Of a DNA stretch of 64,000 bases, positions 1-64,000 are shown piece by piece. Numbering within the stretch: position 1 is the stretch's first letter; each line of letters begins with the position of its first letter. Position numbers and translations under genes: made by a program. The DNA is from Oceanispirochaeta crateris (lineage in GTDB: Bacteria > Spirochaetota > Spirochaetia > DSM-2461): contig NZ_CP036150.1 of the NCBI RefSeq assembly GCF_008329965.1, positions 1,612,001-1,676,000 on the forward strand, in the 5' to 3' direction. The notes beneath the pieces were generated by a model. That model saw only the letters and a list, made by a program, of their open reading frames with translations. It searched no databases and had not been told where the DNA came from.

Positions 1-85
1 ATTCCAAGAGCCATAATGAGGCAGCCTGTAGAAATCTTTAAAAACGAAGGGATTTCGCCTACGATCGATTTAATTCTACTGGACA

Positions 86-922
86 TTAAAGATTTCGTTC
101 TTTACGGATGCTATCCCAGGCTTGCTGTATTTCACTGAAACGTTCATTGGCAAACTTGGTAAATTCTTCGGGCAATCCTTTTGCAGAGATTTTGTCGGGA
201 TGAAACTCAGAAACTTTTTTTCTATAGGCTTTTCTGATGACATCATCTCCATCAGAAGGAGAACAGCCTAGAATCCCATAGGCACCACTGACGCCGCTCC
301 CAGTACTGGCAGAACTGCTACCGCCGAAGCCATAGCGGCTTTTTAAGCGGTCATAAGAGGTCTGGCTATATCCGAAGATACCGACAGCCTCCTGTATCAA
401 TCTCTCTTCTTCCCTATGTATTTTTCCATCTGCAGCGGCAACTCTGAGGAGTATGTCCAAAACGAGCTCGGTGAACTGGGCATTGCCTGCAAAACTTTGA
501 TAGAACTTCCGGGCATAAGATTCAAAGCTGTCACCGGATCGAATTGCCGCATTGAAGATTTCCATAGCCGATTGCTGACTGATAGGGTCGAGCCTCAGGT
601 CAGTTCTCATAAAATTATAAATCGTTTGTTTCTCACTCTCTGAAATTGAACCGTCTGCAATAGACAGCTTACCAAGCATAGAGAAGACGGAAGAAAAAAA
701 GACCTGACCGGAATTCAATGATCCACCATAGGACTGCTGTCCCTGACTTCCAGGTCTACCCTGAAAAAAGTTGTATTGCCTTGAGGCACCGGCCTGAAAT
801 GATAAGCTTCTACCGATGGAACTGCCGATAACAGCCCCAATGATTCCCATAAAAGGAAGGCCTGACATTATGCCCAGAATAAATCCTATGATACCGCCGA
901 TGAATCCTCTACTACCGCTCAA
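86..922 (-). CDS. TerB/J-domain (DjlA-like) co-chaperone
   Basis: The protein has a glycine- and isoleucine-rich hydrophobic segment near its N-terminus, a TerB-like helical region in the middle and a C-terminal J domain with the diagnostic His-Pro-Asp triad about 36 residues from the end. This order matches DjlA-type membrane co-chaperones, which stimulate DnaK ATPase; the client is unknown. The frame is open to a TTG at 994, but that codon has no ribosome site. I chose the TTG at 922 because AAGGAG lies six bases upstream (929-934), giving about 278 residues. It follows the radical SAM gene on the same strand. The 85 bases beyond its stop hold nothing I can assign. Confidence 0.8.
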   Translation of the reverse strand: MSGSRGFIGGIIGFILGIMSGLPFMGIIGAVIGSSIGRSLSFQAGASRQYNFFQGRPGSQGQQSYGGSLNSGQVFFSSVFSMLGKLSIADGSISESEKQTIYNFMRTDLRLDPISQQSAMEIFNAAIRSGDSFESYARKFYQSFAGNAQFTELVLDILLRVAAADGKIHREEERLIQEAVGIFGYSQTSYDRLKSRYGFGGSSSASTGSGVSGAYGILGCSPSDGDDVIRKAYRKKVSEFHPDKISAKGLPEEFTKFANERFSEIQQAWDSIRKERNL

Positions 923-1009
923 TTCAAACTCCTTGACAATTCCCAATGGTAGGAATTCCTCAATATCTCTATAAATTAACAATATCAGGTCCAATGGTAA
1001 AGGGTAGAA

Positions 1010-2899
1010 TTATGAACCTTTTATGAACCGATTACTTTTTTTAGACCGCTTTTGCTGATGATTCCTCTTAGAAGTCACCGATTTTCTTGAAATGGCGCCA
1101 CCGGGATAGGATGGGATGAGGCATTTTGGTCCCGAACCGATCAGGTCAGATCTTTTTTCGAGAAGCAGGGCTTCCTTAACAAGTTTATAGTTCTCAGCCT
1201 TGTTAAACTGGAGAAGAGCCCGCTGTAACCTCTTATCTCTCTCCTTTGTCACCACGGGAACTGTCTCACCCGTGATAGGATTGATACCGGTATAATACAT
1301 GCAGGTGGACACAGTTCCCGGAGTGGGATAAAAGTCCTGAACCTGATCAGGAACAAAGCCGGTTTCTTTCATAAACTCTGCAAGGGCAATGCCATCCTTT
1401 AATAGACTTCCGGGATGAGAAGAAATAAAGTAAGGCACCATAAACTGCTTTTTCTTTATCTCTTGATTGATTTCACTATAGCGTTTCATGAACTTTCTAT
1501 AAACTGGATGTTTTTGCTTGTTCATCAATTCCAGAACTCTGGGAGAGGTATGTTCGGGGGCCACTTTCAATTGGCCGCTGATATGGTGTTCACAGAGTTC
1601 TTTGAAAAAAGTTTCATCCCGGTCTTGAAGCAAATAGTCAAAACGAATCCCCGATCGTATAAAAACCTTTTTAATTCCCTTGAGCTTTCTTAATTTCCTG
1701 AGGAGAGAGAGGTAGTCTCTATGATCCACTTCAAGATTCTGGCATGGCTCGGGAGTAAGGCATTGCCTATCCTGACAGGCTCCCCGGACAAGCTGATTCG
1801 GACAGGATGGTTTTCTGAAATTGGCAGTCGGTCCGCCTACGTCGTGGATATACCCTTTAAATCCCGGATCTTCAATCAATTTTTGTGCTTCACTTATGAC
1901 AGAATCATGACTGCGGGCGGATACGATTCTTCCCTGATGAAATGTGAGAGCACAAAAGTTACACCCCCCGTAACAGCCCCGGTTATGAACCAGTGAGAAT
2001 TCGACCTCCTGAAGAGCAGGGATTCCACCGGCTTCATCATACTCAGGATGAGACTTCCGCACATAAGGAAGGCGATAGGTTTGATCCATTTCTTCCTGAT
2101 TCAAAGGTAAAGCAGGAGGATTCTGAACGACGAAGCGGGTACCACAGGGCTCTACCAAGACCTTTGAAACCAAGGGATCAGTATTCTGATATTGAACCAG
2201 AAAACTTTCTGCATAGTTTTTTTTATTTGTAGATACTTCTTCGAAGGATGGAAGAATGATTGCATCAGAAGGAATTTGATCTTGTGAATTAACGGCATAG
2301 ACCGTTCCCCGGACATCACGGATGCCCTTCATAGGAATTCCTTTTTTAAGGAGATCTGCCAGGATGAGCATGGACTTCTCTCCCATGCCATACATAAGTA
2401 GATCGGCTTTAGAATCCAGAAGGACAGAACGCCTGACCTTATCGCTCCAGTAATCATAATGGGACAAACGGCGGAGTGAGGCTTCCAGTCCGCCTAATAT
2501 GACGGGAACCCCCTTATAGGCCTGACGAGCCATGGATGTATACACAATGGATGCCCTATCTGGACGCTTCCCCCCCTCACCCCCGGGAGTATAGGCATCA
2601 TTATGACGGATTTTGCGATTGACAGTATACCTGCTGACCATGGAGTCAATATTTCCAGGAGACACCAAAAAAGCCAGGCCGGGTTTTCCAAGTTGCCGAA
2701 AAGCTTCCGGATCCTTCCAGTCTGGTTGGGCTAGGATTCCGACCTTAAATCCAGCAGATTCCAGAGTTCTGGAAATGATCGCAGATGCAAAGGAAGGATG
2801 ATCCACATAGGCATCACCCGAAATAAGGACAAAATCACAATGATCCCATCCTCGCAGGTCCATATCATTTCTATTTATTGGTAAAAAGGAATTTCTCAA
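1010..2899 (-). CDS. YgiQ-family radical SAM protein
   Basis: A 629-residue protein of the YgiQ / UPF0313 family. The radical SAM cluster motif (CxxxCxxC) lies in the middle, in the stretch NRGCYGGCNFCAL, preceded by the N-terminal domain typical of this family and followed by further cysteines around residues 370-390. The C-terminal 40 residues are basic and low in complexity. The biochemical role of YgiQ proteins is not established to my knowledge. The likely start is TTG at 2899 with GGAG five bases upstream. It contains an in-frame run of seven G residues (reverse strand, near 2570), showing that long poly-G tracts occur in intact genes here. Confidence 0.9.
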   Translation of the reverse strand: MRNSFLPINRNDMDLRGWDHCDFVLISGDAYVDHPSFASAIISRTLESAGFKVGILAQPDWKDPEAFRQLGKPGLAFLVSPGNIDSMVSRYTVNRKIRHNDAYTPGGEGGKRPDRASIVYTSMARQAYKGVPVILGGLEASLRRLSHYDYWSDKVRRSVLLDSKADLLMYGMGEKSMLILADLLKKGIPMKGIRDVRGTVYAVNSQDQIPSDAIILPSFEEVSTNKKNYAESFLVQYQNTDPLVSKVLVEPCGTRFVVQNPPALPLNQEEMDQTYRLPYVRKSHPEYDEAGGIPALQEVEFSLVHNRGCYGGCNFCALTFHQGRIVSARSHDSVISEAQKLIEDPGFKGYIHDVGGPTANFRKPSCPNQLVRGACQDRQCLTPEPCQNLEVDHRDYLSLLRKLRKLKGIKKVFIRSGIRFDYLLQDRDETFFKELCEHHISGQLKVAPEHTSPRVLELMNKQKHPVYRKFMKRYSEINQEIKKKQFMVPYFISSHPGSLLKDGIALAEFMKETGFVPDQVQDFYPTPGTVSTCMYYTGINPITGETVPVVTKERDKRLQRALLQFNKAENYKLVKEALLLEKRSDLIGSGPKCLIPSYPGGAISRKSVTSKRNHQQKRSKKSNRFIKGS

Positions 2900-2941
2900 A
2901 AGATCTCCATCCCTCCGGTTTTATGACAGCTCATGGTGCTT

Positions 2942-3532
2942 TTAATGGAGGGTGAGAAGCACACGGGCCCTATCGGATATGAATACCCTTTTTTTGACTA
3001 TGGATTCTCCCGCCAGTTCCAGACGTATATCGTAAAAAGAACTTCTCCCTGAAGTTTGAAGATCCAGAATCATCTCTCCCGATTCCAGTAAAAACTCATC
3101 CAGGAGATTATCACCCCACTCATCCTCTGTCTCAGAGCTTATATACAAGGCTCGTATAACCGAACCGGTTTTATTCACTAGTGTAAAACGAATGAGGCCT
3201 TCACTGGATAAAAGCTGATGATCTTCCGGTAGAATCAGGATTTTACGTCTGCTGCTGATATCAACATTGTACTTCAGGTATAGATCACCATCTTCATCAA
3301 CAAATCTGAAATTAATCGGCTTTTCCTCATCCAATTCAACTTCCAGAACCACATAATCTCCCGGGAGTATGACATCAAAGGGGAGTTTGTCATAGCCCCA
3401 ATTCTCTGTATCAGCAGGAACTGCATACACTTCGAATAAAGGAGTTTCTGTCTTATTAATCAAGACGAGTTCTACCGAAAACAGACTGGTCAGGCTAAAA
3501 AATAAAAAGCATAAGATTCCGATTCTTCTCAC
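2942..3532 (-). CDS. Secreted protein with two similar beta domains
   Basis: A 196-residue protein with a clear signal peptide (Arg-Arg start, hydrophobic core to about residue 19) and no lipobox cysteine, so probably periplasmic. Two halves resemble each other: each begins with an Asn-Lys-Thr stretch, has a Trp-Gly-x-(Asp/Asn) element about 20 residues later and then an LxxG turn followed by alternating hydrophobic residues. This suggests an internal duplication of a small beta-sandwich-like domain. The family was not recognised. The GTG start overlaps the stop of the upstream cyclase gene by GTGA, so the two are probably translationally coupled. Confidence 0.7.
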   Translation of the reverse strand: MRRIGILCFLFFSLTSLFSVELVLINKTETPLFEVYAVPADTENWGYDKLPFDVILPGDYVVLEVELDEEKPINFRFVDEDGDLYLKYNVDISSRRKILILPEDHQLLSSEGLIRFTLVNKTGSVIRALYISSETEDEWGDNLLDEFLLESGEMILDLQTSGRSSFYDIRLELAGESIVKKRVFISDRARVLLTLH

Positions 3533-4964
3533 AATTCCTCCAACTCTTCGAGTCTATTCTGATATTCGAGGATACTGGTCTTGATATGGGCGAAAAAGAG
3601 AGGGAAAATAAGATTATAAAAGTAGCTTGTATGAGCTATGGAATCCTTTAGGGAATCATAGGTATCAATCAAGACTTTTTCCTCATTGTTTATATGAGTT
3701 TCATAATCTTGAAAACTACAATCTTTGCTTTCACACCGCCCGGAAGGATGTTTCACAGCATCCTGTAGATTACCCAGTATATCCATCAAATCTTTTAGAG
3801 TATAATTCTTTTTGATATTCTCCTCTACGGCTACTGTGTCCATACAATAGGACTCCAGTAAGGCCTTATAGCGACCAGGCAGGAGAATCTTATACAACTG
3901 ATCTTTACGAAGGTGTATATTCAACTTTTCAAAGAGTTCTTCCAGTTTATGTAAAACGTACTGATTCCCCCTGTAATACTTCATAAAATCAATGATTCTC
4001 TGCGCCCCAGGCTCCTCTTTCTGCAAAAGGAGTTTCACCTGCTTCACAATTTCTTCCGGGAGATTAGGTTCGACCTGAACACTATAAGTGTTGTAGCCGG
4101 CATTTTTCTTTTCCTTTATATAGACCGTATTAAAACGGAAAAGTTCATCCTTTGTTATTTTTCGATAGTCACTGAATAAGGCAGAAGCCTCCCTGATAAA
4201 TCTTTGATAGTAAGAATCAACAATTCCCTGTTTATTCAACTGTCTGTAATACTCTTCTGAAATACGAACCCCTCCTATGGGCGCTGTAGATTCCATTCGC
4301 TTTGCATTTATCACTGGCATCCCTATGACATCCCAATGCTTGGCCCCCTCAGGCCCGAAGTTTCCGATCATAACCTTTCCGATGGAGGCACCGATTCGGA
4401 TACGGATTTGAAATAAAGCATTGATGGAGGGAGATAAAAATTCGTTGTTCCTCAACCCTCTGATGATATCAAAGGCCTTAAGGATCTCTTCTTTTGTTTT
4501 GCCTTCTTTCTCGGAGTACAAAAACTTATCATTTGCCTGATTGAATAAAATACAGACTCTCTGCAGCTCAATACAGGTATAGAACAACTCCCTGGCAATA
4601 TAATATTCGGCTTCATCCTCAGAGAGGCCCCGCACATTAGGATCAATGGGACCTCCATACTGAAACATAAGGCTATCACCTTCCAGTTTGTTCAGATACC
4701 CCCATGTTTATTCAAAACCCAGTTAAAAGCTGAATACAATCCATTGAGGACCGTTTGATTCTCATTGGGACTGAGGAATTTTGAAAGAAAGGTATAATCC
4801 GCAATATCCAGAAAACCAATACCAACTAGAGCCTCTTCCGAATCATTGGGAATGGCACCAATTTCGGTAATGGCATTGACGAGTTGACGGGGAAGATAAA
4901 ACCTTTCAATATCCTGGCGTAATTTATCAATGTTAACAGATCGGGTGTTATTGTCTTCGCTCAT
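3529..4964 (-). pseudogene. Class III adenylate/guanylate cyclase, frameshifted
   Basis: Two adjacent frames together encode one class III cyclase. The upstream part (4964 to about 4699) has the first metal Asp in GFLDIADYTFLS. The downstream part has the second (KLEGDSLMF, including the Lys used for adenine recognition) and then WDVIGMPVINAKRM, which carries the substrate Asp and the catalytic Asn and Arg. The break is in a run of five G residues (C residues at 4699-4703); one more G would join HGG to YLNKLEGD without loss. All catalytic residues are present, so the restored enzyme should be active. The C-terminal 180 residues were not recognised. The ATG at 4964 is chosen; the frame also opens from a TTG at 5015. 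Frameshift could be real, programmed or a sequencing error. Confidence 0.75.
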
Positions 4965-5082
4965 TCTCTCAGCATCCTCATTATCATAGTATAGACTAGT
5001 TTCAGGAAGGTACAATTATATTATATCGAACTTCAAGAAAGGAATCAGTGATTTTTATTGAAATTTAAGATTGTCCCTTTTT

Positions 5083-5111
5083 TTGACATTTTTGATCAGG
5101 TATTATAAACT
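5083..5111 (+). promoter_or_regulatory. Promoter of the MinD-like gene
   Basis: TTGACA at 5083-5088, 17 bases, then TAAACT at 5106-5111 (TATAAA at 5104 is an alternative). It lies 26 bases upstream of the TTG start. Confidence 0.55.
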
Positions 5112-5136
5112 CAAGTCCTGAGAAAAGGAGTAACTA

Positions 5137-6312
5137 TTGGTTCTCAATGAAAGCCTGGATAAAAAAATAATTCCTATTGCCGGAGGGAAAGGCGGAGTCG
5201 GTAAATCTGTTCTCTCTGTCAACATAGCCCTGTCTCTTGCCATTTCTGACAAACGTACGATCCTGATAGACCTCGATCTGGGGGGAGCAAACCTTCATAC
5301 TGTTTTGGGCATGAAGAACACGAATCCCGGGATCGCATCTTTCCTGCAGGATAAAGACAGAAGTTTTAAATCCCTCATACTGGATACCCCATTTAAAAAC
5401 CTGCAATTCATTCCAGGAGACACCCTCTCCTATGGAATGGCCGACATTACTGAAAAACAGAAAAAAGAAATTCTTTTCGAAATACAGGATTTAGACGCTG
5501 ATTATATTATAATGGACCTAGGAGCGGGGAGCAGTTTCAATACGATTGATTTCTTTTTAGTCTCAAACTCTGGGCTGATCATCACGACTCCCCAAGCGGG
5601 TTCAGTGATGAATTCCTATACATTTTTAAAGAACCTAACAATCCGATTCCTTCAAAAAGCCTTTGCTTCCAATAAAAATATGGAAGCGTATCTAAAGAAG
5701 AATATAAAACGTATGCTACCCGGTACAAATCTCACTCTGGCCCATCTTTTACACGAAATTGGATTAGAGGAGCCCGAGACCAGAGATAAAGCCCTGGCCT
5801 ACCTGGAGGTTTTACAACCCAAGGTTATTCTCAATATGATGGAGGAAGAGGAAGATTTCCAAATGGCAATGAACCTCTCTAGTCTTGTAAAGAAAGATCT
5901 CCTCATTGAACTTGAATGCCTGGGAGCCATCCTCTATGACAAGGGTATAAATGATTCACTCCATAACAGACATCCATTTCTGCTGGAATATCAGGATTCA
6001 TTGACAGCCCAGCAGATATTCAGAATTGGTCAAAAGATTGCCCAGTCCAGAAACTTTCCAGAGCTGCCTCTGGATTATTCGGAATACAAGGATAGTTTTG
6101 AATTGACCCAGATAGAGACAGAAAATGACTTTGAGATTTATAGACAAATTAAACAAAGTGAAGACCAGGCATCACTTCCGGAAGGGTACGATCTTGAACA
6201 GCTGATGGAAATCATTGAAAAGCAACACGAGAAGATTCAAGAGCTACAGCAAACTGTTAAGATGATGAGTCTGGGCCAGAAAGGCGGTCCCGGAAGTATG
6301 TTTAACTTTTAA
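5137..6312 (+). CDS. MinD/FlhG-like P-loop ATPase
   Basis: A deviant Walker A motif (GGKGGVGKS, residues 17-25) and a Walker A'/switch region (LIDLDLGGANLH) place this in the ParA/MinD family, closest in style to FlhG/YlxH ATPases that position flagella. At 391 residues it is longer than usual FlhG (about 300). The extra C-terminal part ends in a predicted coiled coil (about residues 350-375) and a Gly-rich tail. The start is TTG, supported by AAAGGAG seven bases upstream. No flagellar genes are nearby, so the cargo is unknown. It is divergent from the broken cyclase gene and ends at a bidirectional terminator. Confidence 0.8.
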   Translation: MVLNESLDKKIIPIAGGKGGVGKSVLSVNIALSLAISDKRTILIDLDLGGANLHTVLGMKNTNPGIASFLQDKDRSFKSLILDTPFKNLQFIPGDTLSYGMADITEKQKKEILFEIQDLDADYIIMDLGAGSSFNTIDFFLVSNSGLIITTPQAGSVMNSYTFLKNLTIRFLQKAFASNKNMEAYLKKNIKRMLPGTNLTLAHLLHEIGLEEPETRDKALAYLEVLQPKVILNMMEEEEDFQMAMNLSSLVKKDLLIELECLGAILYDKGINDSLHNRHPFLLEYQDSLTAQQIFRIGQKIAQSRNFPELPLDYSEYKDSFELTQIETENDFEIYRQIKQSEDQASLPEGYDLEQLMEIIEKQHEKIQELQQTVKMMSLGQKGGPGSMFNF

Positions 6313-6326
6313 AAAAAGATCTTACC

Positions 6327-6364
6327 AAAAAAAATGACCGGAAAATATTCCGGTCATTTTTTTT
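6327..6364. terminator. Bidirectional rho-independent terminator
   Basis: An A8 tract, the inverted repeat ATGACCGGAA / TTCCGGTCAT and a T8 tract, located between two convergent genes that it can serve in both directions. Confidence 0.9.
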
Positions 6365-6371
6365 ATGCCTG

Positions 6372-6920
6372 TTAAGCAAAAGGGTTGATAATGGACGGCA
6401 GCACTGCCCCGATCATCTCGGAAGCCTTATTTGCATCGGTTCGTCCAATATTTATATTCTTCCATAAAACCTGATTATAGTAATTCATAAGTGACTTTAA
6501 TATCCCATCGGATTTATGAACAATAAAAGATTGATTAACCCCTGTCTCATTCATGATTGTGAAAGCCGTATAGGTTTCAATGGGTTCTTTCCCCACCATT
6601 ATTTTTTCCTGTCGTTTAGTAGTGTACGTTTCCACTTCTTTAAATCGATAGGGAATTTTGTGTGCATCATCCCTGTAACAGGGTTCAATATGCTTATTGG
6701 AATAAGAAGGAGGCTCAACGAGAACAAACATCTTCAAACCATCTGCCTGAAAAGTAATTCCTTCATCATTTCGGTAAATATCCTTAACATTCCCATAAGA
6801 TACCATCTCTATGCGTGAATAGGATGAATTTCCCATGAAAAAATTACTGATAATATAACCGCCTTCATTTGGAAGATCACCACTTTCATAGGCTTCAAAA
6901 AGATCCAGAATCTTTGCCAT
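6372..6920 (-). CDS. Hypothetical protein, 182 aa
   Basis: A well-formed gene with ATG preceded by AAAGGAG eight bases upstream. There is no signal peptide or membrane segment, so a cytoplasmic protein is expected. The family was not recognised. The protein looks like a mixed alpha/beta fold with a hydrophobic C-terminal segment. It stands alone between the terminator at 6327-6364 and the ilvBH operon, which is on the same strand with its 3' end 115 bases away. Confidence 0.6.
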   Translation of the reverse strand: MAKILDLFEAYESGDLPNEGGYIISNFFMGNSSYSRIEMVSYGNVKDIYRNDEGITFQADGLKMFVLVEPPSYSNKHIEPCYRDDAHKIPYRFKEVETYTTKRQEKIMVGKEPIETYTAFTIMNETGVNQSFIVHKSDGILKSLMNYYNQVLWKNINIGRTDANKASEMIGAVLPSIINPFA

Positions 6921-7035
6921 AACTTCTCCTTTATAGAGTATCTGTATGTATTTATAAGATACAACTCGTTTACTGAATATCCATAATTAAGAATTCAAAT
7001 GATCATGAATCCCTTGTTTAAGATTATACAGAACT

Positions 7036-7509
7036 TTATCCTCTTTTTAAAGCTATTTTTCCAGTTCTGATGGATTCCACAATTCCATAGTGTCTGAAAA
7101 GATCAATAAAGCTACTGACATCTTCTGTATCACCGGTTATTTCAAGAGTCCAAAGATCACCGGAAGAGTCAATGATTCTAGCCGGAATAGAAGAAACAAG
7201 CTGCAATAATTCTGCCCGGTTGCTACTGATGGCTTTAACCTTAAGCAGGGCATGCTCCCTGGAGACAATTGATTCTTCCTTATAGTCCCAAACATTAATG
7301 ACATTAATGAGCTTTTGAAGCTGTTTCCTGAGCTGTTCGAGTACCGTATCATCCCCATTGACGACAATAGTAAAGCGACTCTTCCCCGGATTGTCAGTGA
7401 CACCCACTGAAAGACTTTCAATATTGAAACCTCTACGGGAAAATAATCCGGATATACGGGTCATGACTCCGGGCACATCATCACATAGGATGGATATGGT
7501 GTGTTTCAT
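7036..7509 (-). CDS. ilvH: Acetolactate synthase small (regulatory) subunit
   Basis: This 157-residue protein starts with the ACT domain typical of IlvN/IlvH (SILCDDVPGVMTRISGLFSRRGFNIESLSVG) and has the second, C-terminal regulatory domain. It binds branched-chain amino acids such as valine and confers feedback inhibition on the catalytic subunit in isoleucine/valine synthesis. The start codon overlaps the ilvB stop by four bases (ATGA), so the subunits are probably made in matched amounts. Length and order are standard. Confidence 0.95.
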   Translation of the reverse strand: MKHTISILCDDVPGVMTRISGLFSRRGFNIESLSVGVTDNPGKSRFTIVVNGDDTVLEQLRKQLQKLINVINVWDYKEESIVSREHALLKVKAISSNRAELLQLVSSIPARIIDSSGDLWTLEITGDTEDVSSFIDLFRHYGIVESIRTGKIALKRG

Positions 7510-9203
7510 TTGACACCTCCTTCTTCAACAATATCCAATATTGAATTACCTCTGACCATGGGATAAGCATGCTCCCCTCCTTTCCCGATGACGCAATCAA
7601 CGATATGCACACCCTTATAGAGGTCCTTATCCTGCATGAGCTCTCTTAAATCTGCAGAAGTCACAACACGATGCCCCTGGGCACCCATGCTCTCTGCCAT
7701 CTTGGGAAAATCTACAAATGAACCTAAGTCACTAATGTCAAAGCTACTCTTGTAGAACTCATCCTGAAGTTGCGCAATCATACCGAGTTTGGAGTCATTC
7801 ATGATAAAGCAGATAATGTTCAGTTTTTCTTCGGTGGCGGTAATGATTTCCTGACAATTCATGACAAAGGAGCCGTCTCCAGCAATCACAACAATCTGCC
7901 TATCTGGCATTCCAACCGCGGCCCCTACGGCTGCAGGAAAACTAAATCCCATTGTACCCAGCCCACCAGAACTGAGAAAATGTCTTCCCGAAGGGAGTTT
8001 TATTTCATGGGCTGCAAACATTTGGTGTCGGCCGACATCTGTAACAAAAAGAGGATTATCAAGATACTCTTGCATAATTCTCATTGTTCCAATCTGTGTC
8101 AATTCATTTTCAGGAACAACAGGAAGCAAAGCTCTTGAATCAATATCTTTGAGATGAGAGATCCAGTCAGGATGTTTACAAGGCTTGATCAAATCATTCA
8201 GCCTCGTAAGAATTTGCTTCAAATCCCCTACAATGGGGAGGAGAGTTTCAACGTTTTTTCCAATCTCCGCAGGATCTATATCCACATGTATGATCTTTCG
8301 ATGTCCAGGATAGGTATCCAAATTAATTGTATGTCTATTGCTGAAGCGGGCTCCTAGAGCCAGAATGACATCAGCCTGATCAATAGCCTGATTTGAGACC
8401 ACCTTACCATGATAACCACACATACCCAAATTGAGGGGATGATTATCGGCCAAGGCTGTCTTCCCCATAAAAGTATGAGTTAATGGTATGTTTGCTTTTT
8501 CAGCAAACTGCCTCAGCACGTCAAAAGACTCAGATGCAATGATCCCTCCACCAGCAATGATCAAAGGTTTCTTAGCATGTTCAAGAGTCTTGACTGCCCG
8601 TTTTATCTGACCTGGATGACCTTCGGAATTTGGATTATAACCTTCTAACACAATCTCTTTAATGTCAGGGAGGTTGAACTCCTGAAAAAGGACATCCTTG
8701 GGAATATCAATGAGAACCGGGCCTTTGCGACCTGTTGAAGCAATATGAAAAGCTTCTTCAATGCGACTGGGAATTTCTTTGACTTCCTGTACGAGAAGAT
8801 TATGTTTTGTTATGGGTATGGTAATACCCGTTGTATCAACTTCTTGGAATGCATCGGTACCGATATTACTTCTAGGGACCTGTCCTGTTATGGCCAGCAT
8901 GGGGACAGAATCCATATAGGCTGTAGCGATGCCTGTAACCAAGTTAGTAGCTCCAGGTCCACTGGTTGCCAGACAGACACCGACTTTACCCGTTGCTCTA
9001 GCGTATCCATCAGCCATATGGGAAGCACCTTGTTCATGTCGAGCAAGAACATGCTTGATCGAACTGGATGCTAAAGCTTCATATATGGGTAGATTGGCAC
9101 CGCCAGGGTATCCAAAAATGACTTCAACACCGAGTTTTTCCAGTGTTTTAATCAGTGCTTTTGCACCATAGGTTCGCCCTTTTTTCATCTGTTCCTCCTT
9201 CAA
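7506..9203 (-). CDS. ilvB: Acetolactate synthase large (catalytic) subunit
   Basis: A 565-residue ThDP enzyme that condenses pyruvate with pyruvate or 2-oxobutyrate, the first common step of valine, leucine and isoleucine synthesis. The N-terminal ThDP domain has the catalytic Glu in RHEQGASHMADGYAR, and the C-terminal ThDP motif runs GDGSFVMN...NDSKLG. The FAD-binding middle domain is present. The ATG is preceded by AAGGAGG. ilvH follows with a four-base overlap. Threonine dehydratase, which supplies 2-oxobutyrate, lies at 61972-63177. Confidence 0.95.
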   Translation of the reverse strand: MKEEQMKKGRTYGAKALIKTLEKLGVEVIFGYPGGANLPIYEALASSSIKHVLARHEQGASHMADGYARATGKVGVCLATSGPGATNLVTGIATAYMDSVPMLAITGQVPRSNIGTDAFQEVDTTGITIPITKHNLLVQEVKEIPSRIEEAFHIASTGRKGPVLIDIPKDVLFQEFNLPDIKEIVLEGYNPNSEGHPGQIKRAVKTLEHAKKPLIIAGGGIIASESFDVLRQFAEKANIPLTHTFMGKTALADNHPLNLGMCGYHGKVVSNQAIDQADVILALGARFSNRHTINLDTYPGHRKIIHVDIDPAEIGKNVETLLPIVGDLKQILTRLNDLIKPCKHPDWISHLKDIDSRALLPVVPENELTQIGTMRIMQEYLDNPLFVTDVGRHQMFAAHEIKLPSGRHFLSSGGLGTMGFSFPAAVGAAVGMPDRQIVVIAGDGSFVMNCQEIITATEEKLNIICFIMNDSKLGMIAQLQDEFYKSSFDISDLGSFVDFPKMAESMGAQGHRVVTSADLRELMQDKDLYKGVHIVDCVIGKGGEHAYPMVRGNSILDIVEEGGVK

Positions 9204-9221
9204 AATTAAAAATTGAAAACA

Positions 9222-9250
9222 ATTATAGTTTTAAATCAGAATAATGGAAA
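9222..9250 (-). promoter_or_regulatory. Possible ilvBH promoter
   Basis: On the minus strand a perfect TATAAT (ATTATA at 9222-9227) lies 17 bases from a weak -35 (TTTCCA). It is about 20 bases upstream of the ilvB start. Confidence 0.4.
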
Positions 9251-9281
9251 GCAATAGTTGTTTAACGATATTTCCACCATT

Positions 9282-10178
9282 ATGAATATACAATATACTA
9301 AAGTCATGCCAGACATCCATAGATCTATTATGATCTTCAAATTGAAAGATGAATTTTCAAAAGAAGACTTACAAAAATCATACAAATTATTGGTAAAAAA
9401 ATACCATCCTGACTCAAACCCAAAAAATCAAGACTGGTCTCACAAAAAGATGACAGAAATCAATCTGGCATATGAAACATGTTGCAACTTCTTAAATGCT
9501 AAAAAAGATAATAAGATTGACTTTAAAGAAGAAAGTGTCAAAAATCAAGAGAAAGAGAATGTTTTTAAACAAAAGAACCCAAATCATTTTGAAAAACAGA
9601 ATTTTAATAGGAATAATCAAGGATTCAATCCAATTTTATATAAAAATATAAAGAGAACATCATTAAAAGTCGTACATGCATCAGAAATATTTTTCGAATA
9701 TGGTCTAGAAAATAGAAAAATTCGATATGAAGGTGTGAGAAGGTTCAGATATCGAGAATCCTTGCGTTCCTATGAAGATTCATTTTCTGATATTTTAGAA
9801 CTAGAACAGTTTTGCCAGAATGATCTTGACCAATTTCTACTGAACCTATACATAAGGTTTACAGGTAATTTAACCCAGTATATTCACTTAAAAGATGCAA
9901 TGATTCCAAGGCATCCTCTACTAAACAGGCATTGGCAAAGTATGGAAGATCATTTGATTTACTCATTAAAGGATTATCTAGTCCCTTATCAGATAAGCAG
10001 CTTCAAAAAAATACATTGGAAAACTGGATTTACTTATTGCTGGAACCAACTGAAATATTTGCGACAAAGATTTCCCAGGCTAGAAAATGATGATGTATTT
10101 TTGATTTTTCACAATCTGGCAGACAGTTATAGTAAAATTAGAAAAGCCGAAGAGGATTGTGGAATCTCTTTTTTTTGA
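9282..10178 (+). CDS. Orphan J-domain protein, AT-rich
   Basis: The N-terminal 75 residues form a J domain: helix II is basic (LQKSYKLLVKKYHPDSNP) and contains the HPD triad, and helix III follows. Then come a lysine/asparagine-rich linker and a C-terminal region of about 180 residues that I do not recognise, with many aromatic and basic residues. It should act as a specialised DnaK co-chaperone. I chose the ATG at 9282; an upstream TTG at 9258 is in frame but has no ribosome site. The gene is visibly richer in A and T than its neighbours and stands alone between ilvB and the PPDK-like gene. Confidence 0.7.
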   Translation: MNIQYTKVMPDIHRSIMIFKLKDEFSKEDLQKSYKLLVKKYHPDSNPKNQDWSHKKMTEINLAYETCCNFLNAKKDNKIDFKEESVKNQEKENVFKQKNPNHFEKQNFNRNNQGFNPILYKNIKRTSLKVVHASEIFFEYGLENRKIRYEGVRRFRYRESLRSYEDSFSDILELEQFCQNDLDQFLLNLYIRFTGNLTQYIHLKDAMIPRHPLLNRHWQSMEDHLIYSLKDYLVPYQISSFKKIHWKTGFTYCWNQLKYLRQRFPRLENDDVFLIFHNLADSYSKIRKAEEDCGISFF

Positions 10179-10201
10179 GTTCCCAAATGTATTAAAAATA
10201 A

Positions 10202-10226
10202 AAAAGCTGCCCGAAGGCAGCTTTTA
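10202..10226. terminator. Terminator of the filament operon
   Basis: The stem GCTGCC-CGAA-GGCAGC is flanked by A5 and T4. On the minus strand it gives a hairpin with a T-tract just after the PPDK-like stop codon. Confidence 0.8.
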
Positions 10227-12839
10227 TCATTTTTTATTCTTCAGATTGTACTGAGCTACAGCCAGTTTCGCTATTGGAATACCATAGGGAGAACAGGAAA
10301 CATAATTCAATCCTGTATCCATGCAGAAACTAACATTTTCAGGTTCAGCACCATGCTCTCCACACAATCCCATTTTCATATTTGGCCTTACCATGCGGCC
10401 TCTTTCTTTAGCAATCTGTACTAGCTCTTTCACCGGCCCATTTAAATACTTAAATGGGTTTCTTTCCAACAAGTCATACTCATTGTAATCTGTAAAAAAG
10501 GAATTAAAATCGTCTCTGGATATACCATTTGTGGTTTGGGTTAAGTCATTCGTACCAAAGCTGAAAAAATCGGCATATCGTGCAATTTTATCGGCATTCA
10601 ATGCAGCACCCGGTAACTCAATCATAGTACCCACCTGATAAGGCAAAGCATCAATATCATATTTTTGCCTTACGGCTTCTTCTATATCACGGATACCAAG
10701 GATTTCAGCTCCCTCGATTCTCTTACCAAAGCGCACCGTTTTGACTTCTCGGTGAGACATGACAACAGGAAGCATTATTTCCGGTCTGGAATCGATTCCG
10801 TCTTCAACCTTCAACTTATAGATGGCTTCAAAGATGGAACGAATCTGCATGGCATAGACTTCGGGCTTCGAGATTGCCACTCGAATACCTCGATGTCCCA
10901 ACATGGGATTCACTTCGCCCATCATATCACAGCGCAGACGGATCTCAGCTTCTGTCACTTTGGGATGATCCTTGCGGTAGAAGGCTACAAATTCCTGCAT
11001 GCTGTCTCGTGTATGAGGAAGGAATTCATGAAGAGGCGCATCCAGCAACCTTATTGTGACTGGATGACCTTCCATAATTTTAAACAAATTGTAAAAATCG
11101 GAAGTTTGCATCTGACCAAGCTTATCAAGAATCTTATGCCGGTCACTCATATCATCCGTAATAATCAATGAACGGAATAAAGGGATTCTTTCTTCATCGA
11201 AAAACATATGCTCAGTTCTGCAGAGGCCAATACCATCGGCTAGAAATAAACGGGCCAATTGAGCATCCTTAGGCTGGTCAGCATTGGCATGAACATCAAA
11301 ATCACCAATAAACTTCTGAACGATATTCAAGTATTCTAGGATTCCACTTTCTTCTATGCTTGGTTTTATAAGATCTACTTTTCCAAAATAGATTGTAGGC
11401 TTATCATAAGAAGTGACATCCATTGTGATGTAATCGCCTTCTTTAATTGTTATATCACCAATCTTCACACTGGATTTCAATAACTTTAATTCGGGCTTGA
11501 CCATGGCAACTTTCCCGAGACTTCGGGCTACAACAGGTGCATGGGAAGCATATCCACCCTCAATAGTGATAACGCCTTTACAGACCTCAATGGCCTTGAC
11601 ATCTTCAGCATAGGTAGACTTCATAATCAGAATAAAATCAGATTCCAACCCCCGTTGTGTAGCAATGCGGTACTCTTTCATCAACTCATCAGTTGAAAAG
11701 AAGACACGTCCAACTGCCGCACCGACTGATCCGGAAATTCCACCTCTACTGGATGGAAGATTCTGTGCCGATTTACGGTCGATTACCGGATGAAGGATCT
11801 CGGCTAATCTTGTAGGCTGAATGTCATTGATAAGATATTCATCTTTAACAACGCCCATTTCATTTAATTCTAGCAGGGTTCTAATATGAGCCTGGGTTGA
11901 CTTCCCATCGGCTTCTTGTTGATCAATAACCCAGAGTTTCCCATCTTCTACAGTAAATTTTACCTGGCGTATTTCTTTGTAATGATTCTCAAGCAACCGG
12001 GCAATAGAATTAAGATCTTTGTAAATATCCTTTGATATTGTATCGATACCCTTTCCATCAGAAGATGTAGCATCAAAAGAATTTAAAAAATACTGGCCAT
12101 CAAGCTTATTTTCACCATTGACAATATCCCGTGTGAAAAAACTACCAAAATAGCTTTTCTTACCATAGTTACCAAAGGTCATGGCTTGAACCAGGAGAGA
12201 AGAATCATTGATAGACTCGGATTCTTTCAAATACTTCGTGTATAAAACCTGTATAAACTCAAGCTGAGCCCAGGAATCAGCAAAGATCTCCTGGGGATAT
12301 AGTCCTTCAAGTTCAACAAGTGTGCTTTTTGTTTGCTCAGCATTTGTACAGGATTTGAGAGAATCTATCTTTTTTTCAAGTAATTTTCTTCTATTGACAT
12401 CCGTTTCTACCTCTAGATCTAGAGTCACCACCCGTCTGAGCATATTTCTATATTCGTGATATGCGAATTCTTCACCAACAAAGGATGCAAAACCATCAAT
12501 TGTACTGCCACAAAGCCCAACATTGTGCAAACTAGAAAAAGTATCGATCATGTTGAGTTGAGGACTGAGTACATATTTGACTAAGAGAGGATTATCGGGA
12601 TCTCCAAACTTTTTTCCAACGACATCTTCCATGTTTTTGATGGATTTTTGTACAGCGGAATTATTTGTTCCGGGTGAATCCAACTCGGCAAGTAAAGAGT
12701 CATTTGTGAGAATAAATCCTGGGAGAATTGGAATTCCCAAACTGGAAAGATGCATTAAACGGCGGCCTCTATAGCCAAGCACATCCAGAACATCCTCATC
12801 CTGTGTGAAAACTTCACTGCTGAAAGAATAAATATCCAT
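10227..12839 (-). CDS. PPDK-like protein with degenerate ATP domain
   Basis: The 870 residues align with pyruvate phosphate dikinase. The C-terminal PEP/pyruvate barrel is well kept (GLCRTEHMFF, FGTNDLTQTT, GLCGEHG with the catalytic Cys), and so is the swivelling phosphohistidine domain (GGYASHAPVVARSLGK, His about 433). The N-terminal ATP-grasp half has lost hallmark residues: the GGKGANL Lys is replaced in GYRGRRL, the Arg after LLV is absent, GEYLINA reads GQYFLNS and the QTR element is replaced. It may therefore not use ATP in the normal way. Last gene of the cfpA operon, 30 bases after orf314. As I recall, the same neighbourhood in Treponema pallidum is annotated ppdK. Ordinary PPDK activity is not ruled out. 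Confidence 0.75.
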   Translation of the reverse strand: MDIYSFSSEVFTQDEDVLDVLGYRGRRLMHLSSLGIPILPGFILTNDSLLAELDSPGTNNSAVQKSIKNMEDVVGKKFGDPDNPLLVKYVLSPQLNMIDTFSSLHNVGLCGSTIDGFASFVGEEFAYHEYRNMLRRVVTLDLEVETDVNRRKLLEKKIDSLKSCTNAEQTKSTLVELEGLYPQEIFADSWAQLEFIQVLYTKYLKESESINDSSLLVQAMTFGNYGKKSYFGSFFTRDIVNGENKLDGQYFLNSFDATSSDGKGIDTISKDIYKDLNSIARLLENHYKEIRQVKFTVEDGKLWVIDQQEADGKSTQAHIRTLLELNEMGVVKDEYLINDIQPTRLAEILHPVIDRKSAQNLPSSRGGISGSVGAAVGRVFFSTDELMKEYRIATQRGLESDFILIMKSTYAEDVKAIEVCKGVITIEGGYASHAPVVARSLGKVAMVKPELKLLKSSVKIGDITIKEGDYITMDVTSYDKPTIYFGKVDLIKPSIEESGILEYLNIVQKFIGDFDVHANADQPKDAQLARLFLADGIGLCRTEHMFFDEERIPLFRSLIITDDMSDRHKILDKLGQMQTSDFYNLFKIMEGHPVTIRLLDAPLHEFLPHTRDSMQEFVAFYRKDHPKVTEAEIRLRCDMMGEVNPMLGHRGIRVAISKPEVYAMQIRSIFEAIYKLKVEDGIDSRPEIMLPVVMSHREVKTVRFGKRIEGAEILGIRDIEEAVRQKYDIDALPYQVGTMIELPGAALNADKIARYADFFSFGTNDLTQTTNGISRDDFNSFFTDYNEYDLLERNPFKYLNGPVKELVQIAKERGRMVRPNMKMGLCGEHGAEPENVSFCMDTGLNYVSCSPYGIPIAKLAVAQYNLKNKK

Positions 12840-12869
12840 AAAGATTATTCCTTTTTATTCGAGAGCTCA

Positions 12870-13814
12870 TTAAAAAAGATCAAGCACGCTGTTCACAGCG
12901 CCTCTTAAAAAGACTTCATATCTCTGACTTGCGCCTTCAAAGAAATACTTTCTAAGCTTAGAGACATCTTTTATATTATCTCCGGCAACACTGAATAAAA
13001 TGGGAGTTCCGTGTTTGACTTTACCCCATTTGAACAGTGTATTTATATCATTGATCTTTTCACCATCATACCAGATAAGAACTTCTAAACCTGGATGGGT
13101 GGCCTTATAGCTGGCTATGATTTTCTTCCAAGCCTCCACATTCCCGTTATGAAACAATTCGTTTGTTACAAGAACTGAGATTTTGGCAGAAACATTTTTT
13201 GAATTGACAGAAACAGCTGCTTCCTGGACCTCGGTATTTTCAACAGGAGCCTTTATTTCAGCCTTCTCTTCGGGCTTTACGTCAGGATCAATGAAAGCCT
13301 TTTTGACCTTGACCTTTTTTCCATAAAGAAGGTTAAAAAAATCTTTGCAGGCAGCCTGCTCTGTTTTCTCGTCATTGTCTTTTCGGCTTTTAATGAGACA
13401 GACCATTAGCTCATCTCGTTTTAATGGAAGAACTTGAGCCCAATGATCCCGGTTTACCGGATTAATCACGGCAAGATCACCACTTGAGTTATAAAACGCA
13501 ATGACTACATCAAGCATGGTCCACTGAGACACAGTTGAGATGAGGTTATCAACAGAGTCTACTGCAATAGTCAGGTTTTCTGATTGATTCTGATAACGGA
13601 ATTTGTCAACCAGTAGTAAGTTGAGTACAGGCCTCAGCTGCTGAGGAGAGATTGATCCCTCCTCAAGAGCCTCGGTAAGTACATCAGCAAGATTCAGCCC
13701 CTCTTCTATATCCGAAGAAAAAGAGAGACTTGTCTTAAAATGCCCCAGAGCATGGTTAAAACCAGCTCTGGTGGATAACAAATTCAATTTATTATCACTG
13801 ATGTTTTGAGTCAT
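12870..13814 (-). CDS. Hypothetical protein in the cfpA operon, 314 aa
   Basis: A soluble protein with no signal peptide or membrane helix, of no family I recognise. A helical N-terminal half (about 1-160) is joined by an acidic/lysine-rich linker (about 175-205) to a compact C-terminal domain of about 105 residues with alternating hydrophobic strands (ISVLVTNELF, LEVLIWYDG, TPILFSVAG). The ATG follows the cfpA stop by one base and the PPDK-like gene follows by 30 bases, so it is co-expressed with the filament protein. A filament accessory role is inferred from position only. Confidence 0.7.
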   Translation of the reverse strand: MTQNISDNKLNLLSTRAGFNHALGHFKTSLSFSSDIEEGLNLADVLTEALEEGSISPQQLRPVLNLLLVDKFRYQNQSENLTIAVDSVDNLISTVSQWTMLDVVIAFYNSSGDLAVINPVNRDHWAQVLPLKRDELMVCLIKSRKDNDEKTEQAACKDFFNLLYGKKVKVKKAFIDPDVKPEEKAEIKAPVENTEVQEAAVSVNSKNVSAKISVLVTNELFHNGNVEAWKKIIASYKATHPGLEVLIWYDGEKINDINTLFKWGKVKHGTPILFSVAGDNIKDVSKLRKYFFEGASQRYEVFLRGAVNSVLDLF

Positions 13815-13815
13815 A

Positions 13816-15792
13816 TTAGATCTCGCTTAATTCGTCCAAGTTTACTTTCTTCCGACTTGATTTGGAAGGAGTAACATCTGCTTTACCTTTAGGAGCATCT
13901 TGCCCATCATTCAAACTTTTCAACCTATCAGCTGATTCTGATGATACTGCAGAAGCTGAACTACCTGAATCACTGAAAGTCTGGTTAATATCATCACGAA
14001 CGGTTGAACGACGTCTTTTGAAGGAAGCAAATGCAGCATCTGCAAAGCCCTTAGAAACACCATTTAAAAATTCATTCATGACATTGGCCATGCTGTTCAG
14101 AGTGTATTTCTTTCGTTTGATACTGGTGATATCAACATCCAGAACAAGACCAGGCTGAACATGATAAGGATTGATGATGTAATCAAATTCTTCGACTTCT
14201 CTTTCGAGGAAATCAATTCTTTGATCTGTAACAACCCGCATCTTTGGATTTTCATATCCAAAAGTCAAAGCCACTTTCTCTCTTGCTTTTCTAAGCATTT
14301 TCTTAAGAAGCTCTTTTTCATAAATATAGGTCTGATTCAGGCGCTCAACATCTGTGTCTTCAACACGGAGACGCATGATTTCATTCCAGTTCTTTTCCTG
14401 TTCTTCATAAGTGGGGTCACCAGAAACTTCTTTGATCTGTTTTTTGATATTCCCGGCAACTTTCTTGCTCAGGTCATCAAAGTCATTGATCTTTCCTCTG
14501 GATTTTTTGCCCTGATATACAACTTCAACGACATCCCAGACGTGTAGAACTTCTTTTCTGAATTCATCAACCTGGTCATCGTAATTTTTTCTCAGCTTTT
14601 CAAGCTGATCATTGTCGTAGAATTTCAGAGTAATCTGATATCGTTCATCAGGAAGTCTTGCAGGATCTGCATCTTCATACTCTTTGATTCTTAACTCACG
14701 GGCATTCTTCATGTTTTCAATAAACTGATAACCCATTTTACTTGTATCAAGAATAGAAGTCAGATTGTTAACAGCAGTATTGAATCCTCTGTTTCTGATG
14801 TTTTCATCATCTACAATCCGTTTGATATTTTCTCTGATATTCTGGGGGTCAAATTCATCTCTTGGAATTTCAGCTCTCAGACCTTCAATCTTTTCGACCA
14901 GATTTTTAGCCATGAAAGCATAACGTCTGGAATTTTCATCTTCTTTATCATCGTCTGTAAAGTCAGTGACTTTCTTGATTCTTTCAAACATCAGCTCAGA
15001 ATCAGTAAGTTCTTCCTTACCTTCATCCACAAGCTGGTCCTGTAGAACCTCAATTTCACGATCAATAAACTCGGAAATAGTCTTAGAAATCTGATCTTTG
15101 ATAATATATTCAACAGACGCCTGATATTGAATGATAGGACTGATCAACTCTGATTCAAGTATATTGATGGAAAGCTTTACATCAGAAACGACTTTGGGTT
15201 TGAATGCGTTGTCTTTGAAAGAACACTTGATAATTGAATATGCATTTTCACCTCTGATAAATGCACCAACATCTGTTTTCTGTCTCAGAAGAGCATTTGT
15301 TTCATTTTCAAGATCATTCAGACCTCTTTGAACATGCCCCTGGAGATGTCCATACATGTTAACGATAGACTTCTCAACTTCACCGGTATTGAACTTATCA
15401 GCCCCACCGATCTGGTCCAACATTTCAGATATTTCTTTTGGAGTGTATCGAGCAAGAGCCTTGTTTTCCTCTTTATCGATAAATCCTCTGATTTTTTTGA
15501 CCATTTCGTCTTCAGTGGTAACGACGTAACGGTTGAACATGTTCTGGTAGTTCTGGTTGTAGTAGTTATACAGTTTCTGTTTCAAACCACCCATTACATC
15601 CAGTTCTTTTAGAACCTCAGGAGGCAGTTTTGTCTCAACTTCTTTTAGAACCTTTTCAGATTCTTCCTGAATGACACGTTCAAACTCATCATTCTGTTGA
15701 CGCCCGTCTTGTGCAAGACTGTTTCTTGAACCTACTGCTGAAGGTTTAGTTGGATGAAATACATTAGGACTTCTGGGAAGATCACCAGCCAT
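13816..15792 (-). CDS. cfpA: Cytoplasmic filament protein A
   Basis: This 658-residue protein matches CfpA of spirochaetes, the subunit of the ribbon of cytoplasmic filaments under the inner membrane along the cell. The N-terminus ([19 protein letters not shown]) and the highly charged, mostly helical body without membrane segments fit. In Treponema, loss of CfpA is known to disturb cell division and chromosome segregation. A strong promoter and an ideal ribosome site (AAGGAG, then ATG) suggest high expression. It is followed directly by orf314 and the PPDK-like gene. Identification rests on recognition of the sequence and of the gene order. Confidence 0.85.
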
Positions 15793-15849
15793 AATACGCT
15801 CCTTGATTAAATCTAATTAAAAATGAAAATACCTATTCCATTATTCACA

Positions 15850-15877
15850 ATTATATTACATATAATTTTTTTTTCAA
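15850..15877 (-). promoter_or_regulatory. cfpA promoter
   Basis: On the minus strand TTGAAA (15872-15877), 16 bases, then a perfect TATAAT (15850-15855). It lies in a 172-base AT-rich spacer with poly-A/T tracts, and gives a leader of about 50 bases. Confidence 0.7.
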
Positions 15878-15964
15878 AACACAAACCTATGATTTTTTTC
15901 TTTAGACTCAGTTATTTTATAAAAAATTCAATTTTTTAACCATAATCAAATCATGATTCACCAT

Positions 15965-18652
15965 TTACAACCCGCTATTCAACTGATTTGTAATCCTCTC
16001 CCTGAGCTGTTCGCTCTTTGTACGCAACGCCATGGATTCCAATTCTTCTTGTATTGATGTCATTTCTGCCTCATCTATACCAGGTTCATTGAAACGGGTT
16101 TCCAACTCTGCAAGCCTGAGAAGATCTGTCTCAAGCTCCCGCCTTATCATACGGGACGCGATGAACCAGATAGAATCTCCTCTTTGCACAGTATACTCTG
16201 TACCATCAGGCATTTCCAGAACATTTCCAGTATAAATCCAGTTTGGATTATTCCCTTCAAAGACTTTGTAATCTAAATCACGATAGCCATTCTTGACTGC
16301 AATATCATTTGAGACAAGGTGAATATCCACAAGAGTGATGGTAATGTTCTCAATCTCAAGGTACGCCAGGGCTTCTTCTCTAGTTTGGGGCCGACGTTCG
16401 GTTTCAACGATTGGCTCATCAATAACATCTGCTTCTGTACTTTTTACTGTTGCAGCACCCGTTTCTCCTGCAGTGCCTTCTCCTGCAGTACCTTCTCCTG
16501 CAGTACCTTCTCCTGCAGTACCTTCTCCTGCAGTACCTTCTCCTGCAGTACCTTCTCCTGCAGTACCTTCTCCTGCAGTACCTTCTCCTGACGTACCTGC
16601 TTCATTATTTATCGGAGCAGTAGCCTCTGCATTTAAACTATTTTCCTGAGAGAGAGAATCATTATTTTCAGCATTTTGTCCGCCATCGCTCTGCGACTGA
16701 GATCCCGTTTTGCCAGGGAGTTCCCCCTCATTTTCCAGATTCCCCGTACCAATATTGGATTGGACAGAAGCGTCTGATGCCCCGGAGGGATTTTTTCCTC
16801 TCTCACTAAAAGAGCCTATAGGAAGCAGGAAGAACGCCGCAACAGCACCGGCCAATAAAAGGAGGAGAAGGAGAATCCATAAGAAAGATCTCCGGGGCCT
16901 CTTCTTAGAATGATTTTTGGGAGCAGGTTTTTGGTCAAATCCCCGATTTGGACGTTCTTCGGCAGGCTTACTCTCTGGAGAAGCTGCTGATTGTTCGCTT
17001 GTGGTACTCGACTTTTTCACAGGAGGTACTGCTACTCGGGCCGTTACGGCCGGTCCTGCACCATATAGATTTTCCAACAAGGCCTGAAGTCTTTTCTTCT
17101 CTGAAATATAGACATCTTGTTCAGGAGTCTGAATCTTTTTCATTTGCTTGCAAATTTCTTGCGCTTTTTTGAAATTATAAGGATTCAATTTACTACTACT
17201 GATGCGATATAGAACAAAGGGGCCCTCCTTGCCAGAGTAAAGGTCACCTAAAACTGGCAACATAGGCGAAGGCTCACTCATGGATGATAAAATTTCTTCT
17301 AACTTTGTTATGATATGCTGGGCCAAAACTTTGCTTTTCTGCGTAATCAGAGTTTTCACATTGTGCAGGAATAAATATTCTAATCCCGGAGTCATCACAG
17401 TCACATCATTGGGAATACTTGGAATACTTTCACTATCTGCTCCATCGAAAAAAGATTTGACAGAATCTTCCAGATCATAGAGAGACTTCCAACTGTCCCG
17501 TCCTTCCCAGGATTCAAGGTAGGGATGAAGAAATGTAAGATACTTACTAATGAGCGTGGCGCCCTGGGGAATGGTATCTTCTAAAATGAAAGGAATCCCC
17601 TGCAGAGTTTTTATGGCAGTTTCATTGCCGTCTTCTGTTCTATGAGTTAAAACTTTTCTATCCTGGGAAACATGCCATCCGGCCCAGCGAGGGATACCCG
17701 AACCTGTAGAATCGAAGGGAACAATCAGATTGTTCTTGTCGCCGAATTGAATAAGAAGGGTACCCTCTTTGACTTCCGCCGTCATAGTACCCCTGTTCAA
17801 AGTTTCTCCCGGTTCCATTAAAAATGGCTGCACTGTGGAAGCTTTAGATCCTTCAGGAAACAGATGAAGAAGATGATCAGTAATGTCCTTTCTTGTTGTG
17901 AGGACAATAATATCCTTATTCCGCAGAGCTCTTCTTTTTATAATCTGAACAAGAGCTTCTCTCTCGGAGTAATTCATATTCTCCTCAGGAATATGGGTAA
18001 AAACTGAGTTCACTTCATCTGGATCAATTCCTTGGGAGGCAAGTGAGGCAAAATACTGATTCTCCATATCCAGGGAGATCCAGTTTTTATGCATAAGATA
18101 GAAATTTCCGTTTTCACTGATGAAGAAACCGGATTTATTCAACTCTTCCCGTGTATAGCGGAGCGGGTTCTTTAGCAATAGAGCCTTAATACTGTCACAT
18201 CTCTGATTGATATGAAGGTCTTCTTTTTCCCGCTTATGAAGATCAAAGAGCAATGTATTATCAAAATTTAAATGAATATTTCCATTATTGTAAAAATACA
18301 GATTATGGCGGTTTTCTCTTGTTTTGACCTGTCTGTAATCATTGAGCTCTCGAGCAGGTAGGTTTAAACCGTGGAAAAATTTTCTGAAATGTTCAATGAC
18401 ATCCACATCACCCAGATAGGACAATTTATTGTGTCTGGCATACTCTACTTCCAGAAAAGGATTACCCGTATACGATGAGGTCAGGATGATCCTGGATGTA
18501 ATTTTATGAAGAACTTCGGGCAGGTCTGAAGTGTTTCCGATCCTCAAGAAAGGATCATCATCATCTCTGTCACTACCAAGATACAGGATATAACATTCGG
18601 GTCCCAGATGAAATATACGATGGGACTCATTGGTTCTGCCAAGGGTTCTCAC
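15965..18652 (-). CDS. Bitopic membrane protein with LysM-like tail and repeat
   Basis: An 895-residue protein with a single membrane helix at about 589-611, preceded by a basic stop (KKRPRR), so residues 1-585 should be cytoplasmic and the rest periplasmic. The large N-terminal part was not recognised. The periplasmic part has a low-complexity Ser/Asn/Glu region, a five-residue GTAGE repeat (about 685-729) and a LysM-like motif near 815 ([17 protein letters not shown]), which would bind peptidoglycan. It ends in helices. The start is GTG with GGAGG eight bases upstream. It sits directly upstream of cfpA and downstream of a TPR gene, so a filament-to-wall linker is a reasonable inference but not shown. 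Confidence 0.75.
16464..16598. repeat. 15-bp tandem repeat, nine units
   Basis: The unit is tctcctgcagtacct. Units 2-8 are identical, unit 1 has one change (16464-16478) and unit 9 two (16584-16598). It encodes Gly-Thr-Ala-Gly-Glu on the minus strand. Because 15 is a multiple of three, copy number can change without breaking the frame. Confidence 0.95.
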
Positions 18653-18693
18653 AAAAAAAGCCTCCGTTCTTTATCAGTATAATAACTGTACAA

Positions 18694-20202
18694 CTATTTA
18701 CTCTTATTGTCCTCATTTAAACTCACAAAATTATATAACGGCCTGGGAAAGTCCCAATAATCAGTGGCAGATTCATTCCTTTCATGCATGATACCGAGGT
18801 ATTGAATCATCAGATTCAGTTGAAAATAGAGGTCTAAACAGAGATCTTTTAGTTCTTCATAATCAACTTCTGTCCATTGAGCCGGCCCATTTTCAAGAGC
18901 GAGAGCCATTTTTTCCATCCTCTGTTTACTACCGAGTATGCATTCGGAATATAATTCAAACACAGCATGAAGAGAGGGACTTCTGTTCTGATGCCAAACA
19001 CTTTTAACCGAAGTTCCTGTATAAAATAGAGACCTCAGAGATCCCGGATTTTCCATTCCCCAAAAGACACTTATGAATTCTGCAGCATCGTCCCAAAGAG
19101 ACCATCCTGTTAAATAGGCAGAGGATAATTGAAAGAAATTCCTTGATTTGACAGATATGCTTTTTAAATCACTTTCTCCTGCAGATCTATCAAGGTATTG
19201 TTTATCATGTTCAGGATTCAGCGTATCCAACAGAAGATATCTCCCGGTGGCATACTTATCCTGAAGAAGGTTAAAGTACTTATTCAGCCTGACAAATCTA
19301 TTTTTCTGACCTTTTCGAATTGTCAAATTAGAACTGCTGAGACCAAGGGTATCGCCCTTGGAAAAGTCACATTTACGGCAAAATGTACAGAGATTCAAAT
19401 ATAGCTGATTTTTCAAACAGAAATTGGTATAAAAATACTCCTCCTTAGATCTCGATGGAAATGAATGGAGGGGGTATTCACCGGGCGTTTCAAGAATCTC
19501 TCTTTTCAAGCCCGAATCCAGGAGTCTGTTTTTGATAATGACATCTTCCTGGTCATCATCGTCTTCCCTGGAGAGACTGCTTTTCTCAAGCAAAGCCCAG
19601 GCTTCCTGCAGAAATTCGGTTCTATTCGGCTGTGACGGCAGAGCATACTCTTTCATCAGACGGATTTTTTCATGCAGAATTTCCCTGCTAAGAGGGTTAA
19701 TTTTCAAGGCTTTCTGGTATGAGGCCAGGGCCTCCAGTCCCCTGCCGGAACTCTGATACATCTGCCCCAGGCCTTTATGAGCCTCAAACTCAACCCGGGA
19801 AGAAATAGAACCATAACGGAGTACTTTTTCATAATATTGACGGGCTTTGGTCTGTTCTGTCCGGCAGAAGAAGCCATAATACTCATTTTCAAAAGATGAA
19901 AGAGTCACCATATTGGAGTATTGATGTCCTAGATTCAGGAAATAAAGAGGACCGAGGTCCGGAACTTCCAGGACCTCACTACCATGTTTTTCAAGGAGAT
20001 ACAGTCCGTAGCGAAGGATCTTTTCATCACGAAGAATAAAACCTATATCGATCATGCATTCAATTTTACCCAGAAGATCCGGTAGAACCTGGACTTCCTT
20101 GTCAACAATGAGATCAAAGGCTTGTTGATACTGACCTTCTTCCATAAGAGAACGGGCAGTTTTTATCTGAACAGCAAAGGATTCCACAAAAGGATTATAC
20201 AT
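18694..20202 (-). CDS. TPR-repeat protein
   Basis: A 502-residue protein without signal peptide. Tetratricopeptide-like helices are visible at about residues 15-60 and in the stretch around 125-175, where ARQYYEKVL and EALASYQKALKINPLSREI follow the TPR pattern. The middle carries a cluster of cysteines (CTFCRKC, about 274-280) that could bind a metal. The C-terminal 200 residues were not recognised. It is 41 bases upstream of the bitopic LysM protein on the same strand and is divergent from the carboxypeptidase. A scaffold role in the filament locus is only inferred from position. Confidence 0.7.
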   Translation of the reverse strand: MYNPFVESFAVQIKTARSLMEEGQYQQAFDLIVDKEVQVLPDLLGKIECMIDIGFILRDEKILRYGLYLLEKHGSEVLEVPDLGPLYFLNLGHQYSNMVTLSSFENEYYGFFCRTEQTKARQYYEKVLRYGSISSRVEFEAHKGLGQMYQSSGRGLEALASYQKALKINPLSREILHEKIRLMKEYALPSQPNRTEFLQEAWALLEKSSLSREDDDDQEDVIIKNRLLDSGLKREILETPGEYPLHSFPSRSKEEYFYTNFCLKNQLYLNLCTFCRKCDFSKGDTLGLSSSNLTIRKGQKNRFVRLNKYFNLLQDKYATGRYLLLDTLNPEHDKQYLDRSAGESDLKSISVKSRNFFQLSSAYLTGWSLWDDAAEFISVFWGMENPGSLRSLFYTGTSVKSVWHQNRSPSLHAVFELYSECILGSKQRMEKMALALENGPAQWTEVDYEELKDLCLDLYFQLNLMIQYLGIMHERNESATDYWDFPRPLYNFVSLNEDNKSK

Positions 20203-20236
20203 GAAATGAATAATATTGTCATTTAGATCGTTGGAA

Positions 20237-20265
20237 TTGACTTTTTTTTGGGACCCGTTGATACT
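20237..20265 (+). promoter_or_regulatory. Promoter predicting a leaderless transcript
   Basis: TTGACT (20237-20242), 17 bases, GATACT (20260-20265). The expected start of transcription falls at or next to the ATG at 20272, and no Shine-Dalgarno site is visible there. Confidence 0.4.
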
Positions 20266-20271
20266 TTATTC

Positions 20272-21102
20272 ATGCAAAAAATATTACTTATATTGACTTT
20301 GATTTTATTCATTTTTCAGGGATGCAGCAAGGAAGAGCCTCAGGAATCCTCGGAACCCAAAGTGGCTGTTGACTACCTCCACCCCGCCTATAATTTTACA
20401 AAAGAGGATCTCCCTCATATCACAGAAGATCTTCCTGAAAATATTGCCAAAGGCATTGAAGAACGGCCTGAATACTTCTTACAGCTCATAAAAGCTGTGT
20501 TTGAGAAGAACCGCGACCTGGTACGACTCGTCAACAAGGAAAACGGTTTAAAGCCTGATGACATTCCTTCAGACCTTGTGCATCTCGATGACTACCGTAC
20601 CGGTTTATCCCTGTCCCGGCCAGGACACAGACTCAGAGAAATCTGTATGCCCTCTCTCCTTGCCATGACTGAGGCCGCAGGTCAGGAAGGGATCGAATTG
20701 CTCATTTCATCCAGCTACAGATCCTACGATTACCAGGATGGCCTTTACAGTCGTTATGTAGAAAGAGATGGTCAAGAAGCAGCCGACCGGTATTCTGCCA
20801 GACCAGGAAAATCTCAGCATCAGCTGGGAACAGCTTTAGATTTTGGAAGTATTGATGATTCTTTTGCCGAAACAGATGCGGGCAAATGGCTTTCTGAAAA
20901 TGCGTGGAAATATGGTTTTTCCCTCAGCTATCCCCTAGGACTGGAAGACTATACTGGATATGTTTGGGAGAGTTGGCACTACCGTTATATTGGCGAAAAA
21001 GCATCGGAACTCGAAAGAGAATTTTTTGGGGGAATTCAGGAAAGAATGCTGCGATACCTAAAAAATAAGAGCAGCCTGATAAACGCTGCCCTTATTCCTT
21101 GA
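20272..21102 (+). CDS. VanY-type D-alanyl-D-alanine carboxypeptidase lipoprotein
   Basis: The N-terminus is a lipoprotein signal peptide with the lipobox FQGC at about residues 15-18. The rest is a VanY/DdcY-family LAS metallopeptidase that trims the terminal D-Ala from peptidoglycan stem peptides. The zinc ligands are visible in SQHQLGTALDFG (SxHxxGxAxD, around 190) and in ESWHYRYIG (the ExWH motif, around 230). I prefer the ATG at 20272 over an in-frame TTG at 20248, since the signal peptide begins there. The length of about 276 residues is normal. It is a single gene between divergent and convergent neighbours. Confidence 0.9.
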   Translation: MQKILLILTLILFIFQGCSKEEPQESSEPKVAVDYLHPAYNFTKEDLPHITEDLPENIAKGIEERPEYFLQLIKAVFEKNRDLVRLVNKENGLKPDDIPSDLVHLDDYRTGLSLSRPGHRLREICMPSLLAMTEAAGQEGIELLISSSYRSYDYQDGLYSRYVERDGQEAADRYSARPGKSQHQLGTALDFGSIDDSFAETDAGKWLSENAWKYGFSLSYPLGLEDYTGYVWESWHYRYIGEKASELEREFFGGIQERMLRYLKNKSSLINAALIP

Positions 21103-21105
21103 TGA

Positions 21106-22149
21106 TCAGTTAACCGTTATTCTTTTGACCTCTTCATCATATACTTTCAGAAGTATAATTGTCCCTTTCTTTTCCCTGTAGGGCATCGAAAAGGGACCTC
21201 CTGAATGTTTCATTTCCAGAACTGTTTCCGAACGTCCTCCAACTTCGATTTTTTCGACAGTCAGATCTACAGAAACGGGATATGTAGGCAGGGTCGCTTC
21301 AAAGAGGCCAAAGGCTTCATCCGATGCCAATCGATCAGGGCTGCTAATGTCCAATTCAACTTTCGTTCCGGATCGAACGGAATCACCAGCACTAGGTGTT
21401 TGTGAAAGTACAAAAGAATTGCCCTCTGTGCTTTCTTCCTGGATTGAAAAAATAAAGGGCTGATTCGACCGAACCAGTCTGTTCAATGCATCCATCCACT
21501 TGAGGTCTACAAAATTATCAATGTTATATGTTTTTCCTACCGGACCGCGACTGACAACAAAAATCAAATCTGTGGGTCCTGTTAAGGGAGTTTCCGCTTC
21601 TGGCTGCTGTTCTAAAATGGTTCCCGCCGGAGCATCATCAAAAACAAAAATGACCGGTTCACGAATGATCATAAGAGGCGTATAAGAGGCAAATAAAGAC
21701 TGAAGCTGTGTTTTAACGTCAGCGAGGTTCTGCCCTGTATAGGAACCAACCTTATCAACAACAGCTCCACGACTGATTGTGAGTTTGATCCTTTTTCCAG
21801 CCCTGACCACACTGCCGGGCTTTGGATCCTGGGATATAATATGATTTTTTTCCAGGGGATTCTCGGTATAACGGACCTGGATTCTCGGATACAATTCTTT
21901 TTCTTGAAGACTTATGAGACCATCCATTAACAGCTCTCCAGTGACATCGGGAACCAGAGTCTGTTCAGCCCCCCGGAGAGATATGAAAAAAGTAATCATA
22001 AACGTAAGGAATAAAAGCAGAAGGGTCCCCAGAATCATCCAGAGGGCCAGACGAAAAAAGTTTTTTTCATCTCGGCTTTCCAGATCTGATTTTCCCTGTA
22101 ATGAGTCCATTACAGGAAATCTAAGGAATTCTTTAATTCTAGAAATCAT
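21106..22149 (-). CDS. Membrane protein with three PASTA domains, no kinase
   Basis: A short cytoplasmic N-terminus, one membrane helix (about residues 38-60) and three PASTA domains (about 68-130, 131-205 and 206-272), followed by an extra C-terminal domain. PASTA domains bind muropeptides or beta-lactams and usually sit on Ser/Thr kinases or PBPs; here there is neither. The ATG at 22149 overlaps the fmt stop. In Firmicutes, the priA-def-fmt block is commonly followed by the PASTA kinase PrkC, so this protein occupies the matching place. It probably senses the wall, or acts as a division protein. Confidence 0.8.
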   Translation of the reverse strand: MISRIKEFLRFPVMDSLQGKSDLESRDEKNFFRLALWMILGTLLLLFLTFMITFFISLRGAEQTLVPDVTGELLMDGLISLQEKELYPRIQVRYTENPLEKNHIISQDPKPGSVVRAGKRIKLTISRGAVVDKVGSYTGQNLADVKTQLQSLFASYTPLMIIREPVIFVFDDAPAGTILEQQPEAETPLTGPTDLIFVVSRGPVGKTYNIDNFVDLKWMDALNRLVRSNQPFIFSIQEESTEGNSFVLSQTPSAGDSVRSGTKVELDISSPDRLASDEAFGLFEATLPTYPVSVDLTVEKIEVGGRSETVLEMKHSGGPFSMPYREKKGTIILLKVYDEEVKRITVN

Positions 22150-23091
22150 TTTCTTCTCCCAGTACAGAACCGATAAAATCTTTGGAGCCATTTAGAAAAG
22201 ATTTATAGTCCAATGCTTTTTTTGATTGAAGCTGAAGCTGGGTCACTGCCAGTAGACCCTCACCAGTTTGTATCAGAATTCCTTCTTTTTTGTCCATACC
22301 TGCAACTGTACCGGCTTGAACTGCTCCAGAAGAAAAAAGGTTCCCTTCATAGGGTTTAGCCTCTAAAATATTCAGCCTTAAATTTTTCCAGAATGTGAAA
22401 CCATGAGGCCAGGGTGTGTAGGCCCTGACAACACGATCCAACTGAACCGCCGAAAGTGACCAGTTAATCAAACCGTCATTTTTTCCAATAAGAGTGCAGA
22501 AAGTGGCCTTTTCATGGTCTTGTGGCCGCACTTCAACAGTTCCGTCTTCCATGCTATTAAGGACTTCCAGAAGGCAATCTGCTCCCTTGAGAGCCACACG
22601 TTCTGTCAAAGATGCCGTTGTTTCACGGTCATTCAAGAGCAGAGGAATTTGAAGAAGGATATCACCACTGTCCATTTCTTTGGCCAGAGTCTGTACTGTG
22701 ATTGCTCCGGAACTATCCCCTCTGAGGATCAGACTGTTCAAGGGAGAGGGCCCTCTCAAATCAGGCAGGCGAGATGGGTGCAGATTGATTCCCCCCCGGG
22801 AAAGAGATCCAAAAATGCCTGGGAAAAAATCTTGCCATAGGCAATACAGATAAGGACTTCTGCTCCCAGATCTTTTATTTCCTGTCTGATTTCGACAGTC
22901 AGTTTCTGGGGTTGAAAAATCGTCAACCCAAGTTCGAGAGCCGCCTCCTTCACGGGGGAAAACTGAACTTTTTTTCCGCGACCACTGCTTTTATCCGGAT
23001 TAGTCAAAACTCCTACGATGTCATGATGGGCAGAAAGGGCTTTGAGAGATGGAACAGCGATATCCGGTGTTCCCGCAAAGAGAATTCTCAT
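22139..23091 (-). pseudogene. fmt: Methionyl-tRNA formyltransferase, frameshifted
   Basis: Fmt formylates initiator Met-tRNA. The N-terminal part begins with the formyltransferase motif (MRILFAGTPDIAVPSL) and reads until a run of seven G residues (C residues 22791-22797), after which the frame ends in a stop at 22756. The other frame continues with the expected catalytic region: one extra G gives INLHPSRLPDLRGPSPL, with the Asn-x-His of the active site, and then the normal C-terminal domain. The whole gene is about 315 residues, the usual length. Since def is next to it and intact, formylation is probably needed, which favours a base-calling error or a slippage site over true loss. Confidence 0.85.
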
Positions 23092-23585
23092 TGATCCTCC
23101 ACAGATTTTTTGTACTTTTTCAGGAGTTTTTCCCGTTTCCTATCTGATAAATAATCAATGAATAAGAGGCCGTTCAAATGATCCAGTTCGTGCTGAATGC
23201 AGGTAGCCAGAAGGCCTTCGGCTTCCATTTTAAAGGGTCGGCCTTTCTGATTCCAGGCCTGAATCTGTATGACAGCGGGTCTTTTCACATCACCATACAT
23301 CCCTGGAATACTGAGGCATCCTTCTTCGTAGGAAGAGAGTTCTTCACTTGTCCCGATGATTTCAGGATTTATAAAAACCAGGGGCTTCATCTGGTCCACC
23401 TGACAAACAAAGAAACGTTCATTCCTTCCCACCTGAGGGGCTGCCAGTCCAATACCAATGCCTTCAATGGATTTTAACATTTGGTTTGTATAATTCACCA
23501 ACTCCTGATCTATATTTGTCACAAGCGTAGATTTTGTTCTCAAAACTTCCAGTTCTTTTTCAACATCAATTGTATATATGTCCAT
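23088..23585 (-). CDS. def: Peptide deformylase
   Basis: A 165-residue metal hydrolase that removes the formyl group from nascent proteins. All three motifs are present: GIGLAAPQVG, EGCLSIPG (the metal-binding Cys) and QHELDHLNG (two metal His and the catalytic Glu). The stop overlaps the fmt start by four bases. def and fmt form the usual pair, downstream of priA. Confidence 0.95.
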   Translation of the reverse strand: MDIYTIDVEKELEVLRTKSTLVTNIDQELVNYTNQMLKSIEGIGIGLAAPQVGRNERFFVCQVDQMKPLVFINPEIIGTSEELSSYEEGCLSIPGMYGDVKRPAVIQIQAWNQKGRPFKMEAEGLLATCIQHELDHLNGLLFIDYLSDRKREKLLKKYKKSVEDQ

Positions 23586-23661
23586 TAATTCCTCTCATAG
23601 AAATAGTACTCAAAAGCTTATGTTAAAGTCAATCTTCTGCAAGGCCGGAGAGACTCTGTTC

Positions 23662-25629
23662 TCAAAGCAGCTGAACGGGATCTATGTCAATTTCCCTGTA
23701 TATGCCCCTGGGAACATCTGAATGGCTCAAAAGAGAAGCCGTGATCCTGTGAATACCTGAAAAATCATCTTCGCTTCGGATCAATGTATGATAACGGTGA
23801 TTTCCAGAAATGACACCAAGAGGGCATTCTGCGGGCCCCATCACATCGGGAAGTCCCGCCTGCCGGAACAACTGGGTGAGTTCTTCCAGGGCTTCCAGGA
23901 CTTTTCGGCCATCTTTCCCCCTGTAAACAATACGAATGAGCCTTGAAAAGGGAGGGAATCCCATCTCTTTGCGCTGATTCAATTCAAATTTATAAAAGGC
24001 TTCTATATTCCCTTGGCAGCCATAGACGATGGCCGGATTATCAGGTCTCATTGTCTGAACAAGGACCTCCCCATCGTTTCTGTATCGCCCGGCTCTTCCT
24101 GCTACCTGCACTATAAGTGAAAAAGATCGTTCGGCGGCCCGAAAATCGGGAAGAGAAAGGCCTGTATCTGCCAAAACAATCCCGACTAATTTCACTCCTG
24201 GAAAATTTAGTCCCTTGGCAACCATCTGGGTTCCCAGGAGAATATCAATGTGACCATCACGGAATTGAGTTATGGTCTCCTGCAGCACTCCTTTTTTTCG
24301 GGCGCTGTCTGTGTCCAGGCGGGCCAATGTAGAATCTGGAAATATGGCAGCCACCTGCTCTTCAACCTGCTCCGTACCAAATCCAGCATAGCCGACATCC
24401 ATGGAACCGCAGTCTGGACAGAGAGTCAGAGGTTTTACCTGATATCCACAATAATGGCAGATCATTCTATTTCTATGTTTATGATAGGTGAGAGGGATGC
24501 TGCATTGTCTGCACTTCATTTCAAAACCACAGCTGCGACAATGAAAATAATAGGAGTGCCCTCGCCTATTTAGGAAAAGGATGACCTGCTTTCCCTCTTT
24601 TAGAACCCGATCCATTGCCCGGATCAGCTCCTGGGAAAGGAGGCTCTTAGATTTCTTCAGATCAAGGATTTTGATATCAGGGAGAGCACCACCGGCGGGT
24701 CTCTCTTTGAGAAGCCGTTTTTGAAATACCCCCTGCTCCATCATGGCCCAGGATTCTACCGAGGGTGTTGCGCTTCCCATCAAAAGTTTTGCTCCGCTCA
24801 TCTTACAGCGTTTCATAGCCACCTGACGCCCATGGTACCGGGGTGTAGAACCTGACTTATAGGAGGTCTCATGCTCTTCATCCAGAATGATGAGTCCAAG
24901 ATTCTTAAGAGGAGCAAAAACGGCACTCCTGGCTCCCAACACGATTGTGGCATCACCCGATTGTATACGCCGCCATTCGGTCAGTTTCTGAGATGGAGTG
25001 AGATGAGAGTGGAGGACCGCAGGTTTCTTGTCAAACCGTCCAGTCAGGTCGTCTACCATCTGATGTGTCAATGATATTTCAGGAACCAAAAACAGCACGG
25101 TTTTGCCCTGAGCCAGGACCTCTTCGGCGACTCTCAGAAACACTTCTGTCTTTCCCGATCCGGTGATTCCATAAAGATAATGATAAGATTCAGAGCTTTG
25201 GGTTATCTGCCGGAGTGCATCTTCCTGTTCGGAAGACAGGACGACTCTTTTATGCAGTTCGTCCTCTGGGCTCAACCCTAAGGGGGGCAGATTTTTCTCC
25301 TTTTTTCCTCCGGGAAGCATGACCGAGAGGGCTTCACCGAGGGAGCAGAGATAAAACTCGGATATCCACCCGGCCAGATCCAGCAGATCTTGTCCGAAAA
25401 GGGGCTGAGTATCCAGTATCCTCAAGACAGCCTTGGCCTCTTGAACAGCTTCGGGTAGAGAATCTGAAGCTGAAATGACCCACCCGTTCAGATTTCGTCT
25501 TCCAAAGGGTGCCGAAACACGACAACCTATCAGATCGGCGGCCTTGCGTTCCTCCCCTTCGGGCAGCCTGTAGGAAAAACAGGATTTAAGGGGAAGATTA
25601 AATACAACTTCTATAAACTCAGCTGCCAT
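23662..25629 (-). CDS. priA: Primosomal protein N' (replication restart helicase)
   Basis: A 655-residue superfamily 2 helicase that reloads the replisome at stalled forks. Walker A (GITGSGKTE, near residue 155), the DEEH box (ILDEEHETSYKS) and the zinc-binding module with eight cysteines in four pairs (CRSCGFEMKCRQC ... CHYCG ... CPDCG) are all seen, followed by helicase motifs IV-VI. The N-terminal DNA-binding domain is somewhat shorter than in E. coli (732 residues in total there). It overlaps the UDG-like gene by 11 bases. Confidence 0.95.
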   Translation of the reverse strand: MAAEFIEVVFNLPLKSCFSYRLPEGEERKAADLIGCRVSAPFGRRNLNGWVISASDSLPEAVQEAKAVLRILDTQPLFGQDLLDLAGWISEFYLCSLGEALSVMLPGGKKEKNLPPLGLSPEDELHKRVVLSSEQEDALRQITQSSESYHYLYGITGSGKTEVFLRVAEEVLAQGKTVLFLVPEISLTHQMVDDLTGRFDKKPAVLHSHLTPSQKLTEWRRIQSGDATIVLGARSAVFAPLKNLGLIILDEEHETSYKSGSTPRYHGRQVAMKRCKMSGAKLLMGSATPSVESWAMMEQGVFQKRLLKERPAGGALPDIKILDLKKSKSLLSQELIRAMDRVLKEGKQVILFLNRRGHSYYFHCRSCGFEMKCRQCSIPLTYHKHRNRMICHYCGYQVKPLTLCPDCGSMDVGYAGFGTEQVEEQVAAIFPDSTLARLDTDSARKKGVLQETITQFRDGHIDILLGTQMVAKGLNFPGVKLVGIVLADTGLSLPDFRAAERSFSLIVQVAGRAGRYRNDGEVLVQTMRPDNPAIVYGCQGNIEAFYKFELNQRKEMGFPPFSRLIRIVYRGKDGRKVLEALEELTQLFRQAGLPDVMGPAECPLGVISGNHRYHTLIRSEDDFSGIHRITASLLSHSDVPRGIYREIDIDPVQLL

Positions 25630-26320
25630 TCAAAATGTTCCGGAGACTCTTCAGATCTTCCCAGACCGGCCTTTTTAGCTCACCAAAATTCAAGACCTGA
25701 ATGGGAGAGTATGTCACAACCAGGGGAACACCATACCAGTCATACAGTCGTCCCCGCATTTCACTGACTTTCATCCCCTTCTGACCCGTAAACCAGGCGG
25801 AGCAGGAGGGACCCATTGATAGAAGAACTCTGGGGCGTCGTCGATTAAGACGAAACTCCAAATCCTTTGCACAACGGGTTATCTCTTCTGGAAATGGCGG
25901 GCGACTTCCTGGAGGACGGCAGCGGGTCAAATTCATCAAACAAAGATCTTCGGGAAGATTCATATCGATGGCAGCCATCCATTTCTGAAAATAATCCATC
26001 TCATCTGGTCCCAGGGGGAAGCCCAGTCTCTCTGCTTCCAGGGATGGAGGGTCGGTTATGACCCATAGATCAGAATTTTGATTTCCCATTATCGGTACAG
26101 CCTTGCGTCCCGCCTTACTCATTGAACAGTTCTGGCAGTTTTCGGAAGGGAAATCAGTCATATCCTGGGGTTCTGTGACAGGATCTGCCATTTGGGTGAG
26201 AGACTTTTTGACAGAGAAGTCCGGAGCCTGGGATTTGCCGCTTTCCATACCGAAACGGAGATAGTCCTCTGCTCTGGATAACAGCTTCCAATAGTCAGTA
26301 TAGAGTTCGTTCTGATCCAT
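25619..26320 (-). CDS. Family 4 uracil-DNA glycosylase-like protein
   Basis: The four cysteines of the iron-sulfur cluster of family 4 UDGs are kept with family spacing (Cys62-x2-Cys65, Cys134-x15-Cys150, with RCRPPGSRPP at the third). The catalytic motif I, normally GEAPGxxED..G.PFVG, instead reads VITDPPSLEAERLGFPLG, so the water-activating acidic residue is not in its normal setting. The C-terminal motif with the expected His is weak or absent (VVTYSPIQVL). An N-terminal extension of about 60 residues precedes the domain. It may have another substrate or be inactive on uracil. It overlaps both truA and priA. Confidence 0.75.
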   Translation of the reverse strand: MDQNELYTDYWKLLSRAEDYLRFGMESGKSQAPDFSVKKSLTQMADPVTEPQDMTDFPSENCQNCSMSKAGRKAVPIMGNQNSDLWVITDPPSLEAERLGFPLGPDEMDYFQKWMAAIDMNLPEDLCLMNLTRCRPPGSRPPFPEEITRCAKDLEFRLNRRRPRVLLSMGPSCSAWFTGQKGMKVSEMRGRLYDWYGVPLVVTYSPIQVLNFGELKRPVWEDLKSLRNILNGS

Positions 26321-27071
26321 AAATTACCTTATCAAGAAATAATCCTCGGGGTTTGGCTGTCGGCCCCGCAAGACTCCTGTTTTTACCCTCAAGAATACCC
26401 TGAATCTCATGAAAAGATCCACCGTTTTCAAGCTGATGAAGGATGGTCCCGACCATGGTTCGAACCATTTTCCAAAGAAATGCATTTCCGGCGACACGGA
26501 AAACAGTAAAAGGCCCCTCTGTAAAAAACCGGGCGCTGTGAATCGTCCGGATCTTGTTTTTATTGGGGTCCCGTGCTGCAGCAAAAGATGTAAAATCATG
26601 AGTCCCCGTCAGAGCCTGAGCCATCTGATTCAACTTGGGGATATCCAAATCCAGGAGGCAGGGAGTTGAATAGGCCGTCATATGCGCCATCTGATCCTTG
26701 GGATGAACAAGATAATACCGGTAGACTCTCATTACGGCATCATAACGAGCATGAAAATCGGGATTCACTTCCCGACTCTTATGAATCCGGATGTCCCGTG
26801 GGAGTTTAGAATTCAGGGCCATCATAAAGCGTTCGGATGGAATGGAACATGCCTTGGATTCAAAATGAGCCACCTGGCTATTGGCATGAACTCCCGAATC
26901 GGTTCTTCCCGAGCCTATGAGAGTGACGAGCTCACCCCCGTGCAAACTATTGAGAACCTTTGTGATTTCTCCCTGGACTGTTCTTCCTGATTTCTGGATT
27001 TGCCATCCTTCAAAATTTGTCCCGTCATAAGAAAGATCCAAACGGATTCTACGAATCAATTCCAAGCTCAT
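26295..27071 (-). CDS. truA: tRNA pseudouridine(38-40) synthase
   Basis: A 258-residue TruA homologue that modifies U38-U40 in tRNA anticodon arms. The catalytic Asp is in GSGRTDSGVHA, and the family signatures DLSYDGTNFEGWQ near the N-terminus and HDFTSFAA in the middle are present. The normal length and the overlaps with the DUF2225 gene upstream and the UDG-like gene downstream suggest tight coupling within this long operon. Confidence 0.95.
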   Translation of the reverse strand: MSLELIRRIRLDLSYDGTNFEGWQIQKSGRTVQGEITKVLNSLHGGELVTLIGSGRTDSGVHANSQVAHFESKACSIPSERFMMALNSKLPRDIRIHKSREVNPDFHARYDAVMRVYRYYLVHPKDQMAHMTAYSTPCLLDLDIPKLNQMAQALTGTHDFTSFAAARDPNKNKIRTIHSARFFTEGPFTVFRVAGNAFLWKMVRTMVGTILHQLENGGSFHEIQGILEGKNRSLAGPTAKPRGLFLDKVIYGSERTLY

Positions 27072-27909
27072 TCAACTCATCCTTAATCAGTTTGTGAAGA
27101 TCCCTGGATAGCTCCAGGAGGGCTGTGGGTTTGGCCTTGGAAGATTTTCCCATGCCGACAATCCGGGATACAGTAGATCGTGCTTTTTTTAGCTGCTTTG
27201 CCCGGCGCTCTGGATTCCCTCGCTGACCATATTTATATTCGAGATATCCAGAAAGGTACAAAACTCCGTCAAAACCGAAATTATTATCCAGATCCGGCCC
27301 AAGATGAGTAAGGCTTTCAACGGATTCTTCCCCTTTCTGCTCCAAATCAACAACTCTGGAATAAAAAAAACTGGCTTTTCTATAAAAGACCTTGGCCAGA
27401 TAGTCATAATTTTCACCCTTATCCTGACTGTGGAGGTCCATACAAAGCCATGACGCTCTCAGGCAGGAGATGGCCTGTTTGAAATGGGGAGCCATGATGG
27501 TGGGAGCCGATTCATAACACATTGATGAAAACACATAGGAAGCGACTCCTTCCTGTAATCTACGGGAATTTCCAAAATCGAGGTCAGGAAACAACGAAGA
27601 CAAGACCATCTTCCGCTCACCAATTCCCTGTTTCAATTGTGGAATTCTCTCTCCGGACACATTTGCAAAGTCCGTGGGGAAGGCGGAATAATAACAGGAA
27701 GGACAAACGACGATGGGATAAAGCAAGGGGTATACGGCACCAAATTTATTGGTGGGGATATAGATTCGATGCAGCTCTTTTGTGAGATCACCCGCATTCA
27801 TCCTTCCCCCACCAGAGAGGAGTTCTTCTTTCTGAAAAGTATTCTCACAGACGGGACATTCCAGCTCCTGCTTTGTCAAAAAAGTGAGTTTTACAATATT
27901 ATCAGCCAC
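27049..27909 (-). CDS. DUF2225 family protein
   Basis: A 286-residue cytoplasmic protein with the N-terminal DUF2225 features: a zinc-ribbon-like pair of CxxC motifs (CPVC about residue 18 and CPSC about residue 73) around IYIPTNKFGAVYPLLYPIVV, then a helical repeat-like region and a basic tail (RRAKQLKKARS). The function of the family is unknown to me. It is embedded between acpS and truA with overlaps on both sides. Confidence 0.8.
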   Translation of the reverse strand: MADNIVKLTFLTKQELECPVCENTFQKEELLSGGGRMNAGDLTKELHRIYIPTNKFGAVYPLLYPIVVCPSCYYSAFPTDFANVSGERIPQLKQGIGERKMVLSSLFPDLDFGNSRRLQEGVASYVFSSMCYESAPTIMAPHFKQAISCLRASWLCMDLHSQDKGENYDYLAKVFYRKASFFYSRVVDLEQKGEESVESLTHLGPDLDNNFGFDGVLYLSGYLEYKYGQRGNPERRAKQLKKARSTVSRIVGMGKSSKAKPTALLELSRDLHKLIKDELNELGIDS

Positions 27910-28285
27910 CCGAAGCCTCCTCGATAATGACCTGTGCTATGGAAAGTGATGAGTCGTGACTGAGGGACAGGAATACAGCCCCAGCGCCATTTTGTTTCAG
28001 AGCCTCTAAGGCAGAACCCTTCAAATGGAGTTCCGGTTTCCCATTGGGGTCTAAAACAACTTCTATATCCTTCAGCCTGATTCCTCTCAGCCCTGTACCC
28101 AAGGCCTTCCCAAAGGCTTCCTTGGCAGCAAAACGAGCGGCCAAAGATGCCGAAGCGTGATGTCCTTTTGATTGAACATAGCTTATTTCATCATCACTGA
28201 AATACCTTTTCAACAGATCTGTATTATTTAACCATTCTCGGATCCTCTGAATATCCACAATATCAATGCCGGTTCCCCTGATCAT
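27902..28285 (-). CDS. acpS: Holo-[acyl-carrier-protein] synthase
   Basis: A 127-residue enzyme that transfers 4'-phosphopantetheine from CoA to acyl carrier protein. The metal- and CoA-binding motifs GTGIDIVDIQRI and RFAAKEAFGKALG are both intact. The start overlaps the end of the cdaR-like gene by four bases and its stop overlaps the DUF2225 gene by eight bases. Confidence 0.95.
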   Translation of the reverse strand: MIRGTGIDIVDIQRIREWLNNTDLLKRYFSDDEISYVQSKGHHASASLAARFAAKEAFGKALGTGLRGIRLKDIEVVLDPNGKPELHLKGSALEALKQNGAGAVFLSLSHDSSLSIAQVIIEEASGG

Positions 28286-29235
28286 GGTTCCTCACTTCGA
28301 TAGGAAAAGGAAACAGGGATCTCTCTGGGGCTATATTTAAGGACTGCAACGCCCTCAGGGATGTCTACCTGAACAGGGAGAGTATAGGTTCCTGGAACAA
28401 TGATCCTGGAACAGTCAATATAAAAATGAAGATCCCTTGCTCTCAACTGCTCCAACAGAAGCTGGCTGCCTTGAAGGGTTATGGCAATCTCAGGGAGATT
28501 TTCTGTGATGATAAACCGGGGATCTAAATCGACTGAAACAATTTCAAGATTTGTAAGATTTTGAATGATCACAGCTTCATCGACCACACCTCTGAACTCG
28601 ACCGTATTGCCACCAGGAAATGTGATGTTATCTCCGGGAGGAATCAGCCTTGAACTGACTGTAAAATCATCGTACCGTCCGGAAAGATCAATTTCCTCTG
28701 TCTTGATCCCTGTCACCGATTCTAATTGAGACCGAGGTCCCTGTACTGTCACATAGGTGGGAGATACAAAATACTGAACCAGTTCGTATCCGTTTGGAAC
28801 AAAAGCAATAAGAGCCGGTTGGATTTCAAGGCTGCGAATGACCTGTTCTTCCTGAGTAATGGTAACCTCCCGGGGTTCAACCAGAACTTCCATAGTATCT
28901 TCATAGTTTCCCGAAGATGACTGGAGGTTGATTTGGACGGGAACCTTGAAGGTGCCTTCATTTTGAAATCCCCTGAAGTCGGCTACGGCGCTGATTTCAT
29001 TTTCAAGAATGGAATAAATCGTCTCTTCTGTCCCCCTCAAATTCACTCTAACACTGACTGGATAACTTCCAATCACCGAAAGTCCCTCTGTTGTGAGGAT
29101 ATCTAAAGGGATGCTGAAGTACCGTTCTTCCAGATTGTTTATCTGATAAAAAAGAGATAACAGAATGGCTGCCAGCAGGGAGAGGATTTTGGCCATCCAA
29201 TGATCAAACAGAATCTGAGTCAATCCTTTCTTCAT
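28282..29235 (-). CDS. cdaR: YbbR-domain protein (CdaR-like regulator)
   Basis: A 317-residue protein with one N-terminal membrane helix (about residues 17-33) and an extracytoplasmic region of repeated YbbR beta domains. The pattern VxVRGP or VTVQGP recurs, as in PTYVTVQGPRSQLESV. CdaR controls the diadenylate cyclase CdaA in Firmicutes, and here too it directly follows cdaA with a four-base overlap, so the same relationship is likely. Three to four YbbR repeats can be seen. Confidence 0.88.
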   Translation of the reverse strand: MKKGLTQILFDHWMAKILSLLAAILLSLFYQINNLEERYFSIPLDILTTEGLSVIGSYPVSVRVNLRGTEETIYSILENEISAVADFRGFQNEGTFKVPVQINLQSSSGNYEDTMEVLVEPREVTITQEEQVIRSLEIQPALIAFVPNGYELVQYFVSPTYVTVQGPRSQLESVTGIKTEEIDLSGRYDDFTVSSRLIPPGDNITFPGGNTVEFRGVVDEAVIIQNLTNLEIVSVDLDPRFIITENLPEIAITLQGSQLLLEQLRARDLHFYIDCSRIIVPGTYTLPVQVDIPEGVAVLKYSPREIPVSFSYRSEEP

Positions 29236-30032
29236 GCTCCAGACCCTCCTGTATCATCTCCTGGCTCATCCCTCAGATTCAACAGCTGTCTGAGACGGAA
29301 TCGTACCTCATCCAGAGTGAGGGCATAGAAGATATGAGAGTCATAGGCCAGTGAAATAGCTCCTGTTTCTTCGGACACAACCAGAACCACAGAATCGGTC
29401 TCTTCGGCCAATCCCAAGGCAGCACGGTGCCGTGTTCCGAAGCTTCTGCGAATATCTGCCTGCCTAGAAAGAGGCAAGAAACATCCCGCGGCGACGATTT
29501 CACCGTTTTGAATCACAAGAGCACCGTCGTGAAGGGGCGTATCGTGTCCAAAAATCGTAATGATCAGAGAAGAGGATAAATTGGCATTGAGCTTAGTGCC
29601 TGTATCGATGATATTTTTTAGCCCCACATTCCGCGCAAATACGATAAGAGCCCCTCTTTTTTGCCCAGAAAGGACTTCCGCGGCTCCTAAAATGGAGTCC
29701 ATTTGAAGAGAACGCGTTCTTGTTTGGAGTCTAAAAAAGTCCCGTTGACCGATTCTGGTGAATATGCTTCTCAGCTCGGGCTGAAATACGATGGCAATAC
29801 CGATGAAAATTCCAGGGGCCAGCAAATTCAGTATCCATAAAAGAGTGCTGAGTTTCAAAAACCAGGCGGCTACATAGACAAGAGCCAGAAGGGAAGCCCC
29901 TTTGAGGAGCTGAATAGCCTGGGTTTCCTCCATGATGTTATAGGCTTTATAAATCAAAAATGAAAGAAGAGCTATGTCGATAAAGGGCCTGATGATCTCT
30001 CGAAGAGCCCAGCTATCCATCAATCCTTCCAT
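29232..30032 (-). CDS. cdaA: Diadenylate cyclase
   Basis: A 266-residue membrane enzyme that makes cyclic di-AMP from two ATP. About three N-terminal membrane helices (residues 15-90) precede the DAC domain, with its metal-binding DGA motif in HDGALVI and the ATP-binding RHR motif in FGTRHRAALG. c-di-AMP controls potassium and osmotic balance and the cell envelope. It lies between folP and cdaR; the link to folate and fatty-acid genes is positional. The PASTA protein downstream in this block fits an envelope theme. Confidence 0.95.
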   Translation of the reverse strand: MEGLMDSWALREIIRPFIDIALLSFLIYKAYNIMEETQAIQLLKGASLLALVYVAAWFLKLSTLLWILNLLAPGIFIGIAIVFQPELRSIFTRIGQRDFFRLQTRTRSLQMDSILGAAEVLSGQKRGALIVFARNVGLKNIIDTGTKLNANLSSSLIITIFGHDTPLHDGALVIQNGEIVAAGCFLPLSRQADIRRSFGTRHRAALGLAEETDSVVLVVSEETGAISLAYDSHIFYALTLDEVRFRLRQLLNLRDEPGDDTGGSGA

Positions 30033-30832
30033 GAAATCTCCTGCAACATCCGAACCATCTGACTGGTTTCAAGCACATCATGAACTCTTAATATATCAAC
30101 ACCCTCCGCAGCGCACCATCCGTTGGCTGTGAGAGATCCAATGAGTCTGTTTTCAGGATCAGTGTCTAAAATCTGGCCGATAAAAGACTTGCGGGAGAGC
30201 CCCATCAATACAGAATAACCCTCTTTGCTAAAGCGGCGTATATGACGAATAAGATCGAGGTTATCCTTTAGGGTCTTTCCAAACCCGATCCCCGGATCCA
30301 GCACTATATTCTCTTTGAGAACACCCGCTTTTTCGGCTTTCTGAGCTGCTTGGATAAGAAAATGGAGGACTTCATCCACGACAGATTCATATTGTGGCTT
30401 GTTCTGCATATTTTCAGGTGTCCCCTGCATATGCATGAGAATAACAGGGCAGTTTTTCTCCACCGCCAGGGGAGTCATTTGAGGATCATCCCTGAGGGCC
30501 GATATGTCGTTTATGATATTGGCTCCTGCATTCAGAGCCGCACGGGCAACGCCACTTTTTCGAGTATCGATAGACAGGGGAATATCCGTTTCTCTGCGAA
30601 TGGCTTCTACCACGGGAATAATCCTCTCCAGCTCTTCATCCTGGGACACATAGGAGGCCCCGGGCCTGGTAGACTCACCGCCTAGATCTAGAATATCGGC
30701 ACCTTCCTTAACCATGGACAAAGCCTGGCCAAGTGCTTCCCCTGGGCCTTGTTTACGGCTTTGGGAATAGAATGAGTCGGGGGTGCAGTTGATTATTCCC
30801 ATGATCAGGGTCTTTTTATTCTTATGTATCAT
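30020..30832 (-). CDS. folP: Dihydropteroate synthase
   Basis: A 270-residue TIM-barrel enzyme of folate synthesis, the target of sulfonamides. It joins p-aminobenzoate to dihydropterin pyrophosphate. Motifs seen are MGIINCTPDSF at the N-terminus, DLGGESTRPGA and DPGIGFGKTLKDN. The length is standard. The stop overlaps the cdaA start by 13 bases. The 90 bases upstream hold no clear promoter, so it may be read with the preceding OmpA/parC genes. Confidence 0.95.
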   Translation of the reverse strand: MIHKNKKTLIMGIINCTPDSFYSQSRKQGPGEALGQALSMVKEGADILDLGGESTRPGASYVSQDEELERIIPVVEAIRRETDIPLSIDTRKSGVARAALNAGANIINDISALRDDPQMTPLAVEKNCPVILMHMQGTPENMQNKPQYESVVDEVLHFLIQAAQKAEKAGVLKENIVLDPGIGFGKTLKDNLDLIRHIRRFSKEGYSVLMGLSRKSFIGQILDTDPENRLIGSLTANGWCAAEGVDILRVHDVLETSQMVRMLQEISWKD

Positions 30833-30922
30833 CTTACCTTCACAGAATACACTATTGTTCTTTTTATTTAAAGCAATTTTGAAAGTCCTCGGAGAATCCC
30901 CCCTAAGGGCAGACTCCCAAGA

Positions 30923-32185
30923 TCAATCCTCCAGGATCAGAATTTCTACCCTTCTGTTCAGTTTTCTCCCCTCATCACTGTTGTTATCACCCAGGGGTTC
31001 CAGCCCTCCCATTCCCGAATACAAGAAGCGCTCAGCGTCAATTCCCCTGCTGGTTAATTCTTGAACGATCAGCTTGGCACGGTCTTGAGACAGTAGGATC
31101 TGAGACTCCATAGTACCAATGTCTGCGGTGTGCCCTTTGACATAAAAAGTCCTTTCTGGAACAGTTCTCAAGATTTCTGCCAATGAATCAAGAAGAGGTC
31201 GATCTTCCGGAAGCAGCACGGCCTTATCGGGTTCAAAATGGAGATTCTTCAGATTTAGAGCCAATCCTTCTTTTCGTGTTTCTACAGAGATCTGATCCTC
31301 CAGGGCATCACCATTCTCGTTGAGAGTATCATTGAGTTTTTCCGACAAGGATATCTCCACTTGAGCGGCCAAACCGGGTCTGTCCAGAAGTTCAATCCCC
31401 TTGTAAAAGGTGAGGAGAAACCCCTTCTCTCTCAGGCTGCTTCCATCCTGGTACAGATATTCTTCTTCCATGAGATCCTTCATAAGAAGAAACTCCCGGG
31501 TTTCTTTGTCAATGAGGAGGGAAACCACATGTTTCCCGCTGAGAGACTTCAAAAAGGTGTCGGCGTCTCTGGATTGCCCCAGGCGGTACCGCACGGCATA
31601 CTGTGCCTTGATCACATAGACCGTCCGCCCTTCCCAGACATCCTCCCCTAAAAAGGTATACTCACAGTATTGAGGCAGTACGGCCCGGTTCTTCAAATCC
31701 GGAGAACTGATTACGACTTCAATACCCCCTTCCCATTTATCACCGGGGCTGAGGGCCTTGTCGGGAAATGTGGGGAAGCTTCTCAGACGGGGATAGGCAA
31801 TACCGGAAACCAGCATAGTCCCTTGGCTGTTGAGGCTATATGTGACGTCTTCATTTCCTATCACAGCAGAGGCTGTTTTAAATCCATCTTTGGCTGTTTC
31901 TTCCAGGTGGTAAACCTGTCCTGAAATACGAAAAAGATCCGGACCAATTTGGACAGTATCATATATACCGCGGTTCTCACGGTAAACATGTCCCTGGTAC
32001 CGGCCATTTCGGTACTGACTGAGGTTGAATTTCTCAATGACCCTGTATTTTTCCCCAGGTTCAACTGAGAATATAACAGCATCATCCTGTGCCATGAGGC
32101 CCTGTAGGGAAAAGATCATCAGAAAAAAGAATATGAAATCAATTTTCCTTTTTTTCCAGGGTACTGGTTTTAATAAACCGGGCAC
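30923..32185 (-). CDS. Secreted OmpA-domain protein
   Basis: The N-terminus is a signal peptide (basic WKKRK, hydrophobic stretch, cleavage probably after LMAQ, about residue 33). The middle 250 residues form a beta-rich domain I did not recognise. The C-terminal 110 residues are an OmpA-like peptidoglycan-binding domain (LHFEPDKAVLLPED, FYVKGHTADIG, LSQDRAKLIVQELTSRGI, NRRVEI). The start is GTG, with AAGGAG seven bases upstream. It overlaps parC by 47 bases. Confidence 0.85.
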   Translation of the reverse strand: MPGLLKPVPWKKRKIDFIFFFLMIFSLQGLMAQDDAVIFSVEPGEKYRVIEKFNLSQYRNGRYQGHVYRENRGIYDTVQIGPDLFRISGQVYHLEETAKDGFKTASAVIGNEDVTYSLNSQGTMLVSGIAYPRLRSFPTFPDKALSPGDKWEGGIEVVISSPDLKNRAVLPQYCEYTFLGEDVWEGRTVYVIKAQYAVRYRLGQSRDADTFLKSLSGKHVVSLLIDKETREFLLMKDLMEEEYLYQDGSSLREKGFLLTFYKGIELLDRPGLAAQVEISLSEKLNDTLNENGDALEDQISVETRKEGLALNLKNLHFEPDKAVLLPEDRPLLDSLAEILRTVPERTFYVKGHTADIGTMESQILLSQDRAKLIVQELTSRGIDAERFLYSGMGGLEPLGDNNSDEGRKLNRRVEILILED

Positions 32186-34076
32186 TGCTAAACTCCTTGG
32201 GTTTGATTCTAACCCCCTGGGCTTTCACACCTTTCACCAGATAATTTTCCAGAGGGAAGGTGTCTAATCCCGTTCGAATCAACGATTTCTGTATAAAATC
32301 CACCACAATGGAGACATCCGTTTTCGTTGTAAAGCGCACAAACTGTGAATTTTCAGGCAAGAGATCATAGACCTTATTTAGAATAAACTGGGTCACCTTA
32401 CAGCGTTTTACATAGGGATATCCATTTTCTGTATTCCGATAAACAATTGAAAAAACAGTGTTTTCCAATGTTTCCTTATCAGTTAATCCACAGTAAAGCA
32501 TGCCCTTTCCAATAAAAAATTTATCGGGGACGTCCATAACCTGATAGCTGCAGTCTTTTCTTACAATAAGGATTCTGTCATAGACGGAAGCCTCACAATG
32601 AATAACCCCGGAAGAGACATCCGAACCGATGTATCCCGTTTCCTTGTTGTACCGGATTTTGAGATTTTTCTGGGCAGCATCGCGGATATCCACCTTCTGT
32701 ATATCCATAATTTCTGTTTTACGCGGCATGAGTGGAGCCTGTTTTTTGATAAGCTCATCCAGAGTGGCAATAGCGTACTCCTTGAGATGTTTCAAATGAT
32801 GCTTGATCTCCTTGAGTCTAGCTAGGATTTCGTCCACTTCCTTCTTCATCTTATTGATGTCGTATAAAGAAATTCTTCTGATAGGAATCTTCAAAAGACG
32901 CTCAATATCTTCCTCTGTTATATCTCTTGTGATTTCCTTCATATAGGGAAGGAATCCGTCTCTTATGGCCAATGAGATGGTCTCGGGACTCTTCATCTGT
33001 TCAATGGCCTTATATATACGCTCTTCAATGAAGATCCTCTCCAATGTACGGGCATGAAGACGATCCAGGAGCTGTCCCTGTTCCAGAATCAGCTCTTTTT
33101 TGAGGATCTTAATGAGCTGTCCAGCATGGTATTCTATCACCTCTGGAATGGTCATGACCTTTGGTTTAGAATCCGGTCCAATGACCAGGAGATTCAGAGA
33201 GAGAGACACTTCACAATCGGTGAAGGCGTATAGACCGTCCAGAACATCCTTTGTATGGACTCCCCTTGGCAGAGTAATTTCTATTTCAACCGTGTCTGTT
33301 GTGAAATCGTTAATCCTGCCAATCTTGATCTTGTTTTTACGGGCAGCAGCCTCAATTGAAGTGATGAGGGTCTCGGTTGTAGTCCCGTAGGGAAGTTCTG
33401 TGACAGTTATTTTTTTGGGATCTTTAGTATCTAATTTAGCCCGGGACAGGATTTTTCCATTCCCTTCTCTGTAATCGGTAACGTCTACGAGTCCACCTGT
33501 GGGAAAATCCGGATACAGTTCATAACCCTCACCCATCAAAAAGGAACGTTCTGCCTTTAGAACCTCCACCAGGTTATGGGGAAGAATCTTTGTAGACATT
33601 CCTACGGCGATTCCCTCGGCTCCTAACACTAGTATCAATGGTATTTTGCTGGGGAATACTATGGGTTCCTTACGTCTGCCGTCATAGGTTTCTTCAAAAT
33701 CTGTAATTTCTGGATTATAAAGGATTGTTTTTGCCAGAGGCAGGAGACGGCACTCGATATACCGTGCAGCCGAGGCGGGATCTCCGGTAAAGATATTACC
33801 AAAGTTTCCCTGTTTGTCGATGAACAGGTCCTTGTTTGCCAGATTGACCAGAGCTCCATATATCGATGCATCTCCATGAGGATGATACTGCATACAGTGG
33901 CCCACCACGTTGGCTACTTTATTAAACTTTCCGTCATCCACATCAAAAAGAGATTGGAGGATTCGCCTCTGAACAGGTTTGAGCCCATCATCCAGATGAG
34001 GAATGGCTCGATCCTTGATAACATAAGAGGCGTATTCTATAAAGTTGGTGTTAAAAATTGAATTTACATATGCCAT
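32139..34076 (-). CDS. parC: DNA topoisomerase IV subunit A
   Basis: A 645-residue type IIA topoisomerase A subunit. The catalytic tyrosine is in AARYIECRL. The C-terminal region is short compared with GyrA, so a full six-bladed wrapping domain is doubtful, which favours ParC (decatenation). In the quinolone-binding helix the usual Ser and acidic residue are replaced: HPHGD is followed by ASIYG. The start codon overlaps the parE stop by four bases. Confidence 0.9.
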   Translation of the reverse strand: MAYVNSIFNTNFIEYASYVIKDRAIPHLDDGLKPVQRRILQSLFDVDDGKFNKVANVVGHCMQYHPHGDASIYGALVNLANKDLFIDKQGNFGNIFTGDPASAARYIECRLLPLAKTILYNPEITDFEETYDGRRKEPIVFPSKIPLILVLGAEGIAVGMSTKILPHNLVEVLKAERSFLMGEGYELYPDFPTGGLVDVTDYREGNGKILSRAKLDTKDPKKITVTELPYGTTTETLITSIEAAARKNKIKIGRINDFTTDTVEIEITLPRGVHTKDVLDGLYAFTDCEVSLSLNLLVIGPDSKPKVMTIPEVIEYHAGQLIKILKKELILEQGQLLDRLHARTLERIFIEERIYKAIEQMKSPETISLAIRDGFLPYMKEITRDITEEDIERLLKIPIRRISLYDINKMKKEVDEILARLKEIKHHLKHLKEYAIATLDELIKKQAPLMPRKTEIMDIQKVDIRDAAQKNLKIRYNKETGYIGSDVSSGVIHCEASVYDRILIVRKDCSYQVMDVPDKFFIGKGMLYCGLTDKETLENTVFSIVYRNTENGYPYVKRCKVTQFILNKVYDLLPENSQFVRFTTKTDVSIVVDFIQKSLIRTGLDTFPLENYLVKGVKAQGVRIKPKEFSSARFIKTSTLEKKEN

Positions 34077-35872
34077 CAGACGAGGTTCTCCATTATGTAT
34101 TTGCGTCTATCCGGCGTATTTTTGCCCATATAGAACTCGAGGATTCCGCTGGTTTCCTTCATGGATTTGATATTGACCGGAACAATTCTCATATCCTCAC
34201 CGATAAACTGACCGAATTCATTGGGAGAAATCTCCCCTAGACCCTTAAAACGGGTGACTTCATTCCCACGAAGAGATTCCATTGCCTTATCCCTTTCGGC
34301 CTCATTATAACAATAGATGGTTTGCTTCTTGTTCCGAACCCGGAACAGAGGCGTTTCAAGAATATACATATGCCCGGCCTGCACCAGCTCTTCAAAGTAG
34401 TTGAGAAAAAATGTAAGCAACAGGTTTCTGATATGAAAACCATCATTATCCGCATCGGTTGCCACAACAATTTTATCGTATCGCAAATCATCAATAGAAT
34501 TTTCGATTCCAAGGGCCATCATCAGGTTGTATAGCTCTTCGTTTCTGTAGATATCCGCTTGTTTCTTTCCGTAGGTATTCCACGGTTTTCCCCGCAGAGA
34601 ATAAATGGCTTGAAGGTAAACATCACGGCAGGAAACCATGGACCCTGTTGCCGACTGACCTTCTGTAATAAAGATAGTGGAATCCCGTCCTTTATCACCA
34701 TCTGGTCTATGATACTTGCAGTCTTTCAATTTAGGGATATTTAGGGATATTTTTTTGGCCGCAGCCTTAGCTTCCTTCTTGACGGCATTCAACTCTTTGC
34801 GGAATTTCTCATTGTTGATGATTTTATTTTCCATGGCTGATGCCGCATCACTATTCTTATGCAGAAAATCGACAATTCCCGCCTTTGTTTCATTGACAAT
34901 CCAACTCCGGATGTCTGAGTTTCCAAGCTTGTTCTTTGTCTGACTCTCAAAAACCGGGTCTTTGATTTTGACAGCTATGGCTCCTGCCATCCCTTCTCTG
35001 ACATCCTGACCGGAATAATTCTTCTTGAAAAAATCATTGACTCCCTTGAGCAAACCTTCCCGGAACGCACTGAGGTGAGTACCTCCATCGGAAGTATACT
35101 GTCCATTCACAAACGAAAAATAGCTTTCACCATAAACATGATTATGAGTAAAGGCGAACTCAATTTTTTCGGACTGGTGATACCCGATATCATAGATAAT
35201 ATCATCTCCCACTTCTGAATGGAGCAGGTCCCAAAGACCACGTTTGGATTCAAACTTCTGTTTGTTAAAATAAATGCGCAGCCCTTTGTTCAGGCAGGCA
35301 TAGTTCCAGCACCTCTGTTCCAAAAATTCTTCGGTGAAGTTATATTCTCCAAAAATCTCCGTATCAGGAATAAACTCAACAAAGGTTCCATCGGCTACTT
35401 CCGGAGCATTTCCTTTCTTTTGGGAAACGAGATTTCCCCTTTCAAATATAGCCTCTGCAAATTTACCATCTCTGTAAGCCCGAACAAGAAAATAGGAAGA
35501 CAGAGCATTCACTGCCTTTGTACCCACTCCGTTAAGACCTACCGAAAACTGGAAAACATCATCGTTATACTTTGCTCCCGTGTTGATGATTGAAACACAT
35601 TCGACAATTTTACCCAGAGGGATTCCACGACCGTGATCCCTGACCTGAACCTTATGATCCTGAAGAGAAATATCAATTCTATTGCCGTAGCCCATGATGA
35701 ATTCATCAATAGCATTATCTACGACTTCCTTGATCAATATATATATTCCGTCATCCGGATTATTCCCGTTGCCCAGTCTTCCGATGTACATTCCAGATCG
35801 GAGACGGATGTGTTCCAGAGAACTAAGGGTTTTTATTTTGCTTTCATCATAACTAGTCTTTTTGGCACTCAT
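34076..35872 (-). CDS. parE: DNA topoisomerase IV subunit B
   Basis: A 598-residue ATPase subunit. The GHKL ATP-binding residues are seen in VVDNAIDEF, DHGRGIP and GLNGVGTKAVNAL. The TOPRIM motif keeps the acidic metal ligands (TEGQSATGS, DADNDG), but the Asp normally in EGDSA is Gln. The ending FYMGKNTPDRRKYIMENLV is typical of this subgroup. The ATG lies at the 5' end of the long minus-strand block. Confidence 0.92.
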   Translation of the reverse strand: MSAKKTSYDESKIKTLSSLEHIRLRSGMYIGRLGNGNNPDDGIYILIKEVVDNAIDEFIMGYGNRIDISLQDHKVQVRDHGRGIPLGKIVECVSIINTGAKYNDDVFQFSVGLNGVGTKAVNALSSYFLVRAYRDGKFAEAIFERGNLVSQKKGNAPEVADGTFVEFIPDTEIFGEYNFTEEFLEQRCWNYACLNKGLRIYFNKQKFESKRGLWDLLHSEVGDDIIYDIGYHQSEKIEFAFTHNHVYGESYFSFVNGQYTSDGGTHLSAFREGLLKGVNDFFKKNYSGQDVREGMAGAIAVKIKDPVFESQTKNKLGNSDIRSWIVNETKAGIVDFLHKNSDAASAMENKIINNEKFRKELNAVKKEAKAAAKKISLNIPKLKDCKYHRPDGDKGRDSTIFITEGQSATGSMVSCRDVYLQAIYSLRGKPWNTYGKKQADIYRNEELYNLMMALGIENSIDDLRYDKIVVATDADNDGFHIRNLLLTFFLNYFEELVQAGHMYILETPLFRVRNKKQTIYCYNEAERDKAMESLRGNEVTRFKGLGEISPNEFGQFIGEDMRIVPVNIKSMKETSGILEFYMGKNTPDRRKYIMENLV

Positions 35873-35952
35873 AGAGGGAAATGATATGCTCAGACATGAT
35901 TTTTGTAAAGATGGTAGATAAATTGAGCTTCAGGGATGACACACTCATCTGG

Positions 35953-36621
35953 CTAAGTCGCCGTAATGCCCTCCAGCTGTTCAACAATTGGTTTCATCAG
36001 CTTCTCTACCCACTCATTCTTATCAGGAAAAACAGCGGCTTTGCCGTTTTTTACATATTCATCACAAAATTCAGAAAGTTGAGACTGACAAGATATAAGC
36101 ATCTGATGAATGATGAATTTGAGAACCTTTTCCATGGGACTGTTATTGTCAACAATATCCTCAATACGAGCCTGGTTTAGTAGCATCCATTGAGCCTTTT
36201 GAAACAGATCCTCCATGGCCTCTTTGATCTTTATGGATTCTTCCTTTTCATCGGAACTTTCAAGGCTATGAAACAGAATCACCAGCTCTGGATATTTGAA
36301 ATTGATTCTGTAGATTAGAAGTAGCAGATGGTAAAGCTTATCCAGGAAATTTCGTTCCTCCTGGTCCAGCGTCTCAAGTTCGTCTATGGCATCCAGCACC
36401 ATGGGGGTATATATATCATTTAAAAAGCAACGTCTTTGAGAGTAGGTCTTCACCCAAAGATCTTCAGAAACTCCCGTAATATTTGCCAGTATAGCCGGGG
36501 GCAGGTCTGTTTTATTCTCCCTTAGAAGTTTCCTTGCCAGCGAACGCACCAATACGTCCACCTCTCTATCATCATGAAAAAAAGAATCCATCCTAAATTG
36601 TCGATTCGTTGAAAAAGACAT
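35953..36621 (-). CDS. Possible TetR-like regulator
   Basis: A 222-residue all-helical protein. Residues 20-70 resemble a divergent TetR/AcrR N-terminal helix-turn-helix: LARKLLREN, then ILANITGVSEDLWVKTYSQRRCFLNDI, in the place of the usual gxSxxxlYxyFxxKexLl. The rest is helical and would form a ligand or dimer domain. The resemblance is weak and the DNA role is only an inference. It lies 80 bases upstream of parE on the same strand and 112 bases beyond the fprA 3' end. Confidence 0.5.
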   Translation of the reverse strand: MSFSTNRQFRMDSFFHDDREVDVLVRSLARKLLRENKTDLPPAILANITGVSEDLWVKTYSQRRCFLNDIYTPMVLDAIDELETLDQEERNFLDKLYHLLLLIYRINFKYPELVILFHSLESSDEKEESIKIKEAMEDLFQKAQWMLLNQARIEDIVDNNSPMEKVLKFIIHQMLISCQSQLSEFCDEYVKNGKAAVFPDKNEWVEKLMKPIVEQLEGITAT

Positions 36622-36683
36622 ACAAATATTTTATTCCAGTTCTTTAGAAAAGGAAACAAAACCTTTCTTTTTTATTAATGAAT

Positions 36684-36712
36684 ATAAAAAAACGCTCCTT
36701 ACGGAGCGTTTT
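36684..36712 (-). terminator. Terminator of the flavodiiron gene
   Basis: On the minus strand, AACGCTCC-GTAA-GGAGCGTT is followed by a T-tract, 20 bases past the stop. Confidence 0.85.
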
Positions 36713-36733
36713 CCAATTCAATTCAAAATAGGT

Positions 36734-37969
36734 TTATTCGCAGTTCTTACCGGCGAACTCTTTTACAAGAACAGCCAGCTCCTTCCCACGCTGATATGCC
36801 AACTTCATTTCTTCTTCTCCAGGGGCACCCTGCCACTCTACGGATTCCAGAAATTCCCATTTGAGATTTTCTGTTGCGGTCCCCAGTTCTTTTTCTGCTC
36901 CACCGGACCAGCCGTAGGAACCAAATCGAAAAGCCTTCTTATTCTGGACTTTCTTGCGATTGAAGTCATCAATGACATGAGCCATGGGGGGAAACATCTT
37001 GTACTCATAGGTTGGCATACCCAGGACAATACCCGCAGATTTCCAAGCATCTGCCAGGATGAAGCCGATATCATCTTCTGGAACCCTGTACTGATGAACG
37101 GGAACTTTCTCACTCCTGATCCCCTTGATGACCTCGGAAACAAGTTTGGCAGTATTTCCATACATGGATCCCCAGATAACCGTTATCTCAGGACAGGCGG
37201 GACCCTTCATGTAAGAGGCAAAACGAGCATACCGTTCTACAATGACAGAAGGATTTTCTCTCCATATAATTCCATGGGAGGGACAGATCATCTTGATTTG
37301 AAGCTCACTGAGCTTCTTGAGTCCCCGTTCAACAAAAGTAGAAAATGATGCCACTATGTTGGCATAATAGCGAAGAGCTTCCTTTTCAAAGAATTCATGC
37401 TGGTCATCAGAAAGTTGGTCATCAAAAACAGCAGTATCATCCACTTCCCCATAGGAACCGAAGGCATCACAGGAAAAAAGAATCTGATCTTCAATAAGAT
37501 AGGTCATCATCGTTTCAGGCCAGTGAATATTGGGGGTGTCAAAAAACTGAAGAGTCTTTCCCTGACCCAATTCAAGAGTCTCTCCATCCTCAATGGCATG
37601 GACATTTTCGACAATGCCACAAAACTCTTTGATCAGGGGGACAGCCTTCTTACTACAGTAAATCATCATTTCCGCATTTTTGGATCTGAAATCCTTCAGC
37701 CAGCCCGTATGATCTGGTTCCATATGATTGATGATAATAAAATCTATATTATCAGCGTTAACACCGATTTCATCCATCTGAGAGCTTATACTCCGTGGAA
37801 AATCATCCTTGTCCTGGGTAAGATCGATCACGGCAGTTTTGTCGCCTCTTACAACATAGGAATTGATGGATGTACCATCCGGAATGGACCATATTCCTTC
37901 GAATAGATTCCCCGGTTCGATGTTAACTCCCAATCGGTAAACATCCTTGGTTATTTCAACAGATTTCAC
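36734..37969 (-). CDS. fprA: Flavodiiron protein (A-type flavoprotein)
   Basis: A 411-residue protein with an N-terminal metallo-beta-lactamase-fold diiron domain and a C-terminal flavodoxin domain (VIWGSMYGNTAKLVSEV at about 260). The diiron ligands appear as HMEPDH, a later His in NIHWPET, Asp in SCDAFGS and His in CPSHGIIWR. These enzymes reduce O2 to water and/or NO to N2O and protect anaerobes. No rubredoxin domain is attached. The start is GTG with AGGAG six bases upstream. A perfect palindrome overlaps the promoter. Confidence 0.93.
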   Translation of the reverse strand: MKSVEITKDVYRLGVNIEPGNLFEGIWSIPDGTSINSYVVRGDKTAVIDLTQDKDDFPRSISSQMDEIGVNADNIDFIIINHMEPDHTGWLKDFRSKNAEMMIYCSKKAVPLIKEFCGIVENVHAIEDGETLELGQGKTLQFFDTPNIHWPETMMTYLIEDQILFSCDAFGSYGEVDDTAVFDDQLSDDQHEFFEKEALRYYANIVASFSTFVERGLKKLSELQIKMICPSHGIIWRENPSVIVERYARFASYMKGPACPEITVIWGSMYGNTAKLVSEVIKGIRSEKVPVHQYRVPEDDIGFILADAWKSAGIVLGMPTYEYKMFPPMAHVIDDFNRKKVQNKKAFRFGSYGWSGGAEKELGTATENLKWEFLESVEWQGAPGEEEMKLAYQRGKELAVLVKEFAGKNCE

Positions 37970-38003
37970 CCTAAACTCCTCGACGTTAATTATTATTATT
38001 TAA

Positions 38004-38043
38004 ATACTCTTAAGAGTATAGCTAAATTATAGGGAGGAAACAA
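38004..38043 (-). promoter_or_regulatory. fprA promoter with overlapping 16-bp palindrome
   Basis: On the minus strand TTGTTT (38038-38043), 17 bases, TATACT (38015-38020). The perfect palindrome ATACTCTTAAGAGTAT (38004-38019) covers the -10 box, as a repressor site would. Confidence 0.6.
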
Positions 38044-38098
38044 TTCCCTTTTCAAGGAAAAATCCATCCCAGATGATGAACTATCCCCTCAGTGAATT

Positions 38099-38578
38099 TC
38101 AGGTTCGGGCAGCCTTGGCAAATCTCTCTTCACGAAGCATTCTAACGAGTTCTCTATCAAAACAGGCGGCAAAGGCTTTGACTTCCTTTGGCCCGTAATT
38201 TTTCCCCTTATCCTGTCCAATTCCGGCTTCTCTCATCATCTGCATAAAATCCCTTTGAGCCAAACGTTCACTCACATTGTCTTTTGTGAAAAGATTTCCC
38301 CGGTCATTCATAACAACCAGACGTTTTTTTACAAGTGCCGATGCCAGGGGTATATCCCTTGTCAGGATAAGATCTCCCTGCCGGGAATGCTCAAGGATGT
38401 AATCGTCCGCACTATCCGGGGCATTGGAGGTGAGAATCATGGAAATATAGGGAGATTCAGGCAGAGGAAGACTGCTATTCGCGACATAGTGAACTTGTAT
38501 TTTCTCATTGATACAACGGGTATTGATTATATCTCGGACCTGTTTAGGGCAGGAATCACCATCAATCCAAACAGTCAT
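38099..38578 (-). CDS. yaiI: YaiI/YqxD family protein (UPF0178, DUF188)
   Basis: A 159-residue protein with the family start MTVWIDGDSCPKQVRDII and a PIN/NYN-like set of acidic residues (DGDSCP, DYILEHSRQGDLILTRDIPLA). A nuclease role has been suggested by fold, but I know of no proven activity. The start overlaps the manA stop by four bases, so the pair is co-expressed. Confidence 0.88.
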   Translation of the reverse strand: MTVWIDGDSCPKQVRDIINTRCINEKIQVHYVANSSLPLPESPYISMILTSNAPDSADDYILEHSRQGDLILTRDIPLASALVKKRLVVMNDRGNLFTKDNVSERLAQRDFMQMMREAGIGQDKGKNYGPKEVKAFAACFDRELVRMLREERFAKAART

Positions 38579-39756
38579 GGAAGAGGAATCCTGGCAATAA
38601 AGGCCTTCCCGGAACCTTCAATGATTCTGGGTGAATCAGAGTAGCTAAGGAAACAGGACTCTCCGGGGCTGAGACTAACAGATTCGACGGCCTCTCTCAA
38701 AGTCAGCCCCCCCTGGACGACAATCAGTATTGAAACGGGGTACCCCGCCTCTAAAGAGAGGGATGAACCATCACAATCTAGGGCAACCAGCTCAAACTCA
38801 CGGGAGTCCGTTTTGTATACTCCCGTTCCGTCTGCGCTTCTTTCGGGGACAATTCTGGTGATATCCGCCGATTCAAAACGCAAGATTTTTTCAAGTTCAC
38901 CGATGTCCATGTATTTTTGGGTCAGCCCGCCCCGAAGGACATTATCCGAATTTGCCATAAGTTCTACACCAAAGCCTTCCAGATAGGCATGGAGTTCTCC
39001 TGCGGGAAGATAGAGAGCTTCTCCCTCTTTCAGGCAAAGGGTATTGAGGTAAAGAGGTGCCAGGATTCCCCGGTCTCCCGGATATTTGTCCTGGAGTTTC
39101 AAAACCCAGTGACAGGCATCATCTTCCTGAAGGGCACACCATGACAGTGCTGCCGTGAGAAGCTCTGACAGTTGAGGCTCTTTGAGGTTCATGAGGGATA
39201 TAAAGAAAGATTTCAAAAATAGCGATTCATCCTCCGCCGATTCACTGAAAAGCAAAGGCTGAAGGGACTCGGGACACCAGGAAGAGAAATAGGACAGGAT
39301 TTGGAGGGGAGAACGAAACCCTTTCATAGCCCAGTAATCCCCTAGGGCACAGATGATTTCAGGCTTGTGGTTATCATCCTTGTAATTGCGATTAAACCCA
39401 TCTAAGGGGATTCCCTGTTCGTTCTCATAGGCGAAACCGGCCTCGGCTTGTCCCTTACTCGGGTGTGCCTGTATGGAAAGAGGTTCACCGGCTGCCAGCA
39501 GTTTAAGCAAATAAGGCAGGTTTCCAAAGTTCTGATGAACACTGCTACCCAGAACAGCATCAGGATCGTTGCCAATATAGTCTTTCAGATCTAAAGGAGC
39601 ACGTCCTTTCAATTCAACCTGGGACATTCCCCGAGGATGAATTCCCATCCAGAGCTCAGCCAGAGGACCTGTCTTTTCAAGTCCCAGCAAATCCTGAAGA
39701 AAGTGTTTTGACCCCCAGGGGTAGTCCTGGAGTCTGTTTATCATCTTCATTATCAT
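38575..39756 (-). CDS. manA: Mannose-6-phosphate isomerase, class I
   Basis: A 393-residue cupin-type zinc enzyme interconverting fructose 6-phosphate and mannose 6-phosphate. The N-terminal NRLQDYPWGSKHFLQDLLG, the zinc-binding QAHPSK and the motif YLPAGELHAYLEGFGVELMANSDNVLRGGLT are those of type I PMI. Several ATG codons cluster at the start (39756, 39750, 39744), none with a good ribosome site, so the first residue is uncertain. It feeds mannose or GDP-mannose metabolism next to the galactose genes. Confidence 0.92.
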   Translation of the reverse strand: MIMKMINRLQDYPWGSKHFLQDLLGLEKTGPLAELWMGIHPRGMSQVELKGRAPLDLKDYIGNDPDAVLGSSVHQNFGNLPYLLKLLAAGEPLSIQAHPSKGQAEAGFAYENEQGIPLDGFNRNYKDDNHKPEIICALGDYWAMKGFRSPLQILSYFSSWCPESLQPLLFSESAEDESLFLKSFFISLMNLKEPQLSELLTAALSWCALQEDDACHWVLKLQDKYPGDRGILAPLYLNTLCLKEGEALYLPAGELHAYLEGFGVELMANSDNVLRGGLTQKYMDIGELEKILRFESADITRIVPERSADGTGVYKTDSREFELVALDCDGSSLSLEAGYPVSILIVVQGGLTLREAVESVSLSPGESCFLSYSDSPRIIEGSGKAFIARIPLP

Positions 39757-39831
39757 AACTTTATTATAGACACTTTTAGGAAACAGAAAAAGCCATATCT
39801 CTGAATCAATATAGGGATTCCTTTTATTCTA

Positions 39832-40842
39832 CTAGACAGTGTCCCCTGGTATCAGGAGTGGGAGGATCGTCTTTGTGGTAGCCTTTCTCTCGGGATCAGC
39901 TATGATTTCCAAGAGCATTTTGGCAGCCTCTTCGTAAATGAGTGACGGTTGAAGGTCCACTGTGGCCATCCGAAAAGGCAGAACATAATTGAGAGGCATA
40001 TTATCGTATCCGATGAGCCCGAGATCCTTCCCGGGTTTGAGCTTGTGATCCTGCAGGCACTGAATGACCCCAATTGCGGTCATGTCATTGACAACGGCAA
40101 TACAGTCAATCCGCCCGGATTTGAGATCTCCCAGGATAGACAGAGCCGCATTGTATCCCCCTTCTTTACCGGGATCTGTAATGATTTGATGAATATCTTG
40201 TCCCCACCCGCTACAGAATCCCCTGTAGCGGTCGCGATTTGGGATGATGGCCTCCGGGAGGTAGGAGATATAAACGGGATGGCTGTATCCGGCCTCTTTT
40301 AGATGGCTCGATGCAAGACGACCTCCCTCAAAATTATCCGTTGTAACACAGTGATTCATCCTAAACTGGGAGGTATGGTGGGAAAGAACTGCCGGGACAT
40401 TCATCCTCTGAGCTGCTTGGGCTTCTGTTTTTTCATCCACATCATAAAACAAAACACCATCACACTCCTTCTCCCACCTGATCCGTTCCACATCATCCGG
40501 AGATCTCAGAGTTTTTAAATTCAGCCGGAACATAGAGGAATCCACAACGGGGAGGATTCCCGTCAATGCATCTGTAAAAAACCATTTGGAAGCGGGAAAA
40601 TCCCCCCAATACCAGGGTCGGTCCTTTTTTTCAAACCGGACAAGACTAACCTGGCCCGTGCCTCGCCGCCTGAGAGCACTGGCAGATTTATCCGGAGAAT
40701 AACCCAATGCCTTTGCCGCATCCAGGACAGACTTTCTTCTAGATTCAGACACTCTTTCGGGATTATTATAGACCCTGGAAACTGTGGCACTGCTGACCCC
40801 GGCCAGGGCTGCTACTTTGTCCCGGTTATTTTTCCCGCTCAT
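39832..40842 (-). CDS. LacI-family regulator, probable gal repressor
   Basis: The N-terminal helix-turn-helix and hinge (RDKVAALAGVSSATVSRVYNNPERVSESRRKSVLDAAKALGYSPD) are clear, followed by a periplasmic-binding-protein-like sugar domain of about 270 residues. The ATG at 40842 has AAGGA about ten bases upstream and is preferred over the ATG at 40851. The gene is divergent from galT-galK and a LacI-type operator lies between them, so it most likely represses the galactose genes and responds to galactose or a derivative. I do not give it a gene name. Confidence 0.88.
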   Translation of the reverse strand: MSGKNNRDKVAALAGVSSATVSRVYNNPERVSESRRKSVLDAAKALGYSPDKSASALRRRGTGQVSLVRFEKKDRPWYWGDFPASKWFFTDALTGILPVVDSSMFRLNLKTLRSPDDVERIRWEKECDGVLFYDVDEKTEAQAAQRMNVPAVLSHHTSQFRMNHCVTTDNFEGGRLASSHLKEAGYSHPVYISYLPEAIIPNRDRYRGFCSGWGQDIHQIITDPGKEGGYNAALSILGDLKSGRIDCIAVVNDMTAIGVIQCLQDHKLKPGKDLGLIGYDNMPLNYVLPFRMATVDLQPSLIYEEAAKMLLEIIADPERKATTKTILPLLIPGDTV

Positions 40843-40853
40843 GATGACCATCC

Positions 40854-40893
40854 TTGACAGATTTCTTCTGCCCTAGTATTGTACTCGTGTACA
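40854..40893 (+). promoter_or_regulatory. galTK promoter with LacI-type operator
   Basis: TTGACA (40854-40859), 17 bases, TATTGT (40877-40882). The palindrome TGTACTCGTGTACA (40880-40893) has a central CG like LacI-family sites and overlaps the -10 box. Confidence 0.7.
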
Positions 40894-40928
40894 TTTGTTT
40901 AATCAAGACCTTTCTTAGGAGTATCAGA

Positions 40929-41984
40929 ATGGCTGACAAGATCGATTTAAAGGAACAACCTCACCGCCGGCTCAACCCCCTCACAAAAGAGTGGATCAAG
41001 GTGTCCCCCCACAGGACCAAGAGACCCTGGAACGGCCAGGTGGAAAAACCCATGCTTGATAAAAAACCGGCATTTGATCCTGCTTGCTATCTCTGTCCTG
41101 GAAACGAAAGAGCCGGAGGGCATAAGAATCCGGATTATAAGGGGACCTTTGTCTTTGAAAATGATTTTGCCGCCCTATTGAAGGACACTCCCCAATCTGA
41201 GTTAAACGACGGACTGTTCCAGGCTAAATCCGAAAGAGGACTCTGCAAGGTCATCTGTTTCTCCCCCCGGCATGATCTAACAATTTCACTGATGAACCTT
41301 CAGGAGGTCACAGCGGTTGTCAAAACCTGGCAAAAGGAGTTTACAGACTTAGGCAAACTGGATTACATCAACCATGTCCAAATCTTTGAAAACAGAGGAT
41401 CCGTCATGGGATGTTCGAACCCCCATCCTCACGGCCAGATTTGGGCAGAAGAGATCATTCCGGATATTCCCGCCACTGAACAAAAGAACCAAAAGGAATA
41501 CTTGAAGAAAAATGGAACCAGCCTCTTAACAGACTATGTCGCATCAGAGCTTGAAAAAAAAGAGCGTATTATCTTCGAAAATGACAGCTTTGCGGCTCTC
41601 GTACCTTTCTGGGCCGTCTGGCCTTTTGAAACCATGATCCTCCCCAAGAGACAGATGCGAAATATAATTGAAATGAATGAAAAGGAAAGTACTGATCTGG
41701 CCGATGCCCTCAAGAGGATGGGAACGCGTTTTGACAACCTCTTCCAGACAAGTTTTCCCTACTCCATGGGCCTTCATCAAGCACCCACAGATGGTGAAGA
41801 CCATGAAGAATGGCATTTTCACATTCACTACTACCCGCCGCTACTCCGTTCTGCCACGGTGAAAAAGTTCATGGTGGGATATGAGATGCTGGGCATGCCT
41901 CAACGGGATATCACGGCTGAAGGCAGTGCGGCCCGTCTAAGAGACTGCTCTGAAGAGCACTATACATTGACAATAGGAGCCTAA
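40929..41984 (+). CDS. galT: Galactose-1-phosphate uridylyltransferase
   Basis: GalT exchanges UMP between UDP-glucose and galactose 1-phosphate in the Leloir pathway. The nucleophilic His is in [12 protein letters not shown], and the second family motif with HxHxxPPLLRS-type pattern ([15 protein letters not shown]) follows. I use the ATG at 40929 because AGGAG lies six bases upstream and the family N-terminus begins there, although the frame is open from 40854. galK follows four bases later. Confidence 0.95.
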
Positions 41985-41988
41985 AAAT

Positions 41989-43266
41989 ATGAAAAAATCC
42001 GAAATTCTGAATCAAGTGGAAAATGGAAAACTGAACCCTCTGTTCGAGGAACTCTACGGTCCTGAGGATCTTGATTGGCAGAAAAACCGCTGGGGAGATC
42101 TTGTTAAGAAACATGAAGCCCTTTATGGAGAACAGGATATCCGTCTTTTCAGCACACCCGGTAGAACAGAACTGGGAGGCAATCATACAGACCATAACAG
42201 AGGCAGAGTTCTGGCCGGATCGATCAACCTGGATACCATTGCCGCTGTGTCTCTCACAGGAGACGACAACATCACAATAGATTCAGAGGGTTATCCTCCG
42301 GTGAGAGTTGATATTTCCGACCTCTGGGTTCATGAAGATGAAAAAGGGAAAACCGAGGCCCTGGTCAGGGGGATCGCCGCCTACTTTAAGGAAAGAGGAT
42401 TTGCCCTGGGTGGATTCAGAGCCAATACGACGAGTTCGGTCCTCAAGGGGTCAGGCCTCAGTTCATCTGCCGCCCTAGAAGTTCTGATTGGAACTATTTT
42501 CAGCACCATTTTCAACGATAATTTGGTCAGCTCTACTGAAATTGCCAGGATTGGACAGTTTGCTGAAAATCACTATTTCGGAAAACCCTGCGGTCTTATG
42601 GACCAGATTGCCTGCGCCAATGGCGGCATTGTCGCCATTGATTTTAAAGATCCGGAGAAGCCGGTTATCAGCCCTGTAAAATATGACTTTCACCGAGCGG
42701 GATATTCCTTGATGGTTGTGGATACTGGAGGAAACCATGCCGATCTGACTCCAGAATATGCAGCCATACCCGATGAAATGCGGTCTGTTGCTGCTGTTTT
42801 CGGTCAGGAGGTTTGCCGTGATGTGGAGGAAAAAAGAGTACTGGAATCCATCAGTGAATTAAGAACCAAAACAGGCGACAGGGCCATCCTGAGATCCCTT
42901 CATTTTTATAACGACAACAAGAGAGTCTTAGCCATGCTGAAAGCCCTGAGGTCTAATCAGATCGATGAATATTTGACACAGGTAAACAGATCAGGTCACT
43001 CTTCCTTCTGTTTCCTGCAGAATGCTTATCCTGGAAAAGCCCCCCGGGAACAGGGCATTAGCCTTGCACTAGCCTTGACAGAAGAGTTTCTGGGTGAAAA
43101 TGGAGCCTGTCGTGTTCATGGAGGGGGATTTGCCGGTACCATTCAAACCTATGTTCCCAATAAAAAAGCTGAGCTCTATCAAAACTATATGAGCACTTTT
43201 TTCGGAGAGGGATCTGTCACCCCTTTAAGAATAAGACCTCTTCCCTCTATGCAGATCTTGGAGTGA
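41989..43266 (+). CDS. galK: Galactokinase
   Basis: A 425-residue GHMP kinase that phosphorylates galactose. The galactokinase signature GRTELGGNHTDHNRG (in place of GRVNLIGEHTDYNxG), the ATP loop LKGSGLSSSAALEV and the C-terminal HGGGFAGTIQ motif are all present. Coupled to galT. galE was not seen in the window, so UDP-galactose 4-epimerase must be elsewhere. Confidence 0.95.
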   Translation: MKKSEILNQVENGKLNPLFEELYGPEDLDWQKNRWGDLVKKHEALYGEQDIRLFSTPGRTELGGNHTDHNRGRVLAGSINLDTIAAVSLTGDDNITIDSEGYPPVRVDISDLWVHEDEKGKTEALVRGIAAYFKERGFALGGFRANTTSSVLKGSGLSSSAALEVLIGTIFSTIFNDNLVSSTEIARIGQFAENHYFGKPCGLMDQIACANGGIVAIDFKDPEKPVISPVKYDFHRAGYSLMVVDTGGNHADLTPEYAAIPDEMRSVAAVFGQEVCRDVEEKRVLESISELRTKTGDRAILRSLHFYNDNKRVLAMLKALRSNQIDEYLTQVNRSGHSSFCFLQNAYPGKAPREQGISLALALTEEFLGENGACRVHGGGFAGTIQTYVPNKKAELYQNYMSTFFGEGSVTPLRIRPLPSMQILE

Positions 43267-43301
43267 TCCCATCCTCATCTTTCATTTCAATTGGATTAAA
43301 T

Positions 43302-43334
43302 GCAGCCATCTTTAAAAGGATAGCTGCTTTTTTT
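43302..43334 (+). terminator. galK terminator
   Basis: Stem GCAGCCATC / GATAGCTGC (one G-T pair), followed by T7. Confidence 0.7.
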
Positions 43335-43395
43335 ACTCCCCTTCCCGATGATTACAGACTGGATTTTGCCATTTACGGCAATACCTTTTTTGATT

Positions 43396-43494
43396 TTGAC
43401 AATCTTGCACTTCAACTGATAGTCCCCCTAAACTAGTCTACTTTTTTAGATAATTTATACAATTCCCGGATGCTCTTGGTGTCCGGGTTTTTTT
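43396..43494 (+). ncRNA. Candidate small transcript in the galK-pfp gap
   Basis: In this 455-base gap I see TTGACA (43396-43401), 16 bases, GATAGT (43418-43423), and then a strong terminator hairpin CCCGGA / TCCGGG with T7 (43465-43494), with no convincing reading frame in between. Together they would make an RNA of about 65 bases. The -10 box is weak and this is only a suggestion. Confidence 0.3.
43465..43494 (+). terminator. Isolated rho-independent terminator
   Basis: Hairpin CCCGGA, 11-base loop, TCCGGG, then T7. It lies 130 bases past the galK terminator and 46 bases before the pfp promoter. Confidence 0.75.
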
Positions 43495-43539
43495 GTTTTC
43501 GACCTTCTTCATTGAAGGGTCTCCAAAGACCTTAATATC

Positions 43540-43568
43540 TTGACGAGACCTCCTAAAGTCCTTATAAA
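43540..43568 (+). promoter_or_regulatory. pfp promoter
   Basis: TTGACG (43540-43545), 17 bases, TATAAA (43563-43568). The predicted leader before the ATG is about 145 bases, unusually long for this window. Confidence 0.6.
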
Positions 43569-43721
43569 CATAGATAACAATTCCATTGGAACAAACGGAT
43601 CTAAAATCGATAGATTCTTAAAGAATAGGTCCGAATATGCTAAACCGGAGAGATCCTTTTCCGAACAGCACTATAGGATGTCCCTGATGGGACTGATGAT
43701 AATTTTAAGGAGTTTCACACA

Positions 43722-45380
43722 ATGAGTACTTTATCACCTCTCCAGAAGGCACGTTATGCCTATCAACCAAAATTGCCTGCAGTTCTACAGGGAGACATCA
43801 AAGACATCACCTGTGAGTTGGGAGAACCCACCCAGGCTATTTCCGATCAGGAAGAACTTAAAAGCCTATTTGCCAATACCTACGGCAACCCCATTGCCCG
43901 TTTTGTTAAAGGAAACAACCCTAAGGCGGGAGAAAAGATCAACATAGGCGTGATCCTCTCCGGTGGTCAGGCTCCCGGCGGTCACAATGTCATAGCCGGA
44001 ATTTTTGACGGCCTCAAAAAATCCAACCCCGAATCCAAACTCTACGGATTTCTGGGAGGACCTGCAGGAATCATGAAAGACAATCTTGTAGAAATTGATG
44101 ATGAATTGATGGATGCCTATAGAAATACCGGAGGATTTGACATTATCGGATCAGGCCGGGATAAGCTGGAAACAGAAGCTCAGTTTGAGCAGTCCCTGGC
44201 CACCTGTAAAAAACATGACATCAGCGGTGTTGTCATCATTGGTGGTGATGACTCCAACACAAATGGGGCTGTTCTGGCCGAATACTTTGCAGCGAAAGAC
44301 GCGGGGATTACAGTAATCGGTTGCCCCAAAACTATCGATGGTGACTTAAAAAATGAATACATCGAAACTTCTTTTGGTTTTGACACTGCCACAAAGACCT
44401 ATTCCGAACTGATAGGAAACATCGAAAAAGACGCTAACTCTGCCAAAAAATACTGGCATTTTATCAAACTAATGGGAAGAAGTGCGTCCCATATCGGCCT
44501 GGAATGCGCCCTGCAGACCCAGCCTAATATCTGCATCATCTCCGAAGAAGTGGAAGCCAAAAAAATGACACTGAAGCAGGTGGTAGATCAGGTTGCCGAC
44601 GTCATCGTTAAAAGAGCCGAAAAAGGATTGAACTTCGGAGTCGCCCTGATTCCAGAAGGTCTCATTGAATTCATTCCCGAAGTGGGCGCCCTTATATCCG
44701 AGCTGAATGACAAAATGGCTCACCACGCAGACTATTTTTCAAGTCTAAAAACTCTTGAGGACCAACAGGAATGGCTGAATCAGCAGCTCAGCAAAGACTC
44801 TTCTTATGTTTTTTCCGCTCTGCCCAGATCCATCCAGGAACAGCTTCTCATGGACAGAGACCCTCATGGAAACGTCCAGGTTTCACGGATAGAAACAGAA
44901 AAACTTCTCATAGAAATGGTAGGACATAAACTGGCTCAAATGAAACTGGAAAAAAAGTTTAATGGCAGTTTCAATGCTCTGGCACACTTCTTCGGTTATG
45001 AAGGACGCTGTGCTTTCCCCTCTAATTTTGACGCAGACTACTGCTATACACTGGGTTATTCTGCTTTTATCCTGATGTCTCATAAATTAACCGGATATAT
45101 TTCCAATGTTGCCAGTCTTCAGAAACCTGCCGACCAGTGGGTTCCTGGCGGATGTCCTCTCACAATGATGATGAACATGGAAAGAAGACACGGTTCAATG
45201 AAGCCTGTTATCAAAAAAGCTCTGGTAGAACTCGATGGAGCTCCTTTCAAGGCCTTTGCGGCTCAAAGAGACCAGTGGGCCATAGAAACATCCTTCACCT
45301 TCCCCGGTGCCATTCAGTACTACGGACCCGATGAAGTTTGTAACCAACCCACCGAAACTCTGAAACATGAAAAAGCCTAA
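43722..45380 (+). CDS. pfp: PPi-dependent phosphofructokinase
   Basis: A 552-residue enzyme of the long pyrophosphate type (related to plant PFP beta), which reversibly phosphorylates fructose 6-phosphate with PPi. Motifs are [30 protein letters not shown] (the Asp excluding ATP), the catalytic PKTIDGDL and LMGRSASH. Spirochaetes commonly use this enzyme in glycolysis. The ATG is preceded by AAGGAG and by a long leader. Confidence 0.95.
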
Positions 45381-45394
45381 TAGCTTTTAAGACC

Positions 45395-45432
45395 AAAAAA
45401 TGCTGCCCCTTTCAGGAGGCAGCATTTTTTTT
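45395..45432. terminator. Bidirectional terminator, pfp / GH9
   Basis: A-tract, ATGCTGCC / GGCAGCAT stem, T8. It serves both convergent genes and reaches the last base pair of the GH9 stop. Confidence 0.88.
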
Positions 45433-47143
45433 AAAGATTCTCTTCCCGGATCAAGCTGGTCAGCAAAAAGAACCAGGCGGCATGGGGAATCCACTGCTCA
45501 CCCCAACGCCAGCTATTATCCCCGGGATTACCTCTCTGTTCAGGCTGGAAGGCAATATCCGATTCGTCTTCAAAACCGGATGTGATACCATTGGCTACGC
45601 CGCCGGGAAGATTATAGTAATCACCCTCATAATCCGGATTAGAAGCTCCCCAGCCATCCACCATGGACAGATTGAAGGGATTCACACCCAGCTGCCAATT
45701 TAGGCTTGCCAATGCCGTTTTGCGGGCCTTATCCATGGATATCAATCCACCGGAGACCCCGGACAGCGCAGCAGCACCCAATGAGCTGATTCTGCTGTTT
45801 TCACCCTGCCACCAGTAAGCGGAAGGGTTCTTATGGGGATAGAACCATTTGAACTGAGGATCAGTACCTGAATCAACCCAATGCCGAGGATACAGGAACG
45901 GATTTGGATCGCAAAGAAGAGATCGCTCTAAAAAAGAATAAGCTTTTTGAAGCATCGTTCTAACCCGTCTTTTCAATAGATTTCCCAAGGGGAGAACGAG
46001 TGATTTTTGAAGAGCCAGAAAGAGAAGACCTTCATCCGAGGCATGATAAAAGGGTACCGTATTTTTTTGATCAACAAACCACCAGCCCTGATCCGGAGTG
46101 AAACTATGAAATGAGGCGTCTATCTGTTCCAGATAAACTTCGGCATCCTGAATGTAAGGACCTGTCCCCTTCAACTCTGCCAGTTCTACCGTAGCCAAGA
46201 GGGCACAGTAACGGTCTATCAGATTCTCGGGACCTCCCTCTAGCAGCTCCGCATTGTGTTCTTTTAAGTATGAGTAACCCTGTTCTGCAGCCCTGGTGTA
46301 CATTGACCGTTTTTCTCCCCTGGCCAGAGCTGCAGCCCCGGCCAAGGCTGCACAGCTCATTCCCCCGCCTTCCCGGAACCCGGCTTTCATTGTTTCCAGG
46401 CGCTCTCCTTTCTGGGTCTTATAGGAACAGAGCATCCGCGCTTCAGGATCTTTACTCCACTGGTCAAAAAGAGTTTTATAGAACCAGCCCTCTTCATGTT
46501 GCATTTTCAATAGAAAGTCTGCCCCATAATCCATTTCAAAGAGAATCCAGCGGCGAAAGTTATCTCCTTGCCACAACTGCGCCTTATCATAGCGCTTCAG
46601 GACATCAGCAAAGATCCAAACAACAAGAGGGGTCTGCTGGGGAGACATTCTGCCAGCATATGACAGGTGTGAGAGATACTTGCTCGTATCCCCCGAAGCA
46701 TCATACCAGCCCCCAGAGACATCCCGCTCTTCCTGAGTCCCCCACACAGGAGCATGTTTATCTGCTTCATCAAAAAGACCATCGCATCGCATGGTCTTGA
46801 AATAAACCAGCAGATCTGAAAGGTCTTTTTCTGAAATCAGCTCATGACGAATAGTAAAATTTTCAGAGAATTGAAGACAGTCTTCTCCCTGTGCGGCAAT
46901 CCGGCAGCGGAAAGATGAAGGCATGTGAGCCTCAAGGGTCTTAAGGGGACAACCCAGTTTCTGAAAGTATCGGTTTTTCCAACCGGGAACCGCCTCAACC
47001 GGAGAGATGTCCAGATCACAAAGGACATTTCCACTATGGGCGTCTACCAGTTGGGCCTGTTTCAATGCTGCACCAGTTGAGTTCTGAAACACTCCTCTGA
47101 AACCGCTTTGAAATGAATAGCCCTTCTGATTCACATGGATCAT
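45431..47143 (-). CDS. Glycoside hydrolase family 9 protein, cytoplasmic
   Basis: A 570-residue GH9 enzyme. After an N-terminal immunoglobulin-like domain, the motif DVSGGWYDASGDTSKY carries the catalytic-base Asp pair, and the C-terminal part shows LGVNPFNLSMV, GITSGFEDESDIAF and WRWGEQWIPHAAWF, where the catalytic acid Glu should lie. There is no signal peptide, so it acts on short oligosaccharides inside the cell (for instance cello- or glucosamine-oligomers) rather than on polymer. It starts within the stop of the upstream small gene (ATGA). Confidence 0.85.
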   Translation of the reverse strand: MIHVNQKGYSFQSGFRGVFQNSTGAALKQAQLVDAHSGNVLCDLDISPVEAVPGWKNRYFQKLGCPLKTLEAHMPSSFRCRIAAQGEDCLQFSENFTIRHELISEKDLSDLLVYFKTMRCDGLFDEADKHAPVWGTQEERDVSGGWYDASGDTSKYLSHLSYAGRMSPQQTPLVVWIFADVLKRYDKAQLWQGDNFRRWILFEMDYGADFLLKMQHEEGWFYKTLFDQWSKDPEARMLCSYKTQKGERLETMKAGFREGGGMSCAALAGAAALARGEKRSMYTRAAEQGYSYLKEHNAELLEGGPENLIDRYCALLATVELAELKGTGPYIQDAEVYLEQIDASFHSFTPDQGWWFVDQKNTVPFYHASDEGLLFLALQKSLVLPLGNLLKRRVRTMLQKAYSFLERSLLCDPNPFLYPRHWVDSGTDPQFKWFYPHKNPSAYWWQGENSRISSLGAAALSGVSGGLISMDKARKTALASLNWQLGVNPFNLSMVDGWGASNPDYEGDYYNLPGGVANGITSGFEDESDIAFQPEQRGNPGDNSWRWGEQWIPHAAWFFLLTSLIREENL

Positions 47144-47508
47144 CAGTCAAAGACTCCCGCATCCAGTACAAGCTGCATGATGTATGAGACCGTATCCATA
47201 TCCATATCCAGCGCCCAGACATTTATAAGATCTTTCAAAAATATCCAGTCAGCCTCTACGAGGTGATTGAATTCACTGTTGTAATCCAGCAGAAAAAGAT
47301 CAATCATATCAGAAAGTTTCTCAATATTCTTATCTTCCACTGCCTCTGAAGGCACACAGTATTCAAAGAGTTCTAATGAAAAGTCCTCCCCCTCTCCCAG
47401 GGCTTTGGTGAATAGTTCATTTAGGTCATCCCGGAACTCAGGAGTGCTCTCAAAGTTATATTTTTTTCTTAATTGCTTGCAACTACGCTCAAAATCAGTG
47501 CCGCTCAT
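47143..47508 (-). CDS. Small hypothetical protein coupled to GH9
   Basis: About 121 residues, acidic and mostly helical, with no family recognised. The ATG at 47508 has GGAGAG eight bases upstream; the frame opens earlier, at 47547, without such support. The stop overlaps the GH9 start by four bases, so the two are probably translated together. Confidence 0.6.
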   Translation of the reverse strand: MSGTDFERSCKQLRKKYNFESTPEFRDDLNELFTKALGEGEDFSLELFEYCVPSEAVEDKNIEKLSDMIDLFLLDYNSEFNHLVEADWIFLKDLINVWALDMDMDTVSYIMQLVLDAGVFD

Positions 47509-47627
47509 AATATTTCTCTCCAGACACCCCAAATCTTCCCGGTCCAAAAGAACGGAAAAGAGGGTTTTTAAGTATTTGATTTTCCTACTATACTAAAAGG
47601 AACATATTTTGCCGAGGAGGTACTCTC

Positions 47628-48113
47628 TTGTCTGACTATATTAGACCCAGTTGGGATGAATATTTTATGGAGGTGTGCGAAGCCATATCCAAAAGAGCGA
47701 CCTGTGACCGGGGAAGAAGCGGTTGTGTCATCGCCAAGGACAAGCAGATTCTTGTCACCGGTTATGTGGGAGCACCTCCGGGACTTCCCCACTGTGATGA
47801 GGCTGGGCATCAGTTCAAGACGATGATTCATGAGGACGGCCATGAGAGCCAGCACTGTGTAAGGACAGTCCATGCCGAACAGAATGCCATATGCCAGGCG
47901 GCCAAAAGAGGCGTATCCCTGGAGGGCGCGACACTCTATTGCAGAATGACCCCCTGCCGCACCTGCTGCATGCTGATAATCAGCTGCGGTATCACAAGGA
48001 TTGTCTGTGAACGGAAATACCATGCCGGAGCAGAATCGGAAGAAATGTTTAAGATGGCAGGCATAACTCTGGAATATAAATTTGAAGAAGTACAGGAATA
48101 CGAAAAGCAGTAA
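47628..48113 (+). CDS. comEB: Deoxycytidylate deaminase family protein
   Basis: A 161-residue zinc deaminase, predicted to convert dCMP to dUMP for thymidylate synthesis. The catalytic HAEQNAI (with Glu) and PCRTCC zinc motifs are present, as is the N-terminal zinc cluster of the dCMP subgroup. The start is TTG, supported by GAGGAGG eight bases upstream. Confidence 0.85.
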   Translation: MSDYIRPSWDEYFMEVCEAISKRATCDRGRSGCVIAKDKQILVTGYVGAPPGLPHCDEAGHQFKTMIHEDGHESQHCVRTVHAEQNAICQAAKRGVSLEGATLYCRMTPCRTCCMLIISCGITRIVCERKYHAGAESEEMFKMAGITLEYKFEEVQEYEKQ

Positions 48114-48114
48114 A

Positions 48115-48146
48115 AAAAAGGCCTTCCCGGGGGAAAGACCTTTTTC
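48115..48146. terminator. Probable bidirectional terminator
   Basis: AAAAGGCCTT...AAAGACCTTTTT stem with mismatch between convergent comEB and yhbY. Confidence 0.55.
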
Positions 48147-48157
48147 AACTGGGAAAA

Positions 48158-48463
48158 TCAATCCTTGGGAACGTGGTAAATTCTTTTATCGTGCTCTTTT
48201 TGATAACGATAGACAATGGCAATATTTCCGATGACACGAACCAGTTGGGATTCGGTTTTCTGAACGAGTTCTTCGGCTAGTTCTCTTCTGGTTTCCTTAT
48301 TGTCAACAAATTTGATTTTGATCATTTCATGATTTTCAAGCTCAGCATCTACAGCCTTGATAACAGCTTCTGTCAGTCCCTTACCACCGATCATGACAAC
48401 GGGTTTGAGGCTGTGGGCTTTTTTTCCGAGATAACTGCGCTGAAATCCTTTTAACGGTTCCAT
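48158..48463 (-). CDS. yhbY: YhbY-type CRM-domain RNA-binding protein
   Basis: A 101-residue protein with the CRM fold seen in ribosome-assembly factor YhbY. The family signatures are LKPVVMIGGKGLTEAVIKAVDAELENHEMIKIKF and the C-terminal VRVIGNIAIVYR. It probably binds pre-50S particles. It is divergent from rsmE, with a 150-base spacer that contains a strong hairpin. Confidence 0.9.
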   Translation of the reverse strand: MEPLKGFQRSYLGKKAHSLKPVVMIGGKGLTEAVIKAVDAELENHEMIKIKFVDNKETRRELAEELVQKTESQLVRVIGNIAIVYRYQKEHDKRIYHVPKD

Positions 48464-48515
48464 ATAAAAAATTCTCCTGAAGTCTTCCGGTTTTAAAGGA
48501 CCCGGATCTATAACT

Positions 48516-48556
48516 TGAGGACTATGCCATTTTAGGGGACAAAATCATAGCCCTCA
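48516..48556. other. 41-base hairpin in the yhbY-rsmE spacer
   Basis: TGAGGACTATG and CATAGCCCTCA pair at 10 of 11 positions, and an inner ATTTT/AAAAT pair closes a seven-base loop. There is no T-tract, so it is not an ordinary terminator. It might be an operator, cruciform or RNA element. Confidence 0.5.
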
Positions 48557-48623
48557 GAGCTTCAATGTAACGGATTCCAGGCAAATTTACAAAGAGATTA
48601 AACAGGTCTATACTGTGGGTCCA

Positions 48624-49343
48624 ATGAATTTATTGCTTTTTTATCCAGATGAGTGGAAACAAGCGCTCCCACCAGATGATCCCCGGTCAGTCCACATACG
48701 CACCATACTGAAATCTTCAGTATCAGACAGCCTGGATGCAGGAGTAATCAACGGCCCCTTAGGAAAGGCTGTCATCAGGGAAATCCTTCCAGACGGATCT
48801 TACCTCTTTGATTTTCAAAGCGGTGCTGAGCCATCTCCCCTGAGCCCTCTGACTCTCATAATAGGAACTCCCCGTCCTCCCACGGCAAAAAGGCTGATTA
48901 GAGATTTGACTGCCGCAGGAATACAGAAAATGATCTTTATTGGAACCGATCTGGGAGAAAAATCCTATCTGACCAGCCGGCTCTGGAGCCGTGATGAGTA
49001 TAAGGAGGCTCTTTTGCAGGGTATGGCCCAGGGGGAATCGACCCGGATGCCTGAAATAGAGAAATACTACTCCCTGTATAAATCCTTAGATCATCTTCAA
49101 ATGGAGACAGATCTGCTGGCCCTCGATAATATTTCACCCGAAATACCTCTTAAAGACTACAGCCCTCGCCATAAGCAATGCTGCCTGGCTATTGGTCCCG
49201 AAAGAGGATGGAGTGATAGAGAAAGAGAAATATTCAAGGAAAGAGGATTCACAATCTGCTCTCTGGGACAAAGGGTCCTGAGAACAGAAACGGCGGCTCA
49301 TATGGGGAATGCCCTGATACAGGCAGCCTTGGAGTTTATCTAA
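48624..49343 (+). CDS. rsmE: 16S rRNA (uracil1498-N3)-methyltransferase
   Basis: A SPOUT methyltransferase of about 239 residues. The knot motifs GPERGWSDREREIF and SLGQRVLRTETAA are typical. It methylates U1498 in 16S rRNA. The ATG at 48624 matches the family N-terminus; a GTG nine bases upstream is the alternative. No good ribosome site is visible. Confidence 0.92.
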   Translation: MNLLLFYPDEWKQALPPDDPRSVHIRTILKSSVSDSLDAGVINGPLGKAVIREILPDGSYLFDFQSGAEPSPLSPLTLIIGTPRPPTAKRLIRDLTAAGIQKMIFIGTDLGEKSYLTSRLWSRDEYKEALLQGMAQGESTRMPEIEKYYSLYKSLDHLQMETDLLALDNISPEIPLKDYSPRHKQCCLAIGPERGWSDREREIFKERGFTICSLGQRVLRTETAAHMGNALIQAALEFI

Positions 49344-49349
49344 TAAGAG

Positions 49350-49706
49350 TTATAACCACTCCTGTCCTTCAAGCTCACTCTCAGAGATAAAGACTTTCGT
49401 GAATTCAAAGGCAGGTTCTTCATAGGGATGGTTTGCCCGCAGCGTGTCTATGCAGATGGAGACCAATTCTTCGGGGACAAGCATTTCTACCCGGAATTCA
49501 TTCAAGATTTCCAGTTCATTTTCCAAACCTATGACCGGCTGACTCCCCCGCCCCGGGAGAAACTGTCCTCGGCCTTCACATTCCCAACAGCAGCGAGAAT
49601 AATTGCCAAGTGCACCGGCTCCAGCATCAAAAAGAGCATTTTTAAGCTTTTCTTTCCCTTCAGACGGAACAAAAAATACGAGTTTATACATACCTTTTAT
49701 GTACAT
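49350..49706 (-). CDS. Stand-alone YqfO/NIF3-insert (PII-like) domain protein
   Basis: About 118 residues matching the domain inserted in YqfO/NIF3 proteins and occurring alone in many bacteria. It has VFFVPSEGKEKLKNALFDAGAGALGNYSRC at the start and RANHPYEEPAFEF at the end. The role is unknown; the fold resembles PII/CutA. The ATG at 49706 is one of several closely spaced starts. Confidence 0.8.
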   Translation of the reverse strand: MYIKGMYKLVFFVPSEGKEKLKNALFDAGAGALGNYSRCCWECEGRGQFLPGRGSQPVIGLENELEILNEFRVEMLVPEELVSICIDTLRANHPYEEPAFEFTKVFISESELEGQEWL

Positions 49707-49752
49707 GACTCTCACAAAAGATACAAGACAAATATTTTTTTAAACCACCATA

Positions 49753-49781
49753 TTGACAGGAAAGTGAGCTTTCAGTAAGAT
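49753..49781 (+). promoter_or_regulatory. Promoter of first tRNA-Phe
   Basis: TTGACA, 17 bases, TAAGAT (49776-49781), 12 bases before the tRNA. Confidence 0.8.
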
Positions 49782-49793
49782 ACTTCAACAGTT

Positions 49794-49866
49794 GCCGCTG
49801 TAGCTCAGTCGGTAGAGCAGTGGACTGAAAATCCGCGTGTCAAGAGTTCGAATCTCTTCGGTGGCA
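49794..49866 (+). tRNA. tRNA-Phe (GAA), copy 1
   Basis: A complete 73-base cloverleaf: acceptor GCCGCTG / CGGTGGC, GCTC D-stem, anticodon loop CTGAAAA with anticodon GAA, and TTCGAAT T-loop. CCA is not encoded. It is identical to the second copy at 49997. Confidence 0.97.
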
Positions 49867-49875
49867 CAAACATGG

Positions 49876-49903
49876 CCCGCTCCTTCTTGGAGCGGGTTTT
49901 TTT
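49876..49903 (+). terminator. Terminator of tRNA-Phe copy 1
   Basis: CCCGCTCC-TTCTT-GGAGCGGG, then T7: a perfect eight-pair stem. Confidence 0.9.
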
Positions 49904-49954
49904 ATACAAAAGTATCTTCAGATTCTAAAGTCGTCTCAAAAACATAAGATCTTA

Positions 49955-49983
49955 TTGACAGAATTTCGGCAGTCCTGTATAGT
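49955..49983 (+). promoter_or_regulatory. Promoter of second tRNA-Phe
   Basis: TTGACA, 17 bases, TATAGT (49978-49983). Confidence 0.8.
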
Positions 49984-49996
49984 CCTGTCTGTAGTT

Positions 49997-50069
49997 GCCG
50001 CTGTAGCTCAGTCGGTAGAGCAGTGGACTGAAAATCCGCGTGTCAAGAGTTCGAATCTCTTCGGTGGCA
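49997..50069 (+). tRNA. tRNA-Phe (GAA), copy 2
   Basis: Identical in all 73 bases to copy 1, 203 bases away, with its own promoter and terminator of different sequence. Confidence 0.97.
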
Positions 50070-50077
50070 CAAATAGG

Positions 50078-50104
50078 CCGTTCCTTTTTGGAACGGTTTT
50101 TTTT
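50078..50104 (+). terminator. Terminator of tRNA-Phe copy 2
   Basis: CCGTTCC-TTTTT-GGAACGG, then T8. Confidence 0.9.
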
Positions 50105-50262
50105 ATCTTATCCTTCTTCAGATAAACCCATTTAATGCACCAACACACAAAATATAAACAATTCACATCCAATGAGTGATTTATTTTTGAATCTGTTCTA
50201 ATATATAGCGATAAACAAGAAAACAATATCTTATTACAAAATGGATATTGGAGGATATTATT

Positions 50263-51276
50263 ATGAGTGAGAATGTAGCAGTTCTCTGGGATATAGAAAA
50301 TGTAACACCCCGAAGCAGCGATAGCCTGCTCATACAGGGGATGTGGGATTATGCCGAATCACTAGGTAGGGTGGTCACATCCTATGCCTATGCAGATTGG
50401 AGTAAACCGGGATTCCGGTCACTGGGACCGACTCTGGCAGGACTTCATTTCAACATGCTCCATATTCCTTATCAAAAGACCCGGAAGAACAAGAATGGAT
50501 CTGACATGCAGTTGGTCACAGATGCCCTTGAGCTTCTCAGGTTTCATGAGCACATCAACACCTTTGTTCTAATTACAGGGGACAGCGATTTTCGTTCCCT
50601 TCTCCTAGCCCTAAGAAAATCAGGTAAAAAAATCCACATAATCTGTGATATAAAAACAGCCGCCCAGGATCTTCTGATTTTAGCTGACAGCTTTGCAGAT
50701 TATAAGGAATTAATGCCGGACAACGAAGATGAAACAGATGAAACAGAGTCCGATGACAAAGAAGGTGACCGGAAAAACTTTCCAAAGGAATACTGGTTTG
50801 AACGCCTGGCCGAAACAGCTGCTATTTTGCAGAAAGACAATAAGTCATCCAATATGGGATCTGTTAAGATCAAAATGAAGATGCTAAACCGTGACTTCAA
50901 CGAAAAGAAGATAGGCCCCCGTGGATATAAACGCTGGAGTGATTTTGTATCGGCTGCAGTAAGAGCAGGATATGTCACCCTCCAGGATGAAGAAAACCAG
51001 ACTCTCATCCTTCCGGGAAAAGGCTATATCCAGGAAGTCAGCTCTCTCCAGACAGCACTCAAAACACTTGTGAGTACTCTAGAGACCCTAGATGGCAATA
51101 AAGAGCCTCAGTTTCACCCCTACAGTATCATCAGTTCTGAACTGAAAAACAAAGGGGTCGTGATGAAAGTTCTTGGATTCAGTCAATTTAAGAAGTTTTT
51201 ATCCTCAGCAGAAGCCAGAGGACTTGTTGAAACAAAAATGGAAAACCTCAGGAGTTATGTCAAACTCCAGAAATAA
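50263..51276 (+). CDS. NYN/PIN-domain protein with OST-HTH-like tail
   Basis: About 337 residues. The N-terminal NYN (LabA/DUF88) nuclease-like domain (1-145) has the acidic residues ENVAVLWDIENV, KNGSDMQLVTDAL and LITGDSDF. An acidic linker (about 150-170) leads to two winged-helix-like segments (about 180-260 and 265-335) resembling OST-HTH/LOTUS modules, which bind RNA in other proteins. An RNA-processing role is likely but unproven. The ATG at 50263 follows GGAGG at nine bases; an in-frame TTG at 50248 overlaps the ribosome site. Confidence 0.8.
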   Translation: MSENVAVLWDIENVTPRSSDSLLIQGMWDYAESLGRVVTSYAYADWSKPGFRSLGPTLAGLHFNMLHIPYQKTRKNKNGSDMQLVTDALELLRFHEHINTFVLITGDSDFRSLLLALRKSGKKIHIICDIKTAAQDLLILADSFADYKELMPDNEDETDETESDDKEGDRKNFPKEYWFERLAETAAILQKDNKSSNMGSVKIKMKMLNRDFNEKKIGPRGYKRWSDFVSAAVRAGYVTLQDEENQTLILPGKGYIQEVSSLQTALKTLVSTLETLDGNKEPQFHPYSIISSELKNKGVVMKVLGFSQFKKFLSSAEARGLVETKMENLRSYVKLQK

Positions 51277-51284
51277 CAGGAGAA

Positions 51285-51316
51285 GGACGGTTTGATATTT
51301 TTAAACCGTTCTTTTT
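51285..51316. terminator. Bidirectional terminator
   Basis: GACGGTTT / AAACCGTTC stem with T5 between the NYN gene and the convergent ABC ATPase. Confidence 0.75.
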
Positions 51317-51320
51317 CCAC

Positions 51321-52025
51321 TCATTTAAATATGAGTGAATACAGTCTTTTTTCCATGTCGTAAAATTTTTTGGATGCTGTATTCCTCTCGTCTAAGGGGA
51401 ACAAGCCTTCTATGTCTTCAATGACTTCCAGAGGCGGACCATCCAGGAAAACAATCCTATCCCCCATTAAGATAGCCTCTCTCACATCATGGGTTACCAG
51501 AACAGCCGTTGTATTTCTGGTCTGAATGAGTTCTTTCAAAAGATCAATCAAAGGCATTTTCAATTTAAGGTCCAGACCCTTAAAGGGTTCATCCATCAGA
51601 AGGAGAGGACGTTCTGTGACAAAGGCTCGGGCGATAGAGGTTCTTTGTTCCATTCCCCCACTCAATTTAGAGGGCTGATAGTCTTCAAAACCTTCCAGTC
51701 CCACCATCCTGATTAAACTTTGACATTTAGACAGCTTTTCTCCCTTCGACATCCCTTGAGGAAGGGCAAAACATATATTTTCAAGAACACTTTTCCATGG
51801 AAGGAGCCTGGGTTTCTGAAAAAGGTAGCTGAGATTCTCATCAGAATTGATGACTCTCCCGGAATGAACCTTTAATAACCCAGCAGCCAAATTCAACATG
51901 GTTGTTTTTCCACATCCTGAGGGACCGAGAAAAACAGTCGTACCCGATTCACTCAAGGAAAATGAAAAGTCATCCATGATTAGGAGATCATCGTACGAAA
52001 ACGCACACTGTTTCCAGGCTATCAT
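51321..52025 (-). CDS. ABC transporter ATPase, NitT/TauT type
   Basis: A 234-residue ATPase with Walker A (GPSGCGKTT), the Q-loop, the signature LSGGMEQRTSIARAF, Walker B (LLLMDEPF) and the H-loop (LVTHD). The pattern matches SsuB/TauB-like subunits of nitrate, sulfonate or taurine-type importers. It overlaps the permease gene by four bases and is the last gene of the operon. Confidence 0.9.
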   Translation of the reverse strand: MIAWKQCAFSYDDLLIMDDFSFSLSESGTTVFLGPSGCGKTTMLNLAAGLLKVHSGRVINSDENLSYLFQKPRLLPWKSVLENICFALPQGMSKGEKLSKCQSLIRMVGLEGFEDYQPSKLSGGMEQRTSIARAFVTERPLLLMDEPFKGLDLKLKMPLIDLLKELIQTRNTTAVLVTHDVREAILMGDRIVFLDGPPLEVIEDIEGLFPLDERNTASKKFYDMEKRLYSLIFK

Positions 52026-52777
52026 TGTTGTACCTCCAAGCGCTGAACCAGGAATTCACTCAACCCGGCCAATAGAACAACAATGAGAGTCCAGGAAAAA
52101 AGCTGATCCGTATCCAACTGAAGTTGAGCCGTCTGCATAGCTGTTCCCAGCCCCTCCCGGGGCATACTCAAGATTTCTGCGGCAACAACCGACTTCCAAG
52201 TCAAGCCGAGTCCGGTAGAGATTCCATTAAATAGATAGGGCAGAATAGAGGGAAGAGTAATCTCCTTCAAAATGGTGTAGGAGGATTTATTGTACACGAT
52301 TGCCATCTCCAGGAGTTCCGTATCCACTTGCCTCACCCCGGCTGCTACCGCAGAGGCAACCACCGGATAGACCACAAGAAAGCAGATAAATACAGGAACA
52401 ATCTCTGTAGGAAACCATATGATGGCCAGAAGGATAAGTGACAGAACGGGAATGGATCGGATACTGATCAGAAATGGATCGGAGAACCATTGAAAAAACC
52501 GGCTTTTTCCGGAAAAAAAGCCTGTGACAATCCCCAATATAAGGCTGATAAAGAAGCCACTCATCCCCCGGATGGTGCTAGCCGCAATCATTTTCCAAGA
52601 TTCGGGTCTTCCCAGAAATACAATTGTCTGAATGAGGACCTCTTCGGGAGAAGGTAGAATAATACTCCTGCCGATGACTAGGGAAAGGACCTTCCACAAG
52701 CAGAGATACAGTATCAGTGAAAATATGGTTGTGAGGCTTTTCTTCCCCGTCAGTGTCATATCAATTGTAGAAGTCAT
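52022..52777 (-). CDS. ABC transporter permease, NitT/TauT type
   Basis: About 251 residues with six predicted membrane helices and the EAA loop (ALVA-like region near LEMAIVYNKSSYTILKEITLPSILPYLFNGIS) of the BPD family. I prefer the ATG at 52777; an in-frame TTG at 52798 is possible. It overlaps the end of the substrate-binding protein gene by 17 bases, so the three genes are coupled. Confidence 0.9.
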   Translation of the reverse strand: MTSTIDMTLTGKKSLTTIFSLILYLCLWKVLSLVIGRSIILPSPEEVLIQTIVFLGRPESWKMIAASTIRGMSGFFISLILGIVTGFFSGKSRFFQWFSDPFLISIRSIPVLSLILLAIIWFPTEIVPVFICFLVVYPVVASAVAAGVRQVDTELLEMAIVYNKSSYTILKEITLPSILPYLFNGISTGLGLTWKSVVAAEILSMPREGLGTAMQTAQLQLDTDQLFSWTLIVVLLAGLSEFLVQRLEVQQ

Positions 52778-53735
52778 CCCCGGGCAGTGCTCCGCCAAGG
52801 ACTTCCGGATTGAGGGCCATGAGGCTTGAAAAATACGGTTCCATGAGAGCCCTCATTTCATCCCCTTTCAAAAAGATATAATTACTCCGGGGAATGGCTT
52901 GGGCGACAATGGGAGGCGGTAGAGTAAACCCTACTGCTTTTATAAGGCCCGAAGCCTCAGCTGGATTTTCAGCAACCCAGTTCAGAGATTTCTCTACGGA
53001 ATCCATGAGAAGATCCACAAGGTCGGGATGGTTCTCTGCAAAATCAGACTTGACCACAATCACAGTCAATGGATACTCGGGAGTCTGAGGAAAGGTCTCT
53101 TTCCAAAGGGCCTGCATGTCAGCGGCTATATGCAAATCTTGACCTGATTTCAAGGCGATTGTCGCCAAGGGTTCCGGCAAGACAGCAGCCTCTACAACAG
53201 CTCCGGCCAAAGCCTTGGCAAGATCGGCTGGATTGAAGCTGTAATCCAAATGGAGGGTAGCCCCCACTTCGGCGGCTATGAGCTGGGTAATTAAATCAGG
53301 GGTCGTGTTTTTCCCAGGAATATGGACAGTCTGGGCGCCAAAATCTGCGATAGAATTGATTTTTACATCTTTGTTGGCCACCAGATATAGATTTCCCATT
53401 CCAGTCACCGCAGCCGTTTTGTAGGCAACTCCCTTATTATATAGGAGTGCTGCCATATTCGCCGGTAGAACGGCGGCATCCCACTCCCCTTTGAGGATCT
53501 GCCCCGTCAAAACCTTGGGAGCACCCAGGAGTTGAATATCCGCAACAGCCTCAGTACCAGGGAAGGGATTATCAATGCTCAGCCGAACAAGACCAATTCC
53601 CGAAGGTCCATTTAAAAGGGCAATTCGGACTGGAGCCAAGGGTGCATCCCGGCTAATAGTCTCTGTACTCCCTGTAGCCATCAGGGAAATTGAAATTGAC
53701 ATGGAGATAATTAACAGTAAAAAGAATCTTTTCAT
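52761..53735 (-). CDS. ABC transporter substrate-binding protein
   Basis: A 324-residue periplasmic binding protein with a signal peptide (MKRFFLLLIISMSIS..., cleavage near Ala20-Thr21), but without a lipobox Cys. The fold is that of NMT1/THI5 or SsuA proteins (VRIALLNGPSGIGLVRL, LVANKDVKINSIADFGAQTV). The substrate cannot be told. The gene has a strong ribosome site (AAGGAG). Confidence 0.85.
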   Translation of the reverse strand: MKRFFLLLIISMSISISLMATGSTETISRDAPLAPVRIALLNGPSGIGLVRLSIDNPFPGTEAVADIQLLGAPKVLTGQILKGEWDAAVLPANMAALLYNKGVAYKTAAVTGMGNLYLVANKDVKINSIADFGAQTVHIPGKNTTPDLITQLIAAEVGATLHLDYSFNPADLAKALAGAVVEAAVLPEPLATIALKSGQDLHIAADMQALWKETFPQTPEYPLTVIVVKSDFAENHPDLVDLLMDSVEKSLNWVAENPAEASGLIKAVGFTLPPPIVAQAIPRSNYIFLKGDEMRALMEPYFSSLMALNPEVLGGALPGDDFYN

Positions 53736-53785
53736 TTTTTGCTCCTTCCCTTCAGTCCAATGGGTTTACAAACAGAGCCTCAGGG

Positions 53786-53816
53786 GTAGATATACTACTA
53801 TTGTAAGTTTCACAAT
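53786..53816. promoter_or_regulatory. Two adjacent inverted repeats upstream of the ABC operon
   Basis: GTAGATATACTAC (53786-53798) and ATTGTAAGTTTCACAAT (53800-53816), the latter with five-base arms. They lie 51-81 bases upstream of the binding-protein gene. No convincing promoter was fixed. Confidence 0.3.
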
Positions 53817-53910
53817 ACGCAGGAAGACTTGAATCGTCAATACATAGTCTGGTCAAACACTGGAGCTCTGGCTATAATAAGTTTCAAATTACTGACTCCG
53901 GAGGGAAGCC

Positions 53911-54186
53911 ATGGAATGGCGTGCTAGTCACATACTTGTCAAAGATAGAAACCTGGCGGAGGATCTGTTGAGAAGATCCAAAAAAGGCGGAAATTTTACG
54001 GCATTGGCAAAGGAATTTTCTACCTGCCCCAGTAAAAACAAGGGAGGAGACCTCGGTTGGTTTGGTCCTGGAAAAATGGTGGGACAGTTTGAAGAAGCCT
54101 GTAAACGTATGTCCGTGGGTAGTTACAGCAATGTTGTGCAAACCCAGTTTGGTTTTCATATCATTAAACTGACGGGCAGACGATAG
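53911..54186 (+). CDS. ppiC: Parvulin-type peptidyl-prolyl isomerase
   Basis: A single parvulin domain of 91 residues, with no signal peptide, like E. coli PpiC. The family pattern ASHILVKDRNLAEDLLRR, CPSKNKGGDLGWFGPGKMV and TQFGFHIIKL is complete. It should act in the cytoplasm. The ribosome site CGGAGGG lies ahead of the ATG. Confidence 0.93.
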   Translation: MEWRASHILVKDRNLAEDLLRRSKKGGNFTALAKEFSTCPSKNKGGDLGWFGPGKMVGQFEEACKRMSVGSYSNVVQTQFGFHIIKLTGRR

Positions 54187-54255
54187 AGCTGAGGACGGCT
54201 TTAAGACTCCTGGGTTCCCGGGTTTCAAAGCAGAAGAAATCATTTTAAAAACAAT

Positions 54256-55176
54256 TTATTCATTTTTCTTTTTCAAAAATGTTCCATTTTGATACTCTTC
54301 AAAGGCGAGAATAAGTTCTTGCCTCGTATTCATAACAATCGGTCCATGCCAGGCAACAGGCTCTTTGAGGGGTTGACCGGAAACCAGGAGAAACCGTAAT
54401 CCAAAATCTCCCGATTCAACGAAGATTTCCTCTCCCCTGTCAAAGAGGACCAAATTCCTGTTTTCTACTGGATGTGATCTAATCGTGTCAGAAACACCCT
54501 TTTCCGTAACATATTCTGTTTGTACAGGAAAGGGTGTGGATCCATCTTTAAAATATCCGCTTCCTGAAAAAACATAGGCAAAGGCATTGTCATCCAAGAG
54601 AACTTTAAACCTTCGTTTGGTTCTGGGAGGTATGGTAATATCCAGGAACCTGGGATCGGTGGCAATGCCACTGACAGGCCCAGTCTTACCCCAGAATTTT
54701 CCTGTGATGAGACGGACCTTGCTGCCGTCATCATCTATGATTTCAGGAATCTCCCCTGCGGGAATATCCTGATACCGAGGATCTGTCATCTTCTTTTCCG
54801 CAGGTAGATTGGACCAGAGTTGAAAACCGTGAAATATTGGTCCTGAGCCCTTGTGAGGCATCTCCTGATGGATAATCCCACTACCAGCGGTCATCCACTG
54901 AACATCTCCAGCTCCCAGAGTCCCCCGGTTCCCAAGACTATCCTGATGTTCGACTCCACCATCCAAAACATAAGTGATGGTTTCGATTCCCCGATGGGGA
55001 TGCCATGGGAATCCAGGCATAAAATGGACAGGATCATTATTTTCAAGATGGTCCAGCATCAAAAAAGGATCGGTGACGGAAGTTTCATCATGACCGAAAA
55101 CACGATGAATTTTTACTCCGTCTCCATCGATGACCTCCTGGGGCCTGCTAATTCTGGAAATAGGACGTAAAGACAT
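54256..55176 (-). CDS. Pirin-family cupin protein
   Basis: A 306-residue bicupin of the pirin family. The N-terminal cupin has the metal ligands in FPWHPHRGIETITYVLDG and HQEMP; the C-terminal cupin is degenerate. Bacterial pirins can act as quercetinases or as stress proteins. The promoter contains an operator-like palindrome, suggesting induction by some compound. Confidence 0.9.
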   Translation of the reverse strand: MSLRPISRISRPQEVIDGDGVKIHRVFGHDETSVTDPFLMLDHLENNDPVHFMPGFPWHPHRGIETITYVLDGGVEHQDSLGNRGTLGAGDVQWMTAGSGIIHQEMPHKGSGPIFHGFQLWSNLPAEKKMTDPRYQDIPAGEIPEIIDDDGSKVRLITGKFWGKTGPVSGIATDPRFLDITIPPRTKRRFKVLLDDNAFAYVFSGSGYFKDGSTPFPVQTEYVTEKGVSDTIRSHPVENRNLVLFDRGEEIFVESGDFGLRFLLVSGQPLKEPVAWHGPIVMNTRQELILAFEEYQNGTFLKKKNE

Positions 55177-55207
55177 AATGACCTTCCTTAGGACTATGGA
55201 TACCTAC

Positions 55208-55237
55208 ATTATATTACTAACTAGTAACATAAATCAA
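55208..55237 (-). promoter_or_regulatory. Pirin promoter with operator in spacer
   Basis: On the minus strand TTGATT (55232-55237), 18 bases, perfect TATAAT (55208-55213). The spacer holds TTACTAACTAGTAA (55214-55227), a near-perfect palindrome. TTAC...GTAA half-sites resemble those of HxlR-family regulators, from memory. Confidence 0.65.
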
Positions 55238-55377
55238 ATCATTACTCTTTTGATAGTGTTTTAATATCTAACATTTTCTTTTTTATATCGAATTAGACCT
55301 GCTGTTTTTCTTTGAATTTTGACTATCACTGTGTCATAATTATATTGACTGAACCTTCTCTGCCCACGGAGTTTAAA

Positions 55378-57588
55378 TTGAAAATTACTATCAGAACTAA
55401 ATTAATCGCAATAACAATTGCTATTTCTGCTCTTCTAGCTCTCCTCACCACACTTATGCTGATGAGTTCAAACAACAATTCAAAAATACTGCAGCAGCTC
55501 ACAATAGCCGAAGATGAAAAAGCATTGGTAAAAGAAATCGAAATAGAGATTTTAAATACATGGCAATTCCTCACAAATGCCAGTTTGACCCAGGACAATA
55601 CCGTCATTGAAGATGCCCGAAAATCTGAAGCATTAGCCATTAGCTATATAAATGAACTGAAAGCCCTTGACCCCCAATATGAATCGGCTGCTACGGTTCT
55701 CCAGAGCTCCCTCAAAGAATTCCAGAATACAGGTTTATCCATGATAGATGCCTATGGACAATCTGAAGAGCTGGGTGAACAGCTTATGACTCAGTTTAAA
55801 AACTCTGCGGACATGATGCGCTCAGATCTGAACAAGCTAAGCGAATCAATTCTAATCAGGAGAGAAACCCTCCTGGAACAGTACTCTGACGGCTTGAAAA
55901 ACAGTAGCAATTCCCTCAAGTTTTTAGCTGCAATTTCCATGCTCCTGATCCTTATCTTTGGATCTATCTTCTCAATAAGACTCACTCGCTCTATCAAATC
56001 AGCCTCGGACTCTATGAATACACTGGCAACGAGTCAGGGAGATTTAACACTCCACATAACTAGTAACTCTGCAGATGAAATAGGTGAAATGACTGGTTCT
56101 TTTAATGCCTTCATCGATAAGCTGCGGATTGCCTTGGTCAATATAACTGAAATCATCATTAAAAATGATAAACTGGGCGGCCATCTGGCCCAATCATCAA
56201 AAGATACGGCAACGTCCGTATCCAGTATTGTTAAAAGCATTCATGAAATGAAAGATGGCAGCCTGAGGCTGGATGAGTCGATCCTCCACGCCTCTGCTTC
56301 TATTGAAGAAATTATGCAGTCTATAAAGAGTTTGACCCAGCAAGTAGAACAGCAGTTTAATGCCATTGAGCTATCCAGTTCTGCAACAGAAGAGATCATG
56401 GCTTCTGTCAAGAATGTAGCCAATATCACGGAAAACAGGCTGGCAACAATGGAAGGACTGGTAGAGCTCATCAAAAATGGTGGAGAGAAAGTAAGTACAA
56501 CCAATAATATTATTTTTGCCATCCAGAAGAATGCCGATGACATGATGAATATGGTGGACATCATCAATAATATTTCCAGCCAGACAAACCTGTTGGCCAT
56601 GAATGCGTCTATTGAGGCAGCCCATGCCGGAGAGGCAGGAAAGGGATTTGCGGTTGTTGCCGATGAGATCAGGAAACTTGCTGAAGATACGAGTTCTAAT
56701 GCAGGAATGATTGCTGATTCTCTGAACTCAACGACAGAGAAAATCAATCAGGCAACATCTGCTGGTGGTGACTCAGAAAAAGCCCTGGAAGTGATAAACC
56801 AGGAAGTTTCCACCTTTTCAAACGCCTTGAAGGAAGTCTCTCTGTCTATGAATGAGCTCTCTAAAGCCAGCAGTGAGATTCTAGGTTCTGTTTCAACTCT
56901 TATGTCGACCAGTGAGGTAGTAAGAACTGCTAGTGCAGAAATGCAGGTAGGAAGCAGCGAAACTCTAAGTTCGATCCTCCATATCAAAGAAGTATCTGCG
57001 GCGGCAGTACAGAACATTACAAGAGTGGCCGAGGTTACGGACTATTTGAACAACGTGTCTCTCCAGGTATCGGCCTTTGGTAACCAGAACCGATACAACA
57101 ACTCCCTCTTATTGGGCGAAGTGAGTAAGTTCAATACCGGCATTGATCCCAGTGAATTGGAAAAGGCAGAAATGTCCATAGGAATTGATTGGTCAGACCT
57201 TCTGTCTGTGGGTGTGAACGAGATGGATGACGAGCATAAGGAGCTGTTTAATAGAATCAATGATCTACTCAAGAGTCTCCTCGGTCAGGGAGAAGATCAG
57301 AATATTGCCGACTTGGTGGGCCGTATCAATGAATACATTGAGTTTCACTTTAGAGACGAAGAAAAAATGTTGGAATCCTATAACTACCCCGGTCTTGCTG
57401 AGCAGAAAAAACTCCATGCCATATATGAACATGAGTTTGATATGATAGAAAAACAGTTACGGGCTGGCGATTTTGATGCAGGTCTTCTGATTCAGATACA
57501 GGATAAGATTGTGAACTGGCTTTTAAACCATATTGCCAAGATTGATAAAAAATATGGAATCTTTTTTGAAGAGCTTAAAAATAAGTAA
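55378..57588 (+). CDS. Methyl-accepting chemotaxis protein with hemerythrin domain
   Basis: About 736 residues: a membrane helix near the N-terminus, a helical sensor region, a second helix (about 182-204), HAMP, the MCP signalling domain (hairpin tip [27 protein letters not shown]) and a C-terminal bacteriohemerythrin of about 135 residues. All diiron ligands are visible ([31 protein letters not shown]), so it should bind O2 and steer movement by oxygen. I use the TTG at 55378, with GGAG six bases upstream; the frame is open from 55312. Confidence 0.93.
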
Positions 57589-57593
57589 AAAAT

Positions 57594-57615
57594 ACCTGGC
57601 CCAAAGGCCAGGTGT
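57594..57615 (-). terminator. Terminator of the metal-uptake operon
   Basis: On the minus strand ACCTGGCC-TTTG-GGCCAGGT followed by ATTTTTT, seven bases past the znuB stop. It may also stop the plus strand weakly. Confidence 0.7.
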
Positions 57616-57620
57616 GATGA

Positions 57621-58436
57621 TTATTTATTCCTCAATTTTGAAACAATAAGGGATAGAAAAAAGAAAAGGGTTAAGACTAGAACAATAGTAGCACCGGAAG
57701 CAAGATCATTGTAGTAGGAAATATAGAAACCCAAAAGAATGGACAGCATTGAAAAGCATGTTGAAAGGACAATGATCTTGGAAAGCTTCTTTACAAGAAG
57801 CGATGCGGAAGCAGCAGGTGTCACTAAAAGAGCCATGACAAGCACGACTCCCACGGTCTGAGTGGCTAATACAGTCGTGGCCGCCACAAGAAACAAGAGA
57901 CCGAAATGTATAAGCTGAGGTGACAGACCTATGGCCTGAGCATGAGTTGGATCAAAACTGGTGACCAGCAACTCCTTATAGAATAATGAGATCCCAAGAA
58001 CCACGAGAATTCCCACAGTTGAAATGAGGATCACATCAAATGTGGACACCCCCAGAATGTTACCAAATAAAATATGGGATAGATCCTTAAAGCTCGCAAC
58101 TTTTGACATGAGAAGGATTCCCAGAGCAAAAGCCCCCGCAAAGATGACTCCAATAGCGGTATCTTCCTTGAATCCCTTATGCCTGGTTAATGATCCAATC
58201 CCGATAACAGACAACATAGCAGCCCCTAAAGCTCCAATGAGGACATGAATCCCCAAGATAATGGAGATAACGATCCCCGGGAGCACAGCGTGAGCCAGGG
58301 CATCGCCAATAAAGGCCATCCCTCTCCAAACGATAAAAGCACTGAGAACGCCGCAGCTAAAAGCAACGATCATACCGGCCATCAGGCCTCTTTGAAAAAA
58401 TCCATATTGCAGGGGTTCTAATATCCATTCAGCCAT
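57621..58436 (-). CDS. znuB: Zinc/manganese ABC transporter permease
   Basis: A 271-residue ABC-3 family permease with about eight membrane helices; the signature VLPGIVISIILG and the GDALAHAVLPG motif are visible. It passes Zn or Mn released by ZnuA. The 5' end overlaps znuC by 19 bases. Fur family control is likely for the operon. Zn and Mn cannot be told apart from sequence. Confidence 0.92.
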   Translation of the reverse strand: MAEWILEPLQYGFFQRGLMAGMIVAFSCGVLSAFIVWRGMAFIGDALAHAVLPGIVISIILGIHVLIGALGAAMLSVIGIGSLTRHKGFKEDTAIGVIFAGAFALGILLMSKVASFKDLSHILFGNILGVSTFDVILISTVGILVVLGISLFYKELLVTSFDPTHAQAIGLSPQLIHFGLLFLVAATTVLATQTVGVVLVMALLVTPAASASLLVKKLSKIIVLSTCFSMLSILLGFYISYYNDLASGATIVLVLTLFFFLSLIVSKLRNK

Positions 58437-59233
58437 GGGCTCAGCTCCTTATCTTTATGAAATTCAAATCCATAGGCCCTGGCTATATTTTCCGGTGTGA
58501 GAACTTCTTTTACAGGGCCATCGGCTATTATTGATTTATCTAGAAACAGGGCACGACTAAAATGGACGGTTAGTATCCCTAAATCGTGTGTGCTCACTAA
58601 AACACTTTTTCCTCCCTGACAAAGATCCTCTATGGTATGAAAAATGAGTTCCTGTGTGGCAATATCCACATGGTTCAATGGTTCATCCAAAAGCATAAGA
58701 TCTGCATCATGAGCCAAAGTTCTGGCAAGCATGACCCTCTGCTGTTGACCTCCAGAGAGTTCTCCCACCTGCCTGTTGGCAATGTTGGTAATTTCCATGG
58801 TTTCCATGGCCTTATCCACGGCTTCGCTATCCTCTTTGCCGGGCTTTTTAAACCATCCCAGATGAACATACCGCCCCATAGTGACAACCTGTCGGACTGT
58901 GACGGGGAAATGCCAGTCCACAGAGTTTTTCTGAGGCACCATGGAAACTCGGTGACGACAGGATTGGGCATCATGTCCAAAGACCGAAATCGTACCGTGA
59001 TTAAGGGGTTCAAGTCCCAGAATCAAATTCATTAGGGTCGATTTTCCGGCACCATTGGGCCCGACAAAGGCCACTTTTTCACCTGGTCCAATGTCAATAT
59101 TCACTCCCTGAAGGACTTCTGTATTCTGACCCGGATAAGTAAAACTGACATTTTCTACTTTTAAGGCTGCAGTTCCACTCTTACGCGGATGATCACAAGC
59201 CTTACCGTAACATAGTATCTCGGAACTTTTCAT
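58418..59233 (-). CDS. znuC: Zinc/manganese ABC transporter ATPase
   Basis: A 271-residue ATPase with Walker A (GPNGAGKST), signature (LSGGQQQRVMLARTL), Walker B (LMLLDEPLNHVD) and the His loop (VLVSTHDLG). The subunit order and identity match MntB/ZnuC. Cys residues at 8 and 13 are unusual additions at the N-terminus. Confidence 0.93.
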   Translation of the reverse strand: MKSSEILCYGKACDHPRKSGTAALKVENVSFTYPGQNTEVLQGVNIDIGPGEKVAFVGPNGAGKSTLMNLILGLEPLNHGTISVFGHDAQSCRHRVSMVPQKNSVDWHFPVTVRQVVTMGRYVHLGWFKKPGKEDSEAVDKAMETMEITNIANRQVGELSGGQQQRVMLARTLAHDADLMLLDEPLNHVDIATQELIFHTIEDLCQGGKSVLVSTHDLGILTVHFSRALFLDKSIIADGPVKEVLTPENIARAYGFEFHKDKELSPWLNGY

Positions 59234-59255
59234 AAACAGTATGCCTCATTCATTC

Positions 59256-60347
59256 TTATCTATTTAAACCTGATACGATCTGCTTCATGTTGTATTCCAT
59301 AAAACTGATATAACTATCCCCCTCCATTCCGGGGTTGCGTAAGGAACCAGTGAGTAGCTCTTTTACCAGAATATCATGGTCCGATTCCTTACTCAGGGTT
59401 AAGGCCAGTTTCTTCACTCCCTCACCAGCAGAATCTCCAATGAAAATAGCCGGAATACCTTCCTGATTGAGATGATCCAAAAGCCGGGCTGTTTCCCTGG
59501 AAGAGGACTCAGAAGACGAAGAGTATCCCGGTATCAGTGAGCCTACAATCTTAAAATTATAATCCCTTGCAAAGTATTCGAAAAGATTATGATCTGTCAC
59601 AAGAACTCTCTTTTCCTCAGGAATGACCGATAGAGTTTCTTGCATTTTCTTATGAAGGTCTGTGAGCTTTATTATATAAGCCTCTCCGTTTGATCTGAAA
59701 TAGGAGGCGTTGGCAGGATCTTTATCAGTAAGAGATTCTACAATGACTTCTACCCAGCTGATCACATTGAGGGGACTCATCCAGGTGTGGGGATCGCCAG
59801 ATTCATGATGGTGATCCGCGTCATGGTGATCCGCGTCATGGTCATCTGCGTCATGGTCATCTGCGTCATGGTCATCTGCGTCATGGTCATCTGCGTCATG
59901 GTGATCCGCGTCATGGTGATCCGCGTCATGGTCATCTGCGTCATGGTGATCCGCGTCATGGTGATCCGCGTCATGGTCATCTGCGTCATGGTGATTATGC
60001 TCCAGAGCTTTGACCATCCTAGACACTTCTACTATATTTTCCGGATTTACGGACTCGATGATGGAAAGTAGACCTTCCTCCAAATCAAATCCATTCACAA
60101 ATACAATATCTGCATCTTCAACCTTGGCAATATCCCGAGGAGCGGGTTCATAAGAATGAGGATCCTGACCTGAGGAAATAAGACCCTTCAGGACAATTCT
60201 ATCTCCACCTACAGCAGAAACGACATCTGTGATGATGCTTGTTGAAGCCACGACCTGTAGCGACTGATCCGTATCCTGACTTCCCGAAGCTCCGAGAATT
60301 GAAACCATTAAAACAGAGAAGACTGTAATAAGACTTATTTTTTTCAT
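59256..60347 (-). CDS. znuA: Zinc/manganese-binding protein with His/Asp repeat
   Basis: A 363-residue cluster A-I binding protein. After a signal peptide (no lipobox), the metal-site residues are His in PHSYEP, His in DPHTW, His in TDHNLFEY, and Asp in FIGDSAGEG. Between the first two lies a long His/Asp stretch made of five-residue units (HDADD or HDADH), which is longer and more regular than the usual His-rich loop of ZnuA. It should collect metal in the periplasm. Confidence 0.93.
   Translation of the reverse strand: MKKISLITVFSVLMVSILGASGSQDTDQSLQVVASTSIITDVVSAVGGDRIVLKGLISSGQDPHSYEPAPRDIAKVEDADIVFVNGFDLEEGLLSIIESVNPENIVEVSRMVKALEHNHHDADDHDADHHDADHHDADDHDADHHDADHHDADDHDADDHDADDHDADDHDADHHDADHHHESGDPHTWMSPLNVISWVEVIVESLTDKDPANASYFRSNGEAYIIKLTDLHKKMQETLSVIPEEKRVLVTDHNLFEYFARDYNFKIVGSLIPGYSSSSESSSRETARLLDHLNQEGIPAIFIGDSAGEGVKKLALTLSKESDHDILVKELLTGSLRNPGMEGDSYISFMEYNMKQIVSGLNR
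59811..59990. repeat. 15-bp mosaic tandem repeat in znuA, 12 units
   Basis: Two unit types, A (gtgatccgcgtcatg) and B (gtcatctgcgtcatg), occur in the plus-strand order A A B B B B A A B A A B. They encode ADH and ADD respectively and differ also at a silent base (GCG versus GCA), so they are two distinct lineages. Confidence 0.97.
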
Positions 60348-60359
60348 TAAAATTCCTTC

Positions 60360-60731
60360 CTACCGGCAGTCCCGGCAGATTCCTTTGAGAGTGATAGAGT
60401 GCTGTTCCACCTTAAAACCCGTCTCTTCCTCCAAGACTTCAAGTTCGTTTCCAAGTGGACATTTTTTGACAGGAAAAAAATGATGACAACAGTGACAGTG
60501 CATATAGTGCTGATGGCCCTTATCCATGGTACAGTAATACCGTTCAATACCTCTTTCATTACAATCAAAGATGAAGGATGAGATATGTTTTAATTCTTCA
60601 AGGTATTTCAATGTTCTATAAACGGTTGCTCGATCCAGGGAGCCTTCAACCTCTTCATACACCTGTTGCGCATTTAAAGGAGTTCCCTTACGGGCGAGAA
60701 CATCACTAACCAATTGCCTTTTTTTTGTCAT
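60360..60731 (-). CDS. Fur-family metal regulator
   Basis: About 123 residues: an N-terminal winged helix (LNAQQVYEEVEGSLDRATVYRTLKYLEEL) and a C-terminal metal domain with a cysteine-rich site (HCHCCHH, then CRDCR near the end). The ATG at 60731 follows AAGGGAG at close spacing; a TTG at 60767 is in frame but lacks a ribosome site. It begins the operon with znuA, znuC and znuB, so it is likely a Zur- or Mur-like repressor of metal uptake. Confidence 0.85.
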   Translation of the reverse strand: MTKKRQLVSDVLARKGTPLNAQQVYEEVEGSLDRATVYRTLKYLEELKHISSFIFDCNERGIERYYCTMDKGHQHYMHCHCCHHFFPVKKCPLGNELEVLEEETGFKVEQHSITLKGICRDCR

Positions 60732-60769
60732 CTCCCTTAAAATAGGGAATCCTAATTCATAAGTCAACA

Positions 60770-60786
60770 GAAATGCGACTCATTTG
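60770..60786. promoter_or_regulatory. Candidate Fur-family operator
   Basis: GAAATG-CGACT-CATTTG is an inverted repeat upstream of the fur-like gene, just before a second palindrome, ATTTGCAAAT (60782-60791). It lies between divergent genes. Confidence 0.5.
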
Positions 60787-60861
60787 CAAATAAACAGAGA
60801 ATTTCATCAATCTCTCTAGAAAATTAGACAATTATGACCAAACCGTCTAAACTCATAAAAC

Positions 60862-61923
60862 ATGAATACGGGACGCTTCAAGTTCACAGAAAATCTCATT
60901 ATAATGGGGAATCAGTCCGCAGATCTCGATAGTGTGGTTTCTTCTTTCTCCATGTCTGCCTTTCTTACCTCACTAAATCCAAGGATACAGATTTTTCCGG
61001 TGATACAGGGCCATCCGGGCGACCTCCGGCTCAAACCAGAAATCAGGGCCTTAATGACTCATTTGGGTATAGATTTGAAATCATATCATTTCCTGTCGGA
61101 GATGGAAGACTGGCCTCATGATGCCCATTCAATTGTTCTCATGGATCACAACAAACCCGATACCAGCTGTCTACATCACAAGATTGCAGGGATTGTTGAT
61201 CACCATGAAGACCAGGGACTTTATCAGGATCTTTCCTTAAGAGAAATAAAAAAAACAGGTTCCTGTGCCACCCTCGTGAGCACATTCTGGAAAACATCAG
61301 GTCTGGATCTCCCCTATTCTCAAAGGATACTCCTTGCCGCCGCCATTGGCGTCGATACAGGCTATCTGAACCCTGAGTGGGATAAAACGACAGTGATGGA
61401 CTATGATGCTTACCAGTGGCTTACAAGAGCTATCCAGGAGGAGGATCAAGCCTTTATTGAATCTTTGATAACAATTAAGAATGATCTGTCCCATTTGACC
61501 CTGGCAGACCATCTAAAAAGGGATTTTAAGATATTTCCCCTGCTTGAAGGGAAAGGAGGCATAGCCTCAATCCCTCTAGAGGCACAGAGAGTCTTCTCCA
61601 ATGGATTCTACAGCCATAGGGCCATCACAGAGTTTTGTAAATTACAAAATTTGAAATTTTTATTGATCTTGCATACCATAGATCAACCCTTTAAGAGGGA
61701 ACTATCACTCTATGTGCCTCCTTCCCCTGAAGAAAGGGCCATAAGGAAGCAGATTGAAACTGCCCTGGTCTCTCTAAAAGAACCGGGAATTAGAAGAGCC
61801 GATATGATTTTACATAAGGAATGGCAATTTTTCTCTCAACAGGATTCAAGAGTATCCAGAAAGGGATTAACACCTCTTTTGTCTCAAGAACTTCTTAGTC
61901 AGTCGGGTCCCTTGAATTGCTGA
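60862..61923 (+). CDS. DHH-family phosphoesterase (PPX1/prune-like)
   Basis: A 353-residue protein. The DHH motifs are all visible: GNQSADLDSVVSS, LMDHNKPDT, GIVDHHEDQG and GSCATLVS. A DHHA2-like C-terminal domain follows. This set fits eukaryote-type exopolyphosphatase or Mn-dependent inorganic pyrophosphatase relatives. The real substrate is not certain. No good ribosome site is seen near the ATG at 60862. Confidence 0.85.
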   Translation: MNTGRFKFTENLIIMGNQSADLDSVVSSFSMSAFLTSLNPRIQIFPVIQGHPGDLRLKPEIRALMTHLGIDLKSYHFLSEMEDWPHDAHSIVLMDHNKPDTSCLHHKIAGIVDHHEDQGLYQDLSLREIKKTGSCATLVSTFWKTSGLDLPYSQRILLAAAIGVDTGYLNPEWDKTTVMDYDAYQWLTRAIQEEDQAFIESLITIKNDLSHLTLADHLKRDFKIFPLLEGKGGIASIPLEAQRVFSNGFYSHRAITEFCKLQNLKFLLILHTIDQPFKRELSLYVPPSPEERAIRKQIETALVSLKEPGIRRADMILHKEWQFFSQQDSRVSRKGLTPLLSQELLSQSGPLNC

Positions 61924-61971
61924 AATCTGAAAGAAAGACTAAAATTACAGAATTCCCTTAAAGGAAAAAAA

Positions 61972-63177
61972 ATGAAACCCAGTATTGAAACCATAAAACA
62001 AGCCGCAGAAATCCTGAAAGGGGTCACCAAGAGAACAGATTTGATTCAGAGCCCTGTCTTCAGCAATGAATCAGGAAACGATATCTACCTCAAGCCAGAG
62101 AATCTTCAGCTTACAGGTGCCTTTAAGATCAGAGGTGCCTACTTTAAAATATCACGCCTCAGCAGCGATGAGAAAAAGATGGGCCTTATCGCTTCTTCTG
62201 CAGGCAACCATGCCCAGGGAGTAGCCCTGGCTGCACAGATGCAAGATGTAAAAGCCACCATTGTCATGCCTAAAACCACACCGCTTATAAAAGTGGAAGC
62301 GACAAAAAACTATGGAGCCGAAGTTATCCTGAAGGGCGACTGTTATGATGACGCCTATCAGGAAGCCCGACGACTTGAAAAAGATCAGAATCTTGTTTTT
62401 ATTCATCCCTTTGATGACCCGGATGTCATGGCCGGACAGGGAACTATCGGTCTTGAAATATTAGAAGAGTTGAAGGATGTTCATTCCATCCTAGTTCCCA
62501 TCGGCGGTGGTGGTCTGATCGCCGGAATAGCCACTGCTGTGAAGGCCATAAATCCAAATGTGAAGGTCATCGGTGTAGAACCCGACGGGGCAAGGGCTAT
62601 GACGGACTCTCTTTTCAGGAACAAGATTCAGACCCTGGAAAAGGTCAATACCATCGCCGATGGAGTGGCTGTAAAGACTCCGGGAACTCACACATTTTCT
62701 GTCATAAAAGATCTTGTTGATGAAATTATAACTGTAACTGACTCGGAATTGATGGAGTCTTTCCTTCTCTTACTGGAACGCCATAAGCTGATTGCAGAGA
62801 ACTCGGGAGTACTCTCCCTGGCCGCCTTAAACAAATTAAAGATCCGAGGGGAGAAAATCGTTTCTGTCATTAGCGGTGGAAATATTGATGTGGTGACCAT
62901 CTCCTCCATGATCGACAGAGGATTGGTAAAACGAGGGCGAATATTCTGTTTTTCTGCCGAGATGCCCGACGAACCGGGTCAGCTGCTAAAAATATCGACC
63001 ATCCTTTCCGAAGAAAATGCCAATATCATAAAACTGGATCATAATCAGTTCAAAACCCTGGATAGATTTAAACAGGTTCAGCTGGAAGTAACTGTCGAAA
63101 CCAATGGTCACGAACATGTTCGTAAAATAATCAAAGCTCTTGAAGAGGGCGGCTATTCTATTGAAAGAGTCTATTGA
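61972..63177 (+). CDS. ilvA: Threonine dehydratase, ACT-domain type
   Basis: A 401-residue PLP enzyme making 2-oxobutyrate from threonine. PLP Lys is in LTGAFKIRGAY; SSAGNHAQGVA and the glycine loop PIGGGGLIAGI hold the cofactor. A single C-terminal ACT domain (MPDEPGQLLKIS...) gives allosteric control. This is the short type between TdcB and IlvA, so either a biosynthetic or a catabolic role fits; the nearby ilvBH genes favour isoleucine synthesis. Confidence 0.92.
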   Translation: MKPSIETIKQAAEILKGVTKRTDLIQSPVFSNESGNDIYLKPENLQLTGAFKIRGAYFKISRLSSDEKKMGLIASSAGNHAQGVALAAQMQDVKATIVMPKTTPLIKVEATKNYGAEVILKGDCYDDAYQEARRLEKDQNLVFIHPFDDPDVMAGQGTIGLEILEELKDVHSILVPIGGGGLIAGIATAVKAINPNVKVIGVEPDGARAMTDSLFRNKIQTLEKVNTIADGVAVKTPGTHTFSVIKDLVDEIITVTDSELMESFLLLLERHKLIAENSGVLSLAALNKLKIRGEKIVSVISGGNIDVVTISSMIDRGLVKRGRIFCFSAEMPDEPGQLLKISTILSEENANIIKLDHNQFKTLDRFKQVQLEVTVETNGHEHVRKIIKALEEGGYSIERVY

Positions 63178-63188
63178 TCAAAGAGTTT

Positions 63189-64000
63189 TTATCCAATTAA
63201 TCCGGGAGAGAGGTAAAGAAAATCAGCCTTCTCCCCTGAAAGAGTGACCTCGTATAGGAAGGGTTCTTTCTGCTGTCCTAGGTAGAAAGATTCACGGGGG
63301 ACCTCTTTTTCCATAACAAGATCATCAACAGGCAGGGCCGCTTTTCTTCCCAGATGCTGTAATACAAGAATATAAGGGGTATCTATGCTGCTTTGCCGGC
63401 GACTGAGCATCCCGCCGGGACTGAAAAGGGGAAGCTGATCTCCCGATATTTCATAGTACAGCAGATTGTGTTCTTTTTTGATGACATGCACCTCTTCCAT
63501 GGGAAAAACACCGGCGACATTTCTTTTAGGCAGAGCCAGCAATCTATTTTCCATCTGAAAGATCATAAGAGGCAACAGGTCTCTTTGTCCCGGAAGATAA
63601 ATTGAAAACCTGCTTCCCTGCCCCTCTTTAGATGTAAAAGAAAGGGATCCGCCCAGGGCATTTTCCACATCGTGATTCACAAGATCCAGTCCAATGCCGC
63701 GTCCGGCCAACCTGTCCACTTTGGGAGAGGTAGTAAACCCCGGTCGTGTGAGAATTCTAAGGAGATGATCCTCATCAAGATCTTCCAGAGGAAGCCCCAT
63801 TTTTTCGGCAACAGCCATCCGATTAACTCCACGCCCATCATCTGAGACATCAATACGAAATGAATCTCCAACTGCACGGGCATCAATCAAAACGAGACCC
63901 GCTTCATTCTTACCCGCAGCCAGACGTTCCTCCGGAGATTCAATTCCATGACTAACAGCATTTCTAATAAGCTGAATGAGTATCCTAGAGACGATTTCCA
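63189..64000 (-). CDS. cheA: Chemotaxis kinase CheA, C-terminal part
   Basis: The gene runs off the window at 64000, so its 5' end is missing. Visible are the HATPase N box (LIRNAVSHGIESPEERLAAGK), the G1 box (DDGRGVN), the G2 box (GRGIGLDLV) and then the CheW-like domain (LLPLMIFQMENRLLALPKRNVAGVF). It phosphorylates CheY and links to MCPs, such as the one at 55378-57588. Confidence 0.93.
   Translation of the reverse strand, partial: EIVSRILIQLIRNAVSHGIESPEERLAAGKNEAGLVLIDARAVGDSFRIDVSDDGRGVNRMAVAEKMGLPLEDLDEDHLLRILTRPGFTTSPKVDRLAGRGIGLDLVNHDVENALGGSLSFTSKEGQGSRFSIYLPGQRDLLPLMIFQMENRLLALPKRNVAGVFPMEEVHVIKKEHNLLYYEISGDQLPLFSPGGMLSRRQSSIDTPYILVLQHLGRKAALPVDDLVMEKEVPRESFYLGQQKEPFLYEVTLSGEKADFLYLSPGLIG

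Follow-up and report, generated by a model that had tools for sequence, protein, structure and literature searches.

Pyruvate phosphate dikinase (PPDK; TIGR01828; C. symbiosum structures 1dik and 1kbl) is built of three domains: an ATP-grasp domain, a swivelling phosphohistidine domain and a PEP/pyruvate-binding barrel. The same logic of an ATP-grasp domain, a histidine domain and a domain for PEP or a drug is found in PEP synthase and rifampin phosphotransferase, which use ATP as the donor and show that the partner domains are exchangeable. PTS Enzyme I (PtsI) brings phosphate from PEP to a histidine domain without ATP and hands it on to HPr. For CfpA, the cytoplasmic filament protein of Treponema, we found no enzymatic or signalling partner in the literature searched.

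We analysed a 64,000-nucleotide stretch of the Oceanispirochaeta crateris genome (hereafter the window), in which a PPDK paralogue is encoded together with cfpA and a gene that we call X. The name PPDKψ is used here for the family of PPDKs without an ATP site to which this paralogue belongs. PPDKψ has the three-domain architecture, the swivelling histidine domain and the complete PEP/pyruvate site of PPDK; it differs in that (i) the ATP residues are lost throughout the family, (ii) its score lies under the curated cut-off, (iii) it belongs to a CfpA operon and (iv) it has a family-specific insert, GKkiEG, in the barrel and Ala or Ser in place of the regulatory Thr453. As in the Enzyme I/HPr pair, phosphate would pass from PEP to a histidine domain without ATP, and the adjacent X has a predicted HPr topology with a histidine at the position of HPr His15. 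In contrast to Enzyme I, PPDKψ carries a former ATP-grasp domain instead of the HPr-binding helical subdomain and, unlike HPr, X has neither HPr sequence similarity nor the HPr signature; a normal Enzyme I and a normal HPr are present besides PPDKψ and X. The domain logic of PEP synthase and rifampin phosphotransferase is also shared, without their site for the ATP donor. With the CfpA filament of Treponema, PPDKψ shares an operon and the genomes in which it occurs.

The ATP and PEP sites of PPDKψ and its relatives

The gene and its parts lie in the window as follows.

10227..12839, minus strand: PPDKψ, PPDK paralogue without ATP-site residues, 870 aa (ATG start; TIGR01828, 674.7 bits)
11805..12839, minus strand: PPDKψ N-domain, residues 1-345, ATP-grasp fold (R24, V90, Q292, K294 and E309 at the ATP positions)
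11400..11747, minus strand: PPDKψ swivelling phosphohistidine domain, residues 365-480 (Pfam PF00391, 43.1 bits, cut-off 23.1)
11541..11543, minus strand: codon of PPDKψ H433, equivalent to the catalytic His455 of PPDK (invariant, 134/134)
10230..11312, minus strand: PPDKψ PEP/pyruvate-binding barrel, residues 510-870 (Pfam PF02896, 234.9 bits)

The initial annotation, made from the letters alone, held that this protein had lost its ATP-site residues, among them the Lys of GGKGANL and the Arg after LLV, and that its PEP/pyruvate and phosphohistidine domains were intact. Both points are borne out by an end-to-end alignment with C. symbiosum PPDK (1dik; E=4e-147). In C. symbiosum numbering, all five ATP-site residues are replaced (K22→R24, the Lys of GGKGANL; R92→V90, the Arg after LLV; D321→Q292; E323→K294; R337→E309) and R135 is also gone (R135→N); H455 (H433 here) and all PEP-site residues checked, R561, R617, E745, N768, D769 and C831, are retained. 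Two details needed amendment. The QTR element, described as replaced, has lost its Thr and Arg but keeps its Gln (Q335) in 133/134 members. The Glu of GEYLINA (E271) is indeed absent from the window protein, but this position varies family-wide (E in 58/134), so that its loss is not diagnostic.

The loss is a property of the family. Among 134 family sequences, 130 could be scored, having all positions aligned: in 128 all five ATP residues are gone and two retain a single one, whereas 13/13 canonical PPDKs have 5/5. As the sequence contexts align without a shift, the presence of these residues in displaced positions is ruled out. At two of the ATP contacts the charge is reversed in many members (E323→K/R, R337→E). 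By contrast, the catalytic His455 is found in 134/134 sequences, and R561, R617, E745, N768, D769 and C831 are kept wherever they are aligned. Residues invariant in canonical PPDKs are likewise unevenly preserved, with 98/144 kept in the PEP barrel and 19/139 in the N-domain. The loss of the ATP half-reaction and the retention of the PEP half-reaction are thus well supported, as far as residues can tell. Judged in the same way, PPDKψ is very probably not a pyruvate phosphate dikinase, and it probably retains the PEP:histidine half-reaction, the latter being inferred from the invariant PEP site without biochemical data.

Relatives of PPDKψ (42-60% identity) occur in 57/149 Spirochaetota genomes surveyed, clearly apart from the canonical PPDKs (35-40%), and in the tree a branch with 100/100 support splits PPDKψ (56 rows) from the canonical enzymes; with its root unknown, the tree does not say which of the two sides is a clade. 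Scanning the GTDB genome collection gave 336 relatives. The best 80 of these 336 are all from Spirochaetota and, as only these were inspected, rarer occurrences outside the phylum are not excluded. In one clade (L051-L056, families f9 and f22), PPDKψ exceeds the usual length by ~95 aa and carries an N-domain insertion at about residues 150-260.

By curated models, the window protein lies under the TIGR01828 equivalog cut-off (843.45 bits); Pfam PPDK_N is not reached (20.4 vs cut-off 27) and both other PPDK domains pass. The PTS Enzyme I model TIGR01417 is not reached either (105 bits vs cut-off 341.7), and structure comparison aligns the N-terminal region with the PPDK ATP-grasp domain, not with the HPr-binding domain of Enzyme I. 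By the tests made, PPDKψ is a member of neither family, although it would work more like Enzyme I than like a dikinase.

In the predicted structure, the N-domain preserves the fold of its PPDK counterpart. The whole model is nearer to PEP-facing PPDK (2r82, Z 36.9; 5jvl_C is also among the closest) than to the ATP-facing 1kbl (Z 28.1), and residues 365-868 superpose on phosphorylated Enzyme I (2hwg; Z 24.2, 3.0 Å over 367 residues). These model comparisons are consistent with a half-reaction like that of Enzyme I and do not prove it.

The N-domain is maintained rather than decaying, as its omega is mostly 0.02-0.07 in close pairs (one divergent pair reaches 0.19). It also has family-specific invariants of its own (R24, K88, S92, R291, E298, W303, Q307 and S314). 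Together, the purifying selection and these invariants argue against mere abandonment of the ATP site and for another function of the domain. Open frames, phylum-wide conservation and omega far below 1 rule out a recent pseudogene. A second, normal ppdK, for which the initial annotation had suggested looking, is present elsewhere in the window genome (G000:C1:997648-1000257) and has all ATP residues; with the pyruvate kinases also encoded there, it rules out, for this genome, that PPDKψ compensates for an absent canonical enzyme.

The cfpA-X-PPDKψ operon and protein X

The genes cfpA, X and PPDKψ form a compact unit in this order, PPDKψ coming last, and are separated by 1 and 30 bp.

15850..15877, minus strand: promoter-like site, 11/12 matches, 58 bp before cfpA (consensus match only)
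13816..15792, minus strand: cfpA, which opens the operon and encodes the 658-aa cytoplasmic filament protein CfpA (NCBIfam NF040882 cfpA_ASD, 1037 bits, cut-off 500)
12870..13814, minus strand: gene X, 314 aa (no Pfam/NCBIfam family)
13149..13151, minus strand: codon of X His222, proposed phosphoacceptor (invariant, 117/117; phosphotransfer inferred)
12906..13196, minus strand: X domain 2, residues ~207-303, conserved C-terminal domain (DSSP of the model, Crh 2rlz alignment, conservation)
10202..10225, minus strand: intrinsic-terminator-like hairpin right after the PPDKψ stop codon, closing the three-gene unit (consensus match only)

The hairpin could also serve the plus-strand gene at 9258-10178, which encodes a DnaJ-domain protein and converges on PPDKψ. 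Upstream of cfpA, on the minus strand, lie a gene for an 895-aa protein of no known family that carries a tandem GEGTA repeat and has a single apparent membrane segment (15965-18652) and one for a TPR protein that weakly matches HEPN_LA2681 (18694-20202; 28 bits, just over the cut-off).

All three genes travel together. Both cfpA and X are present in 57/57 PPDKψ genomes, usually in one operon in the order cfpA-X-PPDKψ; X itself is found in 58/149 Spirochaetota genomes, and the three genomes out of 60 with cfpA that lack PPDKψ are all draft assemblies, 80-93% complete. In 111 of the 122 loci where enough flanking sequence is present to show it, X is found upstream of PPDKψ at a distance of no more than 400 bp; the other 11 loci make up two clades (f36 and f34). 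In the f36 clade (L044:1588-6972), four genes stand between X and PPDKψ, among them one for a vWA-domain-like protein and, directly before PPDKψ, one for a GAF-GGDEF (diguanylate-cyclase-like) protein; these domains were named by eye only. The co-occurrence counts are inflated by shared ancestry. Families f3 and f22, however, are split between genera with all three genes and genera with none, which indicates that cfpA, X and PPDKψ are lost or kept together.

Published data from T. denticola concern what, by gene order, are the same genes. TDE0844 ('pyruvate phosphate dikinase') and CfpA (TDE0842) are major proteins of the envelope fraction, in bands 1 and 3 respectively (PMC3931704), and TDE0842-0844 are co-repressed in co-culture (PMC3914990). 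TDE0844 was assigned to PPDKψ from gene order, not from sequence, and its co-fractionation with CfpA could reflect abundance or contamination. For gene X (TP0747/TDE0843) no functional literature was found.

The AlphaFold model of X (pLDDT 86.9) comprises a helical N-terminal part, domain 1 (residues 74-167), a disordered linker and domain 2 (residues 207-303), and DSSP assigns to both domains of the model the HPr order of elements, b-a-b-b-a-b-a. In a VIA search with this model, 31 HPr/NPr entries fill the first 31 rows, all on domain 1, with Z 7.2-10 and an rmsd of ~2 Å over ~80/85 residues, unrelated rows reaching at most 6.0; in the VIA searches the absence of other folds was not counted as evidence. 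Foldseek also ranked HPr first, with E-values of 0.04-0.2. The conserved histidine is not in domain 1. It belongs to the C-terminal 100 residues, which are extremely conserved, and His222 stands in the model directly before helix a1 of domain 2, that is, at the position of HPr His15. Crh (2rlz) aligns with domain 2 (219-301 with 12-85, Z 5.3), and the pairing of 222 with 15 holds if no gap intervenes. Taken alone, domain 2 reaches only Z 5.3-6, which is within chance range.

Homology of X to HPr is not supported by sequence. Pfam gave no HPr (PF00381) match up to an E-value of 10, profile-profile comparison of X with HPr (hhalign) gave an insignificant probability of 1.9-4%, and by profile-profile comparison the two domains of X did not match each other. 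The signature His15-x-Arg17-Pro is missing, X reading LFHNGNVEAW. The T. pallidum X domain has a weak ubiquitin match (E 0.012), far below cut-off. As HPr goes undetected by sequence, we call X HPr-like with respect to its predicted fold only and do not count it as a member of the HPr family.

The proposed role of PPDKψ

A protein without ATP residues, with its PEP part kept and encoded with cfpA and X, is probably a metabolic signalling relay of the cytoskeleton and not an ATP-making enzyme. The best overall explanation, to which we give a probability of about 0.5, is a phosphorelay from the ATP-site-less PPDKψ to X through which PEP/pyruvate is signalled to the CfpA filament. Given its invariant PEP site, PPDKψ would autophosphorylate at His433 from PEP and so read the PEP/pyruvate balance. 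The former ATP-grasp domain would dock a new acceptor in place of ATP, and the swivelling domain would carry the phosphate to it. The best candidate for this acceptor is the adjacent X, through His222 in domain 2, whose predicted topology is HPr-like, so that the pair would act like Enzyme I and HPr, built from a PPDK. This transfer to X is inferred without a complex model or biochemical data, and we rate it a little short of an even chance. The state of the relay would then act on CfpA and report the glycolytic state to the cytoplasmic filament; that the PPDKψ/X module acts there, which we infer from the operon, the co-occurrence and the co-fractionation, is slightly favoured.

The initial annotation had proposed a PEP-dependent phosphohistidine sensor or regulator by the cytoskeleton, rather than a glycolytic enzyme. 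The loss of the ATP site and the invariant PEP/histidine half fit this proposal, with activity not shown, as do the canonical PPDK and pyruvate kinase encoded elsewhere, the cfpA operon and the co-occurrence. Its interpretation is supported in its core; it lacked the third partner, X, and the membership of the T. pallidum PPDK.

The operon and the perfect co-occurrence with cfpA would also suit a filament-associated pseudoenzyme, a part of the CfpA ribbon with a structural or allosteric role that binds PEP or pyruvate to switch its conformation and passes no phosphate to a partner. The abundance of TDE0844, a major envelope band with CfpA (PMC3931704), suits a structural role, and in T. pallidum few transcripts are more abundant than that of TP0746 (PMC8525777). 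Structure or ligand binding alone, however, needs neither a histidine invariant in 134/134 sequences nor a complete set of the PEP/Mg residues checked, and we consider this reading unlikely.

The N-domain, which keeps its fold under purifying selection and has its own invariants, several of them basic as in an anion site, could instead serve a PEP-dependent kinase with another small acceptor, such as another nucleotide, PPi/polyphosphate or a metabolite. Rifampin phosphotransferase, a structural relative of the PPDKψ model, shows that a change of acceptor is possible, but no metabolic genes accompany PPDKψ, whose linkage is to cfpA and X; such a kinase also appears improbable.

Beyond the phosphorelay as such, we put forward a wider proposal: that PPDKψ and the HPr-like X form a second, PPDK-derived PEP:protein phosphorelay for the CfpA filament, by which spirochaetes with CfpA would, across their range, link the assembly of the filament or the division of the cell to the PEP/pyruvate ratio. 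It would follow that T. pallidum is without a functional PPDK and makes its pyruvate in some other way. In this full form the proposal is tentative, and we would not bet on it at even odds.

TP0746 of Treponema pallidum

TP0746 has been held to be a glycolytic PPDK whose most likely activity is ATP synthesis from PEP, AMP and diphosphate (PMC10013896), and its expression has been interpreted as pyruvate metabolism (PMC8525777). The T. pallidum PPDKψ (L047, G056:C1:810746-813310) is the only PPDK of its genome. Its 901-aa frame carries Ala425, Glu501, Pro655 and Ala869, the wild-type TP0746 residues quoted in PMC12152143, PMC3373638 and PMC10013896, and the CfpA encoded next to it has 678 aa, as quoted for TP0748; these agreements identify TP0746 as PPDKψ. 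At its ATP site the changes are K22R, R92V, R135F, D321E, E323R and R337P, and these residues argue against ATP formation from PEP, AMP and diphosphate.

In the survey of 149 Spirochaetota genomes, neither a canonical PPDK nor a pyruvate kinase was found in the T. pallidum genome, the control genomes for pyruvate kinase all being positive. T. pallidum does have a GTP-type PEPCK and an oxaloacetate decarboxylase alpha (OadA), which make a bypass from PEP through oxaloacetate to pyruvate plausible; in three genomes of the closest genus in the sample, PEPCK and OadA are missing and pyruvate kinase and a canonical PPDK are present. The T. pallidum PTS Enzyme I (G056:C1:625304-627259) is unusually long, a 711-aa frame that matches in three separated pieces.

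The view that PPDKψ is a PPDK like any other, with compensation at the ATP site and a continuing role in glycolysis as TP0746 is annotated, would suit the full-length PPDK fold of the model, the retained Q335 and the PEP-to-pyruvate enzyme expected in T. pallidum, which has no pyruvate kinase or other PPDK, but it is very hard to sustain when all five charged ATP contacts are gone, two with charge reversal in many members, when Arg95 and Glu324 of the plant enzyme (by position Arg92 and Glu323) are reported to take a direct part in ATP binding, so that their mutation likely abolishes activity (PMC5507339), when PEPCK and OadA give T. pallidum a bypass, and when the canonical enzyme is also present in most other genomes.

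PPDKψ is annotated as a glycolytic PPDK in many spirochaetes, the syphilis bacterium included. If TP0746 is not a dikinase, the last glycolytic step of T. pallidum has to be redrawn, with PEPCK and oxaloacetate decarboxylase as the obvious candidate. If the relay from PPDKψ to X is true, a PPDK has turned into an Enzyme I analogue, which would bear on the origin of PTS Enzyme I. PEP-dependent phosphorylation would be a direct and testable link from metabolism to a bacterial cytoskeleton, and for CfpA, a treponeme cytoskeletal protein without settled functional partners, PPDKψ and X are specific candidates that would be its first enzymatic or signalling partners.
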